DNA of 64,000 nucleotides from Oscillospiraceae bacterium (lineage in GTDB: Bacteria > Bacillota > Clostridia > Oscillospirales > Ruminococcaceae), in NCBI GenBank assembly GCA_031266415.1, contig JAISBB010000001.1:1-64000 (forward strand). The letters are read 5' to 3'. The position numbers and the translations under genes are program-made. The notes beneath the pieces are model-generated. The model was not told the DNA's origin, did no database searches, and worked only from the letters and a program-made list of their open reading frames with translations. Shown piece after piece: positions 1-64,000 of the stretch (position 1 is the first letter of the stretch; every line of letters begins with the position of its first letter).

Positions 1-373
1 TTCCCAAACTAAACCACATCCTTTTCTTTTTTTATTCCCGCCTTACTTACCTTTATGTTTATTACTATATTAACATAACTTTGCATTATTTAAAAGATAT
101 TATATTGTAAAATACTAAATATTGCAAACATGTAGTCGAACAATAAATATAATTTAAAAGAATAAAAAAGACTGTCTGATTGCACTTCGCAAATCGCTAG
201 CCTTTTCTATTCTTTACTTCCTTACAAGATTTTCACCAAACTAATCGAACCCAGCAAAAGAATGTGTGTGTGGCCGCCTAGTAGGGTATAACAAGAGGCA
301 GTACTAAAAAGATAGATAAAGTGGGTAACTCAATCTAACCTCAAACTTGAAAGTCAGCAACACAGCTGCCACT
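1..373. other. AT-rich stretch without a recognisable gene
   Basis: I see no supported gene, tRNA or repeat here. Short open frames overlap the 3' end of the following minus-strand gene but have no ribosome binding site or recognisable product. The segment from about 160 to 300 is less AT-rich and contains a T-arm-like string on the minus strand, but no cloverleaf can be folded around it. If a nucleoside ABC transporter follows the binding protein gene, it is not encoded here. Confidence 0.5.
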
Positions 374-1387
374 TTACTCCATTTCCGAAACAACCAAATC
401 GCCATCAATGAATTTTTGCTTTGTTTCTTCAAGTTTTTGCAAAACTTCATTAGGTATATTTGCCGAAATACCAATAAGGTCAACGCCATTTTCCTTAACC
501 CCAAAGATAATCTCAGACCCAAACTCGTGCTGCTTGCCAGAAGCAACATTGCGCACCAAATCAAAAATTGCAACATCAACTTTTTTTGCGGCAGAAGCAA
601 TAACATTTTGTGGTGCAAGGCAACTTTGATCTGTATCTACACCAATTATTTTACAATTTTGTTCTTTGGCCGCTTCTATTGCTCCGGACCCTGCAAATCC
701 AGCAGCGTGAAACAAAACGTCGCAACCTTCTGCAATTAACACAGTGGCGAGGTCTTTCCCCTTGGCTGTGTCTGTAAAAGTTCCAGCAAATTGAACTAAA
801 ACTTCAATTTCTTGTTTTTTCTCTGTGGCAATATGCTTAACTCCAGCTTCAAATCCACTTTTAAATCTTTCAATAGCCGGTGCATGCATCCCTCCAATAA
901 ATGCAACTTTGTTGCTTTGTGTTAAGTTACCTGCCAAAATTCCAGCAAGGAATGCAACTTCGTGTTCTTTAAACGTTATACATGCTAAATTTGGTGGAAT
1001 TGAATCAACACTGCAATCAAGTAACACATATTTTTGATTAGGGTTGTTTTCTGCCTCTTCCTTTATTAACGAGGCAAATTTAAAACCAATGCACAAAATA
1101 AGGCTTGGCTTTTGATCTGTTGCACGCCTTAGATTGTCGCCAAAGTCAGCCTCTTTTTCTGTTTCAATATATGAAATTTCTGCGCTCAATTCATTTTTTG
1201 CTTTTAACAAACCAGACCAAACACCCTCATTAAAAGACTTATCTGCAATTCCACCCTCTTGAGTTAAAAGAATTATCGAAAATTTTGAAGAGTGAAGTTC
1301 TTGCTGTGTTTGTTTTTTAAAAAAGTGAAAAGCACAAATTACAATTACAATGCCAATGATTAATGGTAAAATCAAGTTCTTCTTCAT
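374..1387 (-). CDS. BMP/PnrA-family nucleoside-binding protein
   Basis: This is a basic membrane protein (BMP) family binding protein. Such proteins usually deliver purine nucleosides to an ABC importer at the outer face of the membrane. The family motif GGIADKSFNEG lies about 50 residues from the start, and the periplasmic-binding fold continues to the end. I chose the ATG at 1387 because it is followed at once by MKKN and a hydrophobic segment and has a GAGAGG site upstream. An in-frame ATG at 1426 would overlap deoD. The hydrophobic segment contains a Cys preceded by Ile, not Gly/Ala/Ser, so the lipobox is atypical and the protein may be membrane anchored instead. Its place directly after deoD fits nucleoside uptake followed by phosphorolysis. 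No transporter ATPase or permease genes are in the window. Confidence 0.88.
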   Translation of the reverse strand: MKKNLILPLIIGIVIVICAFHFFKKQTQQELHSSKFSIILLTQEGGIADKSFNEGVWSGLLKAKNELSAEISYIETEKEADFGDNLRRATDQKPSLILCIGFKFASLIKEEAENNPNQKYVLLDCSVDSIPPNLACITFKEHEVAFLAGILAGNLTQSNKVAFIGGMHAPAIERFKSGFEAGVKHIATEKKQEIEVLVQFAGTFTDTAKGKDLATVLIAEGCDVLFHAAGFAGSGAIEAAKEQNCKIIGVDTDQSCLAPQNVIASAAKKVDVAIFDLVRNVASGKQHEFGSEIIFGVKENGVDLIGISANIPNEVLQKLEETKQKFIDGDLVVSEME

Positions 1388-1419
1388 AATTTTTATTTTT
1401 TCCTCTCTGTTTTTCCTCA

Positions 1420-2136
1420 TCAACATTGAATAGTGTTTAATGCGATTTTTATCATATTTTTAAATCCCAATTGCCTTTCTTCTGAACAAAGTGCTTTTTC
1501 AGTGCCAATAATATCAGAAATAGTGCAAATACAAAGCGCGTTCTTTTCATTTTGGGCTGCAACACTGTAAAGACCAGCTGCTTCCATTTCTACTGCTAAA
1601 ATCCCAATGTTTTGCCAACTACTGAAATCAGTTTTACTATAAAATAAACTGGAAGACAAAATATTACCAACAGTAATTGGGATCCCCAATTTTTGCGCAA
1701 TTCTTATAGCGCTTGAAATGAGCTTAAAAGAAGCAATTGGCGCGAAATAGCCGCTAACACCAAAAACATGCGAATAATCAACATCCGAACAAGCACCAAC
1801 AGCAACAACAATATCATACAAATTAAGACTTGAGTTAATGGCACCAGCAGACCCAACTCTTATGATATTTTCAACATCATAAAAAGCAAATAATTCATGT
1901 GCATATATACAAATGGAAGGGACTCCCATACCACTTGCCATAACAGAAACATGTTGTCCGTTGAAGTAACCCGTGTAACCAAGCATACCACGTACTTGCG
2001 TTACTAAAACCGCTTCATCTAAAAAAGATTCTGCAATAAATTTCGCTCGCAGTGGGTCACCTGGCATTAATACATTTTTCGCAAAACTGCCCGGTGGCGC
2101 CCCTATATGTGGGGTTGGTACATCAAGACTATTCAT
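1420..2136 (-). CDS. deoD: purine nucleoside phosphorylase DeoD
   Basis: DeoD splits purine nucleosides with phosphate into a free base and ribose-1-phosphate in the cytoplasm. The 238-residue length is normal for the hexameric type. Visible motifs are MPGDPLRAKFIAE near the N-terminus (phosphate-binding Arg), SGMGVPS, RVGSAGA, the VEMEA nucleoside-binding segment, and TISD with the downstream EERQ, which match the catalytic Asp and Arg of the E. coli enzyme. The ATG has an AAGGTGG site nine bases upstream. The gene lies between rpmF and the BMP-family binding protein, so salvage of imported nucleosides is the likely job. Confidence 0.93.
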   Translation of the reverse strand: MNSLDVPTPHIGAPPGSFAKNVLMPGDPLRAKFIAESFLDEAVLVTQVRGMLGYTGYFNGQHVSVMASGMGVPSICIYAHELFAFYDVENIIRVGSAGAINSSLNLYDIVVAVGACSDVDYSHVFGVSGYFAPIASFKLISSAIRIAQKLGIPITVGNILSSSLFYSKTDFSSWQNIGILAVEMEAAGLYSVAAQNEKNALCICTISDIIGTEKALCSEERQLGFKNMIKIALNTIQC

Positions 2137-2159
2137 TTATTAATGCCACCTTTTTAAAT

Positions 2160-2351
2160 TTAAGAAGCTTCTTCTGTAATTTTAATGATCTCTCTACCTT
2201 TGTAGTAACCGCAAGTTTTACAAACTCTGTGCGGCAACTTAAAACTTTTACAATGCGGACAAACAGCAAGGTTTAAAACAGGAAGCTTCCAAACATTGGA
2301 CCGTCTTTTATTTTTCCTCGCTTTTGAGGTTTTTCTTTTTGGTACTGCCAT
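2160..2351 (-). CDS. rpmF: 50S ribosomal protein L32
   Basis: This 63-residue protein has the L32 N-terminus [18 protein letters not shown] and a zinc ribbon formed by CPHC and CKTC. It binds 23S rRNA in the large subunit. The AAGGAG site eight bases upstream fixes the start. In many Firmicutes a YceD (DUF177) gene precedes rpmF, but here it is absent and rpmF has its own consensus promoter at 2414-2442. deoD follows after a 23-base gap and may be co-transcribed. Confidence 0.97.
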
Positions 2352-2413
2352 TTATTTACACTCCTTTTAGCTTCTATGTGTTAACCTAGACAAAATCAAA
2401 CAAACACTTTGTA

Positions 2414-2442
2414 ATTATAGAGCCTTCTTACAACGTTGTCAA
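2414..2442 (-). promoter_or_regulatory. sigma-A promoter of rpmF
   Basis: Read on the minus strand, this is a perfect TTGACA -35 box (2442-2437), a 17-base spacer and a perfect TATAAT -10 box (2419-2414). It sits about 60 bases upstream of the L32 start codon and probably drives rpmF-deoD-BMP. Confidence 0.85.
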
Positions 2443-2509
2443 TTTTTTACCTTTTTCTTTAGTAGATTATCTGTTGAAAAAAGTAAAAAAGCAAACACTT
2501 ACTCTTTTA

Positions 2510-2538
2510 TTGCAATTAATTTTCTTTTAGTCTATAAT
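2510..2538 (+). promoter_or_regulatory. sigma-A promoter of tRNA-Thr
   Basis: TTGCAA (2510-2515), a 17-base spacer and TATAAT (2533-2538) lie about 32 bases before the mature 5' end of the tRNA. It is divergent from the rpmF promoter. Confidence 0.8.
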
Positions 2539-2569
2539 TACTTACGTCATTATCAATGTATTGGCAATT

Positions 2570-2645
2570 GCTGTGGTAGCTCAGTTGGTAGAGCAGCTGA
2601 TTCGTAATCAGCAGGTCGTGGGTTCAAATCCCACCCTCAGCTCCA
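2570..2645 (+). tRNA. tRNA-Thr (anticodon CGT)
   Basis: A full cloverleaf can be drawn. The acceptor arm is GCTGTGG/CCTCAGC, the D arm GCTC/GAGC, the anticodon stem GCTGA/TCAGC around the loop TTCGTAA, and the T arm GTGGG/CCCAC. The CCA end is encoded. The anticodon CGT reads ACG, so the tRNA is threonine. The acceptor stem has one T-T mismatch at position 5-68. Confidence 0.95.
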
Positions 2646-2692
2646 GCGTTTTATTAACAAAGAGGTAACTACTTATTAAGGAGTGTAGGCCA

Positions 2693-3295
2693 GTGGCAAT
2701 ATCTAATATGTTATTGCTCTGCTTGTTCTGCGATAATTTTCTATTTATTCATGGGTTAGGAGTAAAAAGATTAATTGCAACATTAAATGATGAATATTCT
2801 CAATTTAATGCGATGAAAACCGCAGGGTTATTATCAGCTTCTTCAATTCACATATTCATTTATTTTAACATTGTCAAACTAATTTTTAAATTAAAAACAG
2901 AAGGAATTCCTTATGCAATTATTCCATTTGTTTTATTGATTTGTAGTTTAGTGGGTTTTTCCACATTAACCGCAATCATAAAATTAAGCAAGCGAAAATT
3001 CAGAAAAATGGAATTACTTGGTGTTAAGTTGCTAAATATATTTTTTGACCCACTGGTTTGGGGAATAAACTTAATTTGCATTTACAGAAGCTATGATTTT
3101 TTTTACAGCATATTTTTCCTAATTGTCGGCTGTTTGGGGTATGTTTTTTGTTCCCATTTAATTCAATTTGATATCAAATATATTAAAAACAACAAAATCC
3201 CAAAGTGCATGAGGGGAACTCCAATTTTATTCATTTACATCGGTCTTCTTTCGTTGGCGTGCTTTGGAGTACGAGGCGAACAGATATATGTTTAA
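2693..3295 (+). CDS. polytopic membrane protein, unknown function
   Basis: I do not recognise this 200-residue protein. It has about five or six hydrophobic segments, near residues 50-64, 75-98, 113-127, 133-155 and 175-193, joined by Lys-rich loops, so it is an integral membrane protein. The start is a GTG with an AAGGAG site nine bases upstream. The gene begins 47 bases after tRNA-Thr with no separate promoter that I can see, so it may share the tRNA promoter. It is followed 13 bases later by a lipoprotein gene, which suggests that the two act together at the envelope. Confidence 0.7.
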   Translation: MAISNMLLLCLFCDNFLFIHGLGVKRLIATLNDEYSQFNAMKTAGLLSASSIHIFIYFNIVKLIFKLKTEGIPYAIIPFVLLICSLVGFSTLTAIIKLSKRKFRKMELLGVKLLNIFFDPLVWGINLICIYRSYDFFYSIFFLIVGCLGYVFCSHLIQFDIKYIKNNKIPKCMRGTPILFIYIGLLSLACFGVRGEQIYV

Positions 3296-3308
3296 GGTAC
3301 GTGATCAA

Positions 3309-4727
3309 ATGAAAAAGCATTTGAAACTTCTTTTTCTCATCGCTTGTAGTGTATTTCTGCATGGGTGTACTGAAATTAACCTGGATATTAAAGGGGCAAT
3401 CCATGCACCACTTCTTTCAAACGAACAAAAAGGCTTAAAAGCCGCACTTAAAGAACACACAAATGGGCGTCCAATAAAATTAATTTACCCTCACAAAGGT
3501 GAATATATGACGCCATTTTTTCGCCAAAAAACTGATGGTAAAAACAATATGTTTTTCGTATTATATTCAGATAAAGAAAATCGGCGAGCTGTTGCAAAAA
3601 TTGGGATGTTAAAGAAAACAAATGATTCCTGGAAAGTTATAAGTGACGAAACAATTTTTGAAAGTTACAACATAGAAATTGAAAAAGTTGCTTTTTTAAA
3701 AATGAGCGAAAATGAGAACAAACTTCTTGTTATTAACGGAAGCGCAACAAACAAACAAGCTAAAAAGATTGCACTTTTTAAATATGACCAAACACATATG
3801 GAAAACGTGACAACAGAAGACTGCACAGATGCAGTGGCGTATGATATTGATAAAGATGGGCTTTGGGAATTGATTTGTGTTGATCGGCAAAGTGCTGATG
3901 TACAAGTGCTAAAGTTTGACACCAACTCTAAAAATAAGTTAAAACGTTACTCTACTGTACTGAAACAAGATAAAAAACTAATCGGACATCACAAAATTAC
4001 AATTGGTCCGCTTAAAAACGGGAATTTTGCTATTTTTGTTGATGAAGTCGTTTACAGTGAAAAATTTAAATCTGAAATGTTGCTAACAGAAATTTTGGAA
4101 TTTTCTAAACGAAAAATATACAATCAAACGTATAAAGTATGGGATTATCAAAATGAAACAGATTATGATATAACAGAATTAACACAAAGAGATGTTGGCA
4201 TTGAACTTCGTGATGTTGATAATGATGGTTGCCTCGAAATTCCTCGTGAAGTTTATATAGCAGACCAAGTAGAAGGAAAAGACTTAAAACAAATAAATTG
4301 GCTAACATTTTCGGAAAACGCACTTGAAACAAAAAAAGTAACATTAGTCAATTCATTGACACCATATACTTTAGAGTTACCAGAAAAATGGATTAAATTC
4401 CAAACAAAACATCTTAATGGCAACAAATTTACGTTAAAAGAAGCAAGTATTGGGGTAAAATACGAATTCAAAGTGGAAGAAAATAAAAACCGATTAACAA
4501 TTTACGACCATGTTACCGATGAAGAATATTTATGTATATATGCAATTTCCAAAAATGAAAACACTAAAAATGAATTTGTTATGTTTGAAAGCGACAAAGA
4601 TTACGTTTATTACGTTCGTGTTGCAAAAGATAACCCAGACATTGACGTGGAAAAACTAAAAAAATATCTTAAAATTGGCAAACAAATATCAGAAAGTTCC
4701 AGTGACTTGCTTTTAAATCAAATTTAA
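3309..4727 (+). CDS. putative lipoprotein with VCBS/FG-GAP-like calcium loops
   Basis: The protein begins MKKHLKLL, then a hydrophobic stretch and the lipobox FLHGC, so it should be a surface lipoprotein. I chose the ATG at 3309 because it gives this signal peptide. An earlier in-frame start adds residues without a signal. The body has two Asp-rich loops, YDIDKDGLWEL and RDVDNDGCLEI, of the kind found in VCBS/FG-GAP beta-propeller repeats that bind calcium. No catalytic motif is evident. A role in sensing or binding at the surface with the upstream membrane protein is inference only. Confidence 0.72.
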   Translation: MKKHLKLLFLIACSVFLHGCTEINLDIKGAIHAPLLSNEQKGLKAALKEHTNGRPIKLIYPHKGEYMTPFFRQKTDGKNNMFFVLYSDKENRRAVAKIGMLKKTNDSWKVISDETIFESYNIEIEKVAFLKMSENENKLLVINGSATNKQAKKIALFKYDQTHMENVTTEDCTDAVAYDIDKDGLWELICVDRQSADVQVLKFDTNSKNKLKRYSTVLKQDKKLIGHHKITIGPLKNGNFAIFVDEVVYSEKFKSEMLLTEILEFSKRKIYNQTYKVWDYQNETDYDITELTQRDVGIELRDVDNDGCLEIPREVYIADQVEGKDLKQINWLTFSENALETKKVTLVNSLTPYTLELPEKWIKFQTKHLNGNKFTLKEASIGVKYEFKVEENKNRLTIYDHVTDEEYLCIYAISKNENTKNEFVMFESDKDYVYYVRVAKDNPDIDVEKLKKYLKIGKQISESSSDLLLNQI

Positions 4728-4778
4728 TTTAAAATATCCTTGAATAACTAGTTAAGCAAGGAAAGAGGTGTTAAAAAC

Positions 4779-5129
4779 ATGGCTCTTGAAGAAAATGAAC
4801 TGGGGGAAATAACCGTTTCAGAAGAATTTTTCATAGATGTTATTAAATCTGTTGTTGCCGAAAGTTTAGGAGTTGTTGGAACAATAGAGAACGTCGAACA
4901 GAAAATAAAATCGTTTATTAAACAAAAAATAAATAATTCCGGTATATTAATAGAAAAGCACGATCAAAACCTTTTCATAGAACTGCACATAAAAGTAAAA
5001 TATGGCGTTAACATATCAGAAGCGGTGAAAAATCTTGTAGAAAAAATTCGTTATACCATTGAAAATTATGATGTGGGCATGTGCGTTAAAAACATAGATG
5101 TGTGTGTAGACAAAATGGTTTCTGATTAG
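4779..5129 (+). CDS. Asp23/Gls24 family envelope stress protein
   Basis: This 116-residue protein belongs to the Asp23/Gls24 (YloU-like) family. The N-terminal GEITVSEEFFIDVIKSVVAES and the later LHIKVKYGVNISEAVKNL match the family core. Such small proteins sit at the inner face of the membrane and are linked to cell-envelope stress. An AGAGGTG site lies nine bases before the ATG. The fakA-like gene starts 23 bases downstream, the conserved order in Firmicutes, so the two are probably one operon. Confidence 0.9.
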   Translation: MALEENELGEITVSEEFFIDVIKSVVAESLGVVGTIENVEQKIKSFIKQKINNSGILIEKHDQNLFIELHIKVKYGVNISEAVKNLVEKIRYTIENYDVGMCVKNIDVCVDKMVSD

Positions 5130-5151
5130 TTTAAAACAGGAGGACCTTTCA

Positions 5152-6774
5152 GTGATCAATGGGCAAATTTTTAAAGATAGTATAATATCTGCCGCAAATA
5201 ACATAAGTAACCAGAAAAAGTTCGTTAATTCATTAAATGTATTCCCGATTCCAGACGGAGACACAGGTTTTAACATTGCGAAAACAATGAATGCAGCAAA
5301 AACCGTGCTTGTTAGCTTGCACAATGACGTTAATGTATGCGATGTAATAAAAGTAACCGCTTCTTCATTGTTGCGTGGTGCACGCGGAAATTCAGGCGCA
5401 ATTATTTCTTTAATTTTCAGAGGATTTAATAAAGCACTGGAAAAGAAAAAAATGGCAACCGCACTTGATTTTTCAAAAGCCTTAAAGTGTGCGGCAGATA
5501 TTGCATATGGTGCCGTTTCAAAACCAACAGAGGGCACTATGCTTACAGTAATCAGGTTGGTTGCAAACGAATCTGAAAAATTTGCGAAAGAAAGCAACAA
5601 TTTCCAAGAATTTTGGGCTAAAGTTTGTGAAAAAGCACAAGAAGTACTTGAAACAACACCAGACTTATTACCAATTCTAGCCGAATCTGGAGTTGTTGAT
5701 TCCGGCGCACAAGGTTTAGTAATTATATTTGAGGGCATGAAAAGTGTATTTGAAAACACTGAAATAATCAAGTTAACACAAGAAGAAACCATTTCTGAAA
5801 AAGTTACAATTAGCAGCGTACAAAATGAAAATGCATTTTGTTATTGTACTGAATTCTTAGTTGAAAAACTTAAAAAAGACCTAAACACAAAACAATTAGA
5901 AGAATATTTAAATAAACTTGGCGACAGTGTTATTTTAGTAGATGACAACAATGTAATTAAAGTGCACGTTCACACAAACCATCCTGGGTTGATTTTAGAA
6001 AAAGCCTTGGAATTAGGACCTTTAAACAGCATAAAAATAGACAATGAATCTGCTGCCGTAAAAAAAACTACCAATACCGAAAAAAATCAATTTGTATATA
6101 AAACAGTTGATGAAAATATTAATTACGGGTTTGTTGCCGTTGCTTCTGGACCTGGGATTTGCGACTTGTTTCAAAGTCTTGGGGTTAACAATATTGTTCA
6201 AGGCGGCCAAACAATGAACCCCAGCACAGAAGAAATTTTGCAAGCAATTGAAGCAACTCCTTCAAAAACTGTATTTGTGCTCCCCAACAATAAAAATGTT
6301 ATAATGACAGCAGAGCAAACTATTAATTTGGCAGATAGGGCAGTGATTGTTTTACCAAGCCGAACTGTGCCGCATGGAATTGCGGCGCTTCTTTCGTTTG
6401 ATGAATCAATTGAAACAAAAAAGAACCAGTTGGTAATGCTAGAGGCTATTGAAAAAGTAAAAACAGGGTTAATAACAAACGCTGTGAAAAATTCTAAAAT
6501 TGCTGGCAATGAAATTAAGGCTGGTGATGTTATTGCAATAGAGAATGGGAAAATAAAATTTGTGGCAGAAGATTATTTAAAAGCATGTTTAAAACTGATA
6601 AAAAGTATGGTGAAAAAACACAACAATTACATCACTATTTTCTGTGGTCAAAACATAGACAAAGCGACTGCAGAAAACCTAGAAAATCAGGTGAAAACTA
6701 AGCATAACAACTTCGAAATAAATATTATAAACGGTGGGCAACCAATTTATCCATTCATTATTTCAATTGAATAA
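5152..6774 (+). CDS. fakA: DAK2-domain fatty acid kinase FakA (YloV-like)
   Basis: FakA phosphorylates fatty acids carried by a FakB (DegV) protein, feeding exogenous fatty acids into phospholipid synthesis. The N-terminal DhaL-type domain shows NVFPIPDGDTGFN (about residues 29-41), with the Asp cluster that binds the two magnesium ions, followed by LLRGARGNSGAI. The C-terminal half is the DegV-like domain usual in this family, and the 540-residue length is normal. The start is GTG with a perfect AGGAGG six bases upstream. No fakB gene is in this window. Confidence 0.9.
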   Translation: MINGQIFKDSIISAANNISNQKKFVNSLNVFPIPDGDTGFNIAKTMNAAKTVLVSLHNDVNVCDVIKVTASSLLRGARGNSGAIISLIFRGFNKALEKKKMATALDFSKALKCAADIAYGAVSKPTEGTMLTVIRLVANESEKFAKESNNFQEFWAKVCEKAQEVLETTPDLLPILAESGVVDSGAQGLVIIFEGMKSVFENTEIIKLTQEETISEKVTISSVQNENAFCYCTEFLVEKLKKDLNTKQLEEYLNKLGDSVILVDDNNVIKVHVHTNHPGLILEKALELGPLNSIKIDNESAAVKKTTNTEKNQFVYKTVDENINYGFVAVASGPGICDLFQSLGVNNIVQGGQTMNPSTEEILQAIEATPSKTVFVLPNNKNVIMTAEQTINLADRAVIVLPSRTVPHGIAALLSFDESIETKKNQLVMLEAIEKVKTGLITNAVKNSKIAGNEIKAGDVIAIENGKIKFVAEDYLKACLKLIKSMVKKHNNYITIFCGQNIDKATAENLENQVKTKHNNFEINIINGGQPIYPFIISIE

Positions 6775-6780
6775 ATATTT

Positions 6781-8103
6781 ATGAAAACTTTATTTGATGC
6801 AATCAAATCTTATATTGAGTCACAACCCATTCGATTTCACGTTCCTGGGCATAAAGGGAAATTAAAATTAGAGAAATACGATTTAACAGAAATTCCAAAA
6901 CTAGATAGTTTATACAGTAGCTGCAATTGCATAAAAAATTTAGAAACTGAAATCGGGGAACTTTACGAATGTAAAAGCATAATCAGTGTTGGCGGCTCAA
7001 CTCTCTGCATTCAAGCAATGATAGCTAGTTCACTTAAACCAGGTGAAAAAATTGTAATAGACCGCCATATCCACATCTCGGTTCTAAATGCACTAATACT
7101 ACTCAATGCAGACCCAATTTGGGTATATCGAAAACATTCAACACAAGCACCATTTGGGCAGCCAATTGAAGAAAAACAATTAGACCTCACCCTTAAAACC
7201 AACAAAGATGCTAAATGTGTTTTCATTACTGGCGAAGATTATTATGGAATGGCACCTAATATCCCTGCACTTGCTGGTGTGTGCAAAAAGTATGGGGCCA
7301 AACTTTTAGTAGACAATGCACATGGTGCTTATTTGAAATTTCTTCCCAAAAATAAACATCCCATTCACCTTGGTGCTGACTTGTGCTGCGACTCTTGGCA
7401 CAAAACATTCCCCGCCTTAACTGGCGCTGCCGTTCTTAACATGACTGAACAATTTAATGAAAACTACGTTAAACAAAGAATGCAAATGTTTGGTTCGAGT
7501 AGTCCCAGCTATTTAACAATGCTTTCTATAGATAGATGTTTAGCATACCTTAAATCTAATTTTTCACGCGATTTATCTGTTTTATTGCCAAAATTAACCC
7601 AATTAAAAAACAAACTAATAAAATTAGGCTTTGAAATTTTAAATTGTGAAGAAAACAGTTTAAAGTTAACAATTTCTAGTTTAAACCTGGGTTTAACCGG
7701 ATTTGAACTAGCAGCACACTTAACAAACCGTAACATACATTCAGAATACTGTGATCACAATTGCGTTGTTTTCATGGTTGGGCCACAAAACTCCCCTGAA
7801 GATTTTTGTAGGTTGACAGAAGCTTTAAAGGAAATTAAGCCCAAAATAGCACAAACCAAAGTCAATTATTCTTTAAGACAAAAACTAGTTTCACAAGAAA
7901 AAATTTCTGCTGCTAGTTTTATGAACTTCACACCCACATTAATTGAGGAAAGTGAGAAAATGATGGCTGCAGGTCCGGCTGTGGTAATGTGTCCACCTTG
8001 TGTTCCAATTATAATGCCAGGAGAAATAGTAACACAGGAAGTAATTCATGTTTTGAAAGTATGTAAATATAAATTAATAAATGCGTGGAGGGTGAATTTA
8101 TGA
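6781..8103 (+). CDS. Orn/Lys/Arg decarboxylase family PLP enzyme (YaaO-like)
   Basis: This is a fold-type I PLP enzyme of the ornithine/lysine/arginine decarboxylase group. It shows PIRFHVPGHKG at the N-terminus, the SVGGSTLCIQA cofactor loop, LVDNAHGAY (the Asp that contacts the pyridine nitrogen plus the stacking His), and SWHKTFPALTGAA, which holds the PLP lysine. Its 440 residues match YaaO-type enzymes, which lack the N-terminal wing domain of the large decarboxylases. The exact substrate cannot be read from sequence. It lies just before darA-holB-ricT, as in Bacillus, but tmk and yaaR are missing. There is no clear ribosome binding site, so translation may be coupled to fakA. Confidence 0.85.
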   Translation: MKTLFDAIKSYIESQPIRFHVPGHKGKLKLEKYDLTEIPKLDSLYSSCNCIKNLETEIGELYECKSIISVGGSTLCIQAMIASSLKPGEKIVIDRHIHISVLNALILLNADPIWVYRKHSTQAPFGQPIEEKQLDLTLKTNKDAKCVFITGEDYYGMAPNIPALAGVCKKYGAKLLVDNAHGAYLKFLPKNKHPIHLGADLCCDSWHKTFPALTGAAVLNMTEQFNENYVKQRMQMFGSSSPSYLTMLSIDRCLAYLKSNFSRDLSVLLPKLTQLKNKLIKLGFEILNCEENSLKLTISSLNLGLTGFELAAHLTNRNIHSEYCDHNCVVFMVGPQNSPEDFCRLTEALKEIKPKIAQTKVNYSLRQKLVSQEKISAASFMNFTPTLIEESEKMMAAGPAVVMCPPCVPIIMPGEIVTQEVIHVLKVCKYKLINAWRVNL

Positions 8104-8423
8104 AACTTATTATGGCTGTGATTTCTAGTGACGATAGCAATAACCTAATAAAAGCGTTAACAACCGCCGGCTATTCCGTTACTAAACTATCTACAACTGG
8201 TGGATTCCTTTTTTCTGGGAACACAACACTAATTATTGGAATTGAAGATGCAAAGGTAAATGAGGTACTTAAAATTATTGAAGAAAAAAGCAAAAAACGC
8301 AAAAAAGTTGTGCCAACATCTGCTTCTTATGGCGTAGGCGTATATGCTGCATTCCCAACGGATATTGAATTTGGTGGCGCTACCGTTTTTGTTTTAAATG
8401 TGGAAAGATTTGAAAAAATATAA
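8100..8423 (+). CDS. darA: cyclic-di-AMP receptor DarA/PstA (YaaQ)
   Basis: This is a PII-like trimer that binds the second messenger c-di-AMP. The sequence MKLIMAVISSDD, TTGGFLFSGNTTLIIGIE and the Tyr/Gly-rich SYGVGVYAAF segment match the family. The ATG at 8100 overlaps the decarboxylase stop as ATGA and has a GGAGGGTG site, so I prefer it to an upstream in-frame codon. The small T-loop is Lys/Arg-rich. Its regulatory target is unknown here. Confidence 0.92.
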   Translation: MKLIMAVISSDDSNNLIKALTTAGYSVTKLSTTGGFLFSGNTTLIIGIEDAKVNEVLKIIEEKSKKRKKVVPTSASYGVGVYAAFPTDIEFGGATVFVLNVERFEKI

Positions 8424-8426
8424 CTT

Positions 8427-9305
8427 ATGATAAAAATTTTTTATAATCAACTTAAAAACGAAAATGTTTTTTCAACTTTAATGCAAAATAACATGCCACA
8501 TGCTGTGCTATTGTTGGGAGATTCACATAAATGTAGTATTTTTGCCAGGTTTATGATTGCGAAAATATTAGATAAAAATCCTCTTGAATACGCAAAAAAT
8601 CCATACATACACACAGACGTATCAGAATTACCTGAAAATTTAGGAACTATCTCAATTGATGATATTCGAGAATTCAAACAAACAGCACAAAAAAAAGCTG
8701 TTTTCTCACAAAAAATTTGCTTGATTGAATCAATGCAAAAAATGACACGGCAAGCTCAAAATGCAATTTTAAAATTAATTGAAGACCCCCCCGGGGACAC
8801 ATATTTTATTTTTACCGCACCAAATGTAATTGAATTGTTAAACACAATTGTTTCTAGAGTTACAAAAATTTATTTAAAACCAATATCACGAGGAGATTGC
8901 GCACAAATCTTGCCACAGTTAATTACAGAGTGCTCACAACAACAAGCAAATCACTTAAGTAATTTGTTCGATGGAAATTTAGAATGGTGCGTGAAATTTG
9001 CAGAACTCGGAACCACCAATAAAATGTTAACAATTGTTGAAAAACTGGGCACTTATATTGAAAAAAACAAACTATACAAATTATCTCTTGAATTGTGTAA
9101 AATCAGCGACCGTGAAAATTTAATTCTTTTTTTGAATTGTCTGAAATTTATTTTGTGGCAAAAACTTCGCAATGAAAACAAAAAAATTGAACCCCATAAA
9201 TTTTTTTTGGCACTAACGGTAATAAATAAAACTCTAGAAAAACTAAACCAAAATACAAATGTCAATTTAACAACAGGGTGGCTTTTAGCTTCATTGTACG
9301 CTTAA
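8427..9305 (+). CDS. holB: DNA polymerase III subunit delta'
   Basis: HolB is the clamp-loader subunit that helps place the sliding clamp on DNA. The 292-residue protein has the AAA+ core, including the sensor region MTRQAQNAILKLIEDPP (about residues 107-123) and SRVTKIYLKP. The P-loop position reads LLLGDSHKCS, so Walker A is lost, as expected for delta', which need not bind ATP. The cysteines of a zinc module are also missing. It starts four bases after darA without a strong ribosome binding site, so translational coupling is likely. Confidence 0.88.
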   Translation: MIKIFYNQLKNENVFSTLMQNNMPHAVLLLGDSHKCSIFARFMIAKILDKNPLEYAKNPYIHTDVSELPENLGTISIDDIREFKQTAQKKAVFSQKICLIESMQKMTRQAQNAILKLIEDPPGDTYFIFTAPNVIELLNTIVSRVTKIYLKPISRGDCAQILPQLITECSQQQANHLSNLFDGNLEWCVKFAELGTTNKMLTIVEKLGTYIEKNKLYKLSLELCKISDRENLILFLNCLKFILWQKLRNENKKIEPHKFFLALTVINKTLEKLNQNTNVNLTTGWLLASLYA

Positions 9306-9317
9306 TCTAAAATTTAA

Positions 9318-10187
9318 ATGGATGGTGCTCCTTTGTATATTTTATCGGTCAAAGTTTCAAAATATGGCGATTTAATGCAATTTAAATCTTCTGAAGATAT
9401 TCCAACTGACTCTTACGTTTGTGTTGAAAGTAATGGCCCGATTTATGCTTTGGTAATTTCGAAAAATTTAATGCTAAGTTCAACAAATACAAACTTGCCA
9501 AAAATATTACGAGTGGCAAACACGGAAGATAAGAAAAAACTTCGTGAAATGAAAAACATGGCAATCAAAGCACACAAACAATGTGTAACCATAATTTTAG
9601 AAAATAAAATCAACATGAAATTGTTAGATACCGAATATACTCAGCACAACAATAAATACCTCTTTTATTTTAAAGCGGAAACACGTGTAGATTTCAGACA
9701 AATTGCAAAAAATCTTGCCAGTAAATTGAAAGCAAAAATAGAATTCCGGCAAATTGGACCTAGAGATCAAGCAAAAATTATAGGCGGCATTGGTCTTTGT
9801 GGCCGCGAACTTTGTTGCCGTTTTTCTTGGTGTAAATTTCGTGGGACTTCCATAAAAAACGTGCAAAAACAATTTGGAATTTCAGACAAAATTTCTGGTA
9901 TTTGCGGCCGGATTATGTGTTGTTTTCAATTTGAATCACCATCTTCAATTCAATTGACTTCTGAAACCTCCAAAAAAGAATCCAAAAGAACCCAAAAAAA
10001 AGAATTAACAACCATCAACAAAAAACCAAAAAAGCCAAATGAAACACCAGTGCAAAAGATTCAAAACAAAAAAAGCAAGCCCCTAACAACAAATCAAAAG
10101 TCAGGCCACAATGTCTCAGTTATTAACCAACGAAAAAAAATAAAAAAACCGCCTGGCAATAACAAAAAATCAGGAGCAGAAAAATGA
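9318..10187 (+). CDS. ricT: PSP1-domain protein RicT (YaaT)
   Basis: RicT is a PSP1-domain protein that in Bacillus forms the RicAFT complex, which carries iron-sulfur clusters and assists RNase Y-dependent mRNA processing. The diagnostic cysteine-rich core is present: GGIGLCGRELCC, then SGICGRIMCCFQFE. After about residue 215 the protein continues in a long Lys/Asn/Gln-rich tail that looks disordered. It follows holB, the conserved order, and its stop overlaps the start of the M42 peptidase gene by four bases. Confidence 0.9.
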   Translation: MDGAPLYILSVKVSKYGDLMQFKSSEDIPTDSYVCVESNGPIYALVISKNLMLSSTNTNLPKILRVANTEDKKKLREMKNMAIKAHKQCVTIILENKINMKLLDTEYTQHNNKYLFYFKAETRVDFRQIAKNLASKLKAKIEFRQIGPRDQAKIIGGIGLCGRELCCRFSWCKFRGTSIKNVQKQFGISDKISGICGRIMCCFQFESPSSIQLTSETSKKESKRTQKKELTTINKKPKKPNETPVQKIQNKKSKPLTTNQKSGHNVSVINQRKKIKKPPGNNKKSGAEK

Positions 10188-11208
10188 AAAACAATCTTAA
10201 ACAGCTTTGTTCCTTACATGGAATCTCTGGACATGAAGAAGCTGTTGCAGAATTCATTGCCTCGGAAATTACCCCCTATTGCAAACACACAACAGATGGA
10301 ATTGGGAACTTGATATGTTTTAAAGAAGGAATTTTCACTTCTAAAAAAAAGTCGCCGTTTTTGCGCACATGGATGAGGTTGGCTTTCTTGTGAATAATAT
10401 CACTGAAAACGGCTTACTTAGCCTTGCCACAGTTGGGTGCATTGATGCAAACATTTTGGCAGGGAAATCACTTGTGATAAAAACCAAAAGGGGAACAATT
10501 TTCGGTGTTGTTGAAACTCCACCAATTCACCTGCAAAGTGCAGAAAAACGCTGCGAAAATCTACAAATTAAAGACATTAAGCTAAACATAGGCTGCAATT
10601 CGAAAAAAGAAGCAGCTGAAATAGTTAATCTCGGTGCAATTGTTTGTTTCCACGCAAATTTTAATCAATTTGGCGATAATTTATTAATTTCAAAAGCATT
10701 AGATGATAGAATTGGTTGTGCCATTTTAATTGAACTTTTGAAAACTTTTACCAAATTCGATTTTTGCGCTGCATTTACCACAATGGAAGAAACCGGAAAT
10801 AGTGGTGTAAAAGCAACACTAAATCGCATTAAACCAGACTTTGCAATTGTGTTGGAATCTACAACCGCCGCAGATACCCCGCTAACAACCCCAGAAAACA
10901 CAGTTTGCTGCCTGGGGCATGGCCCCGTTATAAGTTTTATGGATAAAGGCACTATATATAATCGTGAGATGGTAGATTTCGCATTTTCCACAGCACAAAT
11001 GGCCGGGTTAAAAATTCAATATAAACGAGGAATTTCCGGAACAAATGACGCGAAAGTAATCCACACATCAAGAGTTAAAACACTTGCAGTTAGCGTTGCA
11101 ACAAGATATTCACACTCAAGCGCTTCTGTTGCAAGTCAAGAAGATATAGAACAAACATTTAAGCTCGTGAAAGCAATTTTAGAACGACTCTGCGAGGGGA
11201 GAATATAA
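10184..11208 (+). pseudogene. M42 family aminopeptidase, interrupted by a one-base frameshift
   Basis: Two overlapping reading frames together encode one M42 (glutamyl aminopeptidase/FrvX-like) metallopeptidase. The first frame starts at 10184 (MKNNLKQLCSLHGISGHE) and stops at 10393. The second carries AHMDEVGFLV, SKALDDRIGC, MEETGNSG and ATRYSHSSAS, which hold the expected two-metal ligands and the catalytic Glu. The switch falls in a run of eight A followed by G at 10343-10351. Re-reading one base there (-1 shift) restores AHMDEVGF exactly. This may be a true disabling mutation, a sequencing error in a homopolymer, or productive ribosomal or transcriptional slippage. The gene starts inside the ricT stop codon and precedes rbfA. 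Confidence 0.85.
10345..10351 (+). promoter_or_regulatory. A AAA AAG slippery heptamer in the M42 gene
   Basis: In the upstream reading frame the zero-frame codons are AAA and AAG, the canonical -1 frameshift heptamer known from dnaX. A -1 slip here leads straight into the second M42 frame. A Shine-Dalgarno-like AAGGA lies at 10326-10330, 14 bases upstream. I did not find an obvious stable stem-loop just downstream. Confidence 0.5.
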
Positions 11209-11213
11209 AAAAA

Positions 11214-11567
11214 ATGCCAAATTTTGGCCTGCAACGAACAGAGGAAAATATAAAACGTGAATTAACAGATATCTTGCGAAACATTAAGGACCACAGAGTA
11301 GCAAACAACATGGTTAGCATTGTTGATGTTGTTTTAAGCGCGGATTTTGCGTATGCTAAAATATATATTAGGTCACTTTTGCAAGAAAATGAAGAACCAA
11401 CCATGTTAAATGGGCTTAATAGCGCAACCGGATTTGTTCGTGTACAACTTGGGCAAAAACTTAAATTAAAGCGAATACCCAAACTGGTGTTTGTTATCGA
11501 TAAATCAGCACACCATGGCAAGCGTTTAGAACAAAAATTAAAGGAAATGGAGGTTAGAAAAAAGTGA
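11214..11567 (+). CDS. rbfA: 30S ribosome-binding factor A
   Basis: RbfA is a KH-fold cold-shock factor that assists late 30S maturation near the 5' end of 16S rRNA. The 117-residue sequence shows the family pattern of RTEENIKRELTDILRN, then DVVLSADFAYAKIYI and RVQLGQKLKLKRIPKLVFVID. A GGGGAG site precedes the ATG. It heads rbfA-nrnA-truB-ribF with four-base overlaps between the first genes, the typical Firmicutes order, but without infB upstream. Confidence 0.93.
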   Translation: MPNFGLQRTEENIKRELTDILRNIKDHRVANNMVSIVDVVLSADFAYAKIYIRSLLQENEEPTMLNGLNSATGFVRVQLGQKLKLKRIPKLVFVIDKSAHHGKRLEQKLKEMEVRKK

Positions 11568-12514
11568 ATGAAACATTAAATGTTGAGAAAAAAATCGTAG
11601 AGAGACTTAAAATATCTGATAATATTCATATCATTACACATAAATCCCCAGACCCAGATACATTAGGGTCGGCATTAGCACTTTACCACGCCTTGCACAG
11701 CTTAGGGAAACAAGTGAAAATCATACACGATATTAATTTCTCTTCCAAATATGAATTTTTGTTTAAAGACTATTCAGATCCCAATTTTGAAGGAAAATTA
11801 TTTGTTTCGGTTGATGTGGCAACTCCCGATTTGTTGCCTGCAAACTCTCCTGAAGTGGATATATGCATAGATCACCACATTAATAACAAAATAGAGGCTG
11901 AGCTTAAACTTGTTCGCCCAGAAGCTTCTGCAACTGGCGAAATAATTTATGATTTGATTACTATGCTTGGAATTAACATAAACAAAAATATAGCAAACTG
12001 CTTATATGCAGCAATTGCAACAGACACCGGCTGTTTTAGGCAAGCAAACACAACAGCAAATTCACATACCATCGCATCGAAGTTAATGAATATTCCAGGA
12101 ATGGACTATCTTATGATAACTCGAAAATTTTTTGGCTTTGAATCGCTGAAAGATTTCAAACTTAAAAAATTATTTTTTGCCAACGCTGAATTCTTTCACA
12201 ATAAAAAACTAGTAACAAGCACAATTACAGGCGAGATGTTAAAAAAACTTGAATTGGGTTCCGAACAAATTGACAATGGACTTTATTCTGAACTAATTAA
12301 AATCGAAGGGGTTTGCGTTAGCGCCGTTTTACGCGAAACAGATGATTTTGTGAAGGTTTCATTCCGAACAAATGAGCAATATAATGCTAATGAAATAGCA
12401 GGAATTTGGAATAATGGTGGCGGCCACAAACGCGCTGGTGGCTGCATTATGAAATGCTCAATTGAAGATGCCAAACAATCCATAGTTAATGTTCTTGCCG
12501 GAATTTTATTATGA
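11564..12514 (+). CDS. nrnA: DHH/DHHA1 phosphoesterase NrnA (oligoribonuclease/pAp phosphatase)
   Basis: NrnA degrades very short RNA oligomers and often pAp. The DHH domain shows THKSPDPDTLGSAL (about residues 28-41), an Asp in VDVA and the CIDHH motif. The DHHA1 domain ends with GGGHKRAGG, which binds substrate. The length of 316 residues is normal. The start is GTG overlapping the rbfA stop, with GGAGG upstream. It lies in the rbfA-truB cluster as in many Clostridia. Confidence 0.93.
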   Translation: MNETLNVEKKIVERLKISDNIHIITHKSPDPDTLGSALALYHALHSLGKQVKIIHDINFSSKYEFLFKDYSDPNFEGKLFVSVDVATPDLLPANSPEVDICIDHHINNKIEAELKLVRPEASATGEIIYDLITMLGININKNIANCLYAAIATDTGCFRQANTTANSHTIASKLMNIPGMDYLMITRKFFGFESLKDFKLKKLFFANAEFFHNKKLVTSTITGEMLKKLELGSEQIDNGLYSELIKIEGVCVSAVLRETDDFVKVSFRTNEQYNANEIAGIWNNGGGHKRAGGCIMKCSIEDAKQSIVNVLAGILL

Positions 12515-13389
12515 ACGGAGTATTACCAATAAATAAGCCATCTGGCTGGACTTCATTTGATGTTGTTGCCAAAATACGCAATATTCTAAAAATAAAAAAA
12601 ATCGGTCACATGGGGACTCTGGACCCAATAACAACAGGTGTGTTATTAGTGACAATTGGTAAGTCAACAAAACTTTTTCATCTTGCTCCAAATCACTTTA
12701 AAGAATACATTGCGGGGTTTAAATTTGGCTTAACAACTGACACTTTAGATATAACTGGCAACATTTTAAGTAATTCAAAAATCATGATTGATTCGACAAG
12801 TCTAAGTGTTTGCTTACCTAAGTTTTACGGTGAGATTTTACAAATCGTACCAAGCTATTCGGCAGTGAAAATAAATGGCAAAAAACTTTACGAAAGGGCA
12901 CGCAAAGGTGAACCCACAGAGCTGCCGATTCGTAAAGTCACAATAAAACAACTTGAACTTCTAAATTACAATTACCAAAATCAAGAAGGAACTTTATTAA
13001 TTGGCTGTTTGACTGGAACATATGTGCGTGCCCTTGTTTCTGACATTGGCCGTGATTTACATTGCGGTGCCACCATGACAACACTTGTACGTACTAAAAA
13101 TTATGGAATAAATTTAGATCAAACCATCACTATTGCAGAAGTGGAACAGCTTGAAAAAGCAAAACAACTTCACAAATATTTGCTGTGCGCAGATTACTTT
13201 TTTAATGACTATGCACCAATTAAATTATCACAACAAAACACATTAAAATTTCAAAACGGTGTAAAGTTAAATATTTTAACGCAATCAGCAATGGGATATG
13301 TTCGTGTTTATGGTTCCGACGATACGTTTTTGGGCTTGGGAATAATTGATTCACAAAACATATTAAGTGTAGGTAAATTACTTGTCTAA
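12511..13389 (+). CDS. truB: tRNA pseudouridine(55) synthase TruB
   Basis: TruB makes pseudouridine 55 in the T loop of tRNAs. The N-terminus has GVLPINKPSGWTSFDVV and HMGTLDPITTGVLLV, which holds the catalytic Asp. YKEYI-like and SAVKINGKKLYERAR motifs follow, and the C-terminal half contains LTGTYVRALVSDIG. It overlaps nrnA by four bases (ATGA). Confidence 0.95.
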   Translation: MNGVLPINKPSGWTSFDVVAKIRNILKIKKIGHMGTLDPITTGVLLVTIGKSTKLFHLAPNHFKEYIAGFKFGLTTDTLDITGNILSNSKIMIDSTSLSVCLPKFYGEILQIVPSYSAVKINGKKLYERARKGEPTELPIRKVTIKQLELLNYNYQNQEGTLLIGCLTGTYVRALVSDIGRDLHCGATMTTLVRTKNYGINLDQTITIAEVEQLEKAKQLHKYLLCADYFFNDYAPIKLSQQNTLKFQNGVKLNILTQSAMGYVRVYGSDDTFLGLGIIDSQNILSVGKLLV

Positions 13390-13450
13390 AATTAAATCTT
13401 GGAAGGGTTTTTAACTGAATGAAATAAGAAGGGAATAGGTGAGATAAACT

Positions 13451-13990
13451 TTGGCGCGAATTGGTGCTATTGTTGCCCTTGGATTTTTTGATGGCGTTCA
13501 TCTTGGTCACCAAAGCATAATTCAAGAGATGTTTAAGCCACAATATTCCAAGTTAACTCCAACAGTTTTCACATATGAAATAACAACTGTTCAACCGCAA
13601 ACCAAACAAAACATTTCTTTAATAATTAGCAACAAACAAAAACTAGAAAAATTGAAACTATTGGGTGTTGAGAAAGTTATTTCACTTAACTTCAAAGAGT
13701 TCTTCAAAATGCATCCAAACGAATTTTTTCAACAAATTATCATCGACAAATTAAATGCAAAAGTACTAGTTTGTGGCGAAAATTTCAAATTCGGTTATAA
13801 ACGAACAGGAGATATTAACTTAATGCAAAAATTTTGCAAACAAAAGCAGCTTCAATTAATTGTGAAGCCACTTTTAAAAGTTAATGAAACTATTATAAGT
13901 TCCAGTTTGATTAGAAATTTAATGCAAAACAACCATCAAGAAGCAGAAAAATTCCTAAAGTATCAACAAAATTTACTCAAAAAGGAGTAA
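13451..13990 (+). CDS. ribF: RibF-like FMN adenylyltransferase domain, lacking riboflavin kinase
   Basis: Normal bacterial RibF is about 310 residues and joins an FMN adenylyltransferase to a riboflavin kinase. This 179-residue protein contains only the N-terminal nucleotidyltransferase: ALGFFDGVHLGHQ (nucleotide binding), CGENFKFGYKRTGD and ISSSLIRNL. It ends with a Lys-rich tail exactly where the kinase should begin, and trkA follows at once, so no kinase remnant exists downstream. FMN must come from a separate kinase or from outside. The start is TTG with a GGTGAG site nine bases upstream. Confidence 0.87.
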   Translation: MARIGAIVALGFFDGVHLGHQSIIQEMFKPQYSKLTPTVFTYEITTVQPQTKQNISLIISNKQKLEKLKLLGVEKVISLNFKEFFKMHPNEFFQQIIIDKLNAKVLVCGENFKFGYKRTGDINLMQKFCKQKQLQLIVKPLLKVNETIISSSLIRNLMQNNHQEAEKFLKYQQNLLKKE

Positions 13991-13995
13991 TGCTG

Positions 13996-14613
13996 ATGAA
14001 CATTTTAGTGGTTGGTTGCGGAAAAACAGGGGCGCAATTAGCAAACCTTCTTTGGAGAAAAGGGCATTCAATTTCCGTTATTGACAGAAAGCCAAAGAAC
14101 TTTGAAAATTTGGATTCTAATTTTTCTGGGCTCACAACCCCAGGAATCCCCATTGATTTAGACACGCTCAAAAAAGCTGGCATTGAAGGTTGTGATGCAA
14201 TCGCAATTATTACAAGTGATGACAATGTGAATCTTACTGTTGCGCAAATTGCAAAAAAAATCTTTTCTGTTAAGCATGTTGTTGCCAGAATTCAAGACCC
14301 ATTGCGAAGAAAACTGTACTCAGACTATGACTTTTTCACTGTTTGCTCAACCAGTATCACGGTCGCTTCGATGGAAACAGCATTAATTAAAAATAAGGTT
14401 GAAGCTATTAATTTTGGTCAAACAACAATAAATTTTTCTAAAGAAAATCTTCCAAAAACATATATAAGTCGAAACGTTGCAGAATATAAAAGCGGTAAAT
14501 CAAAACTACTTTTCGGCATTCTTCATGAAAATGGCCTTATCACCACATTTGATAAGTTTTCTAATTACATATTTTTGAATGGTGATAAATTGATTTTAAT
14601 GGATGTTGTCTAA
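13996..14613 (+). CDS. trkA: TrkA/KtrA family potassium uptake regulator (RCK)
   Basis: This is a cytoplasmic RCK protein that gates a Trk/Ktr potassium channel in response to nucleotides. The N-terminal Rossmann fold begins MNILVVGCGKTGAQLA and has an acidic residue after the second strand (SVIDRKP). The DAIAIITSDDNVN segment is typical. A TrkA-C-like part follows from about residue 130. I chose the second ATG because AAGGAG is eight bases before it and too close to the first. No membrane channel gene (trkH/ktrB) is nearby. Confidence 0.9.
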   Translation: MNILVVGCGKTGAQLANLLWRKGHSISVIDRKPKNFENLDSNFSGLTTPGIPIDLDTLKKAGIEGCDAIAIITSDDNVNLTVAQIAKKIFSVKHVVARIQDPLRRKLYSDYDFFTVCSTSITVASMETALIKNKVEAINFGQTTINFSKENLPKTYISRNVAEYKSGKSKLLFGILHENGLITTFDKFSNYIFLNGDKLILMDVV

Positions 14614-14630
14614 TTAATGGAGGTTACATT

Positions 14631-15194
14631 TTGAAAAAAGATTTAGCGTCTTTGCAGGAAGAAATGCAGCAATGTCAGAAATGTGAATTGTTCAAAACTC
14701 GCAAAAATATTGTTTTTGGTGAAGGAATTAGTGAAGCACAAGTGCTTTTTGTGGGTGAAGCTCCAGGGCAAACAGAAGATGAACTGGGCTTACCATTTGT
14801 TGGGCGTTCTGGGCAACTACTTAACAAAATGCTCGCCGCTGTTGGCATATATAGAACACAAAACATGTTTATTACAAACATTGTAAAATGCCGACCACCC
14901 AATAATGCAGACCCAACTCAAGAGCAACAAAATGCATGTCTTAAATATTTAGAACGGCAAATCGAGATAATTAGCCCCAAAGTGATTGTTTGCGTTGGCC
15001 GAATTGCTGCTAGCAGTTTAATTGATCCGAGGTTCAAGATGACGAAAGATCATGGCAAAATAACTAAAAAATGCGGCAAATACTTAATGGGAGTTTTTCA
15101 CCCAGCCGCCTTGTTACGTTCACCACAAAACAAAGAAGTGGCTTTTAAAGACTTTTTAACACTTAAAAACTTCATTGAGGAAGGTTTATTGTAA
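14631..15194 (+). CDS. family 4 uracil-DNA glycosylase with iron-sulfur cluster
   Basis: This enzyme removes uracil from DNA, the first step of base excision repair. Motif 1 is VGEAPGQTEDELGLPFVGRSG (split here as GEAPGQTED and PFVGRSG) and motif 3 is HPAALLRSP. Four cysteines expected for a 4Fe-4S cluster are visible: the pair in QQCQKCE, one in NIVKCRPPNN and one in NACLKYL. The start is TTG with GGAGG seven bases upstream. The 3' end overlaps a convergent small gene by nine bases. Confidence 0.93.
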   Translation: MKKDLASLQEEMQQCQKCELFKTRKNIVFGEGISEAQVLFVGEAPGQTEDELGLPFVGRSGQLLNKMLAAVGIYRTQNMFITNIVKCRPPNNADPTQEQQNACLKYLERQIEIISPKVIVCVGRIAASSLIDPRFKMTKDHGKITKKCGKYLMGVFHPAALLRSPQNKEVAFKDFLTLKNFIEEGLL

Positions 15195-15491
15195 TTCTAG
15201 TACATATTTAAGTAGTTGTTTGATTTTTCTTTTACCTCCTTTAATGTGGCGTGAAATCGTTGATTTATTCAATGATTTTAAACTCGCAATTTGTGGAATA
15301 TTTAACTTTTCATAATAATAAAGTATTAAAATTTCTTTCTGTTTAGGAGTTAAATCGTCTTTAATCACTTTGGGAATCAGTTTTCTTAGCCGATGCAAAA
15401 ATTGAACATTCGTTTCGCCACTTTCTTCAATTGCTTTTTTATAAGCAATTTGATTAATCCAAACATCGTCATAAAAAGACACTCTTGGCAC
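15186..15491 (-). CDS. sigma-70 region 4-like helix-turn-helix protein
   Basis: This 101-residue protein ends in a region resembling sigma-70 region 4: LTPKQKEILILYYYEKLNIPQIASLKSLNKSTISRHIKGGKRKI, with a predicted helix-turn-helix at about residues 62-90 (shortened here: LTPKQKEILILYYYEKLN and NKSTISRHIKGGKRKIKQ). No region 2 is present, so it cannot be a full sigma factor. Such proteins occur as phage-type transcription activators and as small anti-termination or competence regulators. It lies four bases downstream of a small helical protein gene and shares its strong promoter. Confidence 0.7.
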   Translation of the reverse strand: MPRVSFYDDVWINQIAYKKAIEESGETNVQFLHRLRKLIPKVIKDDLTPKQKEILILYYYEKLNIPQIASLKSLNKSTISRHIKGGKRKIKQLLKYVLELQ

Positions 15492-15494
15492 GAT

Positions 15495-15713
15495 TTACCC
15501 TCCTAATACCATATTTCTTTTGCAGTAACAATCAATATTTTTGGCAACATTAAGCAATTCTCTAATTTCAGTATAAAGGCAAATTATTCGTCGTTTAATA
15601 TCAAGTTTTTCTTTCCGGCAAACCATTTTATAGCGCTGAGTAAGTTCTACAACACGCAAATGTAACTTTTCTGCTGCCAGTCTATATTCGTCTCTAAGTT
15701 TCAATATCGACAT
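15495..15713 (-). CDS. small helical protein of unknown function
   Basis: I do not recognise this 72-residue, highly charged and mostly helical protein. It has about 24 Lys, Arg and Glu residues and three Cys near the C-terminus. It is the first gene after a consensus sigma-A promoter at 15786-15814 and is followed four bases later by the region-4-like protein. The two may form a small regulatory unit with the divergent XRE regulator. Confidence 0.55.
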   Translation of the reverse strand: MSILKLRDEYRLAAEKLHLRVVELTQRYKMVCRKEKLDIKRRIICLYTEIRELLNVAKNIDCYCKRNMVLGG

Positions 15714-15765
15714 TAAATACCATCCTTTATTTGATTTGACTTCTTAGTTGTTTCAACTTCATATT

Positions 15766-15780
15766 ATGTGTACAACACAT
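15766..15780. promoter_or_regulatory. candidate operator palindrome
   Basis: ATGTGT and ACACAT form a perfect inverted repeat around a three-base centre. It overlaps the expected transcription start of the minus-strand promoter, the position of a repressor site. The divergent XRE protein is the obvious candidate to bind it, but this is inference. Confidence 0.5.
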
Positions 15781-15785
15781 TTCAA

Positions 15786-15814
15786 ATAATACCATATGAG
15801 CCCCTAAATGTCAA
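15786..15814 (-). promoter_or_regulatory. sigma-A promoter of the small helical protein operon
   Basis: On the minus strand, TTGACA (15814-15809), a 17-base spacer and TATTAT (15791-15786) form a near-consensus promoter. The transcript would start near 15778, within the candidate operator. Confidence 0.8.
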
Positions 15815-16098
15815 CATATTCTGTTGAAAATCTTACTAATATCTATTTTAATTTATATTATTTTGTTTAAAGTGCTAATTTTATGTTTTGGATCCCCCTG
15901 ATGAAATAGCTAAAAAAGCATTATGATAAAAAACCATCAATTCACATGTTTGGTAAGAAAATTTAAGCGGCCGCAATACCGCAATATATTTGCGTACAAT
16001 GAGGGACCTTAACCACTCTTGGGCGAAGAATCTTCTACTCAGCTTGATTTTAACTTCTCCAGACTACATCCACAACTTACGGTAAAGGAGTAAAATCG

Positions 16099-16467
16099 AT
16101 GATTAAGAATAAATTGCGAATTTTACGGCAGCAAAACAGAATGACTCAAAAACAACTGGCACAAAAACTGGAAATCGCAACCAGTACAGTTGGCATGTAT
16201 GAACAGGGAAGGCGAGAACCCAACCACAAAACTTTGTTGAATATTTGCAAATTATTCGGTGTTTCCGTAGATTATATTCTTAAACAAGAAGATTCTGATA
16301 CCGGCAGCAAGGAATTTTTAGAGCTTATTGAAAATTTTGAACGAACTTTACTGAGCCAAGAAAATTTGATATTCAATGGCACCTTACTCGAAAAAAGTGA
16401 CGTAAAAAAAATAATTAATGGAATAAGAATTGGCATTGAAGTAGCATTGCACAAAACACCAAAGTAA
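16099..16467 (+). CDS. XRE-family transcriptional regulator
   Basis: The first 62 residues form a Cro/C1-type helix-turn-helix: LRILRQQNRMTQKQLAQKL, TSTVGMYEQGRREP and LLNICKLFGVSVDYIL. The remaining 60 residues are a helical C-terminal part of unknown function. An AAAGGAG site precedes the ATG. It is divergent from the sigma-region-4-like operon and most likely represses it or itself. Confidence 0.9.
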   Translation: MIKNKLRILRQQNRMTQKQLAQKLEIATSTVGMYEQGRREPNHKTLLNICKLFGVSVDYILKQEDSDTGSKEFLELIENFERTLLSQENLIFNGTLLEKSDVKKIINGIRIGIEVALHKTPK

Positions 16468-16545
16468 TTAAACAAAAAAATGCCCACAAAAGCAGGCAAA
16501 CACTGGTAAACATATAAACTTCACATTTTTAAAACACATTCTGCA

Positions 16546-17418
16546 TTAGTTTAATTGCGCGGGGGAATGCAAAATTGAAGTGCGGTACAAATCCAATGTA
16601 TTTTTTAATAACATGGCAATTGTCATTGGTCCCACACCACCAGGAACAGGAGTAATAAAACTTGCTTTATTTTTAACGTTTTCGAAATCAACATCACCGC
16701 AACAATTTTGGTTTTCATCACGTGAAATTCCAACATCAATAACAATACAACCAGGCTTAACCATTTCCTGCGTTACAAATTTAGGGCACCCAGTTGCACA
16801 AATTAAAATGTCGGCACTACGGCAGAAATCTGCAAGGTTTTTTGTTCCCGTATGGCAAACAGTAATTGTTGCAGATTCGCTTAACATGAGCGCAGCCATT
16901 GGTTTCCCCACGATATTACTGCGGCCAAGTATTACACAATGTTTCCCGCGAATTTCGAAATTTTGGCTTTTCAATATATTTAAAACAGCAAGTGGGGTAC
17001 ACGGAATAACTGAAGGAACTCCCAAAACAAGTGCACCAATATTATATGGACAAAAACCATCAACATCTTTTGTTTTATCAATCACATTCAAAATATTATT
17101 AACATTAAAAAAAGAAGAGGGAAGGGGAAGTTGAATTAAAATCGCATGAACCCGTTTATTATCATTTAATTCTTTTATAAATTTTACTAATTGAAGGGGA
17201 GTTATTTCTTTCTCTGCAAAATTGTGAAGTTTGCAATCTATTCCAACGTCTAAACACGCCTTTTGTTTATTTCGAACATAAATGTTCGAAGCAAAATCGT
17301 TCCCAATTTGAACAACACTTAATACTGGAGTTATTCCTTGTTTTTTTTTAAAGTGCTTAATTTCTTGCTTAATTTCTTGCTTGTATTTTTCAACTAAGTC
17401 ATTGGTATAAAATATCAA
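16546..17418 (-). CDS. folD: bifunctional methylenetetrahydrofolate dehydrogenase/cyclohydrolase FolD
   Basis: FolD converts 5,10-methylene-THF to 10-formyl-THF through methenyl-THF using NADP. The 290-residue protein has YVRNKQKAC with the catalytic Lys (about residue 53), QLPLP, DVDGFCPYNIG, the NADP-binding GRSNIVGKPMA and the C-terminal TPVPGGVGPMTIAML. It lies seven bases downstream of the recombinase gene on the same strand, an unexpected but probably operonic pair. Confidence 0.96.
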   Translation of the reverse strand: MIFYTNDLVEKYKQEIKQEIKHFKKKQGITPVLSVVQIGNDFASNIYVRNKQKACLDVGIDCKLHNFAEKEITPLQLVKFIKELNDNKRVHAILIQLPLPSSFFNVNNILNVIDKTKDVDGFCPYNIGALVLGVPSVIPCTPLAVLNILKSQNFEIRGKHCVILGRSNIVGKPMAALMLSESATITVCHTGTKNLADFCRSADILICATGCPKFVTQEMVKPGCIVIDVGISRDENQNCCGDVDFENVKNKASFITPVPGGVGPMTIAMLLKNTLDLYRTSILHSPAQLN

Positions 17419-17424
17419 TTTTAA

Positions 17425-18384
17425 TCATCCTTCAAAAGTTTTTTTGAAATTTGACAACGGGTTCAAACCCGTTGCTTTTTCGATTTGAGCACTTGAAACG
17501 TGTGTGTAAATTTGAGTAGTAGAGAGGTTCTTATGTCCTAAAATTTCTTGCAGTGTTCTAATATCAACATTTCCGTGTTGAAACATTAAAGTAGCAGCAG
17601 TATGCCGTAATTTGTGTACAGAGAATCCAAAAAAATTATTTTTCTTAAGATTAAACTCCACTATCTCTTGAACTCGTCTTTTACTGATTCTCGTTCCATT
17701 TTTATTTAAAAAAAACGCCACTTCTGATTTTTTAGAAATACGCTTTTTAATATAATTTTTAATAGCCTCTTGACAAGCTGAATTTAAATAAATTATTCTT
17801 TCGCGATTTCCCTTACCCGTAATTTTAATCGGGTTTGAAGATATATCTGAAAAGTTTAATGAAACTAGTTCAGCAAGCCGCATTCCACAATTCAAAAAAA
17901 GCATAATAATGCAATAATCTCTCTCTGCAAAATTCCCGTCAACATGCTCTAACATTTGCTCACTTTGCTCCAAACTCAAATGTTTGGGTAGAGTTCCTTT
18001 AAGTTTGGGTGCATCTAAATTTTCAGTCGGGTTTACATCCAAAAGTTTTTTGTTATTTATTAAATATTTAAATAAACTTTTAATTGCAGAGACCTTTCTT
18101 GCACGGGTTGTGTTTTTGTTGTGCCGTTCAAGATTAATGAAAAAAAAGAATGCATATATATCATCCTGTGTAATTTTTCTTATAAATTCTATATCCACAA
18201 GTGCTGTATTTATTTCGTTAAATTCCACACCTTCTACAAATCCAAGGTGCCGCACCATAAATTTAAAAAACAATTTTAGATCTTGGTAATAACCATCAAC
18301 TGTTCCAAGAGAGCGACCTTTTATTGTAAGCACATAAGAAAGAAAATGCTCCACAAGTTCGCCACATTCCTTATAATGTGCCAT
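17425..18384 (-). CDS. XerC/XerD-type tyrosine recombinase
   Basis: This is a site-specific tyrosine recombinase with an N-terminal SAM-like core-binding domain and a C-terminal catalytic domain. The catalytic set is complete: Arg in NCGMRLAEL, Lys in TGKGNRER, His-x-x-Arg in [10 protein letters not shown], His in LGHKNLST and Tyr in TQIYTHVS. The start is the ATG at 18384, which has AAGGAG nine bases upstream. A longer in-frame start at 18414 lacks a site. The length of 319 residues and overall form fit a chromosomal Xer recombinase that resolves dimers, rather than a phage integrase. No second xer gene or dif-like site is visible here. Confidence 0.9.
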
Positions 18385-18504
18385 CTTGTTTTTCTCCTTT
18401 TTAACGTTTGCCAAATGTTGTTTTCAATATTCTTTAATCAATCACATTGCAACTGTCGAAAATGGATATCCCCCATGCCGCGTTAAATTTTTATTTAGTG
18501 CGGT

Positions 18505-18564
18505 GGTGTGTGTTTCTCTGTGTGTTCTTGCCGCAACCAAACCAGAGGGAGAAATACACACACC
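18505..18564. repeat. long imperfect inverted repeat
   Basis: The arm at 18505-18518 (GGTGTGTGTTTCTC) pairs with 18549-18564, with only a two-base bulge, around a 30-base loop. It has no T-run on either side, so it is not a simple terminator. Function unknown. Confidence 0.5.
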
Positions 18565-18644
18565 AGCAACGTTTGGCGGCCCCTGAAACGCTTGACGACC
18601 ATTCCAGCCTTGTGCCCAAATAAGTTTTGGCCCATTGCACACAC

Positions 18645-18667
18645 AAATCAAAACACCTATTTGATTT
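18645..18667 (-). terminator. hairpin downstream of the ABC permease gene
   Basis: AAATCAAA (18645-18652) and TTTGATTT (18660-18667) form a perfect eight-base stem 20 bases after the permease stop codon. The T-run that would make it a strong intrinsic terminator is lacking. Confidence 0.35.
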
Positions 18668-18686
18668 CGGCAGCCGCACTATGCTG

Positions 18687-20375
18687 CTAATCTGATTTAA
18701 TTGCAGAAAGTGCACTGATTTTAACCGCCCTATTTGCAGGTGCAAACCCAGAAACCAAACCAACTAATGTACCAAACAAAATACCACCCCAAATAAGAAC
18801 AAACGGCAACATAATAACATCTTTTCCTTCAATTAAATTAAACATATTCGCAAAATTATTAACTCCTTCTGAAACCTTGGCAAATAATTCGTTATCACGT
18901 GCCTTCTCCAAAAACTCTGCAGAACTTACAATTTGAACCACTTTAGAAAGACCTTTGGCAACACCCCAAGAGCCCACAACACCCAAAATTCCACCCAATA
19001 ATCCAACAATTCCAGCTTCTGTTAAAAACATAATCCGTATTGTATTGATTTTGCAACCCAGCACTTTCATAATTCCAATTTCACGCGTTCTTTCAGAAAT
19101 TGACATAAACATCATGTTGGCTATCCCTAATGCAGAAACAACAACTGTAATAACACCAAGAGCACCCAACATTGCCCTTAAACCTGCAGATTGTTTTTGT
19201 TTTTCTTTAATATCACCAAGCAAGCTGCTTGTGCGGTAATTTAGCTGATTTTGAATAACATCCACAATCCCTCCAACGTTTTCCCAGTCTCTTGCGTAAA
19301 CATCAATCTCTTTATACGCATATTTATCTTTTTTACTTTTCGCCTTGTCCATTTCTCCTTCTGAAAGCAAATCCTTCAGTTCGCGAAGTGTTTCCAAATC
19401 TACAACAACACTTGTCATAAACTCTCTTTTATCCCAATCATCGTAAATAGATGCAAGTACTTCCCAGTTTTGAATTTTTGGGTTAAAACCATCAAAATCC
19501 AACATCCCTGTAATATTTATATTGAATTTTTTGCCAAGTACGTCAGAAAATTTACTTACAGTTGCAATTTCTACCGTTTCGTTGTTTTCTTTTTCATCTT
19601 GCTCATCATCTTCATATGACTGACCCCCTTCGTTCCATATCCGTTCAAACATTTTATCTAAAATTTTTTTCATCTGCTTTCTTCCAGAAAAATTGGGAAT
19701 TAATAGTTGCATTTGATTCGTTTTTTCAATGTTCACAAAAGGTTTTGGCGCAACCCCTTTACCTTTACGCTCCTTCAAAAAATCCCAAAGTGCCGAACCA
19801 TTAGAAAATTCACGCCAATTTTTTCCTTTTACATTACAGAATTCATAGTCAAATAAACAGCCAACAACAACATTCTTAAATTTGCTTCCCTTTGCATTTT
19901 TTCGGAATTTTCCACCAGGTAAAACAGAAAAACCCGCTTTATTTAAATTTTCTGGCTTGCTAAAATCAAGGCCCAAAATACTATCCATCCAAATGAAATT
20001 ATCGCCAAAACAAATCACACCATCTCCCCAAAGGTAAAACGAATCTCGAGGAAAAACAAAATCAACACCAGGCACTGTAGAAAGTTTTTTCACTAGTGCC
20101 GGCCCAAAATCCGGCTCAGAAGCTTCGCTAGATTTTGAATTCAACAAAGAATTTTGTTGTTTGGGTTTGTATTCGGCTTTTTGTACTTTAATTTTTTTGA
20201 TATCACCGCTATTTTTCATAGCTTCTTCTATATTAACCGTTGTTGTATAACTAAACCCCAGCGTCAAAACAATTGAACCAGTTCCTAACATAATCCCACA
20301 AATAGTCAAAAATGTTCGTAATTTACTTCGAATTAAGTTGCTAAAGCAAAACGTTATTATGTCAGATGTCTTCAT
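18687..20375 (-). CDS. MacB/FtsX-type ABC transporter permease
   Basis: This 562-residue permease has the MacB layout: one membrane helix near residues 20-40, a long extracytoplasmic domain of about 370 residues, and three helices in the C-terminal FtsX domain. The segment ISERTREIGIMKVLGC is the coupling region typical of these permeases. MacB-type proteins do not carry substrates through the membrane but transmit ATPase movement to the outside. The gene overlaps the anchored partner gene by 14 bases, and the ATPase gene lies two genes upstream, so the three form one operon. Confidence 0.88.
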   Translation of the reverse strand: MKTSDIITFCFSNLIRSKLRTFLTICGIMLGTGSIVLTLGFSYTTTVNIEEAMKNSGDIKKIKVQKAEYKPKQQNSLLNSKSSEASEPDFGPALVKKLSTVPGVDFVFPRDSFYLWGDGVICFGDNFIWMDSILGLDFSKPENLNKAGFSVLPGGKFRKNAKGSKFKNVVVGCLFDYEFCNVKGKNWREFSNGSALWDFLKERKGKGVAPKPFVNIEKTNQMQLLIPNFSGRKQMKKILDKMFERIWNEGGQSYEDDEQDEKENNETVEIATVSKFSDVLGKKFNINITGMLDFDGFNPKIQNWEVLASIYDDWDKREFMTSVVVDLETLRELKDLLSEGEMDKAKSKKDKYAYKEIDVYARDWENVGGIVDVIQNQLNYRTSSLLGDIKEKQKQSAGLRAMLGALGVITVVVSALGIANMMFMSISERTREIGIMKVLGCKINTIRIMFLTEAGIVGLLGGILGVVGSWGVAKGLSKVVQIVSSAEFLEKARDNELFAKVSEGVNNFANMFNLIEGKDVIMLPFVLIWGGILFGTLVGLVSGFAPANRAVKISALSAIKSD

Positions 20376-21954
20376 CTGCTTCTAAACTCCTCTTTGCTTT
20401 AATCTTTTTGACTACCAAAATACTACTTCCAACAGTTACAACAAAACCAATACCAACGAAAATCCATTTCTTCTTAGTGCTCCCCTTTTTTTGTTCTTGC
20501 TCTTCTGGTATTGACGACAACTCTGGTGGCAAAGCAGCTGCTCCCTCCCCATCTGCAGCAAGTGGATCTTGCGGCTTTGGCTCCAAAACGAACACAAATT
20601 CTGAAGAAACGGAATGTTCTTTGTCTTCAATATCAACATAAGTGAGAGTTACAGTACAAGAACAAGTAACAGGTTCTGTTGGCACAAAAACAGCCGCCGG
20701 CATGGCAGGAACTTCGGCGGGCAAACCATCCAAAGCCTTTTGATTTTGGTCCCCTGCCACCGGTGCTTCTGGCTGCGGAAAAGTTGGCGCAAAAGCAATC
20801 TGTTTTTCAACAACTCCACCAGCTAAAACTTGATTAAGATAAATTGGATTCAACGGCTCTGCAAAGTCAAAGCCAGGCCCAGGTGTAATTGTTACTACAC
20901 CATTAAATGCGGTTTGTTTGTTGCTGTCAGCAACAACTGTTGTAGGTTGAGAAGCTGGCAATGACTCGTTTCTTATAACGATTTTTGCGTTCATTTCCTC
21001 GCCATCTACTAATTTTTTCTTAGATGGGAAACCACGCAAAGCCATAACAATTTTCGGTAACATTGTTTCAACTTGAATGGTAGTTTCAAATTTTTGCAAT
21101 ATTTGCTTTGCCGAACCGCTTGCATCTTGATATTCGCCACTTACTTCCCAGTTAATTGAACAAATACCTGCTTTTTGTTCCGGTCTGGCTTGAGTGTCTA
21201 AATTAACAACATATTCACCCTTTGGCCCTATTTGTGGGATCTCTATTACATTGGTTTTGGGGAATAACACCCCCAAACTTGAAGCTGTTAAGATTACGTT
21301 AAAAATGGGTTCAACAGAACTTAAATTTCTAACCACAATACTACATTTGCGTGATTCTCCCACAATAGCTGTGCTGTTTTCTTTGCCCAGAACCATTAAA
21401 TGTGGTATTTCTGGTCTTTGTATTTTTGCAGTTCGTTTGCTTTCTTCATCTCTTTCTTGATAAATTGGAATATCAGCAACTGCTACTCGAACTATTTCAT
21501 CGTTGTCTCCGCGCCTAAATCGAATGGAACTCGTTAACACTCCATAATTATCCTGCGCGGCTGGTTGCGCAGTCCCCTGCTGAGTTACTGGCATCACCGT
21601 TGCGGCTGGCTGCCCCAAATAAACAGCGTTTATCGTTACTTCAATAATTAAATTCCCTTGTGTGGATACTTTTGAAATGTTTTTTGTGGTTGTTTTTGTT
21701 ATTTTAAAATTTGTTATGTTAACTTTTGCAACCAAAGATTTTGATGCAATTTGTTCAGCCGAACCAAATTCAACAACACTTACCGTCACTTTGAAAACAA
21801 ATGTTTCACCAACAGTTGGTTTTTTAGTTGGAAGCCCTTCGGCAGAAAGCAAAACACCGTCAACATCAATTGCATTCACCACAGGAACAAACTGAAAACA
21901 CAAAAGCATCATAAACAAAAACACAAATAATAACGATATTCGCTTTTTAACCAT
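20362..21954 (-). CDS. membrane-anchored extracytoplasmic partner of the MacB-type transporter
   Basis: The 530-residue protein has a signal peptide ending near VVNAID and a C-terminal anchor, KKKWIFVGIGFVVTVG (about residues 497-520), followed by a basic tail. Between them are repeated beta-rich Ig-like modules (for example SSVEPIFNVILTASSLGV and LPASQPTTVVADS) linked by Pro/Ala/Gln-rich segments. This resembles COG1361-like S-layer/CARDB proteins found beside MacB systems in Firmicutes. No enzyme motif is visible. It sits where a MacA-type adaptor would be expected, so it may be the partner that contacts cargo or wall. Confidence 0.75.
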   Translation of the reverse strand: MVKKRISLLFVFLFMMLLCFQFVPVVNAIDVDGVLLSAEGLPTKKPTVGETFVFKVTVSVVEFGSAEQIASKSLVAKVNITNFKITKTTTKNISKVSTQGNLIIEVTINAVYLGQPAATVMPVTQQGTAQPAAQDNYGVLTSSIRFRRGDNDEIVRVAVADIPIYQERDEESKRTAKIQRPEIPHLMVLGKENSTAIVGESRKCSIVVRNLSSVEPIFNVILTASSLGVLFPKTNVIEIPQIGPKGEYVVNLDTQARPEQKAGICSINWEVSGEYQDASGSAKQILQKFETTIQVETMLPKIVMALRGFPSKKKLVDGEEMNAKIVIRNESLPASQPTTVVADSNKQTAFNGVVTITPGPGFDFAEPLNPIYLNQVLAGGVVEKQIAFAPTFPQPEAPVAGDQNQKALDGLPAEVPAMPAAVFVPTEPVTCSCTVTLTYVDIEDKEHSVSSEFVFVLEPKPQDPLAADGEGAAALPPELSSIPEEQEQKKGSTKKKWIFVGIGFVVTVGSSILVVKKIKAKRSLEADEDI

Positions 21955-21994
21955 TTTTAAATAATCCCTTTCCTCTTTGACTTCGCAACAATAT

Positions 21995-22708
21995 TTAGTT
22001 TTTTACTTGCTGTTCTACTTTTTCATCACCAACAACATTCCCATCACTAATGGTAATAATTCTATCTGTGTAAGAAGCAATAGAGCGGTCGTGAGTAACA
22101 ATCACCAAGGTTTGGTTATGGTCCCTTGCTACTCCCAAAATCAATTCCATAACCTCTTTTGTTGTTTTTGTGTCTAAATTACCAGTTGGTTCATCTGCAA
22201 AAACAACCATTGGTTTTGCAACAAATGCACGCGCAATACCAACACGCTGTTGTTGCCCTCCACTCATCTCATTTGGCTTGTGTTTCCAGCGTTCACCTAA
22301 TTTAACAGCTTTTAGCATTTTTCTTGCTGTTACATTACGTTTCCCCTTCCCTATTCCTTTAAACATTAAGGGCAACGCCACATTTTCTTGAGCTGTTAAC
22401 GATGGCAACAAATTATACGATTGAAAAACAAATCCTATATATTTTTGGCGCAAAATTGCCAGTTTTTTTTCACTCATTTTTGAAACATTGTGGCCTGCAA
22501 TTATCACACTTCCCTTTGTTGGCTTCTCTAAACCTGCCATCATATTCAAAAGCGTAGATTTCCCAGACCCAGAAGTACCTAAAATGCAACAAATTTCACC
22601 TTTATTAATTGCCAAATCAATTTTATTTAAAGCAATAACTTTTTCTGAAGCCATTTTATAAACTTTGCGAATTCCCTTCACTTCAATCAAAACATTTTTT
22701 TTAACCAT
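21995..22708 (-). CDS. ABC transporter ATP-binding protein (LolD/MacB type)
   Basis: All ATPase motifs are intact: Walker A LGTSGSGKSTLLN (about residues 39-51), the Q-loop in FVFQSYNLLP, signature MSGGQQQRVGIARAF, Walker B VVFADEPTGNLD and the switch His in VIVTHD. The length of 237 residues and the DEPTGNLD motif place it in the MacB/LolD/FtsE group. It is the first gene of the three-gene transporter operon and follows rplS by about 50 bases. Confidence 0.94.
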   Translation of the reverse strand: MVKKNVLIEVKGIRKVYKMASEKVIALNKIDLAINKGEICCILGTSGSGKSTLLNMMAGLEKPTKGSVIIAGHNVSKMSEKKLAILRQKYIGFVFQSYNLLPSLTAQENVALPLMFKGIGKGKRNVTARKMLKAVKLGERWKHKPNEMSGGQQQRVGIARAFVAKPMVVFADEPTGNLDTKTTKEVMELILGVARDHNQTLVIVTHDRSIASYTDRIITISDGNVVGDEKVEQQVKN

Positions 22709-22757
22709 AAATTATAATTACTCCTCAAACTCCATCTCTATTCGGGAATAATATTTA

Positions 22758-23099
22758 TCAAATCAACTCTTTAACTTTCGCAGCCTTCCCGACTTTCCCG
22801 CGAAGGTAATAGAGTTTGCACCTTCTAACCTTCCCTTTTCTAATTACTTCAATATTCTCAATAACCGGTGAATGAATTGGAAATACTCTTTCAACACCAA
22901 CTCCATGCGATATTTTTCTAACAGTGAAGGTTTCTTCAATTTGTCCATGTTTTTTTGCGATCACAGTGCCTTCAAAATTTTGAATTCGAACACGTTCTCC
23001 CTCTTTAACTTTAACGTGAACTTTAATAACATCTCCAACGTTGAAAGCAGGCAAACTTTCTTTCATATATTTCTTTTTCACAATATCAATTAAACTCAT
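22758..23099 (-). CDS. rplS: 50S ribosomal protein L19
   Basis: L19 sits at the subunit interface of the ribosome. The 113-residue sequence shows [49 protein letters not shown] and [12 protein letters not shown], all family signatures. I chose the ATG at 23099, preceded by an AAGGGAG site, because it gives the usual MSLID-type N-terminus. A further in-frame ATG at 23165 lies at the -10 box. Confidence 0.97.
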
Positions 23100-23155
23100 A
23101 AACCAATTAACTCCCTTTCTTGAAACCCCTATTTCAAAACAATAAACCGATGCAC

Positions 23156-23184
23156 ATTGTAACACATATTCTCACGTTTTTCAA
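23156..23184 (-). promoter_or_regulatory. sigma-A promoter of rplS
   Basis: TTGAAA (23184-23179), 17 bases, TACAAT (23161-23156) on the minus strand. It overlaps the last codons of the upstream glycosidase gene. The leader can form a small hairpin (TTGAAA/TTTCAA) just before the ribosome binding site. Confidence 0.75.
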
Positions 23185-24443
23185 GCACCGAGTTCAATAT
23201 TAACCCCCAAAATCCTTTGCAACGTTTCTATGTTTCCTCCAAATCTTTGCAAAACTTTCATAAAATCACATATTTCGTCTACAGGTCGAGTTTGGAATAG
23301 TTTTAGCACCGAATCAAAATTAAAAAGCCAAATCATTTCGCACCTAGAATCACGAGATAAAAATTCAATTTGCCACAAAAGTAGCCTCAAACCGTCTTCT
23401 ATCCATTCGTTTTGACCAGCTACTCCAGCATATTTATCTTCCCGCCCCACTTTATAAACAGCTAACGCAGCACCATATCCAGTTTTTTTTAATTCCGTGA
23501 ATTCACGCAACGGTAAACCTTTTTCTGTAAGAAATCTCCAACGAATTTGTTCAGCCACAGGCATACCATTCTCATCTTTTCCAGTTATACACAATCCCCA
23601 CTTGTCTTCAGTTTTTTCAAATGGGCATGCAGCATTTTTACGCCCATAATAAAGCTGCGGCACAATTACATCAACATATTTAAGCCATGCTTGTATATCT
23701 ACACCCATTCTTGCATTTTCAACGAAGTTCCCTGTTGGTGAAATCACAAATTGACAATTGGGTGCTATATTCTTTATTTCCTTCCCCACAGATGATATAA
23801 AAGCACTTATATTGTTTTGCGCTTCTTGAGCTTCCACAACATACCCCAACGGATAAAAATAATCGTCGAAAATTATGCCACGAATTCTGTCTCCGTATTT
23901 TTTTGCCACTTCTATTATCGGCTGCTTAATCAATTCTACTGCTTCAGGACAACCTGGATTAAACCAAACTCCTGATGTTGCAACTAAAAATGCACCTGGT
24001 GTACGCTCATACAATATTTTAGCTGGATGGTTTGGAATTAAATCATCCAAAGAACGGCCAATTCTAAATGGATTAAACCAGGCATAAACATCAATACCTC
24101 TTTCACATGTCAATTCAAGAATAATTGCAAAAGGATCAAAAGGTAATGTGCCTCCCCGAACTCCGCATATGAACTTGGAAAGTGGATAAATTTCAGAAGG
24201 GTAATTTGCATCTGCATGACTCACAACATGAAATCCAATTACCTTAATTCCAAGATTTTTTATGGTGTCTAACACTTTCGTTGCCTTAACTCTAAACTCG
24301 CGTTCTGTTGAAGCTACTAAAGTTCTTGAAATATCATAACAAGAGAACCAAACCGCAAGTTTTGGTATTGCATTTGTAATTAAACAAATAAAAAAAAATA
24401 AAAAAGAAAGCACTAAAAAACAAAACTTTTTAACTGTCCTCAT
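23181..24443 (-). CDS. GHL10 (DUF187) family secreted glycoside hydrolase-like protein
   Basis: The protein has an N-terminal signal or anchor (KKFCFLVLSFLFFFICLI) and a TIM-barrel of the glycosyl-hydrolase-like 10 group, related to YngK. Visible segments are AVWFSCYD, DVYAWFNPFR, VWFNPGCPEAVELI, GIIFDDYFYP (probable catalytic acidic residues), FVISPTGN and YVDVIVPQLYYG. The family probably acts on cell-wall or other glycans, but the substrate is not known. It lies downstream of pfkA with a 12-base gap, and rplS has its own promoter inside its 3' end. Confidence 0.87.
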   Translation of the reverse strand: MRTVKKFCFLVLSFLFFFICLITNAIPKLAVWFSCYDISRTLVASTEREFRVKATKVLDTIKNLGIKVIGFHVVSHADANYPSEIYPLSKFICGVRGGTLPFDPFAIILELTCERGIDVYAWFNPFRIGRSLDDLIPNHPAKILYERTPGAFLVATSGVWFNPGCPEAVELIKQPIIEVAKKYGDRIRGIIFDDYFYPLGYVVEAQEAQNNISAFISSVGKEIKNIAPNCQFVISPTGNFVENARMGVDIQAWLKYVDVIVPQLYYGRKNAACPFEKTEDKWGLCITGKDENGMPVAEQIRWRFLTEKGLPLREFTELKKTGYGAALAVYKVGREDKYAGVAGQNEWIEDGLRLLLWQIEFLSRDSRCEMIWLFNFDSVLKLFQTRPVDEICDFMKVLQRFGGNIETLQRILGVNIELGA

Positions 24444-24455
24444 AAAATTTCCTTT

Positions 24456-25430
24456 TCAAAACATATTTACTAAATTATTCACCAATTCGAAAAAATTTGC
24501 AGAGGTTTTTTCTGTTGGTTCTAGAACCTTACTTAAAGGAATTGCCGCAATTTCACCACTAATTGCAACTATTACTTTATTCAACTTTTCATTCTTAACA
24601 AGTTCAACCGCCAACTCACCCATCTGACTTGCAAGGATTCTATCTTTACTTGTTGGTGTTCCACCACGCTGCACATATCCCAGGACCGACGTTCTAATCT
24701 CGCAATTAACTTCTTTTGAAATTAATTCAACAAGAAGCTGCTTATTTTTATAACCTTCCGATACAATCACTAATAAATTGTGCATCCCGGCTTTTTTATA
24801 AGCCTTAATATTCCTGATTAAAATTCTTTCTGACTCGGTGGTATCACGTTCTGGCACCAACACCGCCACAGCACCACAAGCTACAGCAACGTTAAGTGCA
24901 AGGTTCCCTGAATTTCTGCCCATTACCTCTACCACAAGGCACCTATTGTGAGACTGTGTGGTATCTCTTAATTTGTCGACCATCTCTATTGCTGTATTAG
25001 TGGCAGTATCAAATCCAATTGAATATTCAGAAGAAACCACATCGTTATCTATTGTTGCTGGAAGACCAATGCATGGAACACCAAGGTCTGCAAATTCCAT
25101 GGCACCAGTTAATGACCCATCACCACCAATAATAATTAATGCATCTATTTCAAATTTTTGGCAAGTACTTTTAGCAGCTAACTGCCCTGCTTCTGTTTTA
25201 AAAGCTTCACATCTTTCAGTATAAAGAATAGTCCCGCCTTTATGTATAATATTTGTTACTGTTAATGCGTCAATTTCATTTAACTCACCATTTATAAGCC
25301 CTCGGTAGCCACCTTCAACACCCCAAATCTCAAATCCTTCACGGCACGCAAAACGCACAACACTACGAATAATAGCATTCATTCCCGGTGCATCACCGCC
25401 ACTTGTTAAAACCGCTATTCTTTTTCTCAT
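24456..25430 (-). CDS. pfkA: ATP-dependent 6-phosphofructokinase
   Basis: PfkA phosphorylates fructose-6-phosphate, the committing step of glycolysis. The N-terminus is IAVLTSGGDAPGMNAIIR, IIGGDGSLTGA carries the Gly typical of ATP-dependent enzymes rather than the Asp of PPi enzymes, and PATIDNDV holds the catalytic Asp. I chose the ATG at 25430, which has GGGGTG upstream and gives the usual start. Length, 324 residues, is typical of bacterial PfkA. Confidence 0.95.
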   Translation of the reverse strand: MRKRIAVLTSGGDAPGMNAIIRSVVRFACREGFEIWGVEGGYRGLINGELNEIDALTVTNIIHKGGTILYTERCEAFKTEAGQLAAKSTCQKFEIDALIIIGGDGSLTGAMEFADLGVPCIGLPATIDNDVVSSEYSIGFDTATNTAIEMVDKLRDTTQSHNRCLVVEVMGRNSGNLALNVAVACGAVAVLVPERDTTESERILIRNIKAYKKAGMHNLLVIVSEGYKNKQLLVELISKEVNCEIRTSVLGYVQRGGTPTSKDRILASQMGELAVELVKNEKLNKVIVAISGEIAAIPLSKVLEPTEKTSANFFELVNNLVNMF

Positions 25431-25478
25431 CTTTTCACCCCATTGCATTGCAAAACGCGCAAATTATTTACATGAAAT

Positions 25479-26615
25479 CTAAATTCCATAAGCAGCCCCT
25501 GGATAAGTTTTAATTGCACCAACAAGCTCAAGCTCCGTTATTGAACTCAGTAAATCACCAAGGTGCATCTTCAGTTCTAAAACCAAGGCATCTAATTCTT
25601 TTGGCGCAGAACGTAAAACAGAAAGAACTTTAATTGCTTTATCACTCAGCTCACTTACATCAAGTGGTTGCAACAGCGGCAATTCTTTTTGTGACTTTAA
25701 TTCTTTTTCTTCTTCGTGGTTTAAATCTAACTTAATGTGTGAATATTTAGTTTGAAGTGAGATTAAAATATCATTAACATGTGTTACAACTGTTGCGCCA
25801 TCTTTCAATAATTTATTACAGCCTTTTCCTCCCTGGGTGTTTATATTGTGCGGCACACTAAAAACATCTTTACCTTGTTCTAAACAGCGGTGTGCCGTAA
25901 TTAACGAACCGCTTCTCAATTTTGCCTCTGTTACCAAAACACCATCACTTAATGCTGCCATAATTCGATTTCTAACTGGAAAATTAATTTTGGTTGCCGC
26001 AACACCTGGCGGATATTCTGAAAGAAATAACCCGTTACTCATTAAAATTTCTTGCTTTAACCCGATGTTTTGCTGTGGGTAATCAATGTCAATGCCACAA
26101 CCTAAAACAGCGATTGTTTTACCATTGGATAGTAATGTTTCTTTATGAACAACTGTATCAACACCAACTGCAAAACCACTAATAGTCATAATCCCAGCTT
26201 CCACAAGCCCCCTTGTTAACTCTTTGGTAACCATCTCACCATATGCGCTGTTTTTTCTTGAACCAACAATACAAATGGCGGGAGATTCCTCCAATTCGTT
26301 TAAAAAAGAAAGATTACCTTTAGCATATAACACAGGTGGAGCAGCATAAATATGTTTTAGGCACCTTGGGTAAACAGGCGAATTGCAAGTAATAATTTCA
26401 CACCCAGTCTCATTGCATTTTTTCAGAAGAGATTTGGCTTTATTTAAAGAAACCTGTTTTAATTTAAACAATTCACCACAAAATTCATTATTTATGCTTT
26501 TTTCAAACAACACTTGTGGTAATCCCTCACCATGTTCAGCCAAAACATCAATAGCTTGAGTTCGGCCTACCTCAATAGCTTGATTTAACCACACCCAATA
26601 AACAAGGTCTTCCAC
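25479..26615 (-). CDS. dprA: DNA-processing protein DprA
   Basis: DprA protects incoming single-stranded DNA and loads RecA during natural transformation. The Rossmann-like core is clear: CIVGSRKNSAYG, TISGFAVGVDTVVHKETL, AVLGCGID, FPVRNRIMAALSDGVLVTEA and SGSLITAHRC. An N-terminal helical domain and a C-terminal winged-helix-like domain (from about residue 315) are present. The start is GTG with GGAG ten bases upstream. No other competence gene is in the window. dprA often precedes topA, but here topA-trmFO lie elsewhere. Confidence 0.94.
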   Translation of the reverse strand: MEDLVYWVWLNQAIEVGRTQAIDVLAEHGEGLPQVLFEKSINNEFCGELFKLKQVSLNKAKSLLKKCNETGCEIITCNSPVYPRCLKHIYAAPPVLYAKGNLSFLNELEESPAICIVGSRKNSAYGEMVTKELTRGLVEAGIMTISGFAVGVDTVVHKETLLSNGKTIAVLGCGIDIDYPQQNIGLKQEILMSNGLFLSEYPPGVAATKINFPVRNRIMAALSDGVLVTEAKLRSGSLITAHRCLEQGKDVFSVPHNINTQGGKGCNKLLKDGATVVTHVNDILISLQTKYSHIKLDLNHEEEKELKSQKELPLLQPLDVSELSDKAIKVLSVLRSAPKELDALVLELKMHLGDLLSSITELELVGAIKTYPGAAYGI

Positions 26616-26690
26616 TACTTTTCAACTCCACAATTCCTTTAAAACATACCTCTCAATTATTGCACAAGTTTCAGTTTATTGCAAATGATT

Positions 26691-26719
26691 TTGCCTTTTT
26701 CAAAATGGAGTGCTATAAT
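26691..26719 (+). promoter_or_regulatory. sigma-A promoter of trpS
   Basis: TTGCCT (26691-26696), 17 bases, TATAAT (26714-26719). The leader before trpS is only about 30 bases, too short for a T-box riboswitch. Confidence 0.75.
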
Positions 26720-26756
26720 AGACCTTGTTAAATTAAAAAAGGAAGTGGTGGCCTGA

Positions 26757-27749
26757 ATGAAAGAATGCATTTTAACCGGAGACAGACCTACTGGGAATTT
26801 ACACTTGGGGCATTTTGTTGGTAGCTTATTAAGCCGAGTAGAACTACAAAATAAATATGATACATTTATCATTGTTGCAGATATTCAAGCATTAACAACC
26901 CACTTCACTCACCCTGAAAAAATTAAAGAAAATATATACAATGTGGTACTCGACAATCTGTCAATTGGGATTGACCCCGAAATTTCAACTTTTTTTATTC
27001 AATCTATGGTTCCGGCAATTGCAGAACTCACAATCTTCTATTCCATGCTTGTGAGCGTGAATGTTTTACGTCACAACCCAACCATAAAAACAGAGGCTGC
27101 AAATTATGGGTACAATGACTTAACCTATGGATTTCTCGGGTACCCTGTAAGCCAAACAGCAGACATAACATTTTGTAATGCAAATTTAGTCCCTGTTGGC
27201 GAAGACCAAGTTCCACACATGGAGTTGACACGAAAAATTGTCCGGCGATTTAATGAAATTTATAACACAAATGTTTTAAAAGAACCGCAAACCATGCTCA
27301 GCAACTGTCCAAGGCTTGCCGGCCTTGATGGGAACACAAAAATGGGCAAAAGTCTAAACAATGCAATTTTTTTGTGCGACTCCAGTGAAACTATTAAAAC
27401 AAAAATCACTTCCGCAATAACCGACCCACAAAGAATTAGCGTTCAAGATAAAGGGCACCCAGATATTTGTTCAGTTTACAACTACCACCAGATTTTCAAC
27501 AAAAAGGAACAAGTTGCCGAAATTTGCGAAAATTGCAAAGCGGCAAGGATCAGTTGTGTAAGTTGCAAACAAATTCTTTGCAATGTTTTAAATGAACTCC
27601 TGGCACCTTTAAGAGAAAAACGAAAATTTTATGAAGAACGCCCCAAGCTAATTCAAGAAATTTTAAATAGCGGCACACAAAAAGCCAACCAAATCGGCAA
27701 TGAAACCGTCAAAAACGTTAAAGAAGCTATGAATCTTATTCATTTTTAA
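26757..27749 (+). CDS. trpS: tryptophanyl-tRNA synthetase
   Basis: TrpRS charges tRNA-Trp. The class I motifs are GDRPTGNLHLGHFVGSL (HIGH region, about residues 7-23) and KMGKSLNNAI (KMSKS variant, near residue 197). The region between, with PVGEDQVPHMELTRKI, is the usual TrpRS/TyrRS catalytic fold. The length of 330 residues is normal. It stands alone on the plus strand between the dprA and aroC clusters. Confidence 0.95.
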   Translation: MKECILTGDRPTGNLHLGHFVGSLLSRVELQNKYDTFIIVADIQALTTHFTHPEKIKENIYNVVLDNLSIGIDPEISTFFIQSMVPAIAELTIFYSMLVSVNVLRHNPTIKTEAANYGYNDLTYGFLGYPVSQTADITFCNANLVPVGEDQVPHMELTRKIVRRFNEIYNTNVLKEPQTMLSNCPRLAGLDGNTKMGKSLNNAIFLCDSSETIKTKITSAITDPQRISVQDKGHPDICSVYNYHQIFNKKEQVAEICENCKAARISCVSCKQILCNVLNELLAPLREKRKFYEERPKLIQEILNSGTQKANQIGNETVKNVKEAMNLIHF

Positions 27750-27767
27750 ATACTTTACAAAATCATT

Positions 27768-28850
27768 TTAGCCGGCTCCTTTTGAACAAATGTCTAAAAT
27801 CACAAGCGCAGCAACAGATTCAACAATCACAGCACTTCTTGCAACCGGCGAAACATCGTGTTTGCCGATAATTTTTATTTTTGCGTTTGATTTCGCCTCA
27901 AGATTAATCGTTTCTTGCTCTTTACCAATTGAAGGAATTGGTTTAAATGCAGTGTTAAATATTATGGGCATTCCAGTTGAAAGGCCACCACAAATCCCAC
28001 CAGAATTGTTTCTCTTACTTCTCACTTGTTGAATATCATCGTAAAATAGCGGGTCGTTCGCTTCGCTGCCTTTTAATGTTGTTATTTCAAACCCTTTCCC
28101 AAATTCAATTCCCTTCACTGCCGGAACTCCAAACATTACTAAAGCCAGCTTACTTTCAATTGAACCAAATAATGGGCTGCCAATTCCAGGCGGTACACCT
28201 AAAATAGCCGTTTCAATACAACCACCAACACTATCCCTTCCCATTTTAGCATTATTTAAAACCTTCAAATAATGCAGGCGCACGTTCTTGCAAATCACTG
28301 GCATTGCATCATATTGGAGGGATTCTTTTAATTCCTTCGAAAATACAGGCCCAAACACCACATCTTTATAGCTATATATACTACTCACATGACTATAGAT
28401 TTCGATCCCCCACTTTTCTTTAAGCAGTTGCCGCGCAACAGAACCAGCAAAAACCAAACCAACAGTCAACCTGGCAGAAAACTCCCCACCACCGCTTACA
28501 TTTTCCCCACAATATTTTACCCACGCTGGGTAATCTGAAGTAGAAGGCCTTGGAATGTAAGGTATATATCCCTCACCGTTTACGTCTTTATTGTGAAAAA
28601 TAGCTGTTAAATTTGCACCTGTAGTAATTCCATTTTTAATCCCGCAAAGCAACTCATAACAATCTGGTTCATTTCGCAATGAACAAAAATCATTTTGATT
28701 TGTTTTGCGGCGCAACAACTGTTTTTCTAATTCTGCGAAATTAATCTCAAAACCCGATTTAAATCCACTAACTGAAACACCAACAGCTTCTGCATGTGAC
28801 TCCCCAAACAAAGTAACTACAACATTTTCTCCGAAACTATTATACACCAT
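27768..28850 (-). CDS. aroC: chorismate synthase with altered active-site motif
   Basis: AroC converts EPSP to chorismate with reduced FMN. Family segments are clear: LFGESHAEAVG with the first active-site His (residue 19), RRKTNQND, GGGEFSARLT and the C-terminal GKHDVSPVARSA. In the normally conserved RPGHAD or RPSHAD motif, however, this protein reads RPSTSD (residues 101-106), so the second active-site His is replaced by Thr. The rest of the fold is intact, and the start overlaps the end of aroA by 11 bases. Confidence 0.93.
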   Translation of the reverse strand: MVYNSFGENVVVTLFGESHAEAVGVSVSGFKSGFEINFAELEKQLLRRKTNQNDFCSLRNEPDCYELLCGIKNGITTGANLTAIFHNKDVNGEGYIPYIPRPSTSDYPAWVKYCGENVSGGGEFSARLTVGLVFAGSVARQLLKEKWGIEIYSHVSSIYSYKDVVFGPVFSKELKESLQYDAMPVICKNVRLHYLKVLNNAKMGRDSVGGCIETAILGVPPGIGSPLFGSIESKLALVMFGVPAVKGIEFGKGFEITTLKGSEANDPLFYDDIQQVRSKRNNSGGICGGLSTGMPIIFNTAFKPIPSIGKEQETINLEAKSNAKIKIIGKHDVSPVARSAVIVESVAALVILDICSKGAG

Positions 28851-30099
28851 GAATCACACCGCCCAAACTCAAAAAATCAGCAATAAACGTGGGGTATGAT
28901 TTTTTTATGCAAGAAATATCATCTATTTCAATACCAGATTTGGCCTTCAGTGCTGCTATGCACATCGCCATCGCAATTCTGTGGTCACCAAAACTTTTTA
29001 CTTCCCCACCAACAAATCCTTCTTTTCCATTTATTAAAATTTCCCCATTTTCATATCTCGCATCGCCACCAATTGCTAACAAATTCATTACCATTGAAAC
29101 AACCCTATCAGATTCTTTGAATCTTAATCTTTCAACATTCATAATTTTAGTTTGTCCAGGTACTAGTGCACCCAAAACCATTAATATTGGGACCAAATCT
29201 GGAATATGTCTTGCATCTATACTGCACCCAGAAAGTACCGCTACAGAAAAACTAATTCCACTTTCACACACAATAGGAATCGCACCAAATTTTTCAAGTA
29301 ATCTCAAAATTGAAAAATCGCCCTGAACAGAGGGCGTTTTTATTTGAACTGTGATCTCAAACCCAAGAGCCGCAGCAACAAACCAAAAAGAAGCCGCAGA
29401 ATAATCGCATTCAACTTGAAATTTGGCCGGTGCATGATATTTTGCATTAGGTATATAAATTTCACATTCTTTAATTTGCACATCCACACCAAAACTTTTC
29501 ATAATCTCACTAGTTAACAATACATATGAAAGTGAACCTTGATTTACACTTATTTTAAGCTTCGAACTTTGCTCAAGCAGTGGGGAAGCCATCATAAGAC
29601 CACTAATAAACTGCGAAGTTGTTTGTTCTGCCACACAATATTCACCACTCTTAAGCTCTTCAGATACATAAACCGTGTTCTTTTCCATGCAACAGTTTAT
29701 TCCAAAATCTTTCAGGCGTTCTAACTCATTTTTTGACAAACGTTTTAAAAGCTGTTCGCCGCAAAGAAGCTTTGCCTTTATTTTCAAAGCTGCAAGGATA
29801 CAAATTAAAAATCTCAATGTACTTCCAGAGTTGGCACAATCAGCATTCAAAAATTCACAATTGATGGAAGAAGAAATAAATATTGAATTGGCACCCACTT
29901 TAACACCAATGCCCAAGGCATTCAACACATTTATTGTTGCTATTATATCGCTACACAAATTAATTCCCACAAGTTCACAGTTTTCAACACTCAAAGCCGC
30001 CAAAAATAAAGCACGGTGCAATATGCTTTTGGAAGGAGGAACTTTAACCGTTCCTTTTATTAATTCACTACCACTTACATTGAACAAATTCGTATCCAC
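28840..30099 (-). CDS. aroA: 3-phosphoshikimate 1-carboxyvinyltransferase (EPSP synthase)
   Basis: AroA joins shikimate-3-phosphate and PEP. Conserved parts are KVPPSKSILHRALFLAAL, NSGSTLRFL, PDLVPILMVLGAL (catalytic Asp), RLRFKESDRV and GDHRIAMAMCIAAL. The 419-residue length is normal. The start appears to be GTG at 30099 without a strong ribosome binding site. With the overlapping aroC it forms the last two steps of chorismate synthesis. The other shikimate genes are not in the window. Confidence 0.94.
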   Translation of the reverse strand: MDTNLFNVSGSELIKGTVKVPPSKSILHRALFLAALSVENCELVGINLCSDIIATINVLNALGIGVKVGANSIFISSSINCEFLNADCANSGSTLRFLICILAALKIKAKLLCGEQLLKRLSKNELERLKDFGINCCMEKNTVYVSEELKSGEYCVAEQTTSQFISGLMMASPLLEQSSKLKISVNQGSLSYVLLTSEIMKSFGVDVQIKECEIYIPNAKYHAPAKFQVECDYSAASFWFVAAALGFEITVQIKTPSVQGDFSILRLLEKFGAIPIVCESGISFSVAVLSGCSIDARHIPDLVPILMVLGALVPGQTKIMNVERLRFKESDRVVSMVMNLLAIGGDARYENGEILINGKEGFVGGEVKSFGDHRIAMAMCIAALKAKSGIEIDDISCIKKSYPTFIADFLSLGGVIHGV

Positions 30100-30233
30100 C
30101 CAACTTTTTCACAAACAAGCTACTTAATAATACCCAATTCCCTCCACTCGGACCTTGTGCACCACGAGCTGGTAATCCCTTTCTCCATCTCTTGGCCGCT
30201 GCATACCACAAACAGGCAAAAACACCGCCCAAG

Positions 30234-31496
30234 TTACATCGTGCCGATTTCACTTGACCCCATACTGCGAGATGGTGAAATTCCATGCAGTTTATACCAC
30301 ACTTGTATTTCATCTTTCAAGGTTACAAATTCCGGGTAGCCCTCAAAAAATTCAACTTTCTCTCTTCCTCGATTCTCTTTTAATTCCTCTTCGGTAATAA
30401 AACTAGCAAACGACTCAGCAAAATCGTCAAAAATATGTGTACTTGCATATAGCGAAACAAAATCTTTTCTGTGCCGCAAATAAAACAAATAACCGTTTTC
30501 ATCATTGTGCTTATCATCTAATGTATATTTATAAAACCGATCAACAAAAGCTTTCATGTAAGAATTCTCTCTAAACCTAATAGCAACATACGGTGGGACA
30601 TCTATCACCATCGCGGCGGAATTTTCTGAGGGTTCAGGTTCACTATAAAGCGAAATAAAATGCCCAAACTCATGGCACAACTGATACGCAAACATCGCTA
30701 AACTCTCTTCTTCTAAAACAGAAATATCCACACCCAACACAGAATATGCAACTTCATTTTCATTCGTTGTAACTTCAGTTGTAACTTCAGTTGTAACTTT
30801 AAAAGACCCACAGAAGGCAGGCGCAAAACCGTTGCCCTGCGGTAATAGTACATAATAAAAAGGAGAAAAATAATCTATGCATTGTAAAACCCTAGATGGC
30901 AATATCTTTTTTGTTTGTTCCCAAACCGTTTCTTGTTTCCTTTCCTTTTCTTCAGGGGAAATTAACACCGATTCAACTGGCTTAATAATTCCTATTTTTT
31001 CCGCTACCGCTGGTAGGTCTTCCCCTCGCTCTAAAGTTAAATTAGCATTTATTTTATATTGTGCATCTTCTTCCCATTCGCTATTAACATCCACCTGGGC
31101 ATTAATGTAAGTTTTCCACGTATCTGCAATTAATTCAATATCTTCCATTGGATTTTGTAAAAACTGATCTTTTGTATATTGGTTTAAAATATTACTTAAT
31201 TTCTTATTGCATTTGTTTAACTCGCGTTTTTCTAATTTACTTAAATTTTGTTTATTCTTTAATTTTACTATTGCCTCAACAACAACAGCAACTGCCTCGC
31301 GTTTTTCATTTGAGAGTTTTAATTCTCCAATAACCTGCTGCATCATTTCATCAACCATTAAGGAGACTGTTTGTTTTACCGCTGCTACCCGCATCAACCC
31401 TGGCGGATTTCTAAACACAAAAAACAAACTACCTGCAATCACAACAATTGCAGTAATCATACTCACGTAAACTGCCTTTTTTCTTCTTTTACTCAT
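30234..31496 (-). CDS. membrane-anchored putative zinc metallopeptidase
   Basis: The protein starts with a basic segment and one membrane helix (about residues 8-28), so the rest should be outside the cell. The second half has the zinc motif HEFGH (His275, Glu276, His279) and, 82 residues later, DDFAES with Glu361 as the likely third ligand, a gluzincin arrangement. The first half is a charged helical region and contains the short repeat VTTE. I do not recognise a named family. It is downstream of two other secreted protein genes in the same orientation but has its own weak promoter. Confidence 0.72.
   Translation of the reverse strand: MSKRRKKAVYVSMITAIVVIAGSLFFVFRNPPGLMRVAAVKQTVSLMVDEMMQQVIGELKLSNEKREAVAVVVEAIVKLKNKQNLSKLEKRELNKCNKKLSNILNQYTKDQFLQNPMEDIELIADTWKTYINAQVDVNSEWEEDAQYKINANLTLERGEDLPAVAEKIGIIKPVESVLISPEEKERKQETVWEQTKKILPSRVLQCIDYFSPFYYVLLPQGNGFAPAFCGSFKVTTEVTTEVTTNENEVAYSVLGVDISVLEEESLAMFAYQLCHEFGHFISLYSEPEPSENSAAMVIDVPPYVAIRFRENSYMKAFVDRFYKYTLDDKHNDENGYLFYLRHRKDFVSLYASTHIFDDFAESFASFITEEELKENRGREKVEFFEGYPEFVTLKDEIQVWYKLHGISPSRSMGSSEIGTM
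30766..30800 (-). repeat. 12-bp tandem repeat inside the metallopeptidase gene
   Basis: The unit GTTGTAACTTCA occurs almost three times in a row (plus-strand reading). It encodes repeated Val-Thr-Thr-Glu. The period is a multiple of three, so copy-number change would keep the frame. Confidence 0.8.
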
Positions 31497-31617
31497 AAAA
31501 CTCCCTTTTTTATTTTCTCATTTTCATTAAGGAATTAAACTCTTTCCGTCTATATTTAAGACATTTTTACAAGAGCAAACACAAGGCTCTCAAAAATTTA
31601 CATGTTTTCATAGCTAA

Positions 31618-31646
31618 ATTGTGGCACAGCGAACCCTCAATGTCAA
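31618..31646 (-). promoter_or_regulatory. possible promoter of the metallopeptidase gene
   Basis: On the minus strand a perfect TTGACA (31646-31641) is followed after 17 bases by CACAAT (31623-31618), a weak -10 box. It lies about 120 bases upstream of the start codon. Confidence 0.45.
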
Positions 31647-31738
31647 TAGTTGAAAACAAAACATTGTTTTGTGAGCTTGTAATCCCCATCCCACCCCAGA
31701 GGCCAAAGCACGAAATTCCTGGAATTGGCAGAAACAAA

Positions 31739-31755
31739 GGCCCCTAAATGGGACC
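31739..31755 (-). terminator. possible terminator of the secreted protease operon
   Basis: On the minus strand GGTCCC, a five-base loop and GGGGCC form a short stem with one G-T pair, followed by TTTGTTT. It lies about 280 bases after the secreted protein gene, so the assignment is weak. Confidence 0.35.
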
Positions 31756-32032
31756 TGATTATTGTCTAAATATCTATTGTATTTATTTGTATGCTGACTG
31801 GCAATGTAAAATAACAAATGAGCAAATCACCTGCCTGTTTGACCACTTGAGGTAATATACGGATAGAATAAGGTGGTATTGAGCCAAAAAGCTCCAGTTA
31901 AGTCAGTTTCAAGCCTTTCTTTACCTTCATTCCCATACCCCCAAAGATTACAAGAACAAATCAAGATCTTTGCCAATTAAAAAGTTAGCATAGCCTATCC
32001 ACAAAGAAGGTGGGTTCTTTTTTTAACTAGAC

Positions 32033-32821
32033 CTAACAATACCAGCACCCAGCCTGCGCTACTCTCTGATTCCCTTCCCAGTAATCATTTAGAACAGTAG
32101 CTAATGGATAAAATTTTTTTGCTTCATACCCCGGCAACGGACGGGAAAACCAAATTTGCGCAGCATCTAAAGACGCATCGCCGGATGGCGTTGCAATGTA
32201 CCCAGAGGCACGATGCTCAATATTAATAAGAATTATTTTTGAACTTTGATTACTTTCCTGAAAAAAATCAAAATTCAGTTGAGGATCTCCCTCACGCACA
32301 AATTTTTCCATCTCTTCTACATCTACATTATAAGGTACCGGTGACAAGGTATTCGTAAACCGTAGTTCCTTAACCTCCTTCACATCTGGCTTCACCTTGT
32401 CTTTTAATATATCTTCCAAGGTCCTTCCATTTGCTGCTAGCCTTATGTAGAACGATGCTACTTCTTGTCCTTCAGGGAGTTCACATCCTTCAGGGAGTTT
32501 AAATTCTACAGGGACAAGTAAATTGAATTCCGTCTCGTCCTGTATAACCATGTTAACATTTATCGTCTGATCTTCTTGGGCAACTGGTGGCCTGCTCTCC
32601 ACAATTCTACGAAACACCATTATTTGGCTATTCCATCCATCCTTCAATTTCAGAAACTGTGTCGCAAGTTGTAAATTTAATGCCTCACTAAGCCACTCGC
32701 CTGGCTCAACATTTGATAAATATACACTATCTTTTGTTTGCCTACTCATACAAACACCAACAGAAACAAAACTACTCACCGCCACCAAAGTTGATATTAA
32801 TCTTACTAAAAACTTATTCAT
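32033..32821 (-). CDS. secreted protein of unknown function
   Basis: I do not recognise this protein. From the ATG at 32821 (AAAGGA eight bases upstream) it begins MNKFLVRLISTLVAVSSF, a clear signal peptide, with a possible cut near VGVCMS. If the Cys is used it could be lipid-anchored, but the lipobox is poor. The mature part is 230-240 residues, acidic and without catalytic motifs, and ends in the unusual CWYC. It contains a duplicated LPEG segment. It lies 43 bases after the papain-like protease gene, so the two are probably one operon. A role as an inhibitor, substrate or partner of the protease is inference. Confidence 0.65.
   Translation of the reverse strand: MNKFLVRLISTLVAVSSFVSVGVCMSRQTKDSVYLSNVEPGEWLSEALNLQLATQFLKLKDGWNSQIMVFRRIVESRPPVAQEDQTINVNMVIQDETEFNLLVPVEFKLPEGCELPEGQEVASFYIRLAANGRTLEDILKDKVKPDVKEVKELRFTNTLSPVPYNVDVEEMEKFVREGDPQLNFDFFQESNQSSKIILINIEHRASGYIATPSGDASLDAAQIWFSRPLPGYEAKKFYPLATVLNDYWEGNQRVAQAGCWYC
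32468..32503 (-). repeat. 18-bp tandem duplication in the secreted protein gene
   Basis: TCCTTCAGGGAGTT is repeated at an 18-base period (from 32468 and from 32486). It encodes a doubled Leu-Pro-Glu-Gly motif and keeps the frame. Confidence 0.7.
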
Positions 32822-32864
32822 AAAAAACATCCTTTCTATTATTTTGATTCTTAATTTTAGATAA

Positions 32865-34217
32865 TCAATAGGAATCAAATGTCGTGTATTGATAAAAGTC
32901 CCAGCTATGCCCACTACCTATATTACATTTTGAACCAGGAATTGCCAAATTAATTTTAAAGTCATTACCCCAAGGATTATACCCATACAGGAACTTAATG
33001 GAAAAAGGACCGGCAGAAATATCCTCTGCTCCGTATACAACACAAGCATGTGCTACCGGCCCCGCAGGGTTTTTAAACGAAGCAACTACCATTCGCCTGT
33101 TGTTAAAAACTTCATTGTAAATGGCCTCAAAAGCATCTTTTACAGCTGCTTTGTTTGCCGGATCTACAGACGTGCTTACAGTTGATATCCCACCAATAGT
33201 ACGCATCACAACGTTTACAGCATCGCCATTTTCTCCGACAAACATTCGCTGACACATAGGCGATAATGCTCCCCATGTATTCGTTAATTTCGCATTATCC
33301 GCCGCGCCAATTAAACAATTGAACAGGAAGAGCTGCCTTATTGGGGAAACATTCCCAAGAACATCTCTCAAGAGCGCGGGACCTAAACAGCAAGTACATA
33401 ACGGGGGGGTCCCAATCGCCGCTGTGCCAGGTGGGGGGGCCGGGATGGCGAGGCCTTCTGCAAGATCAACTGGAACCCCGGGGGGGGCCAGTTGACCGTC
33501 GGGGGGTCGGTCACCGCCAAGACCCGCGGGAGGGTTTGCGTCGGTCCGCCCACCTGCCTCTTCCACGTCATCGCCGCCATCTTCCGGCTGCTCGGCGGGA
33601 GCTGCGCCGGCAGCTGCCAACAAAACCGGGCAGCTGGTCGAGAAATGGGTGCTCTGGTCGCTCAAAAAATCGTGAATTTTTTCCAGAAGCTCTGTTTGAA
33701 CAGCGTCTGATGCCTTATAGTACTCCTCGAGTGTGACCATTGCCGACCTGTGTAAAAAAACATTCTCCATAAATTTTTCGTCGTAATTCCAGATGTCTGG
33801 GCCCACGGCTTGGCCAGCCCCAGCAGCAGCGCCAGCAGGTCTGTTAATCGGGGTCCCGAGGGACGGGAGGACGCCCGGCAGTTCGAAAAATGCCCGCAAA
33901 GCAACAACGTCCTGGTTGCCGTCAGCTATTCTTTTTCGCAGTATATCCCATAACACTATTTTAGAGCACGTGACTGCGCACCACGGCACATTTCCCTGTT
34001 CTAAAAACCAACGATTTGTTCCATTTCTGTAATCGCTCCATGGATCATAACTGGTTACTCTTTTCTCTGCGAGTGTAATGTTAGAAAAAATGGATACAAA
34101 ACAAAAAAGACTTAATAGCAGCGCGCAAATCTTCCTCTTTGCCTGCTTAAAAATTTGAATATTCATAATATTTCTATTTAATTTTCTCAATTTTACCATG
34201 CTTGACTTGAATTTCAT
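32865..34217 (-). CDS. secreted papain-like cysteine peptidase with a GC-rich low-complexity insert
   Basis: After a basic start and a signal peptide (about residues 27-50, ending TLA), the protein shows QGNVPWC (Gln74, Cys80), VAHACVVYG (His390) and YGYNPWG (Asn414). This spacing matches the Cys-His-Asn triad and oxyanion Gln of papain-like peptidases of the C39/C70 kind. Two inserts interrupt the fold: an Ala/Gly-rich one at about residues 113-142 and a large Pro/Gly/Ala/Asp-rich one at about 200-280. Both are far more GC-rich than the genome around them and the second has C-runs of 6-8 on the coding strand. AAGGGGG lies four bases before the ATG. Downstream ATGs at 34199 and 34166 are also possible. 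Confidence 0.75.
   Translation of the reverse strand: MKFKSSMVKLRKLNRNIMNIQIFKQAKRKICALLLSLFCFVSIFSNITLAEKRVTSYDPWSDYRNGTNRWFLEQGNVPWCAVTCSKIVLWDILRKRIADGNQDVVALRAFFELPGVLPSLGTPINRPAGAAAGAGQAVGPDIWNYDEKFMENVFLHRSAMVTLEEYYKASDAVQTELLEKIHDFLSDQSTHFSTSCPVLLAAAGAAPAEQPEDGGDDVEEAGGRTDANPPAGLGGDRPPDGQLAPPGVPVDLAEGLAIPAPPPGTAAIGTPPLCTCCLGPALLRDVLGNVSPIRQLFLFNCLIGAADNAKLTNTWGALSPMCQRMFVGENGDAVNVVMRTIGGISTVSTSVDPANKAAVKDAFEAIYNEVFNNRRMVVASFKNPAGPVAHACVVYGAEDISAGPFSIKFLYGYNPWGNDFKINLAIPGSKCNIGSGHSWDFYQYTTFDSY
33378..33617 (-). other. GC-rich insert with G/C homopolymer tracts
   Basis: This part of the papain-like gene codes for about 80 residues rich in Pro, Gly, Ala and Asp. On the plus strand it contains runs of G at 33403-33409 (7), 33433-33439 (7), 33480-33487 (8) and 33501-33506 (6). 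A second, smaller GC-rich patch lies at 33791-33879. Nothing else in the window has this composition. Confidence 0.8.
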
Positions 34218-34358
34218 AATGCCCCCTTAGATTTACTATTGATACAACATACTTTTTCTTAAAGTTGGTCTTTCGTGGTGTTATTTTCTTCATTCGAGCA
34301 ATCGTTATCCACTTTCTTGAGGTTGATCTACTTAAGAAATGTTGCCGCTTTTTACATT

Positions 34359-34368
34359 AACACGTGTT
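34359..34368. promoter_or_regulatory. candidate operator palindrome AACACGTGTT
   Basis: A perfect ten-base palindrome lies about 20 bases downstream of the expected transcription start of the papain-like protease promoter. It could be a repressor site. The regulator is unknown. Confidence 0.35.
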
Positions 34369-34392
34369 GTGCTTTTTGCAATTTACCGTCTT

Positions 34393-34421
34393 AATTTACC
34401 AGAAAATACCATCTATGTCAA
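34393..34421 (-). promoter_or_regulatory. sigma-A-like promoter of the papain-like protease operon
   Basis: TTGACA (34421-34416), 17 bases and TAAATT (34398-34393) on the minus strand, about 170 bases before the start codon, so the leader is long. The AT-rich leader holds the candidate operator. Confidence 0.6.
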
Positions 34422-34493
34422 TTTTACGTCGAACGAAATATTAGAGTTAAATTTTAGTTTTTAAACACCATTTGACCATCTTCACCATTTTAT

Positions 34494-35360
34494 TTACGCC
34501 CCTCTTTCTAAAGAAAAACTAATCAAAAAACCACAAACGTACAGTGCCGCAAAAAGAATAAATGCATTTATCGTGCCATAGTAAAATTCGCTTCCATGAA
34601 AATTTCCAAACGCCGGGAATATGTAAAATGGAACCACAACCAAACAACTGAAAAATATGGCCAAAAGGCTAGCAACAATATGTGTTTTAACAAATCCACG
34701 CGTGTTTGTATTAAATGCCAACAAAGTTGCTTGTGAATATAAAGCTCTCATTATAAATACTAAGGCAAAAATTGCAATAATATGTTCGCTTATATAATAT
34801 ATTGTCACATAGGCATCAAGCACTTGCATTACCTTTGCAATGGCCCACAATATCGGCAGAACTTGCACTAATTTCATAAGATTCGTTTTCAACATTGCAT
34901 GTTGCCCCATTAAAAAAAGTACCCCTTGAATAATAAAAACAATCCCAGAAACAAGACCAAAGTACTGCCGAATAGTCCCCATACTGGAACCAGGAAATAA
35001 CTGAAACGAAACATTTGCAATGCCAGAAGGTAAAAACCCAACTATTTGCTCTTTGTGTTTTAAAAAATCATAAAGAAAAAAAACACCAAACAAAACTGAG
35101 ACAATGGCAAAAATAATTCCCCACTTTTTTGAAAACTTTATTTCCACAGATGAGTCATCGTTCGTTGAATAGAAAAGAACAAAAACAGCACCAACAGAAC
35201 CAATAATTAACAGACTTAGATTAAAAATCGTGGTCCAAATATTTTCCACACCATAAAATCCTGTCTGCGGGTTCACAAAAGCTGAAACAAAAAAACAACG
35301 CACACCAGTTATTATTGTAATAAAAACGGAAAAAATTACAATGTGTTTAGTTTTCAACAA
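34494..35360 (-). CDS. polytopic membrane protein, unknown function
   Basis: I do not recognise this 289-residue protein. It has about eight hydrophobic segments with short charged loops and no catalytic motif. I chose the TTG at 35360 because a perfect AAGGAGG lies eight bases upstream. An upstream in-frame GTG at 35378 would lie before that site. It is in the same orientation as the secreted protease genes but separated from them by a promoter region, and it is divergent from the M16 peptidases. Confidence 0.65.
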   Translation of the reverse strand: MLKTKHIVIFSVFITIITGVRCFFVSAFVNPQTGFYGVENIWTTIFNLSLLIIGSVGAVFVLFYSTNDDSSVEIKFSKKWGIIFAIVSVLFGVFFLYDFLKHKEQIVGFLPSGIANVSFQLFPGSSMGTIRQYFGLVSGIVFIIQGVLFLMGQHAMLKTNLMKLVQVLPILWAIAKVMQVLDAYVTIYYISEHIIAIFALVFIMRALYSQATLLAFNTNTRGFVKTHIVASLLAIFFSCLVVVPFYIFPAFGNFHGSEFYYGTINAFILFAALYVCGFLISFSLERGA

Positions 35361-35386
35361 ACATAATACCTCCTTCACAATAACAG

Positions 35387-35415
35387 TTGTCTTTAATCTA
35401 AACTGCTGGTATAAT
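35387..35415 (+). promoter_or_regulatory. sigma-A promoter of the M16 peptidase operon
   Basis: TTGTCT (35387-35392), 17 bases, TATAAT (35410-35415). The start codon is about 60 bases downstream. Confidence 0.75.
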
Positions 35416-35477
35416 TAATTTCATTACAAAAGCATTATATCACACCTTATTGTTTACAGCGAAAAGAGGATTTTTTT

Positions 35478-36752
35478 ATGTTAGAACGTATTCAATTACA
35501 CGACGGCGTGTTTTTCAACGGCATTAGTGAAACTAAATTCAAATCAAGTTCAATTATCATAAATTTTGTTTTACCACTAACAGCAGAAACTGCTTGTCAA
35601 CAAGCCATCTTGCCATATATGTTACACAACGGATTCAAAGAATGCCCAGATATTACAGAATTTCATAAAAAATTAATGGATCTTTACAGTGCAACAATAA
35701 TCACAAGCGTTAAAAAAGTTGGTGCATACCAAATAATAAGCATGGGAATTGAATTTATTGAAGATGAATTTGTCCCAGAAAAAATTTCAGAGCGCGCAAT
35801 TGAACTTTTAATTTCTTCTGTATTTTGCCCTATAATGGAAAAAAACAATATTTTTTGTGAGCAAATTTTAAAAAAACAAAAAGAAGTGCTTAAAGAAATT
35901 GTTCTTTCAGAGTTAAACGATAAATACATTTATACTCTAAACAGGTGCCATGAAATTGCTTTTGAGGGAACAAATTGCGCCGTTAACTCAAACGGAACCA
36001 TCTCAGGGATTGAAAACTTAACAACAAAAACTGTTTCAGAATCTTATTTTAATATGCTAAAACATGCGCACATAGAAATTTTGGGCATTGGACATGTGCC
36101 CACTTTAGAGATGGCAAAAAACAAACTAAAAAAGGCCTTTGAAAATTTTAAAGGATCCCCGAGCTTGAAATTAGTACCTCAAGAATTCAATTTCCGCACA
36201 CAATTAAAAGAAGAAACACAAGAAATGAACATTAACCAAACAAAACTTGCACTTTTGTTCATTGGCGGCTACCCACACACAGAAAAAGAAGAAGCGGCCA
36301 CTAAACTTATGAGCATAATTTATGGTGGTTCACCTACCTCAAAACTATTTGTTAACGTTAGAGAAAAAATGGGACTTTGCTATTACTGCAGTGCGATGTT
36401 TAACAAATCTGTGGGCAGTTTGTGTGTGGCGGCAGGAATTGAACAGAAAAATCTTGAAAAAGCCAAGAATGTTATTTGCTCTGAATTTAAAACCATGCAA
36501 AACGGCGATTTTACAGATAAAAATCTAACCACAGCCAAATTAACATTTAAACAAAAATTACATGCACTTTCAGATTCCAGTAATAAATTGAACCATTGGT
36601 ACCTTGCCAGAATTTTAGACCAAACTTTCAAATCACCAGAATTTTTCATGGAATTAATCGACCAAATTACTCCGCAAGAGTTAGTGCAACAAGCAGAAAA
36701 ATTTACTTTAACAACAATTTATGTTTTGAAAGGCGGTGGCTTAATTGACTAA
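35478..36752 (+). CDS. M16 family peptidase-like protein, inactive partner (YfmF-like)
   Basis: The 424-residue protein has the two-lobed M16 fold but lacks the HxxEH zinc motif in its first lobe, as do YfmF-type partners. The C-terminal lobe has GGYPHTEKEEA and GGSPTSKLFVNVREKMGLCYYCSA, with the conserved Arg and Tyr. It overlaps the active M16 gene by eight bases, so the pair most likely forms a heterodimer that degrades peptides in the cytoplasm. AAAAGAGGA lies upstream of the ATG. Confidence 0.9.
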   Translation: MLERIQLHDGVFFNGISETKFKSSSIIINFVLPLTAETACQQAILPYMLHNGFKECPDITEFHKKLMDLYSATIITSVKKVGAYQIISMGIEFIEDEFVPEKISERAIELLISSVFCPIMEKNNIFCEQILKKQKEVLKEIVLSELNDKYIYTLNRCHEIAFEGTNCAVNSNGTISGIENLTTKTVSESYFNMLKHAHIEILGIGHVPTLEMAKNKLKKAFENFKGSPSLKLVPQEFNFRTQLKEETQEMNINQTKLALLFIGGYPHTEKEEAATKLMSIIYGGSPTSKLFVNVREKMGLCYYCSAMFNKSVGSLCVAAGIEQKNLEKAKNVICSEFKTMQNGDFTDKNLTTAKLTFKQKLHALSDSSNKLNHWYLARILDQTFKSPEFFMELIDQITPQELVQQAEKFTLTTIYVLKGGGLID

Positions 36753-38028
36753 TTTAAAAGAAATAAAAATTAAAGAGCTTGCTGAAAAATATTTCGAAAT
36801 TAATCACCCAACAGGACTGAAAATAATTATTTGCCCAATGAAAAACTACACGTCGTCGCATGCTATTTTAGGAACAGTTTATGGCTCGGTTAATAATTGT
36901 TTTGGAACATTAAACGGTGATTTAAACACAGTTCCAGAAGGAATTGCACATTTTCTGGAACACAAATTATTTGAAGATAAATCTGGCCGCGACACCTTTG
37001 AATTGTTTTCTGAAACCGGAGCAGATGTTAATGCATTTACATCATTTGAAAAAACATGTTATTTTTTTTCTGGAACCAGTTCATTTTTAAAAAATCTCAA
37101 AATCCTATTGGAGTTTGTAAACTCACCATATTTCACAGAAAAAACCATTGAAAAAGAACAGGACATTATAGCGCAAGAAATCAAAATGTACAATGACGAC
37201 CCAGATTGGCAAGTATTTTTTAACACACTTGCTGCCATTTACATAAAACACCCGATACGAACAGACATTGCCGGAACAATTCAGTCCATTTCAAAAATAA
37301 CAAAAGAACTTCTTTACACGTGTTATGGTACCTATTATGCACCTAATAATATGATATTGGTTGCTACCGGCAATGTTGAGCCAGAAAGTGTTGTTACTTG
37401 CGTTAACGAGCTGTACAACAGTAAAGAGTTTAAGCAAATCTCATTTGAGAATATCATGCCAGAAGAACCAACTAATATTAACAAAAAAATTATTCGAAAA
37501 TGCCTTCCCGTTTCAATTCCATTAATAACTGTTGGTTTTAAGTGCAAATCAGGAAACAAAGTAGAAAATTTTACAAATAAATTTAAATATGATATGTTGT
37601 TAAAAATGTTATTTGGAGAGACATCGGCATTTTTTAAAAAATGCTACGAGACAGGCCTTGTTACCGAACCATTTGAGCTTCAAGCATTAAGTGGCAATGG
37701 ATTTGTTTCATTACTCATTGGCGCAAAAACAATCACTCCAGAAAAACTTTATGAGGGAATTTTAAATGAAATTGGCCAAAAACATGTTTCAGGCTTGAAT
37801 TCAGATGATTTTCGCTGCCATAAAAAAGATGCTTTTTCAAGTCTTGTTAAAACTTGGGAGCAACCAGATGCTCTCGCAAATGTACTCTTTGATCTTGCCA
37901 CAGTTGGATTAGACTTTAATTCCCTTTTCGAATCAATCTCTAAACTTCAAATTAATGAACTAGAAAAGCTATTTAAAGATAATGTGGAAGAAGAAAAATC
38001 GGTCCTTTCGGTTGTTAGTAGTTCTTAA
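36745..38028 (+). CDS. M16 family zinc metallopeptidase (YfmH-like)
   Basis: This is the active partner. It shows the inverted zinc motif HFLEH within EGIAHFLEHKLFE (about residues 69-81) and the downstream Glu region VNAFTSFEKTCYFF. The length of 427 residues is normal. The start is TTG inside the 3' end of the partner gene. The pair is conserved in Firmicutes, where it is often linked to peptide quality control. Confidence 0.93.
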   Translation: MTNLKEIKIKELAEKYFEINHPTGLKIIICPMKNYTSSHAILGTVYGSVNNCFGTLNGDLNTVPEGIAHFLEHKLFEDKSGRDTFELFSETGADVNAFTSFEKTCYFFSGTSSFLKNLKILLEFVNSPYFTEKTIEKEQDIIAQEIKMYNDDPDWQVFFNTLAAIYIKHPIRTDIAGTIQSISKITKELLYTCYGTYYAPNNMILVATGNVEPESVVTCVNELYNSKEFKQISFENIMPEEPTNINKKIIRKCLPVSIPLITVGFKCKSGNKVENFTNKFKYDMLLKMLFGETSAFFKKCYETGLVTEPFELQALSGNGFVSLLIGAKTITPEKLYEGILNEIGQKHVSGLNSDDFRCHKKDAFSSLVKTWEQPDALANVLFDLATVGLDFNSLFESISKLQINELEKLFKDNVEEEKSVLSVVSSS

Positions 38029-38063
38029 ATTAGCCAATTTCAAAATTGAAGGGTGAAACAAAA

Positions 38064-40124
38064 ATGAAAAATCTGGTGATTGTTGAATCTCCAGCAAAAG
38101 CAAAAACAATCGAAAAATACCTAAAGCACAACTACAATGTTGTAGCATCAGTCGGACACATCAGAGACTTGCCCAAAAGCCGATTTGGCGTTGACATTGA
38201 AAATGGTTTCACACCAAAATATTCAATAATTAAAGCAAGAAAAGATCTAATAAAAAACCTTAAAGAACATGCAAAAAAATGCCCCAAAGTATTTTTAGCC
38301 ACAGATCCAGATCGTGAGGGTGAAGCTATATCTTGGCATTTAGCTCAAATTTTAAAAATTGACCTTAATGAAATCAATCGCGTAGTATTCAACGAAATTA
38401 CACCAAAAGGAATTCAAAATGGAATTAAAAACCCGCGAAAAATTAATTTAAACCTAGTTGATGCACAACAAGCCCGGAGAATTTTAGACCGCATTGTAGG
38501 TTATAAAATCAGTCCATTACTTTGGCGCAAAATTAGGCGTGGGCTTTCTGCTGGCCGAGTTCAATCTGTTGCCGTTAAAATCATTGTCGACAGAGAATGC
38601 AAAATTCGTGAATTCGTTTCACAAGAATATTGGACAATTGAAGCTTTATTACTAAGTGCAGAAAAAAAACAAATCACGGCAAAACTTGAAGCTATTGCTG
38701 GGAAAAAAACAGAAATCAATTTAGAAAAAGAAGCAAATGAAATTTTGACTAACTTAAAAGAGGCTACTTTCATTGTTGGTAATATCAAAATTGGAACCAG
38801 TAAGCGTAGTTCCCCATTGCCATTTATTACCTCAACATTACAACAAGAAGCATATAATCGCCTTTCTTATTCCGCAAAAAAAACCATGAAAATAGCACAA
38901 GAGCTTTACGAAGGAATTAACACAAAAAAATTTGGAACACAAGGATTAATAACCTACATGCGAACCGATTCACTTAGAATATCTGATGATGCAAAAACAG
39001 CAACACGTGCATATATAATTGAAAAATATGGCGAAAAATACCTCGGGCAAGAGAAAAAAATCAAGAAAAAAGCAAATATACAAGATGCGCACGAAGCCAT
39101 CCGCCCCACCGACATTAACATAATCCCCGACTTAATTAAAGATAATTTAACACCAGAACAATATAAGCTTTACAAGCTAATTTGGGAACGTTTTATTGCC
39201 AGTTGCATGGCAGACACAATTTTAGATACTGCTTCTGTAGAAATTAACGCCGCAAATTATAAATTCGTTGCAAGTGGTTATTTGGTAAAGTTCAATGGTT
39301 TTAACACAATATCCTCTTTTATCAAAAACGACAGTAACGCAACCGCACTGTTTGCTTTAATAGAAGGTGAAATACTCACCACAAAAGCATTGGAAAAGCT
39401 TCAACACTTTACGCAACCGCCTGCAAGATTCACCGAAGCTTCTTTAATTAAAGCACTTGAAGAACAAGGAATTGGGCGACCAAGTACTTACGCTCCGATT
39501 ATTTCAACAATTTTGGCACGTGAATATGTAATTAAAGAAGGAAAATCGCTAAAGCCAACCGGACTTGGCGAAGGAATTAACAACGTTCTAATTGAGTATT
39601 TTAATAAATTTGTAGACGAAAAATTCACTTCAAACATGGAATCTGAACTCGACTTAATTGAAACTGGTGAATTAAATATGCTTGCAGTACTTAAAAATTT
39701 TTATGCAGATTTCGTGGTTGCTTTGGAATTTGCCGAAACCAACATGGACCGCAATAAAATACTTATCCCAGAAGAACAAACTGAAGAAATCTGTGATGTT
39801 TGTGGTGCAAATATGGTTGTTAAATTTGGCAAATTTGGTAAATTTCTTTCCTGCGCAAAATATCCAGAGTGTAACAACAAAAAGAAATATCTTAAGCCAA
39901 CTGGTGGAATTTGCAATAAATGCAGAGGCAAAATTATATTGAAACGATCTAAAACTGGCAAAATTTATTATGGATGTGAGCATAACCCCACTTGTGATTT
40001 CATGACTTGGAATCAACCAATTACAGACCAGTGTCCAAAATGCAATGCTACATTGTTTAGAACAAAAGGTAAAAACAGTAAAATTATTTGTTTAGTTGAA
40101 GGTTGTGATTTTTGTAAGGCCTAA
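38064..40124 (+). CDS. topA: DNA topoisomerase I (type IA)
   Basis: TopA relaxes negative supercoils. The Toprim domain shows VIVESPAKAKTIEKYL and ATDPDREGEAISWHL, and the catalytic Tyr lies in GLITYMRTDSLRIS. Three C4 zinc fingers follow at the C-terminus (CDVC/CAKYPEC, CNKC/CEHNPTC, CPKC and a last pair). I chose the ATG at 38064, after GGGTG, because the earlier TTG lacks a site. trmFO follows, the usual Firmicutes order, without dprA before it. Confidence 0.97.
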   Translation: MKNLVIVESPAKAKTIEKYLKHNYNVVASVGHIRDLPKSRFGVDIENGFTPKYSIIKARKDLIKNLKEHAKKCPKVFLATDPDREGEAISWHLAQILKIDLNEINRVVFNEITPKGIQNGIKNPRKINLNLVDAQQARRILDRIVGYKISPLLWRKIRRGLSAGRVQSVAVKIIVDRECKIREFVSQEYWTIEALLLSAEKKQITAKLEAIAGKKTEINLEKEANEILTNLKEATFIVGNIKIGTSKRSSPLPFITSTLQQEAYNRLSYSAKKTMKIAQELYEGINTKKFGTQGLITYMRTDSLRISDDAKTATRAYIIEKYGEKYLGQEKKIKKKANIQDAHEAIRPTDINIIPDLIKDNLTPEQYKLYKLIWERFIASCMADTILDTASVEINAANYKFVASGYLVKFNGFNTISSFIKNDSNATALFALIEGEILTTKALEKLQHFTQPPARFTEASLIKALEEQGIGRPSTYAPIISTILAREYVIKEGKSLKPTGLGEGINNVLIEYFNKFVDEKFTSNMESELDLIETGELNMLAVLKNFYADFVVALEFAETNMDRNKILIPEEQTEEICDVCGANMVVKFGKFGKFLSCAKYPECNNKKKYLKPTGGICNKCRGKIILKRSKTGKIYYGCEHNPTCDFMTWNQPITDQCPKCNATLFRTKGKNSKIICLVEGCDFCKA

Positions 40125-40178
40125 TGTCTTTCATATCTCAAAAAAAAGTTATTTAACTGCAATAAGGAGAGATATAAT

Positions 40179-41504
40179 TTGTCAAAAGTGTTGATTCTCG
40201 GCGCTGGACTAGCCGGTTGTGAAGCAGCTTTAATACTTGCAAAACATAACATCAATGTTGAATTAATTGAAATGAAACCAAAAAAATTCACACCAGCACA
40301 CCACAATCCGAATTTTGCCGAACTTGTTTGCTCTAATTCTCTTAAATCCATAGGGATTGAAACAGCCACAGGCTTATTAAAAGAAGAAATGAAACTTCTT
40401 GGTTCTGTTACTATTGAAGCAGCCAATCATACAAGAGTCCCGGCAGGAAATGCATTGGCTGTAAACCGAGAACATTTTTCACAATATATAACAAAACAAA
40501 TTAAAGAACATCCAAAAATTCAAATTCACACAAAAGAGCAAGTAAATTTACCTGCCACTGATTATTGTATTGTTGCAACAGGACCACTCACAACGCCCAC
40601 ACTTTCAAATGAAATCGAAGAACTATTTGGTGAAGAAAATTTCAAATTTTTTGATGCTGCATCACCCATTGTTACCAGTGAAAGTTTAGATACGTCAAAG
40701 ATATATTTCGCCGCACGATATAATAAAGGTGAAGCAGATTACCTTAACTGCCCGTTAACAGAAACCGAATACAATGATTTCCAAAACGCTTTAATTAATG
40801 CGGAAACTGCCTCACTTCATGATTTTGAAGTGCCAAACTTTTTCTTTGGTTGCATGCCAATTGAGGCAATGGCAAAAAAGGGCCACCAAACTTTGCGGTT
40901 TGGTCCATTGAAGCCAGTTGGAATTAGGAACCCCCAAACAAATGAAAATGCCTACGCAATTGTGCAACTACGCAAAGAAGATTGCAACGGGAACCTATTT
41001 AACTTAGTTGGATTCCAAACAAATCTTAAATGGAGCGAACAAAAACGCGTGTTCGGGCTAATTCCGGGACTAAAAAATGCCGAATTTGTTAGATACGGCG
41101 TTATGCATAGAAACACTTTTATAAACAGTCCCAAAATACTCGATGCATATTTCAGAACCAAAATCAGGCCAACTTTGTTTTTTGCCGGTCAAATAACAGG
41201 TGTTGAAGGTTATTTGGAATCTGCCGCAAGCGGTATTGTTGCCGGCTTGAACTTGATGAAAATAATTCAAAGGAAACGACTTGTTCCACTTCCACAAACA
41301 ACAATGATTGGTGCACTTGCTAAATATATTAGTAGTGAAACGAAAGATTTTCAGCCAATGAACAGTAATATGGGGATTTTGCCACCATTAAAAATGAATA
41401 TAAAATCAAAAAAAGAAAAATATATGGCACTTTCAAACCGAGCAATAAAAGATTTAACAAATTGGGACAAAGAATGCTGTCATTTTAACTTTACACAAAA
41501 ATAA
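40179..41504 (+). CDS. trmFO: FAD/folate-dependent tRNA (uracil-54-C5) methyltransferase TrmFO
   Basis: TrmFO makes ribothymidine 54 in tRNA with methylenetetrahydrofolate and FAD. FAD-binding motifs are VLILGAGLAGCEAAL at the N-terminus and TGVEGYLESAASGIVAGLN near the C-terminus. The middle has ELVCSNSLKS and the tail NSNMGILPPL, both conserved. The start is TTG with AAGGAGAG upstream. FolD in this window could supply the folate cofactor. Confidence 0.95.
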   Translation: MSKVLILGAGLAGCEAALILAKHNINVELIEMKPKKFTPAHHNPNFAELVCSNSLKSIGIETATGLLKEEMKLLGSVTIEAANHTRVPAGNALAVNREHFSQYITKQIKEHPKIQIHTKEQVNLPATDYCIVATGPLTTPTLSNEIEELFGEENFKFFDAASPIVTSESLDTSKIYFAARYNKGEADYLNCPLTETEYNDFQNALINAETASLHDFEVPNFFFGCMPIEAMAKKGHQTLRFGPLKPVGIRNPQTNENAYAIVQLRKEDCNGNLFNLVGFQTNLKWSEQKRVFGLIPGLKNAEFVRYGVMHRNTFINSPKILDAYFRTKIRPTLFFAGQITGVEGYLESAASGIVAGLNLMKIIQRKRLVPLPQTTMIGALAKYISSETKDFQPMNSNMGILPPLKMNIKSKKEKYMALSNRAIKDLTNWDKECCHFNFTQK

Positions 41505-41627
41505 TTGGGGCAGTTTCAACAAGAGAATATACACCAATAAAGTATTATCACTTGCTTAAAATATCTTAATCTAAAACAAAACTTGTGGAAAATTATATGG
41601 TGAAAATTTAAGAAGGAATAGTAAAAA

Positions 41628-42770
41628 ATGAGAAATAGAAAGCGCAAACGAATGTTGCGAAGATTAATTACGTTGATAATAATTGTTGCTAGTATTATTT
41701 TTTTGATAAAAAATTTACATCACCATCATAAAACACAATACAAACACAATAATAACACAATAATAACAAAAACTGCAAGAATAAAAAAACAAACAAAACA
41801 AAGGCAACAACAAACTAAAAAAACTATTTCTCTCAATGACATATATAATCCTTTGAACTGGCACGAATACGCGGAAGAAATAAAAGCGCGGTTAATGGAA
41901 CAAAAAATTATAAAAGCCGAACCAATGCATAAATATTTGGAAGACAATGGAAGGAAAAGTTCATATTCCAGCGAGGTTTATAAAGTAACGTTAGAAGATG
42001 GTACAGAAGCTGTTTTCAAAATTGCACCAAAATGTCACACGGAAGAACTGGCATTTAATTTTTCAGTTTACACAAAACTTGCATATTTACCACCAATTGT
42101 GTTCAGGTCTGTTAAACTACCACAAAGCACCCAAGAAAAAAATGGTTTTTTAAGCTTGTTTGTTAAAACCGATATCGATGCCGGATCTTTAAAATTTCAA
42201 GAATTTAAAAATTGGTTAAATGAAATCCCAGAACCAAACAAATCAAACTATAGCATTTTTAATTTTGTCTTCGGAAATTACGATGCAGGCCCACTTAACA
42301 TATTACTGCTGAACCGAGATAATAAACAGTTCCCCATTCTTATAGATAACGAGTGTTTATTGTGGCTACAAAAGGTAAAATATGGAGATTTACCGTTTAT
42401 AAGATGGCACCGATTATTCGACGCCAATTCTGATTCTCCATTTCCTTTTGATAAAGCGAAAGAAGTTACCGCAGAAACACGAAAAACAATCAAAAAACAA
42501 TACGGCTACTTCCCCAATAGGCGGGTTCACAATTACATTATATTCAACGGATATTATTGGCTTCAATTCATTGAAGACGTAGCTTATTCATTTTTGCTGT
42601 ACCCAGATACCCTTCCGAAGAACACTATTCCAATTTTAAAAAGTTTAACAAAAGAAAGGTTGGAAGAAATTGTTACAAAAACTCATGATATGAATGCTCA
42701 TAAAGAAGCAATGATAGACGGGATTCTTGAACGACGCGATGCTGTGCTTAAGCATTTCGGAGAACTTTAA
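41628..42770 (+). CDS. membrane-anchored FAM20C/PI3K-fold kinase-like protein
   Basis: The N-terminus is very basic (MRNRKRKRMLRRL), then one helix (LITLIIIVASIIFLI), a His/Asn/Gln/Lys-rich linker to about residue 68 and a globular domain. By the positive-inside rule the domain is outside the cell. It shows VYKVTLEDGTEAVFKI (Lys131 as ATP-binding Lys), an acidic pair at 139-140, LPPIVFR, then FVFGNYDAGPLNILLL (Asp219, Asn224) and FPILIDNE (Asp240 as metal ligand). This order resembles FAM20C/PI3-kinase-like folds, with DAG in place of the usual DRH. The assignment rests on motif reading only. Target and phosphodonor are unknown. It lies between trmFO and pepP. Confidence 0.6.
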   Translation: MRNRKRKRMLRRLITLIIIVASIIFLIKNLHHHHKTQYKHNNNTIITKTARIKKQTKQRQQQTKKTISLNDIYNPLNWHEYAEEIKARLMEQKIIKAEPMHKYLEDNGRKSSYSSEVYKVTLEDGTEAVFKIAPKCHTEELAFNFSVYTKLAYLPPIVFRSVKLPQSTQEKNGFLSLFVKTDIDAGSLKFQEFKNWLNEIPEPNKSNYSIFNFVFGNYDAGPLNILLLNRDNKQFPILIDNECLLWLQKVKYGDLPFIRWHRLFDANSDSPFPFDKAKEVTAETRKTIKKQYGYFPNRRVHNYIIFNGYYWLQFIEDVAYSFLLYPDTLPKNTIPILKSLTKERLEEIVTKTHDMNAHKEAMIDGILERRDAVLKHFGEL

Positions 42771-42792
42771 CCCCACAGAAAGGTTGATTTTA

Positions 42793-43866
42793 ATGCGCAT
42801 AAATTCAATAATCGAATTTCTTCGCACCCAAGTTGAGATAGACGCTTGTTTAATTTTTGGCGCTGCAAATCGCCTTTACTTCAGTGGTGCAAAAACAAGT
42901 GAAGGAATTTTGTTCATCAACAAGAAAGAAGCTTTTCTGCTAGTTGATTCAAGATATATATCTTATTGCAAAAATGTTGTTAAAAATTGCAATGTTATTC
43001 TTCTTAAAAATCAAGAGCAACAAATAAACGATCTTGCAAAGTTAGGCAAAACAAAAAAAATCGAAGTAGATATTTCAAGTGTTGATGCAAAAAAATTCAA
43101 ACAACTTTCTTTAAAATTTTCTGAACTAAATTTGCTAGATTCAGATTCTTTAGATACAAAAATAAAAAACATGAGAGCTTTAAAAGATAAATATGAGCAA
43201 AAATGCATAGAGGAAAGTCAAAAATTAATTGATGCGGGATTCTCATATATTTTAAAACAAATTCAGCCAGGAATTTCTGAACGCGAGATTGCAATTAACC
43301 TTGAATTTTTTTTAAGGAAACACGGTGCAGAAAAAACAGCATTTGAATTTATTGTGGTTTCGGGGTTAAATACTGCACTGCCACACGGAAAACCAAGCAG
43401 CAAACAAATTCAAGCTGGTGATTTAGTAACGCTTGATTTTGGAGTTGTATATAATCATTATTGTTCAGATATGACAAGAACCGTTGCAGTTTCAAAATAT
43501 TCTCAAAAGCAAAAGGAAATTTATAAACTAGTACTCGCTGCCCAAAAATCAGCAATAAATGCCATTGCACCAGGAAAAAGCTGCCGCGAAATTGACGAAA
43601 CAGCAAGAAATATTATTGTGGCTGCAGGTTATGGTGATTATTTTGGGCATGGGCTTGGACACAGCCTTGGACTTAATATTCACGAAGAGCCAACTCTTTC
43701 ACCTCAAAGTAAAGAAATTATTCAGGAAGGAAATGTTTTTACAGTGGAACCTGGCGTTTATTTTGCAAACCAGTTCGGAGTTCGAATTGAAGATACTATC
43801 TTTGTTACAAAAGACGGGATTAAAAACATAACAAAAAGCCCTAAGGAAGAATTAACTATCATCTAA
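42793..43866 (+). CDS. pepP: Xaa-Pro aminopeptidase (M24B)
   Basis: This creatinase-fold metallopeptidase removes N-terminal residues before proline. The five metal ligands are visible in TLDFGVVY, YCSDMTRTV, GHGLGHSLGL, VEPGVYF and GVRIEDTIFV. The N-terminal domain is short, as in Firmicutes YqhT-like enzymes. I chose the ATG at 42793, nine bases after AAAGG. A longer frame would overlap the kinase-like gene. Confidence 0.94.
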   Translation: MRINSIIEFLRTQVEIDACLIFGAANRLYFSGAKTSEGILFINKKEAFLLVDSRYISYCKNVVKNCNVILLKNQEQQINDLAKLGKTKKIEVDISSVDAKKFKQLSLKFSELNLLDSDSLDTKIKNMRALKDKYEQKCIEESQKLIDAGFSYILKQIQPGISEREIAINLEFFLRKHGAEKTAFEFIVVSGLNTALPHGKPSSKQIQAGDLVTLDFGVVYNHYCSDMTRTVAVSKYSQKQKEIYKLVLAAQKSAINAIAPGKSCREIDETARNIIVAAGYGDYFGHGLGHSLGLNIHEEPTLSPQSKEIIQEGNVFTVEPGVYFANQFGVRIEDTIFVTKDGIKNITKSPKEELTII

Positions 43867-43885
43867 ATAAGGAGAAAACCAAACT

Positions 43886-45046
43886 TTGAAACAATTTATT
43901 AGCGCAATAATTGTTGGCGCAGGGCAATCAACAAGAATGGGCTCCTGCAACAAAATAACAATGCGGTTAGTAAATGGAAAAACAGTAATTGAAACATGTT
44001 TAGAACCATTTATCTGCTCCAAATTAATAGACGAAATTATTATTGTTGCAAGCAAAGAATTACTTGCCGATTTTAAAAACCAGTTTGAAAGCAAATGTAT
44101 TAAGGTTGTTGAGGGCGGCAAAACTCGATTTGATTCAGTTTTACTTGGAGCAGCTGCCACGAACACTCAATCTAATTTTTTATGTATTCACGATGCAGCA
44201 CGTCCGTTTGCAACCAAACAATTTATTGAAAATTGTTTGGTTGCCGCCCTCGAATCCGGCGCTGCTGTTCCAGTTTTAAATTCTGAAGATACTTTAAAAA
44301 CGGTTAATAAAAATTTTATTAAAAAAACACTAGACAGAAATAAAATATTTCGCGTTCAAACTCCACAAGTTTTTAAAAGAATTGACTACATGCAAGCCGC
44401 TTCAATCGCAAAAAAGCAAAAAATAGAATTTACAGATGACAGCCATGTTTTTGAAATTGGAGCCTCAAATCAAAAAATTCAAATAATTCAAGGTGAAAAA
44501 TCTAATATTAAAATCACTACATATGAAGATCTCTTAATGATTCAAAAAGTGGAAAATCCAACCTTTCGAATCGGGCACGGGTATGATGTGCACCGCTTGA
44601 TGGCGGAAAGGAAACTCATTTTGGGCGGCGTTGATATTAATTACAATTTGGGGTTAGAAGGCCACTCAGATGCGGATGTATTAATACATGCAATCATAGA
44701 TTCCATTTTAGGTGCCGGCGGCTTTAAAGACATTGGGGAGATTTTTCCTACAACCGATGAAAAGTATAAAAATATCAGCAGTTTAAAACTTCTTGGCCAA
44801 ATTAAAAAACTCTTAGAAAACAATAAATTGGCAGTGGTCAATATCGATGCAACTATTGTGGCACAAACACCTAGTTTAGCTCCATTTATAACCCAAATGA
44901 AGCAAAATATTGCAAAAAGTTTAAACTGTTTATTAAATCAGGTGAATGTAAAAGCAACAACAGAAGAAGGTCTTGGATTCACTGGTTGCAGCAACGGCAT
45001 TGCAGCACACGCTGTTTGTTTGCTTCAATCGTTTGAAAATAAATAA
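43886..45046 (+). CDS. ispDF: bifunctional IspD-IspF enzyme (MEP pathway)
   Basis: Two enzymes of isoprenoid synthesis are fused. Residues 1-222 are IspD (MEP cytidylyltransferase), with [21 protein letters not shown] and [10 protein letters not shown]. Residues 228-386 are IspF (MECDP synthase), with [12 protein letters not shown] (Asp233, His235), [12 protein letters not shown] (His268), [10 protein letters not shown] and [12 protein letters not shown]. All key residues are kept. The start is TTG with AAGGAG 11 bases upstream. The fusion is well known in alpha- and epsilon-proteobacteria and less common in Firmicutes. IspE, which acts between them, is not in the window. Confidence 0.95.
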
Positions 45047-45082
45047 CACAGCAACCAAAAATTAATTAATGGAGGAATTAAT

Positions 45083-47482
45083 TTGTACAATTTTGCGGAA
45101 ATAGAAAAAAAATGGCAAGAAAGGTGGGCTTCTTCAAATTTATTTCAGGCTAAAAACGACAAAACTCTTCCTAAATATTACCCGCTCATTGAGTTCCCTT
45201 ACCCTTCTGGCAATGGATTACACGTTGGACACCCCAGACCATATATCGCGCTTGACGTAATTGCACGCAAACGAAGAATGCAAGGATTTAACGTACTTTA
45301 TTGCATTGGTTGGGACGCTTTTGGACTACCAACAGAAAACTATGCACTAAAAAATGGCATTCATCCTAAAATTGTAAGCAAACAAAACATAAATCGCTTC
45401 CGCAGCCAAATTCAAAGGCTTGGAATTTCGTTTGACTGGAGCCGTGAAATTGATACTACCGATGAAAAATACTACAAGTGGACCCAATGGATATTTTTAC
45501 AATTGTTTAAAAAAGGGCTGGCATATAAATCTGAAGCAATGGTAAATTGGTGCACTGGCTGCAACGTTGTATTAGCAAATGAAGAAGTTATTGATGGGTG
45601 CTGTGAACGCTGCTCTTCCAATGTGATTCAAAAGCGAAAAAAACAATGGGTTTTAAAAATTACAGAATATGCGCAAAGATTGATAGATGATTTGGAAAAC
45701 GTAAATTACCCACCTAAAGTCAAGAATTCACAAATAAATTGGATTGGGAAATCCGAAGGTGCAAACATTAAATTTCAAATCACAACCGGTGATTTATTAG
45801 AAGTTTTCACAACCAGACCAGATACTATTTACGGCGTAACATATATGGTAATTTCACCAGAGCATAAGCTGATTGAAAAATGGCTTAATATTGCCACAAA
45901 TTCAAATGAAATAAATAATTATGTGGCAAATGCTGCAAAAAAAACAGAAATTGACCGCACAAATTTAAATAAAGATAAAACAGGAGTCCAAATTAAAGGA
46001 ATAGCCGCAATTAATCCAATGAATCAAACGCAAATTTCCATTTTTGTTTCAGATTATGTGCTTACTTCTTATGGGACCGGTGTGATTATGGCAGTACCTG
46101 CACATGATTTGCGTGATTTTGAATTTAGCCAAAAATATTCGCTGCCAGTTATTGAAGTGGTTGATAAAGGTGAAAATAAACTTCCATTCACTTCATGTGA
46201 AGATGGCGTAATGATAAATTCTGGGATTCTAAACGGCCTTAGAGTGAAAGATGCGCAAGAAAAAATTATAAACTGGATCGAAACCAACAATTTGGGTCAG
46301 AAAAAAATAAATTTCAAGCTCAGAGATTGGGGGTTTTCGCGGCAACGGTATTGGGGAGAGCCAATTCCAATTATTCATTGTGAAAAGTGTGGCTTTGTTC
46401 CCATTGATGAATCAAAATTGCCACTTAAATTGCCAGTAATTGAAACTTTAAAAACCTCAAAAAATGGTGAATCGCCACTTGCTGCTATTGAAAGTTGGGT
46501 GAATGTTAAATGTCCTCTTTGCGATGCTGATGCGAAACGAGAAACCGACACAATGCCACAATGGGCTGGCTCTTCTTGGTACTTTTTAAGATATTGCGAC
46601 CCCCACAATAACGAAGAATTGGCCGCACCAGAGACACTTAAATATTGGATGCCAGTTGATTGGTATAACGGTGGAATGGAACACACAACTTTACATCTTC
46701 TTTATTCCAGATTTTGGCATAAATTTCTTTATGACATTGGTGTGGTAGAAACAAAAGAACCCTATGCAAAACGAACAAGCCACGGAATGATCTTAGGCGA
46801 AAACAACGAAAAAATGAGCAAGTCACGCGGAAATGTTGTTAACCCCGACGAAGTCCTTGATAAATTTGGCGCAGATACAATGCGACTTTATGAAATGTTT
46901 ATTGGCGACTTTGAAAGCGCTGCATCTTGGAACACAAGCTCAATTAGAGGCTGTTCCAGATTTTTAGAGCGTGTTTATGGATTCCTTCAGCTTCATTGTG
47001 AAGATTCCTCAAATTTTAGCCCAGAGCTTAATTCAAATTTTCACAAAACCATTAAAAAAGTCTCTGAAGATGTTGAAATCTTGAAATTTAACACGGCAAT
47101 TGCCGCACTCATGAGTCTTTTAAATGAGATTTATGCCGCAGGTAAAATCAATCGGTTTGAATTCAAAACTTTTTTAATATTGCTTTGCTTGTTTGCCCCA
47201 CATCTTTCAGAAGAACTTTGGGAAATACTTAAATTCAACGGAATGGCTTGCACTAGCAGTTGGCCAGAATTTAATGAAAGCGCATGTCACGAAAGCCACA
47301 TTGAAATTGCCATTCAAATAAACGGAAAAATAAAAGAAAAAATATTCGTTGAAACAACGGCAACAAAAGAAGCAATTATAAAACTTGCAAAAGGGTTACC
47401 AGCTATTCAAGAAATTTTGCAAAATCACGAACTTAAAAAAGAAATTTATGTACCTGCTAGTTTAATTAACTTTGTAATTTAG
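45083..47482 (+). CDS. leuS: leucyl-tRNA synthetase
   Basis: LeuRS charges tRNA-Leu. The class I motifs are FPYPSGNGLHVGH (HIGH, about residue 40) and KMSKSRGNVV (about residue 575). A zinc module (CTGC and CCERC) and a complete CP1 editing domain (VFTTRPDTIYGVTYMV, YGTGVIMAVPAHD) are present. The length of 799 residues is normal. The start is TTG after GGAGG. There is no T-box: the gap to ispDF is only 36 bases. Confidence 0.97.
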   Translation: MYNFAEIEKKWQERWASSNLFQAKNDKTLPKYYPLIEFPYPSGNGLHVGHPRPYIALDVIARKRRMQGFNVLYCIGWDAFGLPTENYALKNGIHPKIVSKQNINRFRSQIQRLGISFDWSREIDTTDEKYYKWTQWIFLQLFKKGLAYKSEAMVNWCTGCNVVLANEEVIDGCCERCSSNVIQKRKKQWVLKITEYAQRLIDDLENVNYPPKVKNSQINWIGKSEGANIKFQITTGDLLEVFTTRPDTIYGVTYMVISPEHKLIEKWLNIATNSNEINNYVANAAKKTEIDRTNLNKDKTGVQIKGIAAINPMNQTQISIFVSDYVLTSYGTGVIMAVPAHDLRDFEFSQKYSLPVIEVVDKGENKLPFTSCEDGVMINSGILNGLRVKDAQEKIINWIETNNLGQKKINFKLRDWGFSRQRYWGEPIPIIHCEKCGFVPIDESKLPLKLPVIETLKTSKNGESPLAAIESWVNVKCPLCDADAKRETDTMPQWAGSSWYFLRYCDPHNNEELAAPETLKYWMPVDWYNGGMEHTTLHLLYSRFWHKFLYDIGVVETKEPYAKRTSHGMILGENNEKMSKSRGNVVNPDEVLDKFGADTMRLYEMFIGDFESAASWNTSSIRGCSRFLERVYGFLQLHCEDSSNFSPELNSNFHKTIKKVSEDVEILKFNTAIAALMSLLNEIYAAGKINRFEFKTFLILLCLFAPHLSEELWEILKFNGMACTSSWPEFNESACHESHIEIAIQINGKIKEKIFVETTATKEAIIKLAKGLPAIQEILQNHELKKEIYVPASLINFVI

Positions 47483-47487
47483 GGCTG

Positions 47488-47516
47488 TTGCATAACTTTT
47501 TGAAATGTGGTATAAT
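47488..47516 (+). promoter_or_regulatory. sigma-A promoter of divIC
   Basis: TTGCAT (47488-47493), 17 bases, TATAAT (47511-47516). An ATG at 47531 would leave a leader of under ten bases, which supports the GTG at 47570 as the true start of divIC. Confidence 0.75.
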
Positions 47517-47569
47517 TCACCAGATAAACTATGTCTACACTGAAAAATATTCAGTTTTGGAGGTTGTTT

Positions 47570-47863
47570 GTGAGAAAATTTAAACGTTTTTTTAAATTTG
47601 AAGGTGTATTGATTCTTGTTATTCTTTATTTCATTATCTTTGGGCTTATAGACATTATTCGCTTACAACATGAGAAAAACCAAAAAACAGCCGAATATAA
47701 TAAATTTGAAGTTAAATACATTCATCAACTCCAACTAAACGCACAATTAAGAAATCAATATAACGAAAGCTCTGAAGATAAATATGTTGAGCAACAAGCA
47801 AGAAAAATGGACTATGGATATCCAGAAGAACATGTTTTTATTGATGTTTCTGGAAACTATTAA
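47570..47863 (+). CDS. septum formation initiator DivIC/FtsB family
   Basis: This small bitopic division protein has a basic cytoplasmic start, one membrane helix (VLILVILYFIIFGLIDII) and an external coiled coil (QHEKNQKTAEYNKFEVKY), then the typical EQQARKMDYGYPEEHVFID ending that contacts the divisome. I chose the GTG at 47570, with GGAGG six bases upstream, over an ATG 39 bases earlier. It lies before an S1-domain gene, as DivIC does before yabR in Bacillus. Confidence 0.9.
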   Translation: MRKFKRFFKFEGVLILVILYFIIFGLIDIIRLQHEKNQKTAEYNKFEVKYIHQLQLNAQLRNQYNESSEDKYVEQQARKMDYGYPEEHVFIDVSGNY

Positions 47864-47889
47864 AAACCATGCTAGGGAGGAGCAAAGCG

Positions 47890-48327
47890 TTGAGTATCCC
47901 CGAAATATTGGAAGGGAAAGTAACAAAAATCATGCCATACGGCGCCTTTATTAAACTTGCAGACGGTCGCTTTGGAATGGTTCACATTTCAGAAATATCA
48001 CAAAATTACGTTAGAGAAATCAACGATTATTTAAAAATCGGTGACCAGGTTAAGGTAATTGTGCTGCCAAGTACTCAAAACGAACTGAATTTTTCAATAA
48101 AGCGAGCAATCCCAGGCGCACCACAAGATTCTCAACCCCATAAAAAACGCACAAGCACAAATAGAACAACAAACATATCAGATGGCAAACAAAAACGAAG
48201 TTGCAGCACTCACCCAAGTTTTGAAGATATGATGAGCAAATTTAAACAAGTAAGCGATGAAAAATTATCATTGTTAAAAACACAAAATAATCGACGAAGC
48301 AATCGCAGAGGATCTGGCAAAAAATAG
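47890..48327 (+). CDS. S1 RNA-binding domain protein (YabR-like)
   Basis: An S1 OB-fold occupies about the first 75 residues: EGKVTKIMPYGAFIKLADGRFGMVHISEIS, abbreviated here as EGKVTKIMPYGAFIKL and GMVHISEIS, then IGDQVKVIV. The rest is a basic Arg/Ser/Asn-rich tail ending NRRSNRRGSGKK, likely disordered and RNA binding. The start is TTG with GGGAGG nine bases upstream. A longer frame from 47869 starts before that site. The divIC-S1 order is conserved in Firmicutes. Confidence 0.88.
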   Translation: MSIPEILEGKVTKIMPYGAFIKLADGRFGMVHISEISQNYVREINDYLKIGDQVKVIVLPSTQNELNFSIKRAIPGAPQDSQPHKKRTSTNRTTNISDGKQKRSCSTHPSFEDMMSKFKQVSDEKLSLLKTQNNRRSNRRGSGKK

Positions 48328-48357
48328 CAAAAATGATTTTTAAAGGAGTTGTTAAGC

Positions 48358-50097
48358 ATGCCGCCCGATCTTGACGTGCGGACACTAAGGCATTCCACGT
48401 CGCACATAATGGCACAGGCAATTAAAAATCTGTTTCCAAACGTTAAATTTGCAATTGGACCAGCTACAGAAGCCGGATTTTATTATGATTTAGACATGGA
48501 ACATAAGCTTTCTACAGATGATTTTGTTGCAATTGAGAAAGAAATGGCAACAATAATTAAGCAAAATCTTAAGTTTGAGATGGCACAAATTTCAAAGCAA
48601 GAAGCGCTAAAAATAATGCATGATCAACCATATAAAATTGAGCTAATTGAAAATTTGCCAACTGATGAAAAGATATATATACACACACAAGGCGATTTTA
48701 CAGATTTATGTGCGGGTCCACATATAGAAAGAACCGGGCTAGTTGGGGCATTTAAGCTTATGTCTGTTGCGGGTGCTTATTGGCGCGGAAATGAAAAAAA
48801 CAAAATGTTGCAACGAATTTATGGCACTGCGTTTTTTACACAAGAAGACCTAAATAAGTATTTATATCAAATTGAGGAAGCAAAAAAACGCGACCACAGA
48901 AAACTAGGCGCAGAATTAGGACTTTTCACATTATTGGAAGAAGGCCCTGGGTTCCCATTTTTTTTGCCAAATGGGAGCATTTTACGAAACGAATTAGAGA
49001 AGTTTTGGCGAAAGGAACATGCAAAACACTCTTACCAAGAAATCCGCACACCAATTCTGCTAGATGAAAACCTGTGGCAGTGCTCTGGACATTGGGACCA
49101 TTATAAAGATAACATGTACTTCTCTACAATTGACGAACGAACATTCGGGCTTAAACCAATGAACTGTCCCGGATCAATTTTAGTATATAAACTGAAACCA
49201 CGCTCATATAGGGAATTGCCAATGCGCCTCGCAGAAATGGGCATAGTTCACCGGCATGAAAATTCCGGAAATCTCCATGGCTTAATGCGAGTTCGGTGCT
49301 TCACACAAGACGACGCCCACATTATGATGATGCCAGAACAAACCAAAGAAGAGATTATTAAGGTCATAAATTTAATTGAGTATTTCTATGGTGTTTTTGG
49401 CTTCAAATATAACATTGAACTCTCTACACGGCCAGCAGATTCAATGGGAACAGACGAGCAATGGGAGATTGCCACAAATGGATTAAAACAAGCATTAGAA
49501 GCACACGGCTCGGAGTATAAAATCAATGAGGGAGATGGCGCATTTTATGGGCCCAAAATCGACTTTCACCTTCACGATTCACTTGGTCGTGTGTGGCAAT
49601 GTGGCACAGTCCAGCTAGATTTTCAAATGCCAGAAAGGTTCAATCTGGAATATGTAAGCCCAAATGGCAAAAAAGAAATACCTGTGATGATACACCGTGT
49701 AGTTTTTGGCAGCATTGAACGATTTATTGGAATTTTAACGGAACACTGTGGCGGTTGTTTCCCTCTGTGGCTAGCTCCAATTCAGGTTTCAGTTCTTCCT
49801 ATTTCAGAAAAACAAACAGAGTATGCATTAGGGGTTGTGAGTCAACTAAAAGCCACAGGAATTCGCGCAGAAATAGATTCCAGCAACGAAAAACTTGGCA
49901 AAAAACTGCGAGAATCAATCAACAAGCGCATTCCATACAGTGTAATTTTAGGAGAACAAGAAGTAAAGACTAAAGAAATCACAGTACGTAACAGAAGAAC
50001 AGAAAATCAAAAAGAACATTTAAACATTTCGGAATTTATAAAGTTACTTAATAATGAAATTAGTTCCAAGAAAAACGAAACACAAATCGCTGAATAA
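48358..50097 (+). CDS. thrS: threonyl-tRNA synthetase lacking the TGS domain
   Basis: ThrRS charges tRNA-Thr. Most bacterial enzymes have about 640 residues and begin with a TGS domain. This one has 579 and begins directly with the editing domain (LRHSTSHIMAQAIKNLFP, then DLCAGPHIERTG). The catalytic core is complete, with zinc ligands in WQCSGHWDHY, DDAHIM and IHRVVFGSIE, and the motif 2 segment IVHRHENSG. The anticodon domain ends the protein. AAGGAG lies nine bases before the ATG. There is no room for a T-box leader. Confidence 0.96.
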   Translation: MPPDLDVRTLRHSTSHIMAQAIKNLFPNVKFAIGPATEAGFYYDLDMEHKLSTDDFVAIEKEMATIIKQNLKFEMAQISKQEALKIMHDQPYKIELIENLPTDEKIYIHTQGDFTDLCAGPHIERTGLVGAFKLMSVAGAYWRGNEKNKMLQRIYGTAFFTQEDLNKYLYQIEEAKKRDHRKLGAELGLFTLLEEGPGFPFFLPNGSILRNELEKFWRKEHAKHSYQEIRTPILLDENLWQCSGHWDHYKDNMYFSTIDERTFGLKPMNCPGSILVYKLKPRSYRELPMRLAEMGIVHRHENSGNLHGLMRVRCFTQDDAHIMMMPEQTKEEIIKVINLIEYFYGVFGFKYNIELSTRPADSMGTDEQWEIATNGLKQALEAHGSEYKINEGDGAFYGPKIDFHLHDSLGRVWQCGTVQLDFQMPERFNLEYVSPNGKKEIPVMIHRVVFGSIERFIGILTEHCGGCFPLWLAPIQVSVLPISEKQTEYALGVVSQLKATGIRAEIDSSNEKLGKKLRESINKRIPYSVILGEQEVKTKEITVRNRRTENQKEHLNISEFIKLLNNEISSKKNETQIAE

Positions 50098-50099
50098 AA

Positions 50100-50145
50100 A
50101 TTCAAGGAGCCAACCTTTCTATTCTGAAAAGTTGGCTCCTTGAAT
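50100..50145. terminator. strong hairpin after thrS, probable bidirectional terminator
   Basis: A perfect 15-base inverted repeat (50100-50114 with 50131-50145) around a 16-base loop starts three bases after the thrS stop codon. The T-run is on the minus-strand side, so it should also stop transcripts arriving from the right. Confidence 0.75.
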
Positions 50146-50149
50146 GTGT

Positions 50150-50880
50150 GAAAACAAAAATGGCTAACACTTACCTCAGCATTTGATCTGCCATTTTATA
50201 TCACACTTTGGAATTTCTTAATCCCAAATCCCTTTGAATAATGTTGCATAATCAAGACAAACAAAAACAGCATCAAATATTTCCAAAACTCTATTCTTTG
50301 TTAAAAAGCGATCGTGTTCTCAAACAAACGATAAAGTTAGTAATCAATTTTCTGAGCACCAGATCATCGGTTGGTTGATATTTGCGGACGCCCAAAAAGC
50401 CAAGCCACGGCAAGGTGTAGGAGGTTACATCCCCCAAAATCAACGAAAAAGGGAACCAAATCTGGCAACAAGGGGGGGAAATGGTCAACAACCGCAATTA
50501 ACAAGTTGCACAGCACACTCTCTCGCTCAAAACTCAAAAAGTTGATTTGCTTGATACAAAGCGGCCTCCCCTTTGGTTCATTGTAGCAATTGCGGAATCC
50601 GCAGAATAAACTGTCTTGACTACTGTTTCTTCTGTACATTTGCAACTTGAACCTTAAACTATTTTTAAAACTTTGTCAACAAGTCCTCCGCAGTCAACTG
50701 CTGGCCAAAATAGGTTTTTTGTTAATGAACTGGGATAAAGTTTCAAAAAGCAGTTCTGGCAGCAGCCTCCACAACAATCTGCTATGGGTTCACTTGCATA
50801 CCCAAAACACTTGTTGTGAATACAACAAAAACTGAAAAAGCACATTGCCAGAACCCCGAAATTTTCTTATTTTTCATCCC
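50150..50880 (-). pseudogene. probable remnant of a secreted protein gene
   Basis: No intact gene fits in this long interval. On the minus strand an ATG at 50877 follows GGTGGAATAAAGGGG and opens MKNKKISGFWQCAFSVFVVF, a convincing signal peptide, but a TAG stops it after 31 codons. The same frame continues with protein-like fragments (QIVVEAAARTAF, QQLTAEDLLTKF) between single stops, and another minus frame shows ADSAIATMNQRGGRF. This looks like a decayed gene. A genuine short peptide, or chance, remain possible. A Cys-rich 63-codon frame (50654-50845) overlaps it out of frame and is probably a shadow. Confidence 0.35.
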
Positions 50881-50974
50881 CTTTATTCCACCAATAATTT
50901 TCATTCACTCCAATAAACATAAAGATCGACTGCAAAAACACAAAAAATTTTGGAATTTATATAGCTTAATCTAT

Positions 50975-51448
50975 TTATTGTGAAATTTCTAAAACTCGCA
51001 ACGTTAACAGCCCAGCAGGTGTATCCACTAAAACGTTATCACCAACACCACGCATTAATAAAGCTTTCCCAATTGGAGATTTATCCGATATTTTAAAGTT
51101 AAATGGGTCAGCTTCAGATGAACTCACAATGTGATATAAAACTTTTTCACCATTGTCTTTGTTTTCAACTAAGACACGCACACCAACAGAAACAGCATCT
51201 GTAGAAATTTCATTTTTCTCCAAAATCTGAACATCACGCAAAACCGATTCCAATTGCGCAATTCGCGACTCCATCATCGCCTGCTCATTTTTTGCTTCCT
51301 CATATTCGCTGTTTTCCGAAAGATCACCAAATGAAAGTGCCGTTCTGATTTTTTCTGCTACTTCTTTTCTTCCTGTGGTTTTCAATTCAGTAAGCTCTTT
51401 TTCTAATTTTCTAAATCCTTCGTCTGTTAATACAACTTTCTTCTTCAA
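50975..51448 (-). CDS. greA: transcription elongation factor GreA
   Basis: GreA rescues backtracked RNA polymerase by stimulating transcript cleavage. The coiled-coil N-terminus has the acidic tip SFGDLSENSEYEEAK (Asp and Glu at the hairpin tip), and the C-terminal FKBP-like domain follows (ISDKSPIGKALLMRGVGDNV). The 157-residue length is normal. The start is TTG after AGAGAG. It lies downstream of the flagellar tip operon, separated by about 240 gene-free bases. Confidence 0.95.
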   Translation of the reverse strand: MKKKVVLTDEGFRKLEKELTELKTTGRKEVAEKIRTALSFGDLSENSEYEEAKNEQAMMESRIAQLESVLRDVQILEKNEISTDAVSVGVRVLVENKDNGEKVLYHIVSSSEADPFNFKISDKSPIGKALLMRGVGDNVLVDTPAGLLTLRVLEISQ

Positions 51449-51687
51449 ATTTACTCAAACTCTCTTTCTTTGGTAAACTTTACAAACGCGGTTGCTTCGG
51501 ATTTTTTTAAGGCTTATTTTCACAAATTTTATTTCACTTTTTCTAATTACACATTTACGTCATTCAAACTTTAAAACTAAAACCTTTATTTTATTTTTCA
51601 AAAACTCAGACTTCCGTTTGTTTTAATATATCGTCAAATAATTTTAACAGACATTCAACATTATCACTCACAAAGAAAATTTCCAAT

Positions 51688-52092
51688 TTATGAAACTTCT
51701 TCTGCATTAATCCAAATTGTTTTTAATGCTTCCACGGCGCAGATGGCCTTTTCAAAACTCTTCGGGTCAGATTCCCCCAAAATCTTAATAATAACAATTC
51801 GCGTTGAAATAAACATATCCTGTATATTTTTAAGAGATATTTGCGTTTGCTCGTCTGCTTTATAATATAAATCAAGAAAAGTGTTCGAAATAGTAGCAAA
51901 AGACTCACAAGCTTTCGTGCTTTCATTATAAAACACTGATAAATCCGCTTTTTTATCTGCAGCCTCTGCAGCATGCAAAGAATTCAAAACCTCTTCAAAA
52001 GCATGCAAAAAAAACTCCAGTGGCTGCACAGTTTCAGGTGCTATTTTTTTATATTTTTTCAATAATTCGTTCTCTTTCATGTTACCTACCAC
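51688..52092 (-). CDS. fliS: FliS-like flagellin export chaperone
   Basis: The protein is all-helical and about 135 residues long, as FliS is. It has a central segment FYNESTKACESFATISNTF and a C-terminal AVEALKTIWINAEE that resemble the FliS pattern of four helices ending in ...LRDTWKE. FliS binds the flagellin C-terminus before export. Identity is strengthened by its place after the FliD-like gene. Two starts are possible: GTG at 52092, six bases after GGAGG (preferred), or ATG at 52080. An isolated TATAAT-like -10 lies upstream in the 190-base gap. Confidence 0.65.
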   Translation of the reverse strand: MVGNMKENELLKKYKKIAPETVQPLEFFLHAFEEVLNSLHAAEAADKKADLSVFYNESTKACESFATISNTFLDLYYKADEQTQISLKNIQDMFISTRIVIIKILGESDPKSFEKAICAVEALKTIWINAEEVS

Positions 52093-52288
52093 AAAAAACC
52101 TCCGTTGCATTAAGATTCGACTCACCAGAAATTTTCAAAACTCTCAAAATAGAGAAAGTTGAAGTTTAACCATAAACAAAAACATTTATTATACGCCTAA
52201 CATCAAAATTTGTTGACTTTTCAAGAAAACAAAAATACAATTCCCTAACCAAACTTTCAATTTACAAAGTACATTTTTTCTACTTTTC

Positions 52289-54421
52289 TTACACAAGTCC
52301 ATTGAGTAGTTTACTCCTTGCAGTAGCGTCTTTTTTCAGATCTTTTATGCGCTTCGCGGATGCTTTCTCTCCAGCTATACTTGTATTTAAAGAGTCCACC
52401 GCAACCGCATAATTGCTCTCTGCTTGTTTCTGTTCTGCGGTTGTCTTGATCATCAAAGTCGAAATAGTATTACAAAAAGATACCACAACAGGTTGGATCT
52501 TATTGAAAAGTCCATCTCCACCGAACAACCATCCATGAACTTCCTCAGGTGTGGAGTCTCTCCCCTGAAAAGAAACACCATCTTCCAAAGCACTTCGTAA
52601 TTTTTCCGGAGTAACATCAATTTCAAAATTTCCGAAAGAAGCCCCGAAATCAGCTCTAAAATTAATTCCCACCGCCCCCAGTTTAAATTGTGTTTGTAAA
52701 TTAACACTTTTTGAAAATTGGCTACGGAATTCGTTAAAACAACTAATGGTAGCTTGCGAAAGACTTCCATAGCTTTCGATGTGAGTCTGCAACTCCTCGG
52801 CACTGAACTTTTTGCGAACTTCATAATCAAGTACAGAGGTGATTTGTGAAGTGGAAAATGTTCTTTTCGTCCCCGCCAAAACAGAATTCAAAAAGTCAAC
52901 AGCAGTAACAACATCGCCCACTATTTCTTCCGCACCTCGTATTTTCTTGCAAGGATTATCACGCAGATTAAAGCAAAGATCGCCCACAACCCAAGAAGAA
53001 CCTTTTTGTACATTAACCGGAAACAAACCGGGACCATCAACTTTTTTTCCATCAACAAAAACAACAGGCACAGCAGCAGGAACAACAGTATGGGATAGAG
53101 TAACGCTTGGCATCCCAGCGTCAACACCGCCCGCTGAAATTGAAATTACATGCGGCACAACACCCAGCCGTTGCTCAAAAATTAATTCATTCTCCGCCCT
53201 ACGAGCCTGCCAACCCACATCAAAAAAATCAACAACTGCTTTTGTTACGTTCCCCCAAAAATCCCTGAAACTTTTCAAACCATCAACTCTACTTGCCATC
53301 CACTCTAAATCTGTGTAGGTGCAAACATTAAAGCCACGTGCGGCGTTGGCATCTTTTATTGTAATACCGACCTTCTGCAACAAGCGGTCATCGGCCGTTT
53401 GCAAATCACCAAACCAACAAAAATTAATGACGCGACCATCAGAATTTGGGAAAATGGTATACTTGCACTGGTGACCATTAATTGCGATAGTTACTTTAAC
53501 ACAAAAAAAACGATCGTCCCCCACCCAGGGGGAAAAATCTGGAGTAGCCAAAGCATGAACAAGTTCGGCACTTGTTTTATGTATTGTTTCGTCAAAATCA
53601 ATCTTGTGAAAAATAGGTTTCACTTCTTCAAAAAAAACATTAAATCTGGGAGGTAAATTATTCACAGTTTTTTTCTTAAAAAGTTCGCGAATCGCCTCCT
53701 GATTTTCCACACAAAAATCTACTAATTTTGCGATAGCCACATGGTTAACTGGAGCAATTGGGTGTACGCCTGCACTTTCCGCTGCCTTTTGTTCCCTTTG
53801 ATATTCGTCAAAAAATGCTTGCAGTAAATCGGGCAAACGTTCTAATTCCCTAGTAAAAACTCCAACAGGCTGTGTTACTAAAGCAAACCGCAAACTTTCG
53901 CACGACCTTGAAGTGTCAACCAAATTGTCCATCGCAAGGCGCACAGCTAATAACCCGGCTTTACCAATTTCTGGATAAGTATCTTCAAAAGTATCAGGCT
54001 CAGGATCAAAATCCATGCTGTTACCAAGAGAAGCACCACCTTGAGCCAGACTAAAAGTTAACAAAAGTTCGTCCAAAGGAGAGTTAACGGTAATCTCAAC
54101 AGAATCTGATTTGTTTTCTATTTTATCTCCAAAAACACTGAAAGGGACAGCCAAAGCTTTTTTTTGTTCATCCGTTAATTGCCCAACAGTCCGGTTTTTT
54201 TGAATTAAAGCAGTCATTGCCTGACGCGCACCTTCTGCCGCAGATTTGGCCACTGAAACATACTCGGTTGTTTTTCGTGCATTAATTTTGGCAGTCCAAC
54301 TTTTTTTTTCATTGCTACGACATAGCTCTACAGTTGGCAGTTTCCCGGAACCAAATGTCGACCCTGGTCCTGGGCGCCCAGCAAATCGTGAACCACCAAC
54401 ATATCCCAATCCATAACCCAT
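52289..54421 (-). CDS. fliD: FliD-like flagellar filament cap protein, divergent
   Basis: This 710-residue protein is much diverged. Support for FliD comes from the operon position between the FlgL-like and FliS-like genes and from the C-terminal part, where a GDGLFNKIQPVVVSF segment is followed by two long helices (SLNTSIAGEKASAKRIKDLK), as in the FliD end that packs in the cap. The N-terminal Gly-rich start (GYGLGYVGGSRFAG) differs from usual FliD. The middle is beta-rich, as expected of surface-exposed D2-D3 domains. A GAGGAGG lies ten bases before the ATG. FliD caps the growing filament and aids flagellin folding. Confidence 0.6.
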   Translation of the reverse strand: MGYGLGYVGGSRFAGRPGPGSTFGSGKLPTVELCRSNEKKSWTAKINARKTTEYVSVAKSAAEGARQAMTALIQKNRTVGQLTDEQKKALAVPFSVFGDKIENKSDSVEITVNSPLDELLLTFSLAQGGASLGNSMDFDPEPDTFEDTYPEIGKAGLLAVRLAMDNLVDTSRSCESLRFALVTQPVGVFTRELERLPDLLQAFFDEYQREQKAAESAGVHPIAPVNHVAIAKLVDFCVENQEAIRELFKKKTVNNLPPRFNVFFEEVKPIFHKIDFDETIHKTSAELVHALATPDFSPWVGDDRFFCVKVTIAINGHQCKYTIFPNSDGRVINFCWFGDLQTADDRLLQKVGITIKDANAARGFNVCTYTDLEWMASRVDGLKSFRDFWGNVTKAVVDFFDVGWQARRAENELIFEQRLGVVPHVISISAGGVDAGMPSVTLSHTVVPAAVPVVFVDGKKVDGPGLFPVNVQKGSSWVVGDLCFNLRDNPCKKIRGAEEIVGDVVTAVDFLNSVLAGTKRTFSTSQITSVLDYEVRKKFSAEELQTHIESYGSLSQATISCFNEFRSQFSKSVNLQTQFKLGAVGINFRADFGASFGNFEIDVTPEKLRSALEDGVSFQGRDSTPEEVHGWLFGGDGLFNKIQPVVVSFCNTISTLMIKTTAEQKQAESNYAVAVDSLNTSIAGEKASAKRIKDLKKDATARSKLLNGLV

Positions 54422-54491
54422 TTGAAATCAACCTCCTCAGGCAATTAACAAAAAAACCAAAATCAGCAGAAAACCAATAACCAATGATAAA

Positions 54492-55595
54492 TCAAAAACG
54501 AAATGCTGCTGCTTGCTTTTGTGCCTGCATTAACATAGAAAGAGACATAACCAAAAAATGTTCTTGCCGGCCTAGCTCGTCAAGTTCAAAAACCACTTCT
54601 TCTTCTCCGAGAATGTTCATGTTCTTTAGCCGCTCTATTGCATCTGCGAGTTTTTCTTCTGCTCCTTTTTTTGCCTCTTCTAATTTTAATTTAATAGTAT
54701 CAACATAACCGATAGCTTTTTGAATTAGTTGCGAAACAGAGTTGGAACAAGTCGAAGCCAAGATGCGAATTTTACCTCTCTCTTCATCGTTATAACTACC
54801 GCCACCTGGCACTCTGGCAACATGCCCTGCCCAAACGGCGCAAAGAGCCTCCAAAAGAGCTATGGGTTGATTGAAAACAAGGTCAACAGGCTCTCCTAGT
54901 GGGTCCACATCGGCCGCCTGATGCATCTCGCCGCCTGTCATTGAAATTTTTGTTTGGTCGAAAAGAAGCGCCCCACAAACACCAAAATCAATCGATTTGC
55001 CACCAATATTTATCAAAAATTTTTCCGCTTTTGTTGTAACAACAGCAACATCCTCAGAAGTAACAACACCAGGCATTTGTCCATTCGCACCTCCGCCATC
55101 ACCACGCACAGCAATACCCTTATATGTCATCACATAACCCTCGTTTGCTGGAGAAACACCAAAAATCGGTCCCTCATCTAACCCACGGCCTCCGAAAAAA
55201 GAAACACCACCCAAAGAAGTATTGAATACTTTCAGTAAAGTCGATTTAAAACTATCTATGATAGCATTAAAATTATCAGGGGGTTCATCCATCGTCATGA
55301 ATTCCATCATTTCACTTGCAACTTTCTCATAAAATGGAAACAAATCAGTCTGAATTATTCGCTCTCTTTGTGAATGAAAAATGCCTACCTCACTAATTTT
55401 TTTCAGATCTTGGTTGCCCTCACAAAGAGTTTTCAACCACACACGGGAAGCTCCTTCCGCTTCTACATCACCGGCAGCATCACTACGCGACTGTTTTGAA
55501 CTCAGTCTGTTTTTTTTCAGGTCAATATTAAGAAATATTGACCTGAAATTCTGATATGGCAAACTCCAATCTCCACCACAAGAACTAGATCGCAT
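54492..55595 (-). CDS. flgL: FlgL-like hook-filament junction protein, divergent
   Basis: Support for FlgL comes from three places. Near residues 27-70 there is a helix with RLSSKQSRSDAAGD, the equivalent of the flagellin/FlgL LSSGKRI..SDDP region. Residues 130-145 contain VSFFGGRGLDEGPIF, matching the FlgL FSGTKT..PF motif. The last 60 residues form the helix typical of the flagellin-like C-terminus. FlgL joins the hook-associated protein FlgK to the filament. AGAGGTG precedes the ATG by seven bases. A perfect 15-base hairpin lies inside the early coding region (55515-55548). Confidence 0.62.
   Translation of the reverse strand: MRSSSCGGDWSLPYQNFRSIFLNIDLKKNRLSSKQSRSDAAGDVEAEGASRVWLKTLCEGNQDLKKISEVGIFHSQRERIIQTDLFPFYEKVASEMMEFMTMDEPPDNFNAIIDSFKSTLLKVFNTSLGGVSFFGGRGLDEGPIFGVSPANEGYVMTYKGIAVRGDGGGANGQMPGVVTSEDVAVVTTKAEKFLINIGGKSIDFGVCGALLFDQTKISMTGGEMHQAADVDPLGEPVDLVFNQPIALLEALCAVWAGHVARVPGGGSYNDEERGKIRILASTCSNSVSQLIQKAIGYVDTIKLKLEEAKKGAEEKLADAIERLKNMNILGEEEVVFELDELGRQEHFLVMSLSMLMQAQKQAAAFRF
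55515..55548. repeat. perfect 15-bp inverted repeat inside the flgL-like gene
   Basis: TTTCAGGTCAATATT (55515-55529) and its exact reverse complement (55534-55548) flank a four-base loop. It lies about 50-80 bases into the coding region and is translated as part of the N-terminal helix. In the mRNA it would form a very stable hairpin soon after the start codon. Confidence 0.85.
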
Positions 55596-55624
55596 TAAAA
55601 AACACCTCTTTTTTTAACAATCCT

Positions 55625-57169
55625 TTATCTTCCCAACCCTGCAATAATTTTTAATGTTTGCAGGAGTATTTCCAACACTTGCTGCAAGGAAGCAACGGTA
55701 ACGGAAAATCTCTGCTGCCGCAGCTGCAACTCATTTTTTGAAATTGTAAATTTTTCACGCGCGCTAACCGCTAACGTTTGGTAGACTTCTTGGCCTAACT
55801 TTTGTTTTTCTCGCAGCCGCTCAACACCATACGCCAATCTCAAAAAAATTTGTCCCGGGACCTCTGCACAAGAAAATTCGCCAAATCCCAAATCAATGTG
55901 ATTATGCGGCCCATCAATGTTTTGAAAAAGCCGGGTGGTAACTGCTTGGCCCACCAAAGCTGGATTGGCAGCCCAAGCATCATCAACAGAGATCAAATCG
56001 TCTGCCCCGAAACTAATCAAACTTGTAGGAACACCGCCACCCACAACATTATTAGTCGCGGTCGCCAAAAAAAGCCCCCAACGACTTAACATCTCTCTGA
56101 TTTCCGCAAAGTCAATGTCCAAATCTCTTTGCAATGGCTGTGACGCGCCAGGGCCAAGAGTGCGATTTCTGTTTTCCGTTCTGTCTAAAGAATTCAACAA
56201 TCCTGGCAACGCACCACCATACTCTGAGGCTCGTTGGAAATAAAAATTACCAACTTTGGTTCTTCCGGCTCCTAGGTTCACTTCAATTTCTTGTTCTTCC
56301 CCACTTGGCTTAACACAAAACAAACGCAAACAAGCTTCAACAGCTGTTTCGTTCTGCCGTTTGTCCCATTCAAAACGAATGTGTTGGCCATTCGGGCCAA
56401 GCAAAACTCGTTCATTTTGCGTTAAAGCTCGGGGCGGATCAACGGCGGGATCCAAAAGAGGCCCGCCCTCTAAACGTAAAACTACACGTTCCGGACCATT
56501 AGGCTCTTCGGACGAAAACTCAGTTTCAAACGGAATTATCTCCCGAAGTTGATCTAATAAACGGTCGCGTTCATCTTCAAGGTTAACAGGTGGCACCTCA
56601 GGGAGCCAAGTTGTCACAATTGCATCATCAATGCGCCGAATTTGGTGCAACAAATCATTAATTTTAGCAACATCCGCCGCGATTTTCTGTTCCACTTGTC
56701 CGGTTATGCGCTCAATTCCCACAATTATTTCATTAAAAGTGAAACACAATTGCTGCGCTGCGATTAATACTTTTTCTTTAACACCAGGCGCTGTATCATC
56801 GTCCCTACATTCTATAAGGGCATCATTAAAATCAGAGAAACAAGCTGCCAACTTTACAGGATCACGAGGGTTAGCAGGGTCAACAACCATTGTCGAATTT
56901 CCCAACAAGTTAAGAACTCTTGACATTGCGTCTTGCTGAATCTCAAACAACGCGTTCATTGCATTTTGGGAACGTAACTGCCCCTCCATTTGATGATCTT
57001 CAAGTCGTTCGGCATGCAGTTTAATAATACCGCTTCCTGATTCCACAAACATAATTTCGGCACCATGTGCACCTGATGTGTCCATCCGCGATACATCATC
57101 AGCAATCCGTTGCATCGCCTCAAGGTTAAGCTTTAATGTGCGCCCAGCTGCACCAATTCCCTTTGGCAT
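55625..57169 (-). CDS. flgK: FlgK-like hook-associated protein 1, divergent
   Basis: The protein begins IGAAGRTLKLNLEAMQRIAD, in the place of the conserved D0 helix of FlgK. Around residues 165-215 it has KINDLLHQIRRIDDAI then LEDERDRLLDQLREIIPFE, the best match to the FlgK NDLRDQRD..LL segment, and later FGADDLISVDDAWAANP. The C-terminal helix (RQQRFSVTVASLQQVLEILL) also fits. The length of 515 is normal. The N-terminal NIAN..TPGY motif is lost. I chose the ATG at 57169, eight bases after AAGG. FlgK is the first hook-filament junction protein and the client of FlgN. Confidence 0.7.
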   Translation of the reverse strand: MPKGIGAAGRTLKLNLEAMQRIADDVSRMDTSGAHGAEIMFVESGSGIIKLHAERLEDHQMEGQLRSQNAMNALFEIQQDAMSRVLNLLGNSTMVVDPANPRDPVKLAACFSDFNDALIECRDDDTAPGVKEKVLIAAQQLCFTFNEIIVGIERITGQVEQKIAADVAKINDLLHQIRRIDDAIVTTWLPEVPPVNLEDERDRLLDQLREIIPFETEFSSEEPNGPERVVLRLEGGPLLDPAVDPPRALTQNERVLLGPNGQHIRFEWDKRQNETAVEACLRLFCVKPSGEEQEIEVNLGAGRTKVGNFYFQRASEYGGALPGLLNSLDRTENRNRTLGPGASQPLQRDLDIDFAEIREMLSRWGLFLATATNNVVGGGVPTSLISFGADDLISVDDAWAANPALVGQAVTTRLFQNIDGPHNHIDLGFGEFSCAEVPGQIFLRLAYGVERLREKQKLGQEVYQTLAVSAREKFTISKNELQLRQQRFSVTVASLQQVLEILLQTLKIIAGLGR

Positions 57170-57186
57170 TTCTTTCACCTTCTTTT

Positions 57187-57609
57187 TTAAAAAATAATAT
57201 CAACTTGTTCGCCTTTGGCAGCGGAAACCAACTCTGCAAAGTTACCGCAACATTCCAACTGCCCTTTTGTTATTCTAATCAATTCGTTTAATAAATCTTC
57301 AAATTTTTTAAAAATTGTTTTAAATTTTGCATATGCCTGCTGCGTTTTTATTTTTTCATCTTCATTTACAAATTTCATATTTTGTATCACATCACTTAAC
57401 TTCACATTTTTTATTTTCCATGTTTTTAAAAGATCCCGATATTTTCTGTCAAATCCTTTCGCACGCATAAAAAAAGGCTGCTCTCTAACTGCAATATTTT
57501 TTAAAGAATTTTGATTGCGAGAAATTAATACTTTCTTCTTTTCTTCTTGAAAAGCTAAATATTCACTGTAAAACGCTGTTAATTCTTCAATAAACGCCAA
57601 CATACTCAT
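57187..57609 (-). CDS. flgN: FlgN-like flagellar export chaperone
   Basis: This helical 140-residue protein has the FlgN pattern of two long N-terminal helices, with YLAFQEEKKKVLISRNQNSL and IAVREQPFF, equivalent to the family ...EK..aLi..d...L..i...Eq. A further helical segment ends with CCGNFAELV. FlgN carries FlgK and FlgL to the export gate. GAGGAGG lies seven bases before the ATG, which I set at 57609. It lies between the FlgM-like and FlgK-like genes, the typical Firmicutes order. Confidence 0.75.
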   Translation of the reverse strand: MSMLAFIEELTAFYSEYLAFQEEKKKVLISRNQNSLKNIAVREQPFFMRAKGFDRKYRDLLKTWKIKNVKLSDVIQNMKFVNEDEKIKTQQAYAKFKTIFKKFEDLLNELIRITKGQLECCGNFAELVSAAKGEQVDIIF

Positions 57610-57621
57610 CAAGAAGCCTCC

Positions 57622-57915
57622 TCATGCTAACGCAATCATATCAAAAGCTACCTTTTGTGGATCAACAAAATATTGACCACTTCGCACTAAATTCTTAATT
57701 TGGTTTAATTTAGAACTCCCAGGGTGCTCACGAATATCACTTACAATTCTACTTGTCATGTTCAAAATTTCCACAAGTTCATTTGAAAATACACACTCGT
57801 CCACACTCAAATCCGACATGCCAGAGGAAACTTTACGCCGTTTTTTCTTTTTATCAACATTGGGAACATCTGCTATGAAATTACTTTGTGTCACATTGTA
57901 TTTATTAATTAACAT
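57622..57915 (-). CDS. flgM: anti-sigma-28 factor FlgM
   Basis: FlgM holds the flagellar sigma factor SigD/FliA inactive until the hook is complete and is then exported. The C-terminal 30 residues, SSKLNQIKNLVRSGQYFVDP then KVAFDMIALA, match the FlgM family pattern of a helix, G-Y-x-V-D and a second helix. The N-terminal half is basic and likely disordered, as usual. It is the first gene of the operon and is preceded by a sigma-28-type promoter, which would make a feedback loop. Confidence 0.85.
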   Translation of the reverse strand: MLINKYNVTQSNFIADVPNVDKKKKRRKVSSGMSDLSVDECVFSNELVEILNMTSRIVSDIREHPGSSKLNQIKNLVRSGQYFVDPQKVAFDMIALA

Positions 57916-57950
57916 TCCAAAAACCCCCCGTCATCAATGTTATATTGAAA

Positions 57951-57977
57951 TTATCGGCACTTTTCAAAAAAAATTGA
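57951..57977 (-). promoter_or_regulatory. sigma-28 (SigD/FliA)-type promoter of the flagellar tip operon
   Basis: On the minus strand, GCCGATAA (57958-57951) is an exact match to the sigma-28 -10 core. TCAA (57977-57974) lies exactly 15 bases before it, close to the TAAA -35 consensus. Transcription would start about 30 bases before the flgM start codon. A standard sigma-A pair is not evident here. Confidence 0.75.
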
Positions 57978-58009
57978 GCCTCGGCCCTTCGCTTACAGCG
58001 ACCTCATAC

Positions 58010-59971
58010 CTATTCTCCCAAGTCAGCCGTATTTTCTGCACCTTGGGTTACAAAATTCGCCGTATTGTTAATAGTCCACTTTACCTTCTTTTCATCAAAA
58101 TCAAACTCACATTCCTTAAAAATATCTCCATTTATCAAAACTTGCACTGTGTGAATTCCTTTCGCTGTAAATTGCGGTTTCCAATTTCGAACATCTGTTA
58201 TATCAATTGTTTCCTCTGTAATCACCTTATCATCCATAATCGCCGTTAAGGCAACTTCTTTATTCATTTTTGGTAAAACTACGGTTAATGTTAATGTTTT
58301 TGCATCTGTAATACCAGAACTTGCTTGCACATCAACTTGCGTTCCCACCTCAATTTCAACCCCAGGCTCTGGATTTTGGCGCAAAACAATATCTTTGGGT
58401 TCTTCACTATTCACGTAAGTAACATCGCCCAAACGCAACTTCATCCCCTCTAAAAGTGTTGTTGCACTTGAAAGTACAAATTTGCTGAGATTGGGGGTCT
58501 TCACCATTTTTTCTTCAACACCACCACTAACATAAACCGTAACCTCAGAACCAACCAACACATCCACCCCAACTGTTGGATGTGTCCTCATAACAAGCCC
58601 CTCGTTAACTTCATCGCTAAAACTTCTAATTTCTTTTACATCGATTCCTAAATTTTTTAATTCTGCCATTGCCGCATTATATTCTTTTCCAATAACATCC
58701 GGCATTTTTATAATTTTCTGACCTAGACTTATTTTTATTGAGATACCAGTACCTTTTTTTACACAGCGCCCTGCTTTCGGTATTTGGTCACATATTTCAC
58801 CTTCTGCATATTTGTCGCTGTATTCTGTTGTTTCTGCCTGAATTACAAAATCAGAATATTCGCTAGCACCTTTCACATATTCAAACTTCTCACCTAACAA
58901 ATTCGGAACCACAACATCTTGCGCTGAAGAAAACAATCCACTTAAAAACATTGCTCCAACAACAATTGCAACCGCCACAAAGCAACATCCCATTGATATC
59001 ATCATAAGCAACTTTATCCAAGAGATCCCTTCTTCTTTTTCATTCGTTACATCTTTATTTTTTGTACTTTTTTCAATTGATTCCCTTTGTTTTAATTTGC
59101 CAGCTTGCATCTGCTGTCCCTTATCATATGTAAAAACTTTAGCTGGGTTTTGCTTAAGTAACACCACGGCATTTAACATATCAGCGGCCGATTGGTATCT
59201 ATTTCGTGGATCTTTTTGCAACGCCCTCATTATAATCTGTTCTATTCCAACTGGCAGTGTTTTATTAAGTTGCCGTGGATATATTGGTTGTGATTGTATT
59301 TGTTTCAATGCCACAGAAACGGGGTTATCTGCTTCAAATGGTAATTTCCCTGTTACCATCTCAAAAAGCATTACACCAATTGAATATATATCGGTTTTTT
59401 CATCAACATTTCCACCTTTTGCCTGCTCTGGACTAATATAGTGAACCGACCCGATTGCTTTCTCTGTAATAGTTCTAGTGTCATTTCTAGCAAAACGCGC
59501 AATTCCAAAATCCATTACTTTCACTAAACCATTTCTCAGCAACATTATGTTTTGCGGTTTTACGTCTCTGTGAACAACACCTTTGTCGTGCGCGTGCTGA
59601 AGTGCTTTCAAAATTGGGATGACAAAATAAACTGCCTCTTGCCAGGAAAGTACCTTTTTCTTTTTAAGATACTCATCTAAAGTTATTCCATCAATATATT
59701 CCATCACAATCCATTGAGAAGATTCATTAAAACTCACATCAAAAATACGAACAATGTTGGGACTTGAAAGGGTAGCAATCGCTTTGGACTCGTTTTTAAA
59801 TCGTTTAAGGAATTCTGGGTTTGTTAAATATTCATCTCGCAATATTTTCACAGCAACAGTAGCTTCATTGATTTCGTCAGTTGCCTTATAGACATTTGAC
59901 ATTCCACCAACACCTATTAATTCCTTAATTAAGTACCTACCACTGAGCCTTTTCCCCACATATTTGTCCAT
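58010..59971 (-). CDS. prkC: Ser/Thr protein kinase PrkC with PASTA domains
   Basis: PrkC is a membrane kinase that senses muropeptides or lipid II and controls growth and division. The cytoplasmic kinase domain (about residues 12-270) has LIGVGGMSNVYKATD, VAVKIL, VVHRDVKPQNIMLL and VMDFGIARFAR. A membrane helix follows near residues 320-348. Outside are three PASTA repeats (about 355-425, 425-490 and 495-560) and a beta-rich C-terminal domain. AGAGGA lies nine bases before the ATG. The prpC and rlmN genes are upstream, the conserved order. Confidence 0.95.
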   Translation of the reverse strand: MDKYVGKRLSGRYLIKELIGVGGMSNVYKATDEINEATVAVKILRDEYLTNPEFLKRFKNESKAIATLSSPNIVRIFDVSFNESSQWIVMEYIDGITLDEYLKKKKVLSWQEAVYFVIPILKALQHAHDKGVVHRDVKPQNIMLLRNGLVKVMDFGIARFARNDTRTITEKAIGSVHYISPEQAKGGNVDEKTDIYSIGVMLFEMVTGKLPFEADNPVSVALKQIQSQPIYPRQLNKTLPVGIEQIIMRALQKDPRNRYQSAADMLNAVVLLKQNPAKVFTYDKGQQMQAGKLKQRESIEKSTKNKDVTNEKEEGISWIKLLMMISMGCCFVAVAIVVGAMFLSGLFSSAQDVVVPNLLGEKFEYVKGASEYSDFVIQAETTEYSDKYAEGEICDQIPKAGRCVKKGTGISIKISLGQKIIKMPDVIGKEYNAAMAELKNLGIDVKEIRSFSDEVNEGLVMRTHPTVGVDVLVGSEVTVYVSGGVEEKMVKTPNLSKFVLSSATTLLEGMKLRLGDVTYVNSEEPKDIVLRQNPEPGVEIEVGTQVDVQASSGITDAKTLTLTVVLPKMNKEVALTAIMDDKVITEETIDITDVRNWKPQFTAKGIHTVQVLINGDIFKECEFDFDEKKVKWTINNTANFVTQGAENTADLGE

Positions 59972-60095
59972 AGATTTTAATCCTCTCGACGTTTGATTAA
60001 ACGAATTACAACTTTAAAATAACAATTAAAAAACAGTTTATCATTTTTCTTTCATGCTTTTTAAAGCTCGTTCTTTTCAAATAAAAGAAATCTAA

Positions 60096-60833
60096 TTATT
60101 CTTTTGCAAGTACCACTGTAATATTGTCGTTCCCCCCACGCACAAGAGCCAAATTAACAAGTTCATCCACTGCCTTTTGAATCTCGCATTTTTCAATAAC
60201 AGCAATCATTTCTTTTTTTGTAACACAGCTATACAATCCATCTGAACAAATCAAAATTTTATCATCTGCAGTAATCTCACAACAAGCATAACTTGGAATT
60301 ACCTTTGGCTTTAACCCCAAGACCTTAACTAAGCAATTTTTATTAGGATGTTTACTTGCTTCTTTAGGTGAAATTTGCCCACTGTCAAGCAAAACTTGAA
60401 CCACCGAATGATCTTTCGTTAATTGTTTTGCTGTTCCACCAGAAATCAAATAAATTCTGCTGTCGCCAACATTTGCAGCCTGCAGTATTCCATTAAACAA
60501 CACCATACTAACAATTGTTGTACTCATTCCACTGAATTTACTATCTTCATTTGCCTTTGCCAGCACGGCATCGTTTGCACGTTTAATCGACTCTATAACT
60601 ACCTGCTTTACTGCATTGTCATCAAGTGTTAACGCAATGCTTTCTTTTATGAAATCACTTGCATATGCAACAGCTGTTTTACTTGCAACTTCTCCAGCAT
60701 TTTCGCCACCTAAACCATCACAAACAACAACCCACAATTTATCTTTTTCTTTCCCAAAAGCAAATGCATCTTGGTTAATTAAGCGTTTTTTCCCAATATC
60801 GGTCTTTCCATAAATTAAAAACACAGACCTCAC
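60096..60833 (-). CDS. prpC: PP2C-type protein phosphatase PrpC
   Basis: PrpC reverses PrkC phosphorylation. The PP2C metal-binding motifs are complete: KKRLINQDAF, VVCDGLGGENAGE, NVGDSRIYLI, LICSDGLYSC and GGNDNITVVL. The start is GTG overlapping the rlmN stop by four bases (GTGA), with GAGGG upstream, so the two are translationally coupled. The gap to prkC is 124 bases. Confidence 0.95.
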   Translation of the reverse strand: MRSVFLIYGKTDIGKKRLINQDAFAFGKEKDKLWVVVCDGLGGENAGEVASKTAVAYASDFIKESIALTLDDNAVKQVVIESIKRANDAVLAKANEDSKFSGMSTTIVSMVLFNGILQAANVGDSRIYLISGGTAKQLTKDHSVVQVLLDSGQISPKEASKHPNKNCLVKVLGLKPKVIPSYACCEITADDKILICSDGLYSCVTKKEMIAVIEKCEIQKAVDELVNLALVRGGNDNITVVLAKE

Positions 60834-61924
60834 CCTCTTTCAAGACCGTTGCTTCTGCTTGAACAACATCTCATTTGCCCACACGCTGCACCTATCTCTA
60901 TCCCCAAAGTCCTTCTTACTGTAACGGAAAATCCTCCATCTTCAAGCCTTTTTTTAAACCTTTCAATTACCATACGGCCAGAAGCTTTGAACCATCCTAC
61001 ACCACTATTAGCAGGAATTAAATTAATGTGAACAGGGAATCCCGCAAATAAATTCTTCAAACTCTTTGCATGCTCAAAACTATCATTAACACCAGCCAAC
61101 ATAATATATTCAAAAGAAACTCGGCGGTGAGTAACTTCAAAATATTCTTTACACGCGGTTATTAATTGTTGAATATTCCACCGTTTATTCACCGGCATCA
61201 AGTTGCAACGCAACTCATCATTTGGCGCATGCAACGAAACAGAAAGCGTAATTTTCAATTTCAATTTCATTAATGCATAAATCCCATCTACAAGCCCAAC
61301 CGTCGAAAGTGATATATTCCGCTGCCCAACACCAACACTACCAGGACAGGAAACCAACTCTATAAATTTTACAACATTGTTAAAATTATCAAGCGGTTCT
61401 CCAATCCCCATTAAAACCACGTGCCCAATCCGTTTTTCAGCAATTTGTTGCGCTAAAATCACTTGCTCTAAAATTTCAGAAACGGTTAAATTCCGCACAA
61501 ACCCATTCATTCCAGAAACGCAAAACCTGCAGTGCATTTTACAACCAACCTGGGTCGAAACACAAACGCTATATCCGTACTTATATTTCATTAATGCCGT
61601 TTCTATAAAATTCCCATCCACCAGCCTAAACAGTATCTTTTTTACCTCTTCATTTTTTAAAGTCAGTACTTTTTCGATTTCTAGTGAATTTAATTTGAAT
61701 TTTTCACACAAAAACTTACGCAAATCACACGGCAAGTTAGTCATTTGATTGAAATTATGCACACCCGTACCAAGCCAATCCCATATTTGCTTAGCTCTAA
61801 ACTTTTGGTAACCCGCATTAATTACAACATCTGTTAATTCACATATGTTCAATTCCCTAAGATTTATCAATCTAACCACCAATGCATCGTGCAAATCCTT
61901 CCTCTTGCCCAAAACAAACGGCAA
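60830..61924 (-). CDS. rlmN: 23S rRNA/tRNA adenine C2-methyltransferase RlmN (radical SAM)
   Basis: RlmN methylates A2503 of 23S rRNA and A37 of some tRNAs. The radical SAM cluster motif is CKMHCRFC (near residue 128), GIGEPLDN binds SAM, and the catalytic Cys is in GAACGQMR near the C-terminus. The true start is uncertain: the ATG at 61924 lies inside a hairpin after rpsO. An AAGGAT site points to an in-frame TTG or GTG about 14 codons further in, which would fit the usual N-terminus better. Confidence 0.94.
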   Translation of the reverse strand: MPFVLGKRKDLHDALVVRLINLRELNICELTDVVINAGYQKFRAKQIWDWLGTGVHNFNQMTNLPCDLRKFLCEKFKLNSLEIEKVLTLKNEEVKKILFRLVDGNFIETALMKYKYGYSVCVSTQVGCKMHCRFCVSGMNGFVRNLTVSEILEQVILAQQIAEKRIGHVVLMGIGEPLDNFNNVVKFIELVSCPGSVGVGQRNISLSTVGLVDGIYALMKLKLKITLSVSLHAPNDELRCNLMPVNKRWNIQQLITACKEYFEVTHRRVSFEYIMLAGVNDSFEHAKSLKNLFAGFPVHINLIPANSGVGWFKASGRMVIERFKKRLEDGGFSVTVRRTLGIEIGAACGQMRCCSSRSNGLERG

Positions 61925-61926
61925 AC

Positions 61927-61951
61927 AGCCCCCGGAACAAATCCAGAGGCT
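61927..61951 (-). terminator. hairpin between rpsO and rlmN
   Basis: On the minus strand AGCCTCTGGA pairs over ten positions (some G-T) with TCCGGGGGCT around a short T-rich loop, followed by GTTTGCCGTTTGTTTT. It is just after the rpsO stop, so it is a terminator or attenuator that separates rpsO from rlmN-prpC-prkC. Confidence 0.6.
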
Positions 61952-61959
61952 TTCAGGGG

Positions 61960-62226
61960 TTATTTTCTAAGCCCAAGCTTACTTATTATATTGCGGTACC
62001 TTTCCACATCTATTTTTTTCAGGTAGTTCAACATTCGCCTTCTTTGCCCTACCATCTGCAACAACCCTCTTCTGCTGTGATGATCTTTTTTGTTGAGTTT
62101 CAAATGCTCTGTAAGATCAAGGATTCTTTTGCTAAGAAGAGCAATTTGAACTTCAGGCGACCCTGTATCATTTTTATGTGAACGATTTTCCTCAATTATT
62201 TGTTGTTTTACCTCTTTTTTTATCAT
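61960..62226 (-). CDS. rpsO: 30S ribosomal protein S15
   Basis: S15 binds the central domain of 16S rRNA. The 88-residue sequence has [38 protein letters not shown] and [10 protein letters not shown], all family signatures. It is preceded by GGGGAAGG and an AT-rich leader. The usual downstream gene pnp is not there; rlmN follows instead. Confidence 0.97.
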
Positions 62227-62428
62227 TAAAAAAACGCCTTCCCCTTTTTAAATTTAAAAAGCCAACTAACCCAACATAAAGAGTAAAGAGGACTCTTTTA
62301 TATTGCGCAATAACCAGTTAACTTCATTTATTCTATCATATTCTTTGCATTTTGTAAACCACACAGAACTGGCAAACAATAGCGCCAAAAAGCAAAGTTC
62401 GCAATAATAATTTTACTACCCAAACAAT

Positions 62429-62458
62429 TTGACAATGACATTCGATTCATGTTAATAT
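62429..62458 (+). promoter_or_regulatory. promoter of the tRNA-Trp/tRNA-Glu pair
   Basis: A perfect TTGACA (62429-62434) is followed by TTAATA after 17 bases or TAATAT after 18 (62452-62458). The tRNA starts about 21 bases downstream. Confidence 0.7.
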
Positions 62459-62478
62459 TACTGGCAACATGCAAACTT

Positions 62479-62554
62479 AGGGGTATAGCTCAGTTGGTAG
62501 AGCAGTGGTCTCCAAAACCACGTGCCGAGGGTTCGAGTCCTTCTACCCCTGCCA
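62479..62554 (+). tRNA. tRNA-Trp (anticodon CCA)
   Basis: A full cloverleaf is present: acceptor AGGGGTA/TACCCCT, D arm GCTC/GAGC, anticodon stem GTGGT/ACCAC around CTCCAAA, and T arm GAGGG/CCTTC (one G-T pair). The CCA end is encoded. The anticodon CCA reads UGG. Confidence 0.96.
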
Positions 62555-62565
62555 AAAATCAACTT

Positions 62566-62640
62566 GGCCCGTTGGTCAAGAGGTAAAGACGCTGGCCTCT
62601 CACGCCGGAATCAAGGGTTCGATTCCCTTACGGGTCACCA
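62566..62640 (+). tRNA. tRNA-Glu (anticodon CTC)
   Basis: The acceptor stem GGCCCGT pairs with ACGGGTC, the anticodon stem CTGGC/GCCGG encloses the loop CTCTCAC, and the T arm is AAGGG/CCCTT. The CCA end is encoded. The anticodon CTC reads GAG. It lies 11 bases after tRNA-Trp and is probably in the same transcript. Confidence 0.95.
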
Positions 62641-63091
62641 AAAATGAATGTGTATTTTGCTTGCGCACCTTCTTCTACGGCAGCAAATTACGCATTCCAT
62701 CACCGAAATCAAAGGATTCGTTTTCCTTATGGTGAACCAAAAAATGGACGCACATTTCGTCTGCACACCCACTTTTTTGCACAAAAAGCCGTGATTTCAA
62801 TGGTTATTTCCGTTGACCAAGTGTTCTCCTCGTTTTGCATCTTGATGCTCCGTTCGAAGCCATATGGGAATATTAGCATGCGGGGTTCCGGTTGGAAACC
62901 GATCCATTTTAAATTTGATTCACATTCTCACATGATTTTGATAGGTTTGTTACCGCGTATAAATAGAAAGTTTTGGGGTTTTACAAACGAACCTTAAATG
63001 TCTATCCGGGACCACAATGCGATCCGATGATGATTTTGTCATTCCAAAACGTCGACAAACTTGGACTCGCCTCACGCGAAAGACATAACGA
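62641..63091. other. region after the tRNA pair, no confident gene
   Basis: A plus-strand open frame of 117 codons (62644-62997) begins right after the tRNA-Glu CCA but has no ribosome binding site, and its composition (Phe, His, Arg, Ser mixed) does not look like a normal protein. I treat it as unsupported. The region is less AT-rich than average and has short inverted repeats (for example near 62860-62885), so a transcribed tRNA trailer or a small RNA is possible. Confidence 0.4.
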
Positions 63092-63116
63092 AAAAGGTGC
63101 GCTCTTCACACACCTT
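63092..63116 (-). terminator. intrinsic terminator of the rpoA-rplQ operon
   Basis: On the minus strand AGGTG(T)G pairs with C(G)CACCT around a short loop, followed directly by a TTTTT run. It lies 16 bases after the rplQ stop codon. Confidence 0.75.
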
Positions 63117-63131
63117 GAGTCACCCGTTTGA

Positions 63132-63467
63132 TTAAATCAGCTCGATTATTACCATTTCAGCGGCATCGCCCTTTCTGGGGCCAAGCCTAGTAATTCTTGT
63201 GTAGCCGCCGTTAACTTCCATATATTTTGGCACAATCTCATCAAATAATCTCTTCACAACATTCTCTTTTGTTAAGTAAGAAAAAACCTTTCTTTTAGAA
63301 TTAAGACTGGCATTTTTCCCGATTGAAATAATTTTTTCTGCCGCAGACCTAATTTCTTTTGCGCGCGTAAGCGTTGTTTCTATTTTACCTTTTTCAAGCA
63401 AAAACGTCACTAATCCCCGAAGCATCGCCCTTCTGTGATTTGCGGTTCTGCCTAATTTCCTAGCCAC
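63132..63467 (-). CDS. rplQ: 50S ribosomal protein L17
   Basis: L17 lies near the peptide exit tunnel. The sequence [21 protein letters not shown], given here as [15 protein letters not shown], then [17 protein letters not shown] and [22 protein letters not shown] are family signatures. The start is most likely GTG at 63467, giving M-A-R-K-L-G-R with AAGGGAG upstream. A longer frame to 63503 would overlap that site. It follows rpoA, the conserved order. Confidence 0.97.
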
Positions 63468-63530
63468 AAGTACGTTCGCTCCCTTCCAACCAAATAAATA
63501 CACATAATAAAATTCCCATTTTTAATTTTT

Positions 63531-64000
63531 TTATTTCCCGTTTCTGCCAAGCCTGGAATCATGCGCATCTTCGCAAACAAACATATCAAAACCCAAAGCA
63601 TGCACTTTTTCAAACACTTCATCCATGGACTTTTTCCCCAAGTTTTTTATTTTAAAGAAATTTTCTTCTTTCACTTTCAGCAAATCCCTCAAACAATTAA
63701 TTCCAACACGTTTAAGGCAATTAAACGCACGAACAGAAAGTTCCATTTCTTCCAAGGTCAAGTTTTGCACTTTATCTTTTTCGCTAAGCAATACAGAAGC
63801 ACCACTACAACTAGAACCCGATTCAGAAATCCCCACAAGTAAGTTCAAGTGGTCCATGAGTATTTTTGCGGCATTAGAAACAGCCTCGTTAATTTGTATA
63901 CTTCCATCTACCCAAAGCTCAAGAACTAATTTATCATAATCTGTTACCTGACCAACACGCGTGTTTTCAACAAAATAATTAACTCTACAAACCGGTGTAA
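63531..64000 (-). CDS. rpoA: RNA polymerase alpha subunit, 3' part (partial)
   Basis: The reading frame enters from the right edge of the window, so the N-terminal part is missing. The visible part begins TPVCRVNYFVENTRVGQVTD, the conserved end of the alpha N-terminal domain, continues with EAVSNAAKILMDHLNLLV, a linker of about 25 residues, and the C-terminal domain (LSVRAFNCLKRVGINCLRDL, then KNLGKKSMDEVFEKV), which contacts UP elements and activators. About 155 of some 315 residues are seen. Confidence 0.98.
   Translation of the reverse strand, partial: TPVCRVNYFVENTRVGQVTDYDKLVLELWVDGSIQINEAVSNAAKILMDHLNLLVGISESGSSCSGASVLLSEKDKVQNLTLEEMELSVRAFNCLKRVGINCLRDLLKVKEENFFKIKNLGKKSMDEVFEKVHALGFDMFVCEDAHDSRLGRNGK

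Follow-up and report, generated by a model that had tools for sequence, protein, structure and literature searches.

The gene at positions 32865–34217 (minus strand) encodes a 450-residue secreted protein that is species-specific and an orphan across all collections searched. We consider the best explanation, held with somewhat better than even confidence, to be a secreted and possibly peptidase-type protein that carries a fast-evolving GC-rich linker, the slipped-strand switches of the lineage lying in other genes. The poly-G families found across the genus are a more interesting result than this gene.

The window analyzed here is the whole 64-kb stretch at the start of contig 4 of a draft genome of 736 kb (seven contigs, 98% complete), and the genus comprises three other genomes of 0.8–0.9 Mb. 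The open reading frame begins with an ATG that has a Shine-Dalgarno-like AAGGGGG immediately 5′ of it. Inspection and hydropathy place a signal peptide region at approximately residues 18–50 (34068–34166, minus strand), where Lys/Arg residues are followed by a hydrophobic stretch, and this prediction supports well the secretion proposed in the initial annotation. The protein had no relative in the three other genomes of the genus or among 60 relatives, and 394 genomes of the order yielded just two weak matches of 62–126 residues with internal stops. No relative was found in GTDB contigs, IMG/VR, phages or plasmids, and searches of Pfam, NCBIfam and the PDB returned noise alone, for example a weak T4 gp9-like match.

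The target gene is part of a same-strand run that contains two further open reading frames. The next gene (32033–32830, minus strand) encodes a secreted-type protein that has no Pfam match; positions 32468–32514 within it hold an 18-base tandem repeat of 2.6 copies, encoding a repeated LPEG-like motif. The other (30234–31496, minus strand) encodes a protein with an HExxH metallopeptidase motif (HEFGH ... DFAESFA), which matches Pfam Peptidase_Mx with an E-value of 1.5e-5 and 25 bits, just below the cut-off of 27. At 27768–34217, aroC, aroA and three secreted-type genes are found between trpS and the gene at 34494–35378. In the sister genome G001, trpS directly adjoins the orthologue of 34494–35378, with aroC, aroA and all three secreted genes missing from this spot.

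The target protein is possibly a papain-like cysteine peptidase, a candidate by the order of its motifs. By inspection, the candidate catalytic Cys80 (NVPWCAVTCSKIVL) is encoded at 33978–33980, the candidate catalytic His390 (GPVAHACVVYG) at 33048–33050, and the candidate Asn414 (LYGYNPWGNDF) at 32976–32978, all on the minus strand. Together with Gln74, these residues stand in the translation exactly where the initial annotation had put them, in papain-like order; the protein is an orphan, which leaves no conservation to compare. The Gln-Cys-His-Asn order, with WC and NPW beside the active residues, presumably makes the protein resemble the papain-like families of clan CA (C70/AvrRpt2-like, C39-like and C1), and the target is likewise secreted. 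It differs from these peptidases in three ways: it matched no profile under any of the thresholds applied, it has no solved relative in the PDB, and its Cys-His spacing of 300 residues holds the GC-rich linker. Neither the whole protein nor the two catalytic pieces searched alone matched a clan CA profile in Pfam or NCBIfam, and the PDB gave no convincing match to either. AlphaFold2 run without an alignment gave a mean pLDDT of 35. The residue order thus fits the earlier reading of a papain-like protease, but Pfam, NCBIfam and PDB matches are absent; with no relative in any of the collections searched, the label is one of motif order.

Between the Cys80 and His390 codons lies a strongly GC-rich segment of ~250 bases and ~70% GC, in a window of 36% GC, as the initial annotation had described. 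Its GC content peaks at 0.73 per 150 bases, the maximum of the window (mean 0.362, SD 0.058). By composition, the insert spans codons 193–276 (33390–33641, minus strand; GC 0.69) and is rich in Pro, Gly, Ala, Asp and Glu. The GC scan also recovered the second, weaker patch that had been reported, at about 33711–34004 on the minus strand (ends approximate), with a peak of 0.63 per 150 bases. The insert is probably a long and, we infer, disordered linker joining the Cys80 side of the protein to the His390/Asn414 side. A shift of the true frame within the insert was considered, given a GC1 close to 1.0 and ~90 open codons in frame +1. It was rejected because translation in frame 0 gives an ordinary linker sequence and the two halves of the gene share a single open reading frame in frame 0.

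Two other origins had been raised for this segment. A module acquired horizontally from a GC-richer genome would account for the sharp contrast in GC between the insert and the rest of the gene. However, GC1 is about 0.93–0.95 and GC3 about 0.6, and with GC1 so far above GC3, much of the GC content reflects the choice of amino acids rather than foreign codon use. In addition, the insert DNA has only chance-size matches in the genus, and protein relatives are absent from every collection searched. The donor and cassette search of the insert DNA found no source, its best match being 27 nt in G001 between valS and an ABC transporter. Horizontal acquisition was left without support, and we regard it as improbable. 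An assembly error or chimera is more improbable still: the genome is a draft in seven contigs and some sequencing technologies err at homopolymers, but the frame stays open across all four homopolymer runs, uniting two halves of one protein, and other secreted genes of the genome hold similar GC-rich segments.

The four runs, which read as G on the plus strand and as C on the coding minus strand, were all found in the insert with the lengths first described. Specifically, C7 runs occupy 33403–33409 (Thr-Pro-Pro codons) and 33433–33439 (Ala-Pro-Pro codons), a C8 run occupies 33480–33487 (Ala-Pro-Pro codons), and a C6 run occupies 33501–33506 (Pro-Pro codons). When the amino acids are kept fixed and codons are drawn at the frequencies seen in the other GC-rich genes of this genome, the expected number of runs of at least 6 is 1.4; under this null, the probability of four or more such runs is 0.03 and that of a run of at least 8 is 0.20. 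Permuting synonymous codons inside the insert gave P = 0.08 for four runs, and a first-order Markov model of the insert gave P = 0.04 for four runs and 0.27 for a run of 8. The four runs therefore only marginally exceed chance given the composition, and are a hint rather than a signal. They would mostly arise because consecutive prolines are encoded here by GC-rich codons, with no dedicated switch.

The whole genome contains 23 G/C runs of at least 7. The 11 runs of exactly 7 comprise two in the target gene, seven in housekeeping-type genes (holB, ileS, murC, valS, lysS, gatA and pyrF, named by inspection of their translations and apparently essential) and two elsewhere. Since runs of 7 are tolerated in apparently essential genes, 7 is no switch length in this genome. 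None of the 12 runs of at least 8 falls inside a housekeeping-type gene (Fisher P = 0.001, with the threshold picked after seeing the data), and the C8 run at 33480–33487 is the sole run of the target in this length class. Loss of mismatch repair was considered and rejected, as MutS and MutL are intact.

Longer tracts at a defined site are found in other secreted genes of the genus. Contig C6 of this genome (G000) encodes, at positions 77100–83700, a tandem family of secreted Cys-rich proteins in which a G tract occupies a homologous position separating the signal peptide from the body of the protein. In two copies, a G10 tract (C6:82149 and C6:83342) keeps signal peptide and body in one frame; in a third, a G12 tract (C6:77962) shifts the body into a frame other than that of the signal peptide, and a fourth copy has no tract. 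More signal-peptide fragments of this family are present on C6 at 81020–81130, 99098–99196 and 104283–104396, the last at the contig end. The sister species G002 has a secreted multigene family, unrelated to the C6 family and found at 13 places in its genome, with tracts directly behind the signal peptide at C2:4644, C13:27861, C13:30893 and C21:7718; tracts of C11 and G10 are in frame, and tracts of G11 and G9 are out of frame. These in-frame and out-of-frame paralogues make a good in silico case that the genus has contingency loci. The likely slipped-strand switches of the lineage would be the G9–G12 tracts that directly follow the signal peptide in its families of secreted proteins.

Long G tracts are concentrated in this lineage. 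The genus has 23 distinct tracts of at least 9 G in ~3.2 Mb, compared with 15 in ~34 Mb for 15 other genomes of the family (two of these 15 tracts lie at or beside a contig end), corresponding to a ~16-fold higher density. Two further tracts occupy other positions. In G001, a G20 tract (C1:108) precedes the signal peptide at the head of a secreted-type protein of 997 residues that is GC-rich. In G000, a G9 tract (C5:70226) immediately precedes the apparent start of gatA, at the place expected for a ribosome-binding site; should the tract vary in length, it could affect how strongly the gene is translated.

We weighed these observations against the proposal that the target gene is itself phase-variable, in which slipped-strand events at C8, or at one of the runs beside it, would toggle between the 450-residue protein and a product of 250–307 residues lacking His390 and Asn414. 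Addition or loss of one base in any of the four runs does yield products of 250–307 residues that end before His390, so the truncation anticipated in the initial annotation holds in the translation. The convincing contingency loci of the genus are among secreted genes, the C8 length class is unseen inside housekeeping genes, and four runs within one insert are slightly above chance, all of which favor the proposal. Tracts of comparable length vary or act elsewhere: C runs of 5–6 reportedly differ between meningococcal strains (PMC5084427), and a mycoplasma methylase is controlled by a G8 tract (PMC5476646). Like the contingency loci of Neisseria and Campylobacter (PMC5084427, PMC2831843), the target is a secreted-protein gene that slippage would truncate; unlike them, its runs are short, placed mid-gene in GC-rich Pro codons, and marginally above chance.

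Within the genome, the C6 family at 77–84 kb and the target both encode secreted proteins in which a GC-rich segment lies beside a less GC-rich part. However, the two have no sequence similarity, and the G10–G12 tracts of the C6 family are directly behind the signal peptide and come with in-frame and out-of-frame copies, unlike the mid-gene C tracts of the target. Composition predicts nearly as many runs as are present, and mismatch repair is intact. Because the runs are near chance, runs of 7 occur in apparently essential genes, and mismatch repair is present, the target runs are weak switch candidates, and we think it unlikely that the gene is phase-variable. The idea of phase variation finds support at the other secreted loci of the genome (G10/G10/G12) and fares poorly at the target, whose runs are internal, short and mostly in Pro-Pro codons.

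The favored reading, a fast-evolving linker, draws on the C6 family. Pairwise identity in this family is 0.16–0.23 where GC is 0.56–0.62, elevated at all three codon positions, and the better conserved part has a GC of 0.35–0.48. Because the hypervariable stretches of these proteins are also the GC-rich ones, the target insert is read the same way, which suggests that it is one of a class of GC-rich linkers in secreted proteins, with fast evolution inferred. The high GC of this class may stem from the choice of amino acids, from biased gene conversion or from some other process. In the part of the genome sampled (the window, contig C6 and the stretches around the tracts), strongly GC-rich open reading frames nearly all encode secreted or surface proteins, by crude signal-peptide calls. 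Two large surface-type proteins with LPAGG-like C-terminal anchors also have a GC-rich middle: one at C4:149211–151808, with G10 and G8 runs in frame, and one at C5:5965–8295, which has no relative in the genus.

A more speculative extension, to which we give a low probability, is targeted diversification, in which some process repeatedly rewrites the hypervariable parts of secreted proteins in this reduced genome, making them GC-rich at all codon positions, beside poly-G switching at the heads of multigene families. Such a process could be biased gene conversion or some other mechanism of mutagenesis or recombination, and the target would be among the genes it has shaped. Gene conversion between the GC-rich segments themselves was considered and rejected, as no DNA is shared among the sampled loci.

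The target gene itself, which encodes a secreted orphan bearing a GC-rich linker, is of little import. Our literature searches found no description of phase variation in small-genome Oscillospiraceae. That these bacteria keep mismatch repair yet carry poly-G heads on families of secreted proteins, some copies in frame and others out of frame, would point to phase variation, and high GC that goes together with hypervariability may serve as a simple marker of such genes in metagenome-assembled genomes.
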